Of a DNA stretch of 27,531 nucleotides, positions 1 to 27,531 are shown one piece after another; the first letter of the stretch is position 1; each line of letters starts with the position of its first letter. A program made the position numbers and the translations under genes. The notes under the pieces were generated by a model. That model ran no database searches and was not told the DNA's origin. It saw only the letters and a list, made by a program, of their open reading frames with translations. The stretch comes from a virus. Location: positions 1-27,531 of IMG/VR virus record IMGVR_UViG_3300046530_000050. One strand, written 5' to 3'.

Positions 1-53
1 CGGCATGAACGATCAATACGCGCCTTGAGGTTGTGGGGCTTTCTCTTGCTCAT
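1..53 (-). CDS. Conserved small phage protein, cut by the window edge
   Basis: Only the first 17 codons are present; the gene continues beyond the left edge. It begins MSKRKPHNLKARIDRSC, a basic N-terminus that I recognise from a short conserved family found near the recombination genes of Pseudomonas prophages. Its function is unknown. Its ATG overlaps the stop of the preceding gene (ATGA at 50-53), so it is the next member of the translationally coupled leftward operon. The strong positive charge would suit nucleic-acid binding, but that is a guess. Confidence 0.6.
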   Translation of the reverse strand, partial: MSKRKPHNLKARIDRSC

Positions 54-280
54 AATGAGTCCGCCATTTTTCGAAGCGCCTGCCGCTCGCCGCGGCTCAT
101 GGCCTTGGGGCGACGCTTTAGGATTGTTTCGGGGTCGATCGTTTCTTTCCTGGCCGGGGCCGGCTTGAACTGAAACGACTCTAGAATCTGGACGGTCTTG
201 CCGCGAGCTATGAAAGCCTCGCGGGCGGCATCGATCCGAGCCTGCTCCTGCTGAAGGGTAAAGGTTCTAGATGTATTCAT
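50..280 (-). CDS. Small charged hypothetical protein of the leftward operon (76 aa)
   Basis: A 76-residue protein that I cannot assign to a family. It is highly charged: residues 8-40 are probably helical, and the C-terminal third is rich in Lys and Arg (LKRRPKAMSRGERQALRKM). Its ATG overlaps the stop of the exonuclease gene (ATGA at 277-280), and its own stop overlaps the next gene's start. It is therefore translated as part of the recombination operon. No membrane segment or signal peptide is visible. A recombination accessory role is suggested by position only. Confidence 0.7.
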   Translation of the reverse strand: MNTSRTFTLQQEQARIDAAREAFIARGKTVQILESFQFKPAPARKETIDPETILKRRPKAMSRGERQALRKMADSL

Positions 281-1920
281 GCGGCCACCTTCACCAGCCT
301 CACGCCGGCCATGCTGAACTTGGCGCCTTGCTCGGTGACAAGTGCGTCGAGCTTTTCCCAGTCCACCGCCAGCATCGATATCGGGGCTTGGCCGTATGCC
401 ACGGCCTTGATCAGCGCTTCGAGATCGTAGACTTCGGCCTGCATCGCTACCGGCTGGCTGGCTTGCACTGCAACTGGCTTCGAGGCTGCCTGAACGATTA
501 GAGCTGCTTTCGCCGGTGCAGGTGTCACAACGGGAGCAGGCTCGGCAACGGTCGCGGCAAGTGCTTTCGCCTTTGCTTCGTCTTCGATCCGCTGCAGCTC
601 TTCTTCGCGGATGCGTTTACGAGTGGCCTCGGCCTTTTCGTTTTCGGCTTTCTGATGCTCCGAGATCCGGACCTTGATCAGCGCGACCAGATCATCGTTC
701 GCTTTCAGCACCAGTTGCTGGAGGTCGTTAAACAAGAATGGATGGTTTGCGGCGAGCTCGTCATAGCTGGCCAAGTTGGCTCGAATGCTGTCGCCAACCT
801 GGCTGGCGGCGATCTTCGCGCGAGCCAGTTCCGAATCGGCGGCATCACGCAGACTGCTGATGGACTTTTTGCCCTTGATGGCGCCGGCGAAGTCTGCCGG
901 TATCGCTGGCATGCGGGCCTTGCCACCCAGCGAGGTATTGATCTGGTCGATATGCGTCTGTAGCGCCTTGGCTGCGTCCATGACGATGTCTTCACGGATG
1001 CTGACCTTGCGGGCTTTGACCAGTTTGTCGAGCATCAGGCGTTTGTTGCGTGCCTCGGCGCTGATCTCATCGATAGTGCGGAAAAGCGCGTCGATGCTTT
1101 CGGTCTGACTCAGCGCATGCTGCTTGGCTGCTGCCAGTCGCTCTTCGACATCGCCACACCATTTGACGGTCTTCTCGGCGTCAGCGAAGTGCTGGTCGGT
1201 TTCCAGAACGGTGTTGATTGAATCGAAGACGGCCAGCGAGTGAGCCTTGAACTGCTCCAGGTTGCTGGCGGTTACCATGCCGGTGACTTCGATACGCAGC
1301 GCCGGCAGGCTGTCCGGCGTCTTTCCGACGGCTTCTGGCACGACTTCGACCGGCGTGAAGTCGAGCAAGTCGGCTTGGAACTGTTTCCATCCGGCAATGA
1401 GTGTCGCGGCGCGGCCAGGCACCGGTGTGTATTCCATCGACACGAAATTGTCTTCGGTCCCATCGGAGCAAACGAAGATCACTTTCTCGGCGCCACTCAC
1501 CAGCAGTTGCTGCTCAAGCTGCCAGTAGTAGTGCGGGTCCAGGTTGCCGGCCAGTACGTCGGCGGCGAGCTGCTCGTTCCACATTTTGTGCTCGAACAGT
1601 GTTTCGCCGAGCATGGTGCAGCCGTCGAGCGAGGCGAGCAGGTCGCCGTCGGTGCCCACGACGGGGAAAAGGTCCTCGCCGATCCGCGCTTCCAGAATTG
1701 GCCGAGCCAGGGCTTCAGCTTCATGGCCTTTGTCGAACAGGTATTTTTGTACCCACCACGATACGTCGCGGTCGAGGCCGGTCTTTTTGGCGCTAAGCAG
1801 CTCGGTGCGCTTCATCTGTTTCGAGGCGCCCATCATGGCCGGCGCCTCGGAGGCGGTGAAGTAGTTGGCGCGGAGCGCATGCCAGGCTTCGGAGCCTTGG
1901 ATTACCGAATGAATTTTCAA
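277..1920 (-). CDS. YqaJ-family phage exonuclease with long C-terminal extension
   Basis: A 547-aa protein whose first ~170 residues match the YqaJ/lambda-exonuclease fold of the PD-(D/E)XK nucleases. I see the N-terminal GSEAW..R segment (9-17), a GHEAE motif (65-69) that fits the first acidic site, Asp99 in SLDG, and E110-H-K112 as the ExK signature. The family digests one strand of double-stranded DNA ends so that an annealing protein can pair the exposed strand; the partner here is the adjacent ERF gene. The remainder (~180-547) is a long helical, Lys/Glu-rich region with an Ala/Pro/Val linker near 455-500. That is much longer than the ~200-220 aa of lambda Exo. ATG overlaps the ERF stop (ATGA, 1917-1920), implying coupled translation. 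Assignment of the nuclease domain is confident; the tail's function is unknown. Confidence 0.88.
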   Translation of the reverse strand: MKIHSVIQGSEAWHALRANYFTASEAPAMMGASKQMKRTELLSAKKTGLDRDVSWWVQKYLFDKGHEAEALARPILEARIGEDLFPVVGTDGDLLASLDGCTMLGETLFEHKMWNEQLAADVLAGNLDPHYYWQLEQQLLVSGAEKVIFVCSDGTEDNFVSMEYTPVPGRAATLIAGWKQFQADLLDFTPVEVVPEAVGKTPDSLPALRIEVTGMVTASNLEQFKAHSLAVFDSINTVLETDQHFADAEKTVKWCGDVEERLAAAKQHALSQTESIDALFRTIDEISAEARNKRLMLDKLVKARKVSIREDIVMDAAKALQTHIDQINTSLGGKARMPAIPADFAGAIKGKKSISSLRDAADSELARAKIAASQVGDSIRANLASYDELAANHPFLFNDLQQLVLKANDDLVALIKVRISEHQKAENEKAEATRKRIREEELQRIEDEAKAKALAATVAEPAPVVTPAPAKAALIVQAASKPVAVQASQPVAMQAEVYDLEALIKAVAYGQAPISMLAVDWEKLDALVTEQGAKFSMAGVRLVKVAA

Positions 1921-2774
1921 GATGCGTCTCCTTCTTGTGATGGTGCGATGATTGCGAGGATGGTTTTTTTCTGGTGCTCGGTTAGAGATGCCTTAAGCCC
2001 GAGCATCACGACGATGTGTTCAGCTGTTTTTTGTCCGCTCAGAATCATGGCGACCCACTTTGGGAAGTTCTCGGTGAACTTTTCGGGTGGATACGGGGGA
2101 AGGGCTTCAGGCTCTGGTGGTAAAACCTCAGTGGGAGTAGCTCCCGAATTCCCGTCATCGTCGTCATCGGTCGTGGTGACATTGAAAATCATCTGGGTCA
2201 GGTATCGCCGGCCGTAGCTGATCGTCGAGCCGTTCGCTTGCACACCGGTTTTGTTTGTCTTGCCGCCAGAGCCTGCGGCGTCGATCGGAAGGTCAAGCTG
2301 ATAAAGCTTCGTATGGCCGCCGGCGTGCATGCATTCACAGGTGACGCGAAGGTGACCAGGCAGACGAGAATCGGCGGTGCCGAAGGACAGGGAAAAACCT
2401 TCCTCGGTGAAGATCGGGCTGATCGCTCGGTCGATATCTTCGAGTCTGGCGTAGGTGCTGGCGGTGTGTTTGTTGAGCGCGTTGCGCGTCACGGGCTTGA
2501 TTCGCTTCTGCGCGCTGACCATTGCGACGCTGAATGCTGCCGAAGCCTGTCGGTCGACGTGGCGCTCGTGCATCTGCATCAGCCGCTCCATGTTTCCGAC
2601 ATCGACATTCGGATTGGCGGCGACCTGGATGATTACGGCCATGATGCTGGCAGCATCGTTAGATTGAGCTGCAACCTCGGTTACGACATTGGGTGATCGG
2701 CGCTGATCGATTGTGGTGACCACGCTCGACTCGACACCCTCCACAACTTGGCTGGGTTTACGCTCTGCGGACAT
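1917..2774 (-). CDS. erf: ERF-family single-strand annealing recombinase
   Basis: A 285-aa protein with the ERF core at roughly residues 50-190. It includes the N-terminal helical stretch (MERLMQMHERH), the Y-A-x-LEDIDRAI segment, and the conserved G-S-x-x-SYGRRY motif near 170-180 that is diagnostic of ERF. ERF proteins form rings on single-stranded DNA and promote annealing, circularising or repairing phage genomes. The acidic run DDDDDGN separates the core from a Pro-rich, ~80-aa C-terminal tail, which in such proteins often contacts host SSB (inference). The start is supported by AAGGA six to seven bases upstream of ATG. The exonuclease gene overlaps the stop, so the two form a classic exo/annealase pair. 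Confidence 0.9.
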   Translation of the reverse strand: MSAERKPSQVVEGVESSVVTTIDQRRSPNVVTEVAAQSNDAASIMAVIIQVAANPNVDVGNMERLMQMHERHVDRQASAAFSVAMVSAQKRIKPVTRNALNKHTASTYARLEDIDRAISPIFTEEGFSLSFGTADSRLPGHLRVTCECMHAGGHTKLYQLDLPIDAAGSGGKTNKTGVQANGSTISYGRRYLTQMIFNVTTTDDDDDGNSGATPTEVLPPEPEALPPYPPEKFTENFPKWVAMILSGQKTAEHIVVMLGLKASLTEHQKKTILAIIAPSQEGDAS

Positions 2775-2816
2775 ACGGGTTCCTTGCCGCGATGCACGCA
2801 GCGTTGAAGTGTGGGG

Positions 2817-2933
2817 TTATTGGGTTACGCGATCAGCGAGCGCGCTGAGCAACATCAGGAACGCGAAGACGGTGATAGCGGGGAACGAGCCGCGCCAGAT
2901 CAGCAGGCGCCGCGCCCGCTGGCGGCTGGTCAC
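2817..2933 (-). CDS. Single-span membrane micro-protein (38 aa, GTG start)
   Basis: A very short ORF that starts with GTG inside the stop of the preceding micro-gene (GTGA at 2930-2933). The N-terminus is strongly basic (TSRQRARRLLIWR). A hydrophobic segment follows at about residues 16-32 (FPAITVFAFLMLLSALA), then a short polar tail. The positive-inside rule predicts a cytoplasmic N-terminus. No function can be assigned. The overlap geometry and the ideal transmembrane layout are the reasons for calling it a gene despite its size. Confidence 0.6.
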   Translation of the reverse strand: MTSRQRARRLLIWRGSFPAITVFAFLMLLSALADRVTQ

Positions 2934-3052
2934 TGGAAGAGCCTGTGAGCGACTTGCGGTGGCTGGCAGACTCCGGATGCTTCTCGTGTGACGTTGTAGG
3001 CCAGCATCATCACAAGCAGGCCGGCAGTGAGCAGCCAGAAGACTGGTTTCAT
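2930..3052 (-). CDS. Single-span membrane micro-protein (40 aa)
   Basis: A 40-residue ORF whose ATG overlaps the upstream stop (ATGA at 3049-3052). It has a short N-terminus MKPVF, then a hydrophobic stretch over residues 4-19 (VFWLLTAGLLVMMLAY), then a polar tail with one Cys (VCQPP). It could be a membrane-anchored peptide or an exported peptide with an uncleaved signal. Similar tiny proteins occur in the same position in other Pseudomonas prophages as far as I recall, but I know of no function. It is coupled to its neighbours on both sides. Confidence 0.65.
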   Translation of the reverse strand: MKPVFWLLTAGLLVMMLAYNVTREASGVCQPPQVAHRLFQ

Positions 3053-3246
3053 GGCCGAACCCTCACCGCGATCCGGCCGCCCTTCATCGTCGCCGCTAGG
3101 CGCTGCGGAAGATTCGCCACGCGCATTTCCCGCGGCTTACCGATCACTTCATTGAAGGGGAGGCCGAATCCGAGCAAGATCAGCTTCGCTTCGATCTCCT
3201 CGATCTGTTCATCGACCAGCGTTTTGACAGGTGATGTAGTCATCAT
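3049..3246 (-). CDS. Small hypothetical protein (65 aa)
   Basis: A soluble-looking protein beginning MMTTSPVKTLVDEQIEEIEAK and ending in a basic tail (RIAVRVRP). Residues 8-25 look like an acidic amphipathic helix. The chosen ATG overlaps the previous stop (ATGA, 3243-3246), with the AAGGAGG ribosome site just upstream; the next in-frame ATG (3243) would be better spaced, so either may serve. A longer in-frame start at 3267 exists but lies inside the upstream gene. I recognise no domain. Confidence 0.7.
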   Translation of the reverse strand: MMTTSPVKTLVDEQIEEIEAKLILLGFGLPFNEVIGKPREMRVANLPQRLAATMKGGRIAVRVRP

Positions 3247-3431
3247 GCCTCCTTGCGCTGCTGGCAAATGTTTCGCAGCCGCTTGCAGTAATGGTTGAAC
3301 TCGTCAGAGGTGATCGCACCGTCGGTGAACAGGCGTGTGATCAGCTCCTGGACCAACAAGCTGATGTCCTCTTGGCCGAAGGGTGTGGCCACGCCGTCGA
3401 GGGCTTGATCGATCAGGATGTGCGGGCTCAA
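3243..3431 (-). CDS. Small hypothetical protein (62 aa), probable TTG start
   Basis: It reads (M)SPHILIDQALDGV and ends CQQRKEA. It is largely helical, with two Cys in the C-terminal half. Two starts are possible. A GTG at 3440 lies on top of the AGGAG ribosome site; a TTG at 3431 sits eight bases after AGGAG and overlaps the preceding stop as TTGA. I prefer the TTG because its spacing is normal and it matches the overlap pattern of this operon. No family recognised. Confidence 0.65.
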   Translation of the reverse strand: MSPHILIDQALDGVATPFGQEDISLLVQELITRLFTDGAITSDEFNHYCKRLRNICQQRKEA

Positions 3432-3856
3432 AATCCGCACTCCTGCTCAAGTCGATCTTGTTCCTCCTGAAACGCAACGGCCTTGGCCGCGTGAGGCTTC
3501 AGAAGCTCAAGCGCGATACTCTTCAGTGCCGTCTTGGAGCCGAGCAGGTAGATGGCCATGTCCATCATTAGGCTGGATGTGCTGTAACCCAAGGCGGCGA
3601 TCACCAGTTGGCCGAGGGCATCTTTCTTGTCCTCGCCGTCGATCTGGCGCTGATTCACATGGTCCTGTACAGCCTTGTAAAACTCGGCCTGGGTCACCTC
3701 ACCGCGATCTGCACGGATACCCCAGCTGACGACAAAGCCGCGCATCAGGTTTTCCGCGTTCTCTTCCAGCCATTGAATCTCTGCCAGGTCGTCTTGGCTC
3801 ACCGGAGGCGGAAGAAGGTTGTCGTATTGGAACTGAGCCTTGCGTAGTGCTGACAT
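3428..3856 (-). CDS. Hypothetical early protein (142 aa), first gene of the short-gene run
   Basis: The ATG at 3856 follows GGAGG by five bases, which decides the start; an upstream in-frame ATG (3904) has no ribosome site. The protein begins MSALRKAQFQYDNLLPPP. It contains a central helical region with VSWGIRADRGEVTQAEF, a segment (about 85-115) rich in Ala, Leu and Met that is only moderately hydrophobic, and an acidic C-terminal helix with EEQDRLEQE. I recognise no catalytic motif. It is the first visible gene downstream of the presumed PL leader and begins the chain of overlapping ORFs leading to ERF and YqaJ. Confidence 0.75.
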   Translation of the reverse strand: MSALRKAQFQYDNLLPPPVSQDDLAEIQWLEENAENLMRGFVVSWGIRADRGEVTQAEFYKAVQDHVNQRQIDGEDKKDALGQLVIAALGYSTSSLMMDMAIYLLGSKTALKSIALELLKPHAAKAVAFQEEQDRLEQECGF

Positions 3857-4041
3857 GGTCGCCTCCAGAGTGGCGGATGTTGATCCAACAAAACTCGGCT
3901 GCACTCATCCGTTCCGCTGGTTGCCGTTGGGCGCGGAGGGGAGTGCATGCGGGTGGTGTCGGGCGGGATGAGTGATGTTCGCGGCCTGAAAACTTGCCGC
4001 TACACTCGTTTTGGTCGTTTTAATTAATTTCGGAGACGCCA

Positions 4042-4365
4042 ATGGACCTGATCATCCGCTTAGCTCTTTGCGTCTCCCTGCTGGCTTTTGGAGCAAGCAC
4101 AAGGGCTGTAGAGAACGGCGGGGAAAGCGCCTTGGCGCTCCTCGTCACTGCGAAGTTTTCCGGTGGATGCGGAATCATCACGCAGATGGCCGCCTTCCAG
4201 CAGACAACCAAAATGCGTGGTGGCGACGAGTTCCTTGAGCGATTTATCAATACCGAATCTGCCCGGCTCGGTATGACGCTGAAGCAGTATCTCGAGCAAT
4301 GTCGCAAATCGTCTGAGGTTTATCAGTCCTATTACGACGAGATTGAGCGGGCGCCGGCCCCGTGA
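4042..4365 (+). CDS. Small exported protein, cargo gene
   Basis: A 107-aa protein with a clear signal peptide: basic-poor start MDLIIR, a hydrophobic core LALCVSLLAFGAS, and a probable cleavage after TRA near residue 22. The mature part has two cysteines (SGGCG and LEQCRK) that could form one disulphide. GGAG six bases before the ATG supports the start. It lies on the plus strand, opposite to the whole leftward operon, so it is antisense to the presumed PL transcript and must have its own promoter. This is typical of a cargo (moron) gene expressed in the lysogen. I do not recognise the family. Confidence 0.75.
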   Translation: MDLIIRLALCVSLLAFGASTRAVENGGESALALLVTAKFSGGCGIITQMAAFQQTTKMRGGDEFLERFINTESARLGMTLKQYLEQCRKSSEVYQSYYDEIERAPAP

Positions 4366-4374
4366 CTTCATTGA

Positions 4375-4407
4375 AGCCCAGACCCGCTACTGGCGACGGT
4401 CTGGGCT
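4375..4407. repeat. Inverted repeat after the exported-protein gene
   Basis: AGCCCAGACC (4375-4384) pairs perfectly with GGTCTGGGCT (4398-4407) across a 13-nt loop. It follows the stop of the small exported protein by nine bases. No T-run follows on either strand, so it may be a weak or Rho-assisted terminator or an mRNA 3'-end stabiliser. Confidence 0.6.
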
Positions 4408-4483
4408 GGTGGTGGCGCTTTGCCGCTGCTAATCTCGGTTAATTGCTACTCTCGCGGTATAGCCAGGGAATGGGCTTCTCCAT

Positions 4484-5128
4484 ATGGACGCCAAGATCCT
4501 CAAGAAACATCAGCGGTTAAAAATGGCCACGGAATCCAGCGAAAAGCAGGAAGTTGCCACTAGCCCTCATGTGCCAGGACAAGGATTCAGCGAGGAATCT
4601 GAAAAATTCTTTGCCAGTGTCGCGGCCAAGAAACGTGAGGACCTTCAAAACCAGGCGTCTCAGGATGGAAGGCCTGAGCCTTCCCAAGCCCCAAGGCCTG
4701 ATCACGAACTGGATAGGGTGACGCTACAGCTGAGAAGAGAATTTGCTTTGCTCAATAGGATCTTCGAGCTTCGCGAAATAGCCCTCGATCGCAGCAAAAA
4801 GAAACTGAATCGCAAGGCTGCGAAGGCCGCTATAAGAGAGGCGAAAAAGGCTGGTAAGAAGCCCAATACTTCTAAGCCTGTCCAGCAGCCCAAGGGGGCA
4901 ACGCCGTCGATGCAGGAGCAAGTTTCTAAATGGATTCGAAAAGTCTGCTGGCGCTGTAATTCACAATTTTCAATTTGTGCCGACTGGGAAAGGCCGCCAA
5001 GCCTATGCAAAGCATGCACTAAGGACCTCGACGAAACTCATCTTCCTTCTGGCTTGGATCGATCAACACCTTTTGCCAAAGTCCACTTCGTGAGTGGTGG
5101 CGCTCCCGGCTCAGGTAAGCGCCGATAG
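4484..5128 (+). CDS. Zinc-ribbon-like hypothetical protein (214 aa), cargo gene
   Basis: The N-terminal ~75 residues are polar and low complexity. The middle (about 80-145) is a highly basic helical stretch (SKKKLNRKAAKAAIREAKK). Residues ~165-190 hold a C-x2-C (CWRC), one further Cys (SIC) and a second C-x2-C (CKAC), which is the layout of a zinc ribbon. This suggests nucleic-acid binding; no known family is recognised. A C-terminal GAPGSGK resembles a P-loop but sits at the very end without a domain, so I give it no weight. The ribosome site is weak (AGGGA well upstream). It is antisense to the presumed PL transcript. Confidence 0.65.
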   Translation: MDAKILKKHQRLKMATESSEKQEVATSPHVPGQGFSEESEKFFASVAAKKREDLQNQASQDGRPEPSQAPRPDHELDRVTLQLRREFALLNRIFELREIALDRSKKKLNRKAAKAAIREAKKAGKKPNTSKPVQQPKGATPSMQEQVSKWIRKVCWRCNSQFSICADWERPPSLCKACTKDLDETHLPSGLDRSTPFAKVHFVSGGAPGSGKRR

Positions 5129-5278
5129 CTGCACTCCGGTTGTTTTCCGAAAGCGCCTGATACAGGCGCTGACGTGAAAGCTTCTGGTACTGCCGGCGAC
5201 CCGCAACTGGCGTCGGTCACCGGCCTTCTCGTTTTTCGGTGCGCTTTGGATACCACCTGGACCATGCCCAGTTCGCAC
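5111..5278 (-). CDS. Possible short basic protein in the PL leader (55 aa, GTG start)
   Basis: A short ORF begins with GTG at 5278, nine bases after GGAGG (5288-5292). It encodes a strongly basic peptide (starts MRTGHGPGG, then many Arg/Lys, e.g. IRRFRKTTG). It is the first leftward ORF downstream of the PL-like promoter, where an N-type antiterminator or another short basic regulator would be encoded in lambda-like phages. Against it, the tail overlaps the end of the convergent zinc-ribbon gene by 18 bp, and a second overlapping minus-strand frame (from ATG 5265) is also open. Low confidence. Confidence 0.3.
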   Translation of the reverse strand: MRTGHGPGGIQSAPKNEKAGDRRQLRVAGSTRSFHVSACIRRFRKTTGVQLSALT

Positions 5279-5440
5279 TCTGTTGTTCCTCCGACCGCGA
5301 CCCTGTCCGCCGGATAACTCGATTTGGCGCTTTACGCTGCACGCCCGGGTCAGTTGCCAACCCTCTGAACCGTTAAGGCCGGTTCATCGCTGCCTTTGGA
5401 TCTGGGCCGGTGGTGATCCGGCAAGGTGAGGCGGTATCGC

Positions 5441-5449
5441 TAAAGAGCG
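5441..5449 (-). promoter_or_regulatory. boxA-like element of a putative nut site
   Basis: Reading leftward the sequence is CGCTCTTTA, which matches the boxA consensus of antitermination sites. It lies about 40 nt downstream of the predicted PL start point, much like lambda nutL. About 19-35 nt further on, the transcript can fold GCCGG-N7-CCGGC, which might act as a boxB, although lambda-type boxB loops are five bases. Match and position are seen; function is inference. Confidence 0.45.
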
Positions 5450-5494
5450 GCGCGACTTTCGCTGCTGGGCCCGTGATGTCTTGGCTTGGACTTA

Positions 5495-5523
5495 AATATA
5501 AGCCAGCTTATTTTATCAGTCAA
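5495..5523 (-). promoter_or_regulatory. PL-like leftward early promoter
   Basis: On the minus strand TTGACT (5523-5518), a 17-bp spacer and TATATT (5500-5495) form a near-consensus sigma-70 promoter. One repressor operator (5498-5511) lies within it and another abuts the -35 box. The predicted start near 5488 would feed a leader and then the leftward operon to ERF and YqaJ. Confidence 0.75.
5498..5511. promoter_or_regulatory. Operator OL1-like
   Basis: ATAAGCCAGCTTAT has perfect 6-bp arms around two central bases. It shares ATAAGC-N2-GCTTAT with the strongest right operator (7939-7952) and lies between the -35 and -10 boxes of PL, overlapping the latter, so CI or Cro binding would block that promoter. 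Confidence 0.75.
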
Positions 5524-5536
5524 TAAGCATGCTTAT
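5523..5536. promoter_or_regulatory. Operator OL2-like
   Basis: ATAAGCATGCTTAT is a perfect 14-bp palindrome of the same family, with its centre 25 bp from OL1. It touches the upstream edge of the PL -35 box. Two sites are visible here against three in the right operator; I see no third nearby match. Confidence 0.75.
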
Positions 5537-5554
5537 ATATTTTTGAGTGGACGA

Positions 5555-5580
5555 TAAAAAGCCCGCTCAATGGCGGGCTC
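5555..5580 (-). terminator. Leftward terminator after DUF1654 gene
   Basis: On the minus strand AGCCCGC, a six-base loop, GCGGGCT and a five-T run form an intrinsic terminator. It begins four bases past the DUF1654 stop and insulates the PL region just downstream. Confidence 0.85.
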
Positions 5581-5583
5581 ATT

Positions 5584-5835
5584 TCAGGCTTCGCAGTACT
5601 CTCGCCACCCGATCCTTACCGCGCCGCTCTCAAGGCGCTCCATGCGTACACCGCTGGTTTCTTCAATTTCCTGAAGGACTTGCTGCCATGCTTCAGCGGG
5701 TTCTGCTTCAAGCCTGGTCACGGTTATGGCCTGCACCTTTTGAACGCCAGGCGCAGCTATCAGGCGCTGGATGCGCCGACCAACCAATTCATATGAGTCT
5801 CTGGCCTGTGATGCGGGTGACGCGATTTTTGACAT
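5584..5835 (-). CDS. DUF1654 protein, probably SOS-induced
   Basis: An 83-aa protein that fits the DUF1654 family of pseudomonads and their phages. It has a short N-terminus MSKIASPASQ, then DSYELVGRRIQRLIAAPGVQKVQAITVTRLE and a Glu-rich C-terminal half with QEIEETSGVRMERLESGAVRIGW. AAGGAG six to seven bases before the ATG fixes the start; a longer in-frame start at 5895 lies across the promoter and is rejected. Its biochemical role is unknown to me. A LexA-like box overlaps the predicted -10, so it is likely repressed by host LexA and switched on by DNA damage, in parallel with prophage induction. It sits in its own cassette with a terminator 3'. Confidence 0.8.
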   Translation of the reverse strand: MSKIASPASQARDSYELVGRRIQRLIAAPGVQKVQAITVTRLEAEPAEAWQQVLQEIEETSGVRMERLESGAVRIGWREYCEA

Positions 5836-5854
5836 AGGAAGCTCCTTGCTAATA

Positions 5855-5870
5855 CTGGTTATATATACAG
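5855..5870. promoter_or_regulatory. LexA-type SOS box
   Basis: Reading leftward the site is CTGTATATATAACCAG, i.e. CTG-N10-CAG with an AT-rich centre, as in gamma-proteobacterial LexA boxes. It overlaps the predicted -10 (TACTGT) of the DUF1654 promoter, ending 20 bases before the start codon. Confidence 0.7.
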
Positions 5871-5895
5871 TATTGCTGCTGCCATATTTTGGCAA
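5867..5895 (-). promoter_or_regulatory. Promoter of the DUF1654 gene
   Basis: On the minus strand TTGCCA (5895-5890), a 17-bp spacer and TACTGT (5872-5867) form a plausible sigma-70 promoter. Its -10 is embedded in the SOS box. Confidence 0.6.
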
Positions 5896-5954
5896 GAGAC
5901 ATGTCCTATCTTGTTCGGAAGTAGGAGGCTGGCACGCACCTTTTCTCCGGACAC

Positions 5955-5979
5955 AAAAAAGCCCGCGCTTAGCGGGCTC
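5955..5979 (-). terminator. Leftward terminator after the 72-aa gene
   Basis: On the minus strand AGCCCGC-N5-GCGGGCT followed by six T. The stem is the same as in the terminators at 5555-5580 and 6584-6606. It lies about 40 bases past the stop of the 72-aa gene and separates it from the DUF1654 cassette. Confidence 0.8.
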
Positions 5980-6016
5980 GTACTCTGTTGCGTATATCAG
6001 GAGGAAGTCGCCTCGA

Positions 6017-6235
6017 TCAGTCCGATCTCTGAGTCTTCAGCCTGGCCAAGCCCTGGTTGATATGCCCCGCATTTTCACGGATCGTATCCAGCGCTCCACG
6101 AACATTACCGCCGATCTCGATCGCTCCTTGGCTCTCAACCAGCAACGTCAGCTCCATAATGGCAGCCTCTAGGGCGTTTTGATTTTCATGCATGCGCTCA
6201 AGGACATCAGGAAGAGAATATTCGGGGGTAGGCAT
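6017..6235 (-). CDS. Small helical protein, paralogue A (72 aa)
   Basis: A short acidic, helical protein (MPTPEYSLPDVLERMHENQN...). GGAG eight bases upstream of the ATG supports the start. It aligns without gaps, at roughly a quarter identity, to the next gene upstream (6323-6544). Shared positions include NQ, QGA/EGA, a later R..R-x-NA pattern and a terminal LKT or LLKT. The pair therefore probably arose by duplication. No domain or function is recognised. A leftward terminator follows. Confidence 0.7.
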   Translation of the reverse strand: MPTPEYSLPDVLERMHENQNALEAAIMELTLLVESQGAIEIGGNVRGALDTIRENAGHINQGLARLKTQRSD

Positions 6236-6322
6236 GGCTTCGACTCCATTCGAGGGAGCTGAAAGCGTAGCAGCGGAGGAGGGAAAGGAGAAAGCCCAGA
6301 GTGGGGCGGGCTCATGTAATTT

Positions 6323-6544
6323 TCAGTGCACGCTCTCATCCGTCTTGAGCAGCTCAATAATCGCTTTATCCATGGTTTCCGCGTTGAATCTCAGATCGCC
6401 AACACGAACCCTAAGCTTCTGTGCTGTCTCTGTTGCGCCTTCCTTTTCCATCCAGGCCGCAATCTCTTCGAAGGCTTCGCCGATCATCATCTGATTCAGT
6501 TGAAGGCTGGCTAGCACGGCGGGAAACAGTTTTGGGTGGGCCAT
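6323..6544 (-). CDS. Small helical protein, paralogue B (73 aa)
   Basis: Begins MAHPKLFPAVLASLQLNQ, after GGAGG at eight bases. It is predicted to be two or three helices with the conserved core IAAWMEKEGATET. It is related to the downstream 72-aa protein at about 13 identical positions over the shared ~50-residue core. An insulating terminator lies just upstream of its start (6584-6606), so it must have its own promoter. Its location between PL and cI, where lambda carries rex genes, suggests expression in the lysogen. Function unknown. Confidence 0.7.
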   Translation of the reverse strand: MAHPKLFPAVLASLQLNQMMIGEAFEEIAAWMEKEGATETAQKLRVRVGDLRFNAETMDKAIIELLKTDESVH

Positions 6545-6583
6545 GGTTCATTCCTCCAACAGGGCATTGGGCGTGTAGACAAC

Positions 6584-6606
6584 AAAAAGCCCGCACGTGG
6601 CGGGCT
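6584..6606 (-). terminator. Leftward terminator ending the cI/lipoprotein transcript
   Basis: On the minus strand AGCCCGC, the loop CACGT, GCGGGCT and five T. It is upstream of the paralogue B start, so it would stop transcripts arriving from the lipoprotein and cI genes. Confidence 0.8.
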
Positions 6607-6800
6607 CTCTGTCGAAGGGGGCTGATCCATCAGCTATCGTCAGTGTAGATGGCGTCCGCCGGGGTGCAAGGCAGAATGAAACAGCCCGACGCTGGGATAT
6701 TGATCAGAATACGCGATCGAGTATTTTGTCTCGGATAGCCTGGTCATCTGCAATCCGCCCTGGCATCGAGGAGCGGCATCCGACAGAGCGTGTATTTGAT
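6607..6800. other. Gap without a supportable gene
   Basis: About 190 bases between the lipoprotein stop and the terminator. A 63-codon minus-strand frame crosses it and runs into the lipoprotein gene, but it has no ribosome site and no plausible protein character. I see nothing else. Confidence 0.5.
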
Positions 6801-7127
6801 CTATTTTGCTAAGACTGCACGTTGGAGCCAATTCCGTCTTTCTGCTTTGGTGCAGCGTATCGAATCCATACGCCGGCTAAGTGCTAGGGATTTCGAAGGG
6901 TCAAAAGGCTTGAAAGCAGCAGAAAACCCGTTCACGCCGGCAACATCCCGCATTTCAAAAAAAAGCAGATCGCTGAGATTTTTGCATTGCTCCAGCCGAT
7001 CAGCCTCAGTGGTGGGCATCGGCGCCGAGTCAATTTGCTTCTCGAATTCCGTTTTTTCCTTAGGTGCGCTGCTGCAGCCAGAAAGGAGTGCCGCCAGCAA
7101 GAGGCCAGCAGTCTTTGGCATGCGCAT
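6801..7127 (-). CDS. Predicted lipoprotein downstream of cI
   Basis: A 108-aa protein with a classic lipoprotein signal: MRMPKTAGLLLAALLSGCSS, the lipobox being LLSGC with Cys18 lipidated. I chose the start at 7127 because GGAAGTGAAG lies directly upstream and the signal begins immediately; longer in-frame starts exist up to 7187. The mature part is polar, with two more cysteines. It follows the repressor gene on the same strand, about 95 bases downstream, so it is probably co-transcribed from PRM and made in the lysogen. Lysogen-expressed envelope proteins of this type often serve superinfection exclusion; that is inference, and no family is recognised. Confidence 0.75.
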   Translation of the reverse strand: MRMPKTAGLLLAALLSGCSSAPKEKTEFEKQIDSAPMPTTEADRLEQCKNLSDLLFFEMRDVAGVNGFSAAFKPFDPSKSLALSRRMDSIRCTKAERRNWLQRAVLAK

Positions 7128-7222
7128 CTTCACTTCCATTTGAAATATCATTCCTTCAACGCGAATGCATCGCCCACCAGAACACATGTCCCAGAATCAA
7201 AATCTGCTGTTGGACTATCACC

Positions 7223-7879
7223 TTAAAACTTCTGCAGAGCGCGAACTACAACACCAACGATCCGACAGTCCTCATTGAACGGTTCGATTCGCCAGGCTGG
7301 ATTCAGCGGCTTCAGGAAAAGTTTTCCACCATCGTTGACCAGCTTCTTGAATGTCGCCTCATTGCTGTCTGGCAGCTTGGCGATCACCAGCTTTCCGGGT
7401 GTTGCTTCAGCCTCGGTGTCCACCAGGATCAGCGTGCCTTCTGTAACGCTTTGGCCGACAGGTGAGGTCATTGAGTCACCTTTGACCTCAAGCCAAAACG
7501 CGGCGCCCTTAGAGTCGTATTCGGAAAACTCGTATCGATCAGAGAATCCTGCAGGGTAGGGCTCAACAGCTTCAGCCCAGGCGCCGGCGGCGACCCAGCT
7601 GATAACCGGGTAGCGATAGGATTCAACGGGTTGGCGAGCGTCGCTTACGTTTGAGTCGACAGCGCTCGAGCCAGTCATTGGCCCAATGTTCTCGGATAGC
7701 CAAATAGCGTTCACCCCGCACACATGTGCAATTTTTGGCAGGTGTGCGCTTTGAAGGTTCTTTCCTGTCTCCAGCTGTGAAATCACCGGCTGCTCGACCC
7801 CCACCTTTAAGGCGAGGGCCTTCTGCGTCAGCTTGGCGTGATTTCGTGCGGATTTGATTCTTTCGGCGAGTGTGCTCAT
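7223..7879 (-). CDS. cI: CI-type self-cleaving prophage repressor (XRE + S24)
   Basis: A 218-aa repressor. Residues 4-61 form an XRE helix-turn-helix (RIKSARNHAKLTQKALA..VEQPVISQLETGK). Residues 90-215 are an S24/LexA-like peptidase domain: scissile A98-G99 in WVAAGAW, nucleophile Ser136 in KGDSM, and general base Lys178 in TFKK. RecA filaments formed after DNA damage should trigger self-cleavage and induction. The start is set at the Met beginning MSTLAERI; an upstream extension would cross an operator. There is almost no leader before the ATG and no good ribosome site, which suggests a leaderless PRM message as in lambda. It is divergent from cro across three operators. Confidence 0.92.
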   Translation of the reverse strand: MSTLAERIKSARNHAKLTQKALALKVGVEQPVISQLETGKNLQSAHLPKIAHVCGVNAIWLSENIGPMTGSSAVDSNVSDARQPVESYRYPVISWVAAGAWAEAVEPYPAGFSDRYEFSEYDSKGAAFWLEVKGDSMTSPVGQSVTEGTLILVDTEAEATPGKLVIAKLPDSNEATFKKLVNDGGKLFLKPLNPAWRIEPFNEDCRIVGVVVRALQKF

Positions 7880-7886
7880 CCGCTGG

Positions 7887-7915
7887 AATTTATAAGTTCC
7901 CTTATCGGCTTGCAA
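7887..7915 (-). promoter_or_regulatory. PRM-like promoter for cI
   Basis: On the minus strand TTGCAA (7915-7910), a 17-bp spacer and TAAATT (7892-7887); an alternative -10, TATAAA (7894-7889), has shorter spacing. The start point would fall at or within a few bases of the cI ATG at 7879. The leftmost operator (7892-7905) overlaps the -10 end. Confidence 0.5.
7892..7905. promoter_or_regulatory. Operator OR3-like
   Basis: ATAAGTTCCCTTAT has 5-bp arms around four central bases. It lacks the extra G/C pair of the strong sites and is closest to cI, over the PRM -10 region, so it occupies the lambda OR3 position. Confidence 0.7.
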
Positions 7916-7938
7916 ATAAGTGTCCTTCTACTTAGAAT
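7910..7938 (+). promoter_or_regulatory. PR-like rightward early promoter
   Basis: TTGCAA (7910-7915), a 17-bp spacer and TAGAAT (7933-7938). One operator lies in the spacer and one immediately after the -10, so repressor binding would block it. It drives cro and the genes to its right. TTGCAA is its own reverse complement, so the same hexamer can serve PRM. Confidence 0.7.
7916..7929. promoter_or_regulatory. Operator OR2-like
   Basis: ATAAGTGTCCTTCT matches the operator consensus with one mismatch in the right arm. Its centre is 24 bp from the OR3-like site and 23 bp from the OR1-like site. It lies in the PR spacer. Confidence 0.6.
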
Positions 7939-7952
7939 ATAAGCAGGCTTAT
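7939..7952. promoter_or_regulatory. Operator OR1-like
   Basis: ATAAGCAGGCTTAT has the 6-bp arms shared with both left operators, and directly follows the PR -10 box. It is probably the highest-affinity site of the right operator (inference from arm length). Confidence 0.75.
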
Positions 7953-7967
7953 CAGGAGGGCTCTCAT

Positions 7968-8180
7968 ATGACCCCTATCGAAAGGCTCGTCGACTTCTTC
8001 GGCGGGCAAACCAAAACAGCTTTGGCGCTCGACGTTTCCCAGGCCGCAGTTTCGTACTGGGTGGCCGGGATTCACCCGATGGGCGCCGAAAAGGCATTCA
8101 AGGCTGAAGAGTTGACCGGTGGAAAAGTTACTGCGCGTGAGCTGTGCATGCGAACGAAGCGGTCCCAATCCGCCGCTTAG
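7968..8180 (+). CDS. cro: Cro-like repressor (YdaS/Cro-type helix-turn-helix)
   Basis: A 70-aa DNA-binding protein, MTPIERLVDFFGGQTKTALALDV and so on. The helix-turn-helix spans about residues 12-35 (QTKTALALDVSQAAVSYWVAG), followed by a helical C-terminal part that ends in a basic tail. AGGAGGG seven bases before the ATG supports this start. It is the first gene of the rightward early transcript and is divergent from cI, which identifies it as the Cro equivalent. It should bind the same ATAAG-N4-CTTAT operators and shut down PRM during lytic growth. YdaS-like proteins of this size have been called toxins in some annotations; the context favours Cro. Confidence 0.85.
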   Translation: MTPIERLVDFFGGQTKTALALDVSQAAVSYWVAGIHPMGAEKAFKAEELTGGKVTARELCMRTKRSQSAA

Positions 8181-8261
8181 CAACACAGTCAACCATCCAC
8201 CGAGCAAATTCTCGCCCATCCACTGGCAGGGCGCCACGGAAACAAATTTGAGGTTTTACGA

Positions 8262-8684
8262 ATGGAAGATTTTCTGCGGGCCTGCCAGTGCGCTGTTCTG
8301 GATAACGAGGCAAAGGCTCTGGCAGCAAAGATGGGCGTTCCGCACGTCGGTCTGCTTCAGCGCGCTAACCCTGACAACGATGCTCACCACCTGACCGTGG
8401 AGCATTTGTTCGGGATCTTGCTGCACACCGGCGACATGCGCCCCTTGGTAGCTCTGGCGAATGAATTCGGTTTCGACCTGGTATCGAAGGCAGCACCGGA
8501 GCCGCAAGCGCTGACCAGGTCATTGATCAATGTAGGCAAAGAGGTGGCCGATCTGACCATCGCTGTTCACCAAGCGCTCGACGATAACCACGTCAGCACT
8601 TTCGAGAAGTCCCTGATCCGCCAAGAAATCAGCCATGTTCGCCAGAGCCTGGATGTGATGGATGCGTCGGTGAAGGCGGCTTGA
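8262..8684 (+). CDS. CII-like regulator (phage CP76/CII family)
   Basis: A 140-aa protein with the N-terminus MEDFLRACQCAVLD, an LAAKMGVPHVGLLQRANPDN segment and TVEHLFGILLHTGD. I associate this with the Phage_CP76 / CII-like family of regulators that resemble a degenerate helix-turn-helix. The C-terminal half (about 85-140) is helical and may oligomerise. GAGG eight bases before the ATG fixes the start. Position directly after cro is that of lambda cII, so it may decide lysis versus lysogeny by activating cI. A terminator follows four bases after its stop. Confidence 0.7.
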   Translation: MEDFLRACQCAVLDNEAKALAAKMGVPHVGLLQRANPDNDAHHLTVEHLFGILLHTGDMRPLVALANEFGFDLVSKAAPEPQALTRSLINVGKEVADLTIAVHQALDDNHVSTFEKSLIRQEISHVRQSLDVMDASVKAA

Positions 8685-8687
8685 AGG

Positions 8688-8713
8688 GTTTGTGCATGCA
8701 CAAACTTTTTTTT
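8688..8713 (+). terminator. Rightward terminator after the CII-like gene
   Basis: GTTTGTGCATGCACAAAC folds into a seven-pair stem with a CATG loop and is followed by eight T. It separates cro/cII from rha and replication genes, comparable to lambda tR1. Antitermination or leak would control access to the replication genes. Confidence 0.8.
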
Positions 8714-8841
8714 GAGTGCCGCTTAAAAAAACCAAAAAAAGGCGGGTAGCTCGGGACTATTTGGGTAACCACTTCAAATTTCAAACACAAAAAAGGCGAC
8801 GGAGAAGGTCGGCTGATTCGCAAAACTAGAGAGGGGCGATT

Positions 8842-9648
8842 ATGCAGAGCCAACCAATTTCAAGCAATACCCCGAACAATGTCGCGACACGTTTTGTTAA
8901 TTCTGAAAACGTGTCGCGGACCACGATGTCTTCCCGCGAGATCGCAAATGTCACTGGGAAGCGCCACGACAACGTGAAGCGCGATATTGTGGCAATGCTT
9001 AAAGACCTGAAAGTAGATGCACTCAGTTTTGAGGACATCTATCTGGACGGCCGCAATCGGGAGCAGGTGCAGTACCTGCTTGATCGCGAGCACACCGACT
9101 GCCTCCTCACCGGCTACAGCGCGCCGATGCGCATGAAGGTGATTCGCCGCTGGCGTGAGCTCGAACATCAGCAGGGCGCCCGCAATCAGGTTCTGCTTAA
9201 TGGCACCAAGGTCGTTGGCGAGATCGCCATCATGGAGTGCTTCACGCGCCTACTGAAGCCGGCGCCGTCCAGCCAAATGATGATGCTGGTCAAGATCGCC
9301 GTGAACAATGGCCTCGACGCACAGTTCCTTCCTGGCTATGCCATCGACGCCGCACCAGACGCCACCGGCGGTAGTTCCATGCCGACCAAAGCCGTCACCG
9401 CACTGATCAAAGATCACGGCATCGCCAGCACCGCAGCAGCCTTCAACCGTGCGCTGGCTGCAAAGGGTTTCCTCAAGCAGCTCCAGCGCAAGAACTCCAA
9501 GCAGGTGATGGTCGACTTCTGGTGCGTGACTGATAAGGGCATGGCCTATGGCAAGAACCTCATCAACCCCCAATCCCCCCGCGAGACGCAGCCTCATTGG
9601 TACGTCGATCGCTTCCTCGAATTGGCAGCACTGGTCGGGAAGGCCTGA
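8842..9648 (+). CDS. Rha-family phage regulatory protein
   Basis: A 268-aa protein. Residues ~30-115 match the Rha family (MSSREIANVTGKRHDNVKRDI, then YLLDREHTDCLLTGYSAPMRMKVIRRWRELE). The C-terminal part (about 165-265) looks like a winged-helix module with KAVTALIKDHGIASTAAAFNRALAAKGFLKQL. Rha proteins of other lambdoid phages interfere with growth in IHF-deficient hosts and are thought to regulate early development; the target here is unknown. GAGGGG before the ATG supports the start. Codons ~14-26 contain a 13-bp perfect inverted repeat, which may form an mRNA hairpin. The next gene begins one base after the stop. Confidence 0.82.
   Translation: MQSQPISSNTPNNVATRFVNSENVSRTTMSSREIANVTGKRHDNVKRDIVAMLKDLKVDALSFEDIYLDGRNREQVQYLLDREHTDCLLTGYSAPMRMKVIRRWRELEHQQGARNQVLLNGTKVVGEIAIMECFTRLLKPAPSSQMMMLVKIAVNNGLDAQFLPGYAIDAAPDATGGSSMPTKAVTALIKDHGIASTAAAFNRALAAKGFLKQLQRKNSKQVMVDFWCVTDKGMAYGKNLINPQSPRETQPHWYVDRFLELAALVGKA
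8883..8918. repeat. 13-bp inverted repeat CGCGACACGTTTT inside rha 5' end
   Basis: CGCGACACGTTTT (8883-8895) is repeated exactly in inverse at 8906-8918, with a 10-bp AT-rich spacer. A related, imperfect copy lies at 14873-14908 after the holin gene. It could be a protein-binding site or an RNA hairpin close to the rha start codon. Confidence 0.8.
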
Positions 9649-9649
9649 A

Positions 9650-10621
9650 ATGCAATACACCGTCACGATCAATCAGGCGAAGGCGTTGGAGTGGGGGCTG
9701 AATTCTCAGCAAGCCCTGCTGTTCGCTTTCGTCTACGAGTGCCCGAGCTGGGCCAATCCAATCAAGACGGATACCGGGATCTACTTCGCGTTGAGTAAGG
9801 CCAAGATCGTTGACGAACTGCCGTTGCTCACTGATAAGCCCGACACCGCTTACCGCCTACTGAAAGCTTTGCGAGACGCAGGTTTGATCGAGCTTTCCAG
9901 TACGTCGAGCATCACCTTGATTCGCCTGACCGAGAAGGCAAAGGAGTGGAACCGTAAACTGGATGGGTCGGAAAAATATCCGACCTCTGATGCTCTTGAT
10001 GGTCGGAAAAAAATCCGATCTACCTCGGATAAATCTCCGAGCAAGGTCGGAAAAAAATCCGAGCCAAGGTCGGAAAAATCTCCGACAAATCAGGGTACCA
10101 ATAATCAGGGTACCAATCAGGTAACCAGTAATCAGGATTTGCAGGACGGCTCGGGCAAGCCGAACCGGTCCGGCGGATTGGTCTTGGTGGTTGACCGTAT
10201 CGAAGCTCCACGGGTTGAAATCCCCGCTGACATGCCGGGCCCCAAAGACCAGACCTGCAAGACATTCAAGACTTGGGCGAACTACGCCATGTCCTACCGC
10301 AAGCGCTACAGAGCTTGGCCAGTCTGGAACGCCAAGGTGGGAGGGCAGGTTGGTTTGCTTATCGGTCGCCTCGGCATCGACGTCGCCCACAGCGTCGCTG
10401 CGTACTACCTCGGGATTAACGACGCCCAGCTGATCCGCAAGTGCCACAGCTTCAACGAGCTGCTGGCCAACGCTGAGAGCTATCACACCCAATGGGTCAC
10501 CCAGACCCAAATCAACGGCCGCACCGCACGCCAGCAGGAAGACACCCAGGCCAACATCAACGCCGCGCAGGAAGCTGCCCGGAACATCCGTGAGGGAGGG
10601 CCGCGCAATGCTTTCCTCTGA
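9650..10621 (+). CDS. O-like phage replication initiator
   Basis: A 323-aa protein with an N-terminal winged-helix-like domain (about 1-95; QALLFAFVYECPSWA..., then TAYRLLKALRDAGLIELS). A polar, repetitive linker follows (about 105-170, rich in S, K, N, Q, G, T), then a C-terminal domain (about 200-290) containing TFKTWANYAMSYRKRYRAWPVWNAKVGGQ. The linker is encoded by an array of iterons, exactly as lambda O encodes ori within its own gene. The N-terminal part would bind these iterons and the C-terminal part would recruit the helicase loader. The ATG is one base after the rha stop; the longer in-frame start lies inside rha and is rejected. Confidence 0.8.
   Translation: MQYTVTINQAKALEWGLNSQQALLFAFVYECPSWANPIKTDTGIYFALSKAKIVDELPLLTDKPDTAYRLLKALRDAGLIELSSTSSITLIRLTEKAKEWNRKLDGSEKYPTSDALDGRKKIRSTSDKSPSKVGKKSEPRSEKSPTNQGTNNQGTNQVTSNQDLQDGSGKPNRSGGLVLVVDRIEAPRVEIPADMPGPKDQTCKTFKTWANYAMSYRKRYRAWPVWNAKVGGQVGLLIGRLGIDVAHSVAAYYLGINDAQLIRKCHSFNELLANAESYHTQWVTQTQINGRTARQQEDTQANINAAQEAARNIREGGPRNAFL
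9966..10086. other. Putative replication origin: five 19-bp iterons
   Basis: Copies at 9966-9984, 10001-10019, 10023-10041, 10045-10063 and 10068-10086 fit GGTCGGAAAAAAATCCGA plus one base; the third copy is diverged. Each has inverted arms (GTCGGA...TCCGAC) around an A-rich centre. The last four start every 22-23 bp, i.e. about two helical turns, so they lie on one DNA face. This is the arrangement of an O-protein origin located inside the initiator gene. Confidence 0.85.
10088..10135 (+). repeat. Overlapping 15-bp direct repeats beside the origin
   Basis: AATCAGGGTACCAAT occurs at 10088-10102 and 10103-10117; degenerate copies start at 10115 and 10130. They encode the NQGTNNQGTNQVTSNQ linker. 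They may be only a low-complexity coding tract, or a second binding or unwinding element next to the iterons. Confidence 0.65.
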
Positions 10622-11396
10622 TGAACGCGCACAGCTCGCCGGCGCAATCTGCGCCACCGCCGAAACCCTCGGCCAGACCATCAGCGCTACGGCTGCGGAG
10701 TTGATGGCAGATGACTTGGCTGTATTCACCCCGGCCGATATCCGCAAGGCACTTCAGGCGTGCCGCCGAGAACTGACCGGCAAGCTGACTCTGGCCGCAG
10801 TCCTGCAACGCATTCAGGCCGAAGACGGCCGCCCGGGCAAAGACGAGGCGTGGGCGATCGCCATGACCACGAACGACGAGTTTGAAACCGTGGTGCTGAC
10901 CGATGAAATCCAGCTCGCCTTGGCGGCGGCAAAACCTGTCCTCGATGCCGACGACAAGATCGGCGCCCGCATGGCGTTCATCAGCGCTTACGAGCGACTT
11001 GTCGCCCAGGCCCGAGACGACGTGAAACCGGTGAACTGGCGTGTGTCCGTTGGGTTTGACGCGAACCGGCGCACCGCGGCGATTACCAAGGCTGTGCAGA
11101 TGCAGCGCATTCCCCAGGAGCGCGGGCAGCTTTATCTGGCCGACTTGAGCGTGGTGCCGGTCACCGAAGATGGTCGCGCCCTGGCAGGCCTGATCACCGG
11201 CGAAGTGACCCGGCCGACACCGGCGGTGCGCGAAAGAATTCAGGGTGTGAAGGCTTCCATGCTGGAAATGCGTGCGGCGTCCGCTGAAAGGAAGGACGAA
11301 ATTCGGATCGAGGCGGCCAATGTGTTGGCGGATCGCCGGGCCCTGCTGTTGAAGCAGGTCGAGGAATTGGAATCGAGGAGGGCGTCACATGGCTGA
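10608..11396 (+). CDS. Probable replication accessory protein (262 aa), lambda P position
   Basis: It begins MLSSDERAQLAGAICATAE; GGAGG eight bases upstream decides the start, which overlaps the end of the initiator gene by 14 bases. Residues ~45-80 (FTPADIRKALQACRRELTGKLTLAAVLQRI, followed by EDGRPGKDEAWA) are a pattern I recall from proteins encoded next to phage initiators. Its remaining body is helical, with a charged coiled-coil-like C-terminus. No P-loop is visible, so it is not a DnaC-type ATPase. Position suggests a lambda P-like helicase loader, but homology is not demonstrated. Confidence 0.6.
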   Translation: MLSSDERAQLAGAICATAETLGQTISATAAELMADDLAVFTPADIRKALQACRRELTGKLTLAAVLQRIQAEDGRPGKDEAWAIAMTTNDEFETVVLTDEIQLALAAAKPVLDADDKIGARMAFISAYERLVAQARDDVKPVNWRVSVGFDANRRTAAITKAVQMQRIPQERGQLYLADLSVVPVTEDGRALAGLITGEVTRPTPAVRERIQGVKASMLEMRAASAERKDEIRIEAANVLADRRALLLKQVEELESRRASHG

Positions 11397-11976
11397 GCTC
11401 GCACTTATCCGCACCGCCCAAGGCTTGGTGCCGGCCACCGAAGCTGACCGAGAAACCGTCCAGAAGTGGAAGGCAGGCCAGATCATTCATGGCAAGTTCA
11501 CCCGCATGCGCAACGGCAAGTTCCACGGGAAGTTTTTCTCGATGCTCGACCTTGCCTGGGAATACTGGGAGCCGGTCGGCGGCTTGATCCCGCGTCAGGA
11601 GATGCGCGGCATTCAGGGGCTGGCCAAGTTCTTCGAAGCGCAGAGCGGCAAGCCGGGGCAACTGTCGCACGCGGTCGCCGCTTACATCACTCGTCTTGAG
11701 TTGGCTCGTGCTGAGCGTTTCCCGGCAGTAGACAAGAGCCGCGAAGCCTTCCGTGAGTGGGTGACGATCGAGGCCGGACACTTCCACTTAGTGCACACGC
11801 CTGAAGGGATCCGCAAAGAGGCCAAGTCGATCAGTTGGGCAAACATGGACGACACAGCTTTCGAACCGCTTTACCGCGACGTCTTCAACGCCTGCTGGCG
11901 ATTGGTGTTGTCTGCGTACTTTGAGAATGAAGCTGACGCGCTTTCTGCTGCCGATCAGTTGGGGAGTTACGCATGA
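11389..11976 (+). CDS. DUF1367 protein
   Basis: A 195-aa protein with the DUF1367 signature at the N-terminus: LALIRTAQGLVPATEADRE, then KAGQIIHGKFTRMRNGKFHGKFFSMLDLAWEYWEP. The conserved basic and aromatic residues suggest nucleic-acid interaction, but the family has no established function. It is a common neighbour of ninG in lambdoid phages. It overlaps the previous gene by eight bases and the next one by ATGA, so the run from the initiator to the Q candidate is a coupled operon. Confidence 0.8.
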   Translation: MAELALIRTAQGLVPATEADRETVQKWKAGQIIHGKFTRMRNGKFHGKFFSMLDLAWEYWEPVGGLIPRQEMRGIQGLAKFFEAQSGKPGQLSHAVAAYITRLELARAERFPAVDKSREAFREWVTIEAGHFHLVHTPEGIRKEAKSISWANMDDTAFEPLYRDVFNACWRLVLSAYFENEADALSAADQLGSYA

Positions 11977-12557
11977 GAGTCGCCCTCAAGGAAGTAAAGG
12001 CGAAGAAGTGCAAGAACCCGGCCTGCGGCGTGAGTTTCAATCCGTCATTCTCCACTGCACAAAAGGTGTGCAGCTGGACCTGCGGCCTGGCCATCAAGGA
12101 CGTGAACCAGGAGAAGGCCCGCAAGTCACTGGCCCAGGTCGAGCGCAAAGAGATCAGGGCCCGCAAAGAGAAACTCAAGAGCCGGGCCGATCACATGTGG
12201 GAAACACAGGTTGTGTTCAACGAATGGATTCGCCTGCGTGACGCCGCGCTGCCGTGCGTGAGCTGCGGCCGTCACCACGAAGGCCAATACCATGCCGGTC
12301 ATTACCGCACTGTGGGAGCGAACCCTGAGCTGCGCTTCGAGCCGCTCAATGTCTGGAAGCAGTGCGCGCCGTGCAACAACCACAAATCCGGCGACATCGT
12401 GAATTACCGCATCGAGCTGGTGAAGCGCATCGGCGCTGACAAGGTGGATTGGCTGGAAGGGCCGCATGAGTCCAAGCGCTACACGATCGAAGAACTGAAA
12501 ACCATCAAGGCCGAGTATCGGGCGAAGACCAGAGAACTGAAGAGGGAAGCAGCATGA
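11973..12557 (+). CDS. ninG: NinG (Rap) recombination endonuclease
   Basis: A 194-aa protein matching NinG. It has an N-terminal zinc-binding part (KKCKNPACGVSFNP...QKVCSWTC), a basic helical middle, and a C-terminal HNH-like nuclease region with CVSCGRHHEGQYHAGHYRTVG...LNVWKQCAPCNNHKSGD. Lambda Rap/NinG is a structure-specific nuclease that resolves recombination branches, working with Red-type recombination. Here it would cooperate with the ERF/YqaJ pair encoded on the other arm. ATG overlaps the DUF1367 stop (ATGA, 11973-11976). Confidence 0.9.
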   Translation: MRVALKEVKAKKCKNPACGVSFNPSFSTAQKVCSWTCGLAIKDVNQEKARKSLAQVERKEIRARKEKLKSRADHMWETQVVFNEWIRLRDAALPCVSCGRHHEGQYHAGHYRTVGANPELRFEPLNVWKQCAPCNNHKSGDIVNYRIELVKRIGADKVDWLEGPHESKRYTIEELKTIKAEYRAKTRELKREAA

Positions 12558-13231
12558 GGCTGATCAACGCAAGACAAGTATGGACTGAGGCTCAGCACGA
12601 ATCGAATGCGTCGATCAGTGCCGTGGCCATCGACAAGACTGAATCGGCGCCGGTGAAGACCGGCAACCGAATGCGCCGTCATGAGGCTGTGTTTGCCGCG
12701 CTGGGGGAGGACAAGGAGGAACGCATCCAGATCGTTCGGCAGAAGATCAGCATCAGCGAGACGCGCCGCACACCGATTGGTCGGTCCACCGCCCGCGCCG
12801 CGCACCTGGCCACCATCGGCAAGGTCTTGCGCGCCATCGACACGCTTCCGTTCCAGGTGCAGCAGTTCGGGCACTACCTCTATCACCCGGCAATGACCAT
12901 GCGCCACGTTATGAACGCGGTACTGCTGATAACCGCCAAGGCCGAGTTGCCAGACCTTACTTCGGCCAAGCGCGTGAAGGCTCAGTACCTGGTGACCCTG
13001 GCTCTGCAATCGTACAAGGGCGAGGTCGTCGGTGCGGCAGAGTGGGGGCCGGCCCGAGTAGCTGCCGAGATGAAGACTTTCTTCGGCGTGACGATTGATC
13101 CGAAAAACTGGACGCGCGATTGGCTCGACCTATGGGAATCCCTGAAAGAAGTCATTAAGAAAGTGGATATTCAGGCGCAACAGCCACTCTGGCAGGTCAT
13201 TCACGCGGAAAAAGAAGAAGAGGCGGCATAA
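12554..13231 (+). CDS. Putative late-gene antiterminator (Q position)
   Basis: A 225-aa basic N-terminal/acidic C-terminal protein that I cannot match to a family by sequence. Notable segments are RRTPIGRSTARAAHLATIGKVLRAI, the aromatic QQFGHYLYHP, and a final KEEEAA. It is the last gene of the rightward early operon. A consensus promoter (13237-13265) starts six bases after its stop, and a terminator comes about 40 bp beyond that promoter's start. This is the lambda/21/82 arrangement Q-PR'-tR', so the protein is probably the functional Q. ATG overlaps the ninG stop. Confidence 0.6.
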   Translation: MRLINARQVWTEAQHESNASISAVAIDKTESAPVKTGNRMRRHEAVFAALGEDKEERIQIVRQKISISETRRTPIGRSTARAAHLATIGKVLRAIDTLPFQVQQFGHYLYHPAMTMRHVMNAVLLITAKAELPDLTSAKRVKAQYLVTLALQSYKGEVVGAAEWGPARVAAEMKTFFGVTIDPKNWTRDWLDLWESLKEVIKKVDIQAQQPLWQVIHAEKEEEAA

Positions 13232-13236
13232 TCATG

Positions 13237-13265
13237 TTGACATGACGGCGTTTTGTGCGTACTTT
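13237..13265 (+). promoter_or_regulatory. Putative late promoter PR'
   Basis: TTGACA (13237-13242), a 17-bp spacer and TACTTT (13260-13265) give a perfect -35 and a 4-of-6 -10. It is the only strong promoter between the early genes and the late operon, and it reads toward a terminator about 40 bases downstream. Confidence 0.7.
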
Positions 13266-13307
13266 TCCCATAGTGCACAAGTAACGCGAAACGCACACGA
13301 AACCCTG

Positions 13308-13337
13308 AACCCGGTCAACGCGCCGGGTTTTTGTTTT
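13308..13337 (+). terminator. Terminator tR'-like
   Basis: AACCCGG (13308-13314), an eight-base loop, CCGGGTT (13323-13329) and TTTTTGTTTT. It would end the short PR' leader RNA unless the polymerase has been modified by the antiterminator. Confidence 0.8.
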
Positions 13338-13392
13338 GAGAGTCCGCGGGCTGTGGCAATGTGATACCTCCAAACCATAGGAGGGTTTTTCA

Positions 13393-13866
13393 ATGTCCCG
13401 TTTTTTACAGCTAAGAGAGCTTAAGAATAAGCAAGAAGAACTGATCTCTGAGTACTGGCGCGACTTACAGGGCACCGCTGGGGTGATTCGCAAGGGATTT
13501 TCAGACTTTCTAGAGCTTCCGAACGAAACATTCCTCGATGATGATCGTAATGAGACGCCTTATGTGAGGATCGCCAAGGTTGTAAATGGTGATTACAAGT
13601 ATGTGATGCTGCACGAGCTTCCAGGGCAGGATGCTTTTCTTGAGTTTTCTATCGGCCTGACCCTTGATAGGGATGTGAACACATACCCGAAGAAAACGGT
13701 CTTCACGTTTTTGAGAATGAAGAAAGAGGAAGGCGGATACTTGGTGACGTCTCCCGATAACAACCTCACAGTCAAGGCGTCAGGGTCTGGTTTAGATGCT
13801 GATTTCTCTGGTCTATATGAGTCGCTATTTGAGATCCTTCGGAAGCATTTCAGTTATCGACCATGA
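13393..13866 (+). CDS. Hypothetical cargo protein at the head of the late region (157 aa)
   Basis: It begins MSRFLQLRELKNKQEELISEYW, with AGGAGGG before the ATG. It is a soluble alpha/beta-looking protein with several short beta-like stretches (TPYVRIAKVVNGDYKYVML; FLEFSIGLTL; KKTVFTFLRM) and a C-terminal helix. Its codons are more AT-rich than those of its neighbours, and it is bracketed by terminators (13308-13337 and 13875-13902), as expected of an independently acquired moron. No family recognised. Confidence 0.75.
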   Translation: MSRFLQLRELKNKQEELISEYWRDLQGTAGVIRKGFSDFLELPNETFLDDDRNETPYVRIAKVVNGDYKYVMLHELPGQDAFLEFSIGLTLDRDVNTYPKKTVFTFLRMKKEEGGYLVTSPDNNLTVKASGSGLDADFSGLYESLFEILRKHFSYRP

Positions 13867-13874
13867 CTTAGTTG

Positions 13875-13902
13875 AAAACCCGGCCGTCGCGCCGGGTTTT
13901 TT
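13875..13902. terminator. Bidirectional terminator between convergent cargo genes
   Basis: AAAACCCGGC (13875-13884), a six-base loop and GCCGGGTTTT (13891-13900) followed by TT. The A-run on the left and T-run on the right allow it to work in both directions. It sits between the 157-aa plus gene and the 82-aa minus gene. Confidence 0.85.
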
Positions 13903-13911
13903 GTTTGCGTA

Positions 13912-14160
13912 TCAGTCTTGAATTTCGACCTCTGTAACGGTCACCGTCTGCCGGGCGGCGTAAAAACCACGCTCTTTGAGCGACTGCATAACCTTGTCAC
14001 TCTGAAGTCCTGCGGGCAGATCTTTAAAGTCTACTTGACGCTGGAACGCCAAACCCTTCAAGAACTTTGAACCTTCGCCCGAAATTCGTGGGATCTCTTT
14101 TCCGTCTTCCACGATCAGAATCCGGTCAAGCGCTTCATCTCGGTAGATGTCCACTAGCAT
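13912..14160 (-). CDS. Small hypothetical cargo protein (82 aa), antisense to the late transcript
   Basis: It begins MLVDIYRDEALDRILIVEDGKEIP, with GAGGGA eight bases before the ATG; the longer in-frame start (14256) has no ribosome site. Predicted beta strands at the N-terminus are followed by FQRQVDFKDLPAGL and a C-terminal strand TVTVTEVEIQD. It runs against the late operon and shares a bidirectional terminator with the 157-aa gene. It is thus probably expressed in the lysogen. Family unknown. Confidence 0.7.
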   Translation of the reverse strand: MLVDIYRDEALDRILIVEDGKEIPRISGEGSKFLKGLAFQRQVDFKDLPAGLQSDKVMQSLKERGFYAARQTVTVTEVEIQD

Positions 14161-14277
14161 TACAAAATTCCCTCTTCCATGGTGGCGCCAAGACGGCACC
14201 GCTGCGAAAGGCTTGTTAACACGATTTGTTCTGATTTGCCAAACCGGCCACAGCATCGGGTTTTTTATGCCTCGAAT

Positions 14278-14478
14278 TTACCTGTAGCCAGGACAGCCTT
14301 CGGGAAGATCTGGACGTCGATAGCCGGATAGTGCGACGTACGGAATCAACACCGGCAGCCCGCGCACCCTGACCTCACATGCTGCAAGGTGGCGCGAGAC
14401 TGAATCAGCGAGATCGATGCAAAGGGGCGTCGACGTAGAGAAAGTCTTCGGCGGACAGGCGTGGAAAGACACGCGCAC
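14278..14478 (-). CDS. Possible small protein (66 aa, GTG start)
   Basis: The frame from GTG 14478 (or the GTG two codons later) reads MRVSFHACPPKTFSTSTPLCIDLADSV and ends GYRRPDLPEGCPGYR. The composition is protein-like, with four cysteines, but the ribosome site is poor (GAGG ten bases away) and an opposite-strand frame is also open. It is offered as a candidate only. Confidence 0.35.
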   Translation of the reverse strand: MRVSFHACPPKTFSTSTPLCIDLADSVSRHLAACEVRVRGLPVLIPYVALSGYRRPDLPEGCPGYR

Positions 14479-14487
14479 CTATTTCTG

Positions 14488-14512
14488 GCCTCAGCATCTG
14501 CTGGGGCTTTTT
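14488..14512 (+). terminator. Rightward terminator upstream of the holin
   Basis: GCCTCAGC, loop ATCT, GCTGGGGC (one T-G wobble), then TTTTT. It ends whatever is transcribed from the preceding region; late, antiterminated polymerase would have to read through it to reach the holin. Confidence 0.7.
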
Positions 14513-14546
14513 CGTTTATAGCTCCCTGATCGGGGAGGAACCTGAG

Positions 14547-14870
14547 ATGCCACACATGCCAGAAAAAGACCCGTCGTTCTGGGTGTTGGTACTGACCGCC
14601 CTGAGAGAGAACGGCTTAGCCATGGGGCTGACCTTCGCCCTGACATGGCTCCGCATTCAGTACGATGGCAAAGAGACGAAACCTTTGCGTCAATTGATCG
14701 AGGCGGCGCTCGGTGCGCTGATCGTCATGGTGGTTGGCCTGACGGTGAAAGAGTTCGGCTTCAGCATTGCCTGGTCATTCGCAACGGCGGGCTTCATTGG
14801 CGTGCTCGGTGTTGAGCAGGCCCGTCAGCTCGGCAAGCGCTGGGCTGAAAGAAAGGCTGACGAAATCTAG
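14547..14870 (+). CDS. Lambda S-like holin
   Basis: A 107-aa holin, the same length as lambda S107. It starts MPHMPEKD, close to lambda's MKMPEKHD, and has three hydrophobic segments near residues 20-38 (LRENGLAMGLTFALTW), 50-68 (AALGALIVMVVGLTV) and 72-90 (FSIAWSFATAGFIGVLG), with a charged C-terminal tail QARQLGKRWAERKADE. Holins accumulate in the inner membrane and open lethal holes at a programmed time, releasing endolysin or collapsing the membrane potential. GGAGG eight bases before the first ATG supports that start; a second ATG three codons on could give a shorter product. No endolysin gene is adjacent. Confidence 0.85.
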   Translation: MPHMPEKDPSFWVLVLTALRENGLAMGLTFALTWLRIQYDGKETKPLRQLIEAALGALIVMVVGLTVKEFGFSIAWSFATAGFIGVLGVEQARQLGKRWAERKADEI

Positions 14871-14910
14871 TTCGCGACACGTTTCGCGAATCAGCAAATT
14901 GTGTCGCGAC
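14871..14910. repeat. Imperfect inverted repeat with CGCGACAC arms
   Basis: CGCGACACGTTT (14873-14884) faces AAATTGTGTCGCG (14896-14908). Inside it, TTCGCG (14871-14876) also pairs with CGCGAA (14885-14890). The motif matches the arms of the repeat in rha (8883-8918). It lies between the holin stop and the next gene's ribosome site. Confidence 0.65.
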
Positions 14911-14922
14911 ATTGGAGAGTGT

Positions 14923-15114
14923 ATGAGCAACATAACGCGCTTTCGCCATGCTCTACCGATGACCCCAGACATCAGCAAGGCCGTCGCCAATCTGGATAGC
15001 GTCATCGCCAAAGCGATTGATGCAGCCAAGGCGGCCGGTCTGCCTCAAGGCCTGGTCGTATCCGTCTTGCACGGGCACGCCCAGGTGCAGACCAGCATTA
15101 TGGTGAGCCGATAG
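14923..15114 (+). CDS. Small hypothetical protein (63 aa) after the holin
   Basis: It begins MSNITRFRHALPMTPDISKAV; GGAG five bases before the ATG fixes the start. The middle is a helical Ala/Lys-rich stretch (VIAKAIDAAKAAGLPQG), followed by a short beta-like tail ending in SIMVSR. No transmembrane segment is present, so it is not a second holin or spanin as far as I can see. Function unknown. Confidence 0.7.
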   Translation: MSNITRFRHALPMTPDISKAVANLDSVIAKAIDAAKAAGLPQGLVVSVLHGHAQVQTSIMVSR

Positions 15115-15215
15115 CGCGTCGGATCATTGAGGAGTGCGCTTTGTGCTGACATCGCTCACTTGTTGATGCAGATTTTTCGATGCACTATCCAGCCTCCCCA
15201 AACAAGGAGATGGTT

Positions 15216-15416
15216 ATGGCTTTTGAGAAGGGTGATATTGTTGAGTTGAAAAGCGGCGGGCCAGGCATGACCGTGCAGACCCTCGGAAACTTTGAAATGA
15301 AGGGTATCGAAGACGGGGCGCTATGCGTCTGGTTCGATGGAAAGACAAAGTATCAAGACGTTTTCGATGTAGCTACTCTCAAGCAGGTAGACGAAGCGTA
15401 TCGCGGGCGAAGCTAA
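15216..15416 (+). CDS. YodC-like protein (DUF2158)
   Basis: A 66-aa protein with the DUF2158/YodC pattern: AFEKGDIVELKSGGPGMTV, then CVWFDGKTKYQDVFDVATL. These are small SH3-like barrel proteins of unknown function, found in many genomes and prophages. GGAG seven bases before the ATG at 15216 decides the start; the in-frame ATG at 15180 lacks a ribosome site. A terminator follows at once, so this is a self-contained cassette. Confidence 0.8.
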   Translation: MAFEKGDIVELKSGGPGMTVQTLGNFEMKGIEDGALCVWFDGKTKYQDVFDVATLKQVDEAYRGRS

Positions 15417-15430
15417 CAAAAAGTCAATTG

Positions 15431-15454
15431 AGCCCCGCCAAGTGCGGGGCTTTT
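15431..15454 (+). terminator. Rightward terminator after the YodC-like gene
   Basis: AGCCCCGC (15431-15438), loop CAAGT, GCGGGGCT (15444-15451) and a short T-run (TTTT). Strong stem, modest tail. Confidence 0.75.
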
Positions 15455-15471
15455 AGTTGGAGCGGCTAATA

Positions 15472-16095
15472 ATGGTTCGACCGAAGCCGCCACACCTTTT
15501 GGTCGATAATTCTGAGGTTTCCGACTTCGGCATCCGCCTTATTCCAGCCCCAGAGGTGTGGGAATGGCTCCAATCTGAAATCCTTGCCGACACCGGCAGC
15601 ATTCACAACGAAGACCATGTCCATCTACTGGATGCGGACATCCGGATCATGTGGGCATCGTCGAGCTTTGAGAAGCAAGGTCGCACCGTCCTTGGCCAGG
15701 CCGAGCAGGTAGCGTTCCGCGCCGGTGGCTGGCAGAAAGCCCGGATGGAACAGCAGATGCGTGACTGGTTCGGCGATGTGCCGACCTTCATCATCACCCT
15801 GGCTGCCGATTACTGCGCCCAGTGTTCCGACGCTGACTTCTGCGCCCTCATCGAACACGAGCTGTACCACATCGCTCAGGCGACTGATAAGTACGGCCAA
15901 CCAGCCTTCACCAAAGAAGGCGCCCCCAAGCTGAAGCTGCGCGGCCACGACGTCGAAGAGTTCGTCGGTGTGGTGCGCCGCTATGGTGCGAGCCCTGACG
16001 TTCAGGCATTGGTGGATGCTGCAAACAAACCTGCTGAGGTAGGGAAATTGAACATATCGAGGGCCTGCGGAACCTGTCTGCTCAAGTCGGCCTGA
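15472..16095 (+). CDS. Phage metallopeptidase-like protein
   Basis: A 207-aa protein with a zincin HExxH motif, H129-E-L-Y-H133, preceded by ADFCALIEHE. A GHDVEEF segment (158-164) could provide the third zinc ligand. This matches the putative phage metallopeptidase family commonly encoded next to terminase genes. Its substrate is unknown; it might process structural proteins or act on a host protein. Additional cysteines (CAQCSDADFC at 115-124; ACGTC near the end) could bind a second metal. The ATG at 15472 follows GGAG by nine bases; the TTG at 15457 overlaps that ribosome site and is rejected. Confidence 0.75.
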   Translation: MVRPKPPHLLVDNSEVSDFGIRLIPAPEVWEWLQSEILADTGSIHNEDHVHLLDADIRIMWASSSFEKQGRTVLGQAEQVAFRAGGWQKARMEQQMRDWFGDVPTFIITLAADYCAQCSDADFCALIEHELYHIAQATDKYGQPAFTKEGAPKLKLRGHDVEEFVGVVRRYGASPDVQALVDAANKPAEVGKLNISRACGTCLLKSA

Positions 16096-16126
16096 TTCTG
16101 GACAGGCTCTGGACGGATGAGAACTT

Positions 16127-16588
16127 ATGGCAGTCCTGAAAAATGAGGTGAAGAGCTTCATCGTTCAGGCTCTGGCGTGCTTCGACACACCGTCTCAGGT
16201 GGTCGAGTCCGTCAAGAACGAATTTGGTGTTGTGTTGACCCGCCAACAAGTGGAGACGCACGACCCGACCAAGACGTCAGGCAAGGGTCTGGCGTTGAAG
16301 TGGCAAACCCTGTTCCACGACACCCGTAAGCGTTTCCGCGAAGAGACGGCAGAGATCCCAATTGCCAACCGAGCGTTCCGCCTCCGCGCCATGAACCGCT
16401 TCGTGGAGAAGGCCGAGACGATGAAGAACATCGGCCTGGCCATGCAGATCTTGGAGCAGGCCGCGAAAGAAACCGGTGACATGTACGTCAATCGGAACCG
16501 GAAGGATGAGCCTGACGACGAGCCGGCAATCCCGACCCGCATTCAGGTCGACGTGGTGGATGCGAGGAAGCCGAATGCCAAGCCTTAA
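16127..16588 (+). CDS. Terminase small subunit-like protein (DUF2280)
   Basis: A 153-aa protein with MAVLKNEVKSFIVQALACFDTPSQVVESVKNEFGVVLTRQQVETHDP, an N-terminal helix-turn-helix-like region typical of DUF2280. It is followed by a long helical region with NRAFRLRAMNRFVEKAE, as in small terminases that form rings. It would recognise the packaging site and regulate the large subunit. It directly precedes the large terminase gene and overlaps it by 14 bases. Function is assigned from family and position. Confidence 0.8.
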   Translation: MAVLKNEVKSFIVQALACFDTPSQVVESVKNEFGVVLTRQQVETHDPTKTSGKGLALKWQTLFHDTRKRFREETAEIPIANRAFRLRAMNRFVEKAETMKNIGLAMQILEQAAKETGDMYVNRNRKDEPDDEPAIPTRIQVDVVDARKPNAKP

Positions 16589-17840
16589 CGTTCCGCAGTC
16601 TCAGTTCCTCACGCTACCCCACAAATTCCGCGCATTCGTTGCTGGCTTCGGCTCAGGGAAGACCTGGGTTGGATGCTCGGCGCTGTGCAAGCACTTCATG
16701 GAGTGGCCTGGCGTCAACGCGGGTTACTTCGCACCGACTTACCCGCAGATCCGAGACATCTTCTACCCAACGGTGGAAGAGGTAGCCTATGACTGGGGGC
16801 TGAAGACCAAGATCAACCAGGCGAACCATGAGGTTCACATCTACAGCGGCCGGCAGTATCGCGGCACTGTGATTTGCCGATCGATGGAGAAGCCGCAGAC
16901 CATCGTTGGCTTCAAGATCGGCCATGCACTGGTGGATGAGCTCGACGTGTTGACGTCGATCAAGGCTCAGCAGGCCTGGCGCAAGATTATTGCCCGGATG
17001 CGTTACAACCTGCCCGGGCTGAAGAACGGCGTCGACGTGACCACCACGCCGGAAGGCTTCAAGTTCGTCTTCCTTCAGTTCGTGAAGCAGCTGCGCGACA
17101 AGCCGGCGCTCAACGAGATGTATGGCTTGGTGCAAGCCAGCACCTTCGACAACGAGTTGAACTTGCCAGACGAGTTGATTCGCGCCTACCTGAATGGCCA
17201 GTTCGTCAACCTGACGTCGGGATCGATCTACCACGCATACGACCGCAAGCTGAACCAATGCTTCGACACAGTGCAACCGGGTGAGCCGCTGTTCATCGGC
17301 ATGGACTTCAACGTCGGCAAGATGGCGGCAGTGACCCACGTCAAGCGAGACCAGGGGCTGCCCCGGGCAGTGGACGAACTGATGGATGGCTACGACACGC
17401 CGGACATGATCCGACGCATCAAGGAACGCTACTGGGAGCACAACGGCAACGACTTCAAGAAGACCTGCGAGATCCGGATCTACCCCGACGCCTCCGGTGA
17501 TTCGCGAAAGTCGGTCAACGCCAGCGTCACCGATATCGCCATGCTCAAGCAGGCAGGATTCACGGTCATCGCGCCGGCGGCCAACCCGCCCGTGAAGGAC
17601 CGGATCAACGCCATGAACGCCATGTTCTGCAATGCACAGCGCGAGCGGCGTTACCTGGTCAACCCGTTCACATGCCCGACTTACGCCGACGGCCTTGAGC
17701 AGCAAATCTGGGCGCCCAACGGCGAGCCGGACAAGAGCCAGGGCAACGACCACGCCAACGACGGCGGCGGTTACTTCATTCACCGCGAGTACCCGATCAT
17801 CAAGCCGGTCACCGCAATCAAAATGGGATTCGCCCGATGA
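16575..17840 (+). CDS. terL: Terminase large subunit
   Basis: A 421-aa DNA-packaging motor and nuclease. The start is MPSLNVPQSQFLTL after GAGGA. The ATPase domain has Walker A GFGSGKT (24-30) and Walker B ALVDE (118-122), with a TTPEG coupling-like motif near 160. The C-terminal nuclease domain begins FIGMDFNVGK (about 235), whose Asp is a likely metal ligand, and later contains YPDASGDSRKS. It would cut concatemers and pump DNA through the portal. The earlier in-frame start in the small terminase gene is rejected because it would duplicate that gene's region. Confidence 0.93.
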   Translation: MPSLNVPQSQFLTLPHKFRAFVAGFGSGKTWVGCSALCKHFMEWPGVNAGYFAPTYPQIRDIFYPTVEEVAYDWGLKTKINQANHEVHIYSGRQYRGTVICRSMEKPQTIVGFKIGHALVDELDVLTSIKAQQAWRKIIARMRYNLPGLKNGVDVTTTPEGFKFVFLQFVKQLRDKPALNEMYGLVQASTFDNELNLPDELIRAYLNGQFVNLTSGSIYHAYDRKLNQCFDTVQPGEPLFIGMDFNVGKMAAVTHVKRDQGLPRAVDELMDGYDTPDMIRRIKERYWEHNGNDFKKTCEIRIYPDASGDSRKSVNASVTDIAMLKQAGFTVIAPAANPPVKDRINAMNAMFCNAQRERRYLVNPFTCPTYADGLEQQIWAPNGEPDKSQGNDHANDGGGYFIHREYPIIKPVTAIKMGFAR

Positions 17841-19252
17841 GCAACGACGTCTCCTTCAAGCGGGCGGACTACATCGAAGCGCTGGAGCGCTGGGCGACCG
17901 TGCGCGACGTCTGTGCAGGCCAGCACCGGGTGGTTTCTCGGTTGCCGTACATCAACGCACACGACAAGTCGCCGGAGAACACCGACCGAAACAAGGCCTA
18001 CCGTGAGCGTGCCGTATTCAAGAACGCTACCGGACACACACGCAACGGCTTGCTGGGCCTTGCCTTCCACAAAGACCCGACGCTCGATGTACCGAAGAAG
18101 CTCGAATACTTGCAGGACAATGCAAATGGCTCTGGTGTGAGCATCTACCAGCACTCACAAGGCACACTTGAAAAGGTGCTTGAGGCAGGGCGTCACGGTT
18201 TGTACGTCGACTACCACCAAGATGATGGTGCTGGTGGTCACTCAGTGATCCTGTCGTACTGCGCCGAGGACATCATCAACTGGCGCACTGGCATGGTGAA
18301 TGGTCATAACGTGCTGACGTTGGTCGTGCTGCGCGAGATGCCTGAGATCCAGGATGGGTTCGGCTTTAAGGTGGTTGAGCAGTTCCGCGAGCTTGCTCTT
18401 GAGCCAGACGGCTTTATTTGTCGTGTTTGGCGCCGGTCCGGGCCAAGAGGTGGCGGACCACTTGAGGTCACGGACACGTTCACACCAGAAGGCATTACCG
18501 GGCGCCTAAAGGAAATCCCGTTCACATTCGTTGGTGCACAGAACAACGATCCAACAATCGACGAGTCACCGCTGTACGACATCGCAATGATCAACCTGGG
18601 GCATTACCGCAACAGCGCTGACTACGAAGACAGCGTCTTCTGGTGCGGCCAGGCTCAGCCTTGGATCTCCGGCCTGGATGAGCAGTGGCGCGACCATATG
18701 GAGAAAAACGGCGTTTACGTCGGCTCCCGGGCGCCAATGCTGCTTCCCGCAGGCGGCGCCTTTGGTTACGCACAGCCATCGCCGAACACCCTGGTCAAAG
18801 AGGCAATGGCCGACAAGAACCAGATGATGATCGAGCTGGGCGCCCGAATGGTTGTTGCGTCACTGGCTGCCAAAACGGCTACCGAGTCTCGCGGCGATCA
18901 GTCTGCGTCGACATCGGTGCTGGCCGGCTGCGTGGCGAACGTCAGCGAGGCCTATACCCGGGCGATCATGTGGTGCGGCCAGTACATGGGCGTCACCGAC
19001 AAGGTCGCGTACCAAGTCAATCAAGAGTTCGTCGAGCTGACGGCTGATCCGCAGATGATCACAGCCTTGGTTGGTCTGTGGCAGAACGGCGGCTTCGCGA
19101 AGGCAGATCTGCGGGCTTATTTGCGCAAGCTGGGCTTGATTGCACCGGAACGCACAGACCAGCAGATCGACGGCGAGCTTCAAGAGCAGGGCGACGGCCT
19201 AGGCCTGGATGATGAGGTAACACCAAATGGCGGCAAACCAAGCAATCCTTGA
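17837..19252 (+). CDS. Portal protein (DUF4055 family)
   Basis: A 471-aa protein placed between large terminase and the Mu F-like head gene. It starts MSNDVSFKRADYIEALERW and contains YRERAVFKNATGHTRNGLLGLAFHKDP, then GRHGLYVDY and a helical stem region (about 320-380; MIELGARMVVASLAAKTATESRGDQSAS). This fits DUF4055, a family of portal proteins in siphoviruses. The dodecameric portal is the DNA channel and head-tail connector. ATG overlaps the terminase stop (ATGA, 17837-17840). The C-terminus is acidic and Gln/Gly-rich. Confidence 0.85.
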   Translation: MSNDVSFKRADYIEALERWATVRDVCAGQHRVVSRLPYINAHDKSPENTDRNKAYRERAVFKNATGHTRNGLLGLAFHKDPTLDVPKKLEYLQDNANGSGVSIYQHSQGTLEKVLEAGRHGLYVDYHQDDGAGGHSVILSYCAEDIINWRTGMVNGHNVLTLVVLREMPEIQDGFGFKVVEQFRELALEPDGFICRVWRRSGPRGGGPLEVTDTFTPEGITGRLKEIPFTFVGAQNNDPTIDESPLYDIAMINLGHYRNSADYEDSVFWCGQAQPWISGLDEQWRDHMEKNGVYVGSRAPMLLPAGGAFGYAQPSPNTLVKEAMADKNQMMIELGARMVVASLAAKTATESRGDQSASTSVLAGCVANVSEAYTRAIMWCGQYMGVTDKVAYQVNQEFVELTADPQMITALVGLWQNGGFAKADLRAYLRKLGLIAPERTDQQIDGELQEQGDGLGLDDEVTPNGGKPSNP

Positions 19253-20315
19253 CGCCACGATCCGGCACGCGGTCTTCCTCGAAAAGCTGAAGGCGGGGGA
19301 GGTCGGCAAGTTCGCGCCTTTCTTCAAGGAGATTGACCGCTCGATTCGCGACCGACTCACCCAGTCGGACCTGACCGAGTACAATGTCAAACGGCTTGAA
19401 GCGCTGCTGAAGGAGGTCGACAGCCTACTGCTGGGTATCTTCGACCGCTACAGCGTGCAACTGAACCTCGACCTGATCGACATTGCGAACTATGAAGCCG
19501 AGTTCGAGGCTACGAGCTTGGCCAGGTCGGCGCCAGTTGGCGTGTCTCTCGACGTGGTAGCACCGACGGCTGCGGCGATCCGCACGGCGGTGCTGACCAA
19601 TCCACTCAGCGTGCGCGGTACCGGCAGCGGGAAGCTTCTGAAGTCGTTCATCAAGGGGTGGACCACTGCCGAACGAGAGCGCGTCACCGGCACGATTCGG
19701 CAGGGTTTCTTCGAAGGTCAAACGAACTTTCAGATCATCCGCAACATTCGCGGCACGAAAGCGGCGGGGTACAAAGACGGCGTCCTGGCAACGACCAGTC
19801 GCAACGCGAGCACGGTCGTGCATACCGCGATTCAGCATGTGTCATCACAGGCACGCATGGAGGTGGCCAAGGCCAATACGGACATCGTGTCCGAGGTCGA
19901 AATGGTTGCCACGCTGGACAGTAAGACCAGCCAGCAATGTCGCTCGATGGATAAGCGGCGCTTCCCTGTAACCTCTGGGCCAAGGCCGCCGTTCCACCCG
20001 AACTGCCGCACCACGTTCATTCTGCTGACTAAGCTCAGCGAGATGTTCGCCAGGGGGGCTACGCGGGCGTCGATCGGTGCGGAGGGCGCCGGCCAGGTCA
20101 GCGCAAGCCTCGACTATTACCACTGGCTTCAGCAGCAACCGGTTTCGTTCCAGGACGTGGCGATCGGGCCGGTACGGGCGAAGTTGTTCCGTGAGGGCGG
20201 TCTGAGCGTCGAGCGCTTCGCCGAGCTGCAGCTTGATCGCAACTTCGCGCCATTGACCTTGGTACAGATGAAGACCTTGGAGCCACTGGCTTTTGAGCAA
20301 GCAGGCATTTTCTAG
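19227..20315 (+). CDS. Phage head morphogenesis protein (Mu F / SPP1 gp7-like)
   Basis: A 362-aa minor head protein. The conserved C-terminal core is at about 195-270: STVVHTAIQHVSSQARMEVAK, then LDSKTSQQCRSMDKRRFPV and PPFHPNCRTTFILL, which is the hallmark Cys/His pattern of the Mu F/SPP1 gp7 family. Such proteins enter the procapsid with the portal and are needed for head assembly or DNA ejection. It overlaps the portal gene by 26 bases. A plus-strand gap of about 740 bases follows, filled by an antisense cargo gene. Confidence 0.88.
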   Translation: MAANQAILDATIRHAVFLEKLKAGEVGKFAPFFKEIDRSIRDRLTQSDLTEYNVKRLEALLKEVDSLLLGIFDRYSVQLNLDLIDIANYEAEFEATSLARSAPVGVSLDVVAPTAAAIRTAVLTNPLSVRGTGSGKLLKSFIKGWTTAERERVTGTIRQGFFEGQTNFQIIRNIRGTKAAGYKDGVLATTSRNASTVVHTAIQHVSSQARMEVAKANTDIVSEVEMVATLDSKTSQQCRSMDKRRFPVTSGPRPPFHPNCRTTFILLTKLSEMFARGATRASIGAEGAGQVSASLDYYHWLQQQPVSFQDVAIGPVRAKLFREGGLSVERFAELQLDRNFAPLTLVQMKTLEPLAFEQAGIF

Positions 20316-20329
20316 CCTGCCGGCGTGGC

Positions 20330-20905
20330 TCACTGAGGTCTAGAGCTGACCACTGTAAATGGATTGTCGAATGGGTCCTTTCCTTGGAGCTCGATCCGTT
20401 GGTGCTCTAGGGACACGATCTTGTACTCATCTGAACTACCAGGAACATATTGCTTATTCATGTCAGGGAGTGAATATCCGCTCAGCTTCTCCAGAAGTGG
20501 AATCGGCATCTCTAGCTCGCCGCTTTTAAAGCTCGATGGCTCAGTGCGTAAGCCTGTCAATGTAAAGGTCAGGAACTCGTCGTCAGCCGTCCAGGTGCCT
20601 GAGCCTTTTGCGAGGACCACAGCAGAAAACGGCTTGTCGGCAGCGCCGCCTGAGAATTTGAGGGTTCCGTTCACGTTGTATCTCCCGTTACGGAAGTATT
20701 CAGTGATGCCGTTGAAGGCGACAGTCCCGCCCGGAACTGGATGTTGGTAGCTGCTTTCCCAGCGTCCGAGAAAGGCTGGGTTGTACTTAGGACCTGATTC
20801 ATGAAGCACGGCGTATATCGACGCGAGACCTGAGAGCAGAGTAATGACTAGTCCAGCTTGGACGTATCCCTTTCGCGCGAAAGCTTTGATCGTTTCGAAG
20901 TTCAT
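20330..20905 (-). CDS. Membrane-anchored cargo protein, antisense within the head operon
   Basis: A 191-aa protein with an N-terminal anchor: MNFETIKAFARKGYVQ, then a hydrophobic stretch AGLVITLLSGLASIYAVL (about 17-34). The exported part has beta-rich segments such as FLGRWESSYQHPVPGGTVAFNGITEYFRNGRYNV, which looks like a small lipocalin-like or bacterial-domain barrel. It lies opposite to the capsid operon, with a lower GC content. It is a classic moron position; a role in altering the host envelope is plausible but unproven. The ribosome site is weak. Confidence 0.75.
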   Translation of the reverse strand: MNFETIKAFARKGYVQAGLVITLLSGLASIYAVLHESGPKYNPAFLGRWESSYQHPVPGGTVAFNGITEYFRNGRYNVNGTLKFSGGAADKPFSAVVLAKGSGTWTADDEFLTFTLTGLRTEPSSFKSGELEMPIPLLEKLSGYSLPDMNKQYVPGSSDEYKIVSLEHQRIELQGKDPFDNPFTVVSSRPQ

Positions 20906-20993
20906 TTCATAACCCGTTCGTTTAATAACGTCGGCATTTTGCCACTATTCGCTCCTATTCAACCAACGCCGGCTGACGCAGCCACGGTTTACT

Positions 20994-21018
20994 AGCCCTG
21001 CCTCTGTGGGGCTTTTTT
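20994..21018 (+). terminator. Rightward terminator upstream of the scaffold gene
   Basis: AGCCC (20994-20998) pairs with GGGCT (21009-21013) and runs into TTTTTT. It ends the first block of head genes or insulates the antisense cargo gene. Confidence 0.6.
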
Positions 21019-21060
21019 CTGCCCGCCAGGCGGGCCAATCAATCCCCAGGGGATACCATC

Positions 21061-21825
21061 ATGCCTTTCGACTTTGACCCGGCCGCTCATGGCCTTAACC
21101 TCGACGAAACACAGGTTTCTGCGCTGAAAACCGCTCTGGGCGGCGAGGTGCAAAAGTATCTGGATAGCGAGGTGACCGGCCTCAAGTCCAAAAATCAGGA
21201 GCTCATCGGCTCCAACAAGACCGTCAAAAGCGAGCTGGACAAGCTGAAAGGTCAGTTTGAAGGCTTGGACATCGACGCGGTGCGCGGCCTGCTTACCAAG
21301 GCAGGGCAAGACGAAGAAACCAAGCTGCTGACAGAGGGCAAGGTGGACGAAGTCTTCAACCGGCGCACTGAGCGTCTGCGTGGCGACTACGACAAGCAGC
21401 TGAAGACCGTAACTGGTCGCGCCGAGAAGGCTGAGGCGTTTGCCGCCAAGTTCCAGGGCAAGGTCCTAGGCGACTCAGTGCGCGGTGCAGCACTGAAAGC
21501 CGGCGCGCTGCCGGAAGCAACCGACGACATCATCCTGCGCGCCAAGGGCGTGTTCTCACTGAATGACGAGGGGGAAGCGGTTGCCGTCGATGAGTCTGGC
21601 CAGACCATCCTTGGCAAAGACGGCAAGACCCCTCTGACTCCGCTCGAATGGGCGGAATCACTGCGCGAAAGCGCACCTCACCTGTGGCCAAGGGCTTCAG
21701 GGACACAAGCCCCGGGCGGGGGTGGCGGCCAGGCTGCATTCAAACGCTCCGAAATGACCTCCGAGCAAAAGCGCGATTTCCAGCGCAAGCACGGCCAAAC
21801 CGCATACCTCGCATTGCCAAAGTAA
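21061..21825 (+). CDS. Capsid scaffolding-type protein
   Basis: A 254-aa protein just before the major capsid gene. Residues ~25-140 are a long charged coiled coil (KSKNQELIGSNKTVKSELDKLKGQ; RTERLRGDYDKQLKTVTGRAEKAEAFAAKFQG). Residues 140-205 form a conserved C-terminal helical region, with VRGAALKAGALPEATDDIILRAK and LTPLEWAESLRESAPHLWP. A Gly-rich linker then leads to a basic tail (KRSEMTSEQKRDFQRKHG). That is the architecture of siphovirus scaffold proteins, which guide capsid assembly and bind coat through a basic C-terminus. AGGGGA supports the ATG. Confidence 0.8.
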   Translation: MPFDFDPAAHGLNLDETQVSALKTALGGEVQKYLDSEVTGLKSKNQELIGSNKTVKSELDKLKGQFEGLDIDAVRGLLTKAGQDEETKLLTEGKVDEVFNRRTERLRGDYDKQLKTVTGRAEKAEAFAAKFQGKVLGDSVRGAALKAGALPEATDDIILRAKGVFSLNDEGEAVAVDESGQTILGKDGKTPLTPLEWAESLRESAPHLWPRASGTQAPGGGGGQAAFKRSEMTSEQKRDFQRKHGQTAYLALPK

Positions 21826-21837
21826 GGGGATTCACCC

Positions 21838-22788
21838 ATGGCTACAACCGTTAACAGCGACCTGATCATCTACAACGATGAAGCGCAAACCGCATACCTG
21901 GAGCACGTCCAGGACAACCTCGATGTGTTCAACGCTTCGTCCAACGGCGCGATCGTTCTCGACAACGAACTGATCGAAGGCGACTTCCGCAAGCGTTCGT
22001 TCTACAAGATCGGCGGCTCGCTGGAGCATCGCGACGTCAACTCTGTTGGCAAGGTGACCGCGAAGAAGATCGGTGCCGGCGAGGCTGTCGGCGTCAAAGC
22101 ACCGTGGAAGTACGGCCCGTACCAAACCACCGAAGAAGCGTTCAAGCGCCGCGGTCGTCCGGTTGATGAGTTCTCCCAGATCATTGGCGCCGACGTGGCC
22201 GACGCTACCCTGGAAGGCTTCATTCAATACGCCACTGCGGCGCTGCGTGCTGCGATCAGCTCCAACGCCGGCATGGAGGTCACCGCCAATATCGAAACCG
22301 ACGGCAAGAAAACCCTGACCCGCGGCATGCGCAAGTTCGGTGACAAGTTCGGCCGCATTGCGCTGTGGGTCATGCACTCCAGCGCTTACTTCGACATCGT
22401 CGACGAGGCCATTGCCAACAAGGTCTACGAAGAAGCCGGCGTCGTGATTTACGGCGGCCTCCCGGGCACCCTGGGCAAACCAGTACTGGTAACCGATACC
22501 GCTCCGGCAGACGTGATCTTCGGCCTGCTGCCGAATGCCGTGGTGATCACCGAATCGCAGGCCCCAGGCTTCCGCTCGTACAACGTGGACGACGAGGAAA
22601 ACCTCGGTATCGGCTACCGCGCCGAAGGCACTGTCAATATTGACGTGCTGGGTTACAGCTGGAAGGACGCCGTCGGCGGCGCGAACCCAACCTTGGCAGC
22701 CGTAGGTTCAGCGGCGAACTGGGTCAAGCACTCCGACAGCGACAAGGTCACTGCCGGCGTGATGATTACCCTGACGACCACGCCTTAA
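21838..22788 (+). CDS. Major capsid protein
   Basis: A 316-aa structural protein, MATTVNSDLIIYNDEAQTAYLE and so on. Position after the scaffold, high Ala/Gly/Val content, and features such as KIGAGEAVGVKAPWKYGP, GRIALWVMHSSAYFDIV and VVIYGGLPGTLGKPVLVTD are those of HK97-fold coat proteins in siphoviruses with DUF4055 portals. The C-terminal ~60 residues (GYRAEGTVNIDVLGYSW...) include the terminal beta segment. AGGGGA six to seven bases before ATG gives efficient translation, as expected for the most abundant virion protein. I see no sign of a cleaved N-terminal delta domain; scaffolding is supplied by a separate gene. Confidence 0.85.
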   Translation: MATTVNSDLIIYNDEAQTAYLEHVQDNLDVFNASSNGAIVLDNELIEGDFRKRSFYKIGGSLEHRDVNSVGKVTAKKIGAGEAVGVKAPWKYGPYQTTEEAFKRRGRPVDEFSQIIGADVADATLEGFIQYATAALRAAISSNAGMEVTANIETDGKKTLTRGMRKFGDKFGRIALWVMHSSAYFDIVDEAIANKVYEEAGVVIYGGLPGTLGKPVLVTDTAPADVIFGLLPNAVVITESQAPGFRSYNVDDEENLGIGYRAEGTVNIDVLGYSWKDAVGGANPTLAAVGSAANWVKHSDSDKVTAGVMITLTTTP

Positions 22789-22834
22789 GGCCCACCCATG
22801 ACAGCGGTCAGCAATGGCCGCTGCGGAGAGATCC

Positions 22835-23407
22835 ATGGAACTCATTTATTCCACTCAAAGCTCTGGCTTTGACCCAGATAAGCGCTATCGCAATCCGGAG
22901 CACTTCGACCGACCAGAAGCGGGCGTAACTGGTGTTGTTGTGGTTGGCGATTGGGCGAGTGTGGTTGAAGCCTACGAGAATGTCGGTGTCGAAGTGACGC
23001 TGAAGGAAGCTGAGCTGCGTCAAGTGCTAGTTGTGGATACCGCTGATAACAAGGCTGAACTGCAAGAGCTGATCGGCAAGCTGCGCATCGAAAGCGATAT
23101 GGTCCGAGCTGTAATCGATGGGCTCGATGCCGGTGAGATTGAAAAGCCGGAAGCCGGTGAGCTCGCAATACGCCTATTTCACGCGCTCGACAGCATCCGC
23201 CTTCAGATGCTCGATCTGGCCGGTGTGCGTGACGATCTTGCAGCGGAAAACGAGAAGCTGCTCAACGAGCTTGCAGAGCTGAAGGCTGGCGAAGGGAAGG
23301 AAGTCGAAGCCCTGAAAGCTGCACTCGATTTGGCAGGCGTTTCGTACCGCGCGAATGCGTCGAAAGAATCCTTGGAAAAGCTCGTCGCCGACCTGCCCAA
23401 GGCGTGA
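22835..23407 (+). CDS. Virion-region protein with C-terminal HeH/LEM-like domain
   Basis: A 190-aa protein between major capsid and connector. It begins MELIYSTQSSGFDPDKRYRNPEHFD, after GGAGAG. The first ~55 residues end in VVVVGDWASVVEAYENVGVEV. A coiled-coil region (about 60-160) follows, and the last 30 residues (ALKAALDLAGVSYRANASKESLEKLVADL) look like a HeH/LEM helix-extended-loop-helix domain that binds nucleic acid or partner proteins. It may be a head decoration or connector-associated protein. An in-frame ATG at 22814 is less well placed. Confidence 0.7.
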   Translation: MELIYSTQSSGFDPDKRYRNPEHFDRPEAGVTGVVVVGDWASVVEAYENVGVEVTLKEAELRQVLVVDTADNKAELQELIGKLRIESDMVRAVIDGLDAGEIEKPEAGELAIRLFHALDSIRLQMLDLAGVRDDLAAENEKLLNELAELKAGEGKEVEALKAALDLAGVSYRANASKESLEKLVADLPKA

Positions 23408-23469
23408 TACTGCTGGCTGCCGGTAACCCGGCGGCCAATCATTCAAAACTCAATCCAGCGAGTTGATCC

Positions 23470-23973
23470 ATGACACTCATCATCGAGGACGGCACCGGCA
23501 AGCCGGACGCCGAAAGCTACGCGAGCGCCGCAGATCTGGTTATGTACGCCGTAAAGTTCGGGGTGACCATTCCTGCGGACGAGCCCGCGCAAGAAGCACT
23601 GCTTCGTCGGTCCGCCTTGGCGATGGATGGCATGACTTGGAAGGGGCGCAAGACGGATAGCGATCAGGCATTGGCCTGGCCGCGCAGGGGCGTTGAACTG
23701 GACTACCAGATCAAGCCCGACAACTACCTCCCTGCGCGTATCCAATACGGTCAGATGGCCTTGGCTGCCGAGATCCATGCCGACGACATCGACCCGATCG
23801 ACAAACGCAAAGGCGCTGTGACGCTGGAACGGGTTGAAGGTGCGGTAACCCGCGAGTACGCGACGATTTCCAACACCAGCGGACGACTGTTGCCGGCAGC
23901 GCCGGATAGACCGAGCGCTACGCAGTTTGCGGATTACTTGCAGAAGCGCGGTCTGTTTGCGACCAGGGCGTGA
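23470..23973 (+). CDS. Head-tail connector protein (DnaT-like family)
   Basis: A 167-aa protein with MTLIIEDGTGKPDAESYASAADLVMYA, then LRRSALAMDGMTWKGRKTDSDQALAWPRRGVE and QMALAAEIH. This matches the phage family often annotated DnaT-like single-strand binding protein, which from its constant position after the major capsid gene is more likely a head-completion or adaptor protein. I therefore favour the connector role over DNA binding. The ribosome site is weak. The gene is followed by an inserted regulator cassette. Confidence 0.75.
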   Translation: MTLIIEDGTGKPDAESYASAADLVMYAVKFGVTIPADEPAQEALLRRSALAMDGMTWKGRKTDSDQALAWPRRGVELDYQIKPDNYLPARIQYGQMALAAEIHADDIDPIDKRKGAVTLERVEGAVTREYATISNTSGRLLPAAPDRPSATQFADYLQKRGLFATRA

Positions 23974-23993
23974 TCTAAAAAGATTCTCAAATG

Positions 23994-24012
23994 ATACAAA
24001 TAATACTTGTAT
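23994..24012. promoter_or_regulatory. Operator-like palindrome before the XRE cargo gene
   Basis: ATACAA, seven bases, TTGTAT. The right arm doubles as the -35 of a possible promoter (TTGTAT, 17 bp, CATTAT at 24030-24035). It is likely an autoregulatory binding site for the helix-turn-helix protein encoded just downstream. It does not resemble the CI/Cro operators. Confidence 0.55.
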
Positions 24013-24063
24013 GCTACTCATTGGTGATGCATTATGCTCGCACAAACCAACGAGGAATCATCC

Positions 24064-24390
24064 ATGCTACCTAATCCTAAGCACAAGACCTTTCCTGAAG
24101 CACTTCGTAATGCTCGCAAAGCAGCTGGCATGACCCAAGCAGAGCTATCCATCGCCGCCGACATCTCAAACGTGATGGCTGGTCGTTACGAGCGTGGGAT
24201 GCATAGTCCTGAGATGAGCACTTGGGCGAAACTGAATAAAGCCCTTTTCCCTCAGGTAAATGAAAGTGAGCTCGAGGCAATCATCCAAGACGACTTCACT
24301 GAGATTGCCCTCGGCGAAGCCTCTGTCGAGGAAATCATTGAAGAGCTGAAAAAGCGTGGGTTCGCTAAGGTGACACTCGCTAGCGCGTAA
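24064..24390 (+). CDS. XRE-family transcriptional regulator inside the tail cluster
   Basis: A 108-aa protein. Residues ~10-65 are an XRE helix-turn-helix (FPEALRNARKAAGMTQAELSIAADISNVMAGRYERGMHSPE). The C-terminal ~45 residues are acidic and helical (ESELEAIIQDDFTEIALGEASVEEIIEELKKRGF), probably for dimerisation. The start at 24064 follows GAGGAATC; a longer start at 24034 lacks a site. With its own palindrome, promoter and terminator (24405-24430), it is a complete moron inserted between two connector genes. Its targets are unknown; expression from the lysogen is likely. Confidence 0.8.
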   Translation: MLPNPKHKTFPEALRNARKAAGMTQAELSIAADISNVMAGRYERGMHSPEMSTWAKLNKALFPQVNESELEAIIQDDFTEIALGEASVEEIIEELKKRGFAKVTLASA

Positions 24391-24404
24391 GTTTTCCACC
24401 AATG

Positions 24405-24430
24405 AAGCCCGCCTTATGCGGGCTTTTTTT
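24405..24430 (+). terminator. Rightward terminator after the XRE cargo gene
   Basis: AAGCCCGC (24405-24412), loop CTTAT, GCGGGCTT (24418-24425) and seven T. It closes the inserted cassette 15 bases past the stop; late polymerase must read through it to reach the tail genes. Confidence 0.85.
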
Positions 24431-24441
24431 ATGAGGTGTTC

Positions 24442-24810
24442 ATGGCCTTTTACGACGAAATGGCCGTGATGGCTCTGGAGATGATCACAGAGTTCGGCCA
24501 GCCCGTGACCATCCGGGCGATTACTGTCGGCGAGTACGATCCGGACACCGGAACGGCACCGACCAGCACCGTCATTGAGCAGACCGCTCAAGGCATCCTG
24601 CTCGACTTCACCGGTCAAGAATTCCAGAACAACAGCCTCATCAAGCAGGGCGACAAGAAGCTCAAGATCGCCGCGCAGGGGCTTGAGTGGGTGCCGGACC
24701 TGTTGAACAAGGTCATTGTCCAAGGGCGCACCTGGTCAATCGTTCCACCGCTGAAAGAGATTAACCCCGCCGGCGCGCCGATTCTGTACGAGCTGCAGGT
24801 GCGGTCATGA
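24442..24810 (+). CDS. Head-tail joining / neck protein
   Basis: A 122-aa protein starting MAFYDEMAVMALEMITEFGQPVTIRAIT. It has TYPE-like beta segments typical of stopper proteins (VGEYDPDTGTAPTSTVIEQTAQGILLDF; KKLKIAAQGLEWVPDLLNKVIVQGRTWSIV; APILYELQVRS). The size, the beta-barrel look and the position between connector and gp10-like genes fit the head-tail stopper that seals the portal. GAGG lies just upstream of ATG, and the stop overlaps the next start. Confidence 0.72.
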   Translation: MAFYDEMAVMALEMITEFGQPVTIRAITVGEYDPDTGTAPTSTVIEQTAQGILLDFTGQEFQNNSLIKQGDKKLKIAAQGLEWVPDLLNKVIVQGRTWSIVPPLKEINPAGAPILYELQVRS

Positions 24811-25403
24811 GTCGCGCCGGTGCCGGCCAGTCCGGCAGCTTCGCCTTGAGCCTTGCCGAGTTTGCAGCCCAAGCGACGGAAGCCATCGACGCAAGTCTGC
24901 GCGAGATCATCATCGAGGTCGGCAGCAGCGTCATCCGCATGTCGCCGGTGGGGAATCCCGAGATATGGGCGCAGAACACCGTAGCTCGCCAGTACAACAA
25001 GGCCGTGGACGACCACAACAGCAGCCTGCGCAGCGATCCGGCCAACCTGACAAAGGCGGGGCGGCTGAAGCCTGGGCGCAAACTGAACGATGGCATGGAC
25101 ATCGTTGCCCCTCAGGGCTATGTCGGCGGGCGGTTCCGGGCGAATTGGCATCTTTCGATCGATGTAGTGGAGAACGTGACCTTTGACGAGGTTGATCCAG
25201 GCGGGCAAGCAACAATTGCTGCATTGGTTTCGGCTGTCAGCGACTTCACCGCCGGACAGACTGCTTATCTCATCAACAACCTGCCGTACGCCATCCCGCT
25301 CGAGTTCGGGCATTCAACCCAAGCCCCCAGCGGCATGGTCCGCATCACCGTGGCCCGCTTCCAGCAGATCGTGCAGGAGGCCATCAGGAACAACCAGGTA
25401 TGA
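24807..25403 (+). CDS. Tail completion protein (HK97 gp10-like)
   Basis: A 198-aa protein with an N-terminal helical segment (LSLAEFAAQATEAIDASLREIIIEVGSSVIRMSPV) and C-terminal YLINNLPYAIPLEFGHSTQAPSGMVRITVARFQQIV. The last segment is the conserved Y-A-x-x-x-E-x-G-x-S-x-x-x-P-x-G motif of the gp10 family, whose members attach the tail to the head. A longer middle part (about 60-130) is an insertion compared with typical gp10 proteins. ATG overlaps the previous stop (ATGA, 24807-24810). Confidence 0.8.
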   Translation: MSRAGAGQSGSFALSLAEFAAQATEAIDASLREIIIEVGSSVIRMSPVGNPEIWAQNTVARQYNKAVDDHNSSLRSDPANLTKAGRLKPGRKLNDGMDIVAPQGYVGGRFRANWHLSIDVVENVTFDEVDPGGQATIAALVSAVSDFTAGQTAYLINNLPYAIPLEFGHSTQAPSGMVRITVARFQQIVQEAIRNNQV

Positions 25404-25816
25404 GCCACAACATCATTGCCTCAATCTACGAGGCCAAGCTGATCAACTGGGCGAAAGCATTGCCGGTACCGCTGAAAGTCGTCGTCGAGAACGAGGCCTA
25501 CACGCCAGTTGACGGCGCCACTTACCTGAAAGCGTTCACGCTACCGGCGGACACCGCGAGCAACACGCTTGGCGGTGATCACAAGCTGTACTCCGGTGTG
25601 TTTCAGGTCAGCATCGTGACGCCATCGGGGAAGTACCGCGGCGCAGCCGGTGCACTGGCTGATCAGATCGCCGCCTTGTTCCCGCTGTATGAGCGAAACA
25701 CGAAAGGCGCGCTGACCGTAGTCACCATGACACCAGTCGACCCCGGCCCTGGAATTCCAGACGACACGACCTTCACTGTACCGGTCTCTTTTCAATACCG
25801 AGCCGACACAAACTAA
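25400..25816 (+). CDS. Tail terminator protein (DUF4128-like)
   Basis: A 138-aa protein, MSHNIIASIYEAKLINWAKAL and so on, with YLKAFTLPADTASNTLGGDHKLYSGVFQVSIVTPSG and a C-terminal strand TFTVPVSFQYR. The alpha/beta layout and the order gp10-like, terminator, tail tube match lambda gpU-type terminators that cap tube polymerisation. I associate the pattern with DUF4128. ATG overlaps the previous stop (ATGA). Confidence 0.78.
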   Translation: MSHNIIASIYEAKLINWAKALPVPLKVVVENEAYTPVDGATYLKAFTLPADTASNTLGGDHKLYSGVFQVSIVTPSGKYRGAAGALADQIAALFPLYERNTKGALTVVTMTPVDPGPGIPDDTTFTVPVSFQYRADTN

Positions 25817-25837
25817 TCCGCCCATTGGGCAACCCAG

Positions 25838-25859
25838 AACCCGCCACTGCGCGGGTTTT
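25838..25859 (+). terminator. Weak terminator before the tail tube gene
   Basis: AACCCGC (25838-25844), loop CACTGC, GCGGGTT (25851-25857) with only TTTT in total. It may moderate expression or, as an mRNA 5' hairpin, stabilise the abundant tail tube message. Confidence 0.5.
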
Positions 25860-25884
25860 GTCATTTCTGCAAAGAGGAAAACCC

Positions 25885-26532
25885 ATGAGCGTCAAAATTC
25901 CCAACGGCACCACGTTCGAGATCGCTGCCACCCTGAGCACGGCGAAAGCGTTCACTGCCATCTCCAACGCCAAGCCCGCAGTGCTGACCGCTGCCGCGCA
26001 CGGCCTGGCCAATGGCGACGTGATCGTCATTGATTCGGCGTGGGCGAAGCTGAACGGCCGTCCTGCGCGAGTGATTGATTCCGATGTGGGCGACTTCTCG
26101 GCCGAGGGCGTGGATACCACCAGCGTCAAAAACTATCCGGCAGGCTCCGGTGCGGGATCGGTTCGTGCTGCGTCCGGCTGGACCCAAATTTCTCAGATCA
26201 CCGAGCCGACTGCCAACGGCGGTGAGCAGCAATTTCTGACTTACGGCTTCCTCGAAGACGACGATGATCGCCAACTGCCGACCACCAAGTCGGCCAGCAG
26301 CATGACGCTGCCAGTAGCGGATGACCCTGCTCAGGCATACGTCGCAGTTGTGGAAGCCGCCGATGAAGACAAGGAGCCGCGATTGGTTCGCGCAAACCTT
26401 CCTGGCGGCGCGACCATCTACTACTACGCGTATGTGTCGATCACTGCGACCCCGACACTGAGCCGCAACAACATCATGACGCGGACCATCACTCTGTCGT
26501 TCGCCTCCCGCCCAACTCGCTACAACGCCTAA
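25885..26532 (+). CDS. Major tail tube protein
   Basis: A 215-aa protein starting MSVKIPNGTTFEIAATLSTAKAFTAISN; GAGGAAA before the ATG decides the start. It contains a segment common in siphovirus tail tubes (ASGWTQISQITEPTANGGEQQFLTYGFLEDDDDRQLPT) and a beta-rich C-terminus (TIYYYAYVSITATPTLSRNNIMTRTITLSFASRPTR). It polymerises into the non-contractile tube around the tape measure. Residues ~20-85 look like an inserted beta domain (AAAHGLANGDVIVIDSAWAKLNGRPARV). Position before the chaperone pair supports the call. Confidence 0.85.
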   Translation: MSVKIPNGTTFEIAATLSTAKAFTAISNAKPAVLTAAAHGLANGDVIVIDSAWAKLNGRPARVIDSDVGDFSAEGVDTTSVKNYPAGSGAGSVRAASGWTQISQITEPTANGGEQQFLTYGFLEDDDDRQLPTTKSASSMTLPVADDPAQAYVAVVEAADEDKEPRLVRANLPGGATIYYYAYVSITATPTLSRNNIMTRTITLSFASRPTRYNA

Positions 26533-26541
26533 GGGGTTCCC

Positions 26542-26925
26542 ATGGCAAAGTTTTCCATCGCGCCGAAGCCGACGTTCACCGTCGATGTGGCCATCCCTCA
26601 GGTGGGCGGCAAACCCGCAATGGTTCCGTTCACCTTCAAGTATCGCGACCGCACAGCCCTGGCCGAATTGTTCGACGCCTGGAAGGAGAAAGCCGAAGCC
26701 TTGGGTGAGCGCTTCAAAGATACCCAGCCAACTCTCACCGAAGTCACCGCAGCGGAAGTGGAGCAGGGTGTCGAGCAGATCAAGGACCTGGTCGTGGCAT
26801 GGGGCTTCAATGACAAGCTCAACGACGAGTCGATCACCGCTTTGGTGAAGAGCTGCATCGGCGTCTCGGATGCTGTCGTGAAGGCCTACAGCGAAGCCTT
26901 CAGCAAGGCTCGTTTGGGAAACTAA
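26542..26925 (+). CDS. Tail assembly chaperone, upstream (G-like) product
   Basis: A 127-aa protein, MAKFSIAPKPTFTVDVAIPQV and so on, with a strand-rich first 50 residues and a helical remainder (YRDRTALAELFDAWKEKAEALGERFKD; EVEQGVEQIKDLVVAWGFNDKL). It matches phage tail assembly chaperones. It binds the tape measure and recruits tube subunits; it is not in the finished virion. Its last codons TTG GGA AAC TAA include a slippery heptamer one codon before the stop, so a fraction of ribosomes should continue into the next frame. AAGGGG before ATG. Confidence 0.85.
   Translation: MAKFSIAPKPTFTVDVAIPQVGGKPAMVPFTFKYRDRTALAELFDAWKEKAEALGERFKDTQPTLTEVTAAEVEQGVEQIKDLVVAWGFNDKLNDESITALVKSCIGVSDAVVKAYSEAFSKARLGN
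26916..26922 (+). promoter_or_regulatory. Programmed -1 frameshift site
   Basis: The heptamer G GGA AAC is in the exact phase of the X-XXY-YYZ rule (zero frame TTG GGA AAC TAA). Slipping to GGG AAA places the ribosome in the frame that stays open from 26922 to 27245. The lambda G/GT site is the closely similar GGGAAAG. Confidence 0.9.
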
Positions 26926-27245
26926 TCGCCGCTGCTCGTGCGCTCTATGAGTCTGACGGATCCGCCGAGCAAATGGCTCTGTTCGGCTTTTCACCAGAGG
27001 ACTACGACGAAACTGTCGAGGTCTGGCCGGACAACTGGAAGTCGTTCCTCGTCATGGATTCGATGGGGACTCAGTGGCGCACAGGCGCATGCGGCGCAAC
27101 CGGGCTCGATTACGGCGTTCTGCCCAATGTCATGAGGCTCGTTGGTGTTCCCTCGAAGGATCGACCCAGCGTGTTTCAGGACATTCGCGTGATGGAATCG
27201 GAAGCCATCGCCGTCATGGCTGAAGCCCGCGACAACAGCCCGTGA
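26922..27245 (+). CDS. Tail assembly chaperone T-like extension (DUF1799), made by -1 frameshift
   Basis: After the slip the frame reads CTA ATC GCC GCT GCT CGT and gives LIAAARALYESDGSAEQMALFGFSPEDYDE, then VWPDNWKSFLVMDSMGTQWRTGACGATGLDYGVL, a DUF1799-type sequence. The extension adds 107 residues to the upstream protein, giving a fusion of about 234 aa; the annotated span is join(26542..26922, 26922..27245). The only internal ATG near the start (26973) has no ribosome site, so frameshifting is the credible route. By analogy with lambda gpGT, the T part binds tail tube protein. Confidence 0.85.
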   Translation, partial: LIAAARALYESDGSAEQMALFGFSPEDYDETVEVWPDNWKSFLVMDSMGTQWRTGACGATGLDYGVLPNVMRLVGVPSKDRPSVFQDIRVMESEAIAVMAEARDNSP

Positions 27246-27255
27246 AGACGGGCAC
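27239..27255. repeat. Small hairpin at the chaperone stop
   Basis: GCCCGT, loop GAAGA or nearby, ACGGGC surrounds the TGA at 27243-27245. There is no T-run, so it is not an intrinsic terminator. It may adjust translation of the tape measure gene, whose ATG is at 27273. Confidence 0.4.
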
Positions 27256-27272
27256 TTATTCAAGGTGAGTCG

Positions 27273-27531
27273 ATGAACATCGCAGAACTGGGCATCAAGA
27301 TTGACTCAGCTGACACCGCCCGGGCCACTGTCGAACTCGACAAGATGACCAAGGCCGGCGATCGAGCGGAGCAGTCCGCCGTCGACTTGATGAAAGAGAT
27401 GGAAGCGCTGGAGAAGTCGTTGTCGAAGGGCGCGACCACCACGCAGGAATTGGCAAAGCAGCGCGAAAATCTGGCGAAACTCACTAAGACCGGTGCCTAT
27501 GGCGAGGCCGAGTTCACCAAGATCACCGCAC
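27273..27531 (+). CDS. Tape measure protein, N-terminal part (cut by the window edge)
   Basis: The frame is open from ATG 27273 to the window end (86 codons). It begins MNIAELGIKIDSADTARA and continues VELDKMTKAGDRAEQSAVDLM, then EMEALEKSLSKGATTTQELAKQ. The phrase NIAELGIKIDS followed by a helical Ala/Lys-rich region is typical of siphovirus tape measure N-termini. The protein determines tail length and is loaded by the chaperones encoded immediately upstream. GGTGAG precedes the ATG. Confidence 0.85.
   Translation, partial: MNIAELGIKIDSADTARATVELDKMTKAGDRAEQSAVDLMKEMEALEKSLSKGATTTQELAKQRENLAKLTKTGAYGEAEFTKITA

Follow-up and report, generated by a model that had tools for sequence, protein, structure and literature searches.

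The question raised by this locus is whether a set of short palindromes lying at two phage promoters represents the operators of the CI repressor encoded between them and, if so, which proteins would read them. The DNA analyzed is a virus contig without host, considered over its whole length of 27,531 nucleotides (the window), for which an earlier note had proposed a complete operator set of five sites fitting ATAAG-N4-CTTAT, two at a leftward promoter (PL) and three in the cI/cro region, with centres 23-25 bp apart. The sequence confirms all five positions.

5498..5511, no strand assigned: OL1, ATAAGCCAGCTTAT, overlapping the PL -10 hexamer and spacer
5523..5536, no strand assigned: OL2, ATAAGCATGCTTAT, overlapping the PL -35 hexamer by one base
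7892..7905, no strand assigned: OR3, ATAAGTTCCCTTAT, adjoining cI and overlapping the likely PRM -10 hexamer
7916..7929, no strand assigned: OR2, ATAAGTGTCCTTCT, occupying most of the PR spacer, its centre at about -41 relative to the likely PRM start
7939..7952, no strand assigned: OR1, ATAAGCAGGCTTAT, abutting the PR -10 hexamer and covering the PR start point

The fit to the motif is exact at four of these sites; OR2 is a near-fit with a single mismatch, C in place of A at position 13. The centres are 25 bp apart in the left pair and 24 and 23 bp apart in the right trio, as expected from the proposal, and the 6-bp arms that it assigned to three sites were found at 5498, 5523 and 7939, OL2 being a perfect 14-bp palindrome. 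The shortest arms are indeed those of the OR3- and OR2-like sites (5 bp at 7892 and shorter still at 7916). That such palindromes arose by chance in an A+T-rich intergenic stretch can practically be dismissed. The intergenic stretches are A+T-richer than the window, which has 57% GC, but the four exact copies in 27.5 kb, with none beyond the operators, compare with a mean of 0.00 across 100 shuffles that preserve dinucleotide content, and the sites are fixed at set spacing in over 60 relatives that are distinct and diverged, which refutes this reading. With up to two mismatches, 10 matches were found in the window against 3.4 +/- 1.9 expected; the extra near-matches at 2301, 13411, 13550, 19107 and 27246 carry 1-2 mismatches, lie outside any noted promoter context and were set aside as background.

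The region has few promoter-like sequences, and the operators coincide exactly with two of them; a third promoter is likely next to cI.

5518..5523, minus strand: PL -35 hexamer TTGACT, from the promoter scan
5495..5500, minus strand: PL -10 hexamer TATATT, 17-bp spacer to the -35 hexamer
7910..7915, plus strand: PR -35 hexamer TTGCAA, between OR3 and OR2
7933..7938, plus strand: PR -10 hexamer TAGAAT, 17-bp spacer to TTGCAA
7889..7894, minus strand: likely PRM -10 hexamer TATAAA, from reading the sequence

In PL, TTGAC is fixed in relatives, partly by construction because TTGAC belonged to the selection filter, and the downstream ATT of the -10 hexamer is almost fixed. In PR, TTGC is fixed and the following AA nearly so among 66 distinct regions. 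A putative PRM start near position 7882 would yield an almost leaderless cI mRNA (ATG at 7879); the distance from OR3 to the cI ATG is 11-12 bp in relatives.

The proteins encoded around these promoters are those of a temperate phage switch and its leftward operon.

7223..7879, minus strand: CI, with HTH_3 and S24 peptidase domains and the recognition helix VEQPVISQLE
7968..8180, plus strand: Cro-like repressor of 70 amino acids (YdaS_toxin/P22_Cro families), helix SQAAVSYW
8262..8684, plus strand: CII-like regulator (Phage_CP76)
1917..2774, minus strand: Erf-like annealing protein, leftward (PL) operon
277..1890, minus strand: RecE-like exonuclease, leftward (PL) operon

The Pfam scores of CI were 1e-9 for HTH_3 and 4e-26 for Peptidase_S24, its cleavage site is the AG within WVAAGAW, and Cro belongs to a different family. 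A leftward early promoter bearing OL1/OL2 precedes the recombination genes Erf and RecE on the same strand, and further hallmarks of a lambdoid switch are present, namely an HTH_3 plus S24 CI and three operators spaced along the interval that separates the divergently oriented cI and cro.

The sites are strongly conserved across relatives. Across 66 distinct OR regions, OR1 and OR3 never depart from their ten consensus bases, with variation in flanks and core bases, and variation of OR2 among the same regions is confined to positions 12-13. The spacers of 10 and 9 bp between the OR sites are kept in 100 of 102 distinct regions, and of 102 OL pairs, 100 have a gap of 11 or 12 bp. The ten consensus bases are likewise fixed in 100 distinct left pairs, a minority of which come from other phage groups. 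OR1 and OR3 keep their difference in arm length across about 100 distinct regions, so that it is real and probably selected; their cores are also consistently distinct (C..G in OR1, mostly TTCC in OR3). The earlier note had read arm length as predicting the affinity order of lambda. Arm length is only a proxy for that order, since the tightest natural site of phage 933W deviates from consensus (PMC3317979) and since OR2 is weak for another reason, its changed outer base. The C at position 13 of OR2 is found in 80 of 102 distinct regions; the idea that it serves to exclude Cro was weakened, because loci without Cro keep the C and 18 of 93 Cro-bearing regions lack it.

The operator sequence predicted for more than 100 related phages changes in step with the recognition helix of CI. 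The sites were present in 85 of 85 relatives with a QPxISQ helix and absent from 75 of 75 others. In relatives with a QTSIS or QASIS helix, the same five-site layout is built from a different operator, TAYGGG-N4-CCCRTA, which a strict pattern scan detected at OR in 16 of 21; their Cro has the helix DQSTVSGW. In a tree of the CI C-terminal domain, which contains at least 12 supported changes of helix class, helix and OR agreed in 11 of 11 independent pairs (p = 0.001). This agreement alone is not independent evidence, because recombination could carry the HTH, the OR sites and cro along together as a linked unit. That objection is answered by the left operators, which lie 1.1-5.5 kb beyond the cI start and are separated from the helix by the C-terminal half of cI: helix and OL agreed in 63 of 63 loci and in every supported independent pair, although these number only 5, short of significance (p = 0.06; 9 pairs on the best tree). 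The motif by itself is no proof of this CI, since another phage group has ATAAG-N4-CTTAT pairs at a PL-like promoter together with an unrelated repressor helix.

The proposal had also named frequent occurrence of the motif at unrelated places as an argument against it, and because the window comes without host, other Pseudomonas genomes with related prophages were scanned. Five prophage-carrying genomes (6.2-7.0 Mb) contain 4-6 exact copies each, four of which are the prophage sites, and 3-6 copies of a reversed control pattern; almost no copies exist besides the prophage sites, so that frequency does not speak against an operator function. That the palindromes, being close to promoters, might instead serve as SOS/LexA boxes, terminators or targets of another host regulator is very improbable: they vary with the phage CI helix and not with the host, all site-bearing hosts found being Pseudomonas, and they are almost missing from the rest of the host genomes.

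Promoter overlap, conserved sites and spacing, and co-variation with the CI helix in phylogenetically independent pairs together bear out the idea of CI operators with a sequence of their own. We estimate a probability of roughly 0.93 that the five palindromes are operators of a 434-type CI. The Pseudomonas phage repressor very probably silences both early promoters through these sites, the whole being a genetic switch of the common lambda/434 kind that uses an operator sequence of its own. Within a lysogen, dimers of CI, paired cooperatively as we infer, would occupy OL1/OL2 and OR1/OR2 and bar RNA polymerase from PL, where OL1 lies over the -10 hexamer and spacer and OL2 touches the -35 hexamer, and from PR, where OR2 fills the spacer and OR1 lies over the start. 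CI bound to OR2, whose centre lies some 41 bp ahead of the likely PRM start, would probably stimulate PRM as well, and occupation of OR3 by CI or Cro would turn PRM off. DNA damage would lead to RecA-aided self-cleavage of CI at the Ala-Gly site through its S24 domain, releasing PL and PR.

By sequence comparison, the closest known switch is that of phage 434 and not that of lambda. CI is 49% identical to 434 CI over 216 amino acids, both phages have 14-bp operators (half-site ATAAG here, ACAAG in 434), and in both OR1 lies just downstream of the PR -10 hexamer, OR2 within the PR spacer, the PR -35 hexamer between OR2 and OR3, and OL1 over the PL -10 hexamer. The glutamines at helix residues 28 and 33 (434 numbering) are kept, whereas residue 29 is Pro here and Gln in 434. 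In the 434 complex, residues 28, 33 and 29 contact operator positions 1, 4 and 2, respectively; position 2 is the differing base (T here, C in 434). The switches also differ in that 434 has six operators including OL3 as against five here (an OL3 was looked for adjoining OL2 and none was seen), in that the likely PRM transcript here would be almost leaderless, and in that 434 Cro is homologous to its CI. Strict imm434 membership entails the half-site ACAA and a Cro homologous to that of 434; with ATAAG and a YdaS/P22_Cro-type Cro, this switch is 434-like, not imm434. Lambda shares the three OR and multiple OL sites, the divergent cI and cro and OR centres 23-24 bp apart, but has 17-bp operators of another sequence, six sites and a different placement of OR1 relative to PR. 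Phage phi297 (NC_016762) has five ATAAG-N4-CTTAT sites with the same spacings (OR 24/23, OL 25), a Cro 76% identical and the helix SQPVISQ, but its CI is about 290 amino acids long with another C-terminal domain and its OR2 is fully consensus; its record annotates promoters, and no operators, at OL. The phiKO2/N15 immB system, although phiKO2 has the same 3+2 layout, differs in its 16-bp operators, a repressor without self-cleavage residues, an OL that governs plasmid replication and a Cro that binds OR3 only. A search of the openly accessible literature returned no published description of the present operators.

Two readings of the sites bound by Cro were weighed. Cro may share all five sites with CI in the opposite order of preference, as in lambda, a reading to which we give somewhat less than an even chance. 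It is favoured by the Cro helix class, which tracks the operator class (SQAAVSYW or TQAAVSYW with ATAAG sites in 79 of 80 loci, and DQSTVSGW with TAYGGG sites), and by phi297, which retains Cro and the sites in spite of its different CI C-terminal domain; however, cro adjoins OR and may merely travel with it, its product belongs to another family than CI, some CI loci with no recognisable Cro retain all three OR sites, and the Cro proteins of phiKO2 and PY54 bind OR3 only (PMC4997575). That precedent suggests that CI reads all five sites and Cro specifically OR3, labelled by its asymmetric core, and this is about equally plausible, again short of even odds. The OR3 core is more conserved than the CI consensus requires, and a C stands at its position 9 in 82 of the 93 distinct Cro-bearing regions as against 2 of the 9 Cro-less ones. 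On the other hand, there are only a few Cro-less loci, all belonging to one or two lineages, this C is missing from 11 Cro-bearing regions, and OR3 differs from OR1 in Cro-less loci too. Under either reading, Cro would act at OR3 at least.

More tentatively, and with the odds against it, immunity specificity in these Pseudomonas phages may be a swappable cassette: cro and all three OR sites would be exchanged together with the helix of CI, whose C-terminal domain is retained, and the OL pair on the far side of that domain would be re-matched each time. Cro would mark OR3 through its asymmetric core, and in P. entomophila the CI-OR part, lacking both Cro and OL, would also have been put to work ahead of a lysis-like cassette. 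The identification of that Cro-less locus as a tailocin was not supported, the larger ORFs in the 20 kb that follow it showing no tail genes. For a large group of temperate phages of Pseudomonas, a clear operator-repressor pair makes immunity groups predictable from sequence. The 12 or more helix-class changes offer natural replicates for how helix residues set operator bases, and the same phages suit asking whether CI operators are read by a Cro of a different protein family.

Two further elements flank PL.

5437..5450, minus strand: boxA-like sequence CCGCTCTTTAGCGA within the leader of PL, some 40 nt past the promoter
5559..5580, minus strand: terminator-like hairpin just upstream of PL

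The boxA-like GCTCTTTA is the sole such sequence in the window, and GCTCTTT occurs within nt 1-150 of 75 of 99 ATAAG-type and 13 of 14 TAYGGG-type PL leaders, with 0 occurrences in nt 150-300. The hairpin, which would end leftward transcription from the cI side, came from a consensus scan in which the window's total terminator count was no higher than in shuffles. A T-run beside OL2 is also present in relatives.

The earlier note had placed five sites fitting ATAAG-N4-CTTAT at the leftward promoter and in the cI/cro region; all five were found there and four are exact, whereas 7916-7929 (OR2) contains one mismatch. Exact copies in the window are confined to these two places, and none appeared in shuffled versions of the window. 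As the window is a virus contig of 27.5 kb, the search for further copies in the host that the note had proposed was performed on Pseudomonas genomes with related prophages; these genomes of 6.2-7.0 Mb have 4-6 copies each, of which four are the prophage sites. Taken with the comparisons below, the sequence evidence supports well the reading of the five sites as a real set of CI operators; the switch is 434-like and of an ordinary kind, but its operator sequence is new.

Features of the switch region
5498-5511 and 5523-5536: OL1 and OL2
5523-5495, leftward: PL, TTGACT-17-TATATT (promoter scan)
7223-7879, - strand: CI, HTH_3 and S24 peptidase domains
7892-7905, 7916-7929 and 7939-7952: OR3, OR2 and OR1
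7894-7889, strand opposite PR: likely PRM -10, TATAAA (sequence reading)
7910-7938, rightward: PR, TTGCAA-17-TAGAAT (promoter scan)
7968-8180, + strand: Cro, YdaS_toxin and P22_Cro matches

OL1 overlaps the -10 box of PL, and OL2 shares one base with its -35 box. On the right, OR2 takes up most of the PR spacer, OR1 adjoins the PR -10 box and OR3 lies upstream of the -35 box. From the TATAAA box, cI mRNA would start near 7882, 3 bases short of the ATG; this would place OR2 some 41 bp upstream of the start, the position of an activating repressor. The annotated record of phage 434, whose CI is 49% identical to that of the window, places 14-bp sites and promoters in the same way. In 434 numbering, helix residues 28 and 33 are Gln in both repressors, whereas residue 29 is Gln in 434 but Pro in the window, where operator position 2 differs as well (ACAAG in 434, ATAAG here); in the 434 complex, residues 28, 33 and 29 lie against operator positions 1, 4 and 2. 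The P. aeruginosa phage phi297 has the five ATAAG-N4-CTTAT sites too, which its record leaves unnamed, and the operator set was thus already present in a published genome.

Nature provides unusually good replication of this operator set. CI and Cro were used to scan viral contigs, and named genomes were scanned once; together this yielded 160 CI loci and 80 Cro loci. In OR1 and OR3 of 66 distinct regions, all ten outer bases are invariant, and in OR2 they vary at positions 12-13 alone, whereas the neighboring bases do vary. In the wider set, 100 of 102 distinct regions have OR spacers of 10 and 9 bp, and a gap of 11 or 12 bp is kept in about 100 distinct left pairs, a minority of which belong to other phages whose repressor is unrelated. 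In that other group (L007, L016, L022, L023, L040 and similar loci), ATAAG-N4-CTTAT pairs lie at a PL-like TTGAC promoter and the repressor has 254 aa and the helix GVSAPNVTGW; the same half-site has apparently been used independently.

At least two upstream ATAAG sites accompany all 85 CI proteins with the helix QPxISQ, whereas the 75 with other helices have no such site. A second group with the helix QTSISD or QASISD (sister phages L159, L192-L202 and L298-L312) has TAYGGG-N4-CCCRTA operators in an identical 3+2 layout and the Cro helix DQSTVSGW. Relative to 434, this group keeps residue 28 and operator position 1, whereas residue 33 becomes Asp and positions 3-4 are changed. The tree of the CI C-terminal domain requires the ATAAG helix class to have changed at least 12 times with support, indicating that the HTH half is exchanged often, and on this tree helix and OR class were concordant in 11/11 independent pairs (p = 0.001). 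Since OR adjoins the HTH half of cI, such agreement could reflect linkage rather than recognition by CI. The OL pairs, however, lie beyond the C-terminal domain, 1.1-5.5 kb from the cI start, and they agree with the helix as well (63/63 loci; 5/5 supported pairs; 9 pairs on the best tree), which would be difficult to account for if CI did not read both OR and OL.

Binding of Cro to these operators is presumed. A Cro of the SQAAVSYW type accompanies ATAAG sites in 79 of 80 loci, with cro adjoining OR; in phiKO2, which has five CI operators, Cro nevertheless binds OR3 alone (PMC4997575). The difference between OR1 and OR3 that had been noted in the window is conserved, the OR1 core being C..G in most regions and that of OR3 mostly TTCC. 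The lambda-like affinity order that the note predicted from arm length is a hypothesis. Of the 93 regions with Cro, 82 have C9 in OR3, as do 2 of the 9 without it, a distribution over few lineages that gives a hint that Cro may read OR3. Loci of P. entomophila, P. capeferrum and others have CI and three OR sites without a recognizable Cro or OL pair. At the P. entomophila locus (L290, 5001-5666 and upstream; L366, 1041-3519), CI is 76% identical to that of the window. Downstream are an unknown 229-aa ORF, an apparent lysozyme-like ORF and a DUF2514 protein, and the locus looks like a CI-operator switch retained for a lysis-like cassette.

The gene order after cro is CII-like, Rha-type and O-like, and homologues of Erf and RecE are among the genes transcribed leftward. 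The PL leader contains the boxA-like CCGCTCTTTAG (5437-5450, -); such an element is present within 150 nt in 75 of 99 related PL leaders and in none at 150-300 nt, and the interval from cro to the CII-like gene showed none. The element points to antitermination of the left operon in a Nus-dependent way; like Erf and RecE, it fits a lambda-type left operon. About 1.6 kb (about 3860-5490, -) separate PL from 3428-3856, the first leftward gene with a family match; ORFs tested in this interval had no PHROG match, and it may contain an antiterminator or a structured leader. Two small proteins 3' of cI (6017-6235 and 6323-6544, -) both match the unknown family phrog_12397 and are probably a tandem duplication. 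A match to Rfam RF03044, Proteo-phage-1 RNA (74 bits; 14282-14360, +), stands a little before the holin gene (14547-14870).
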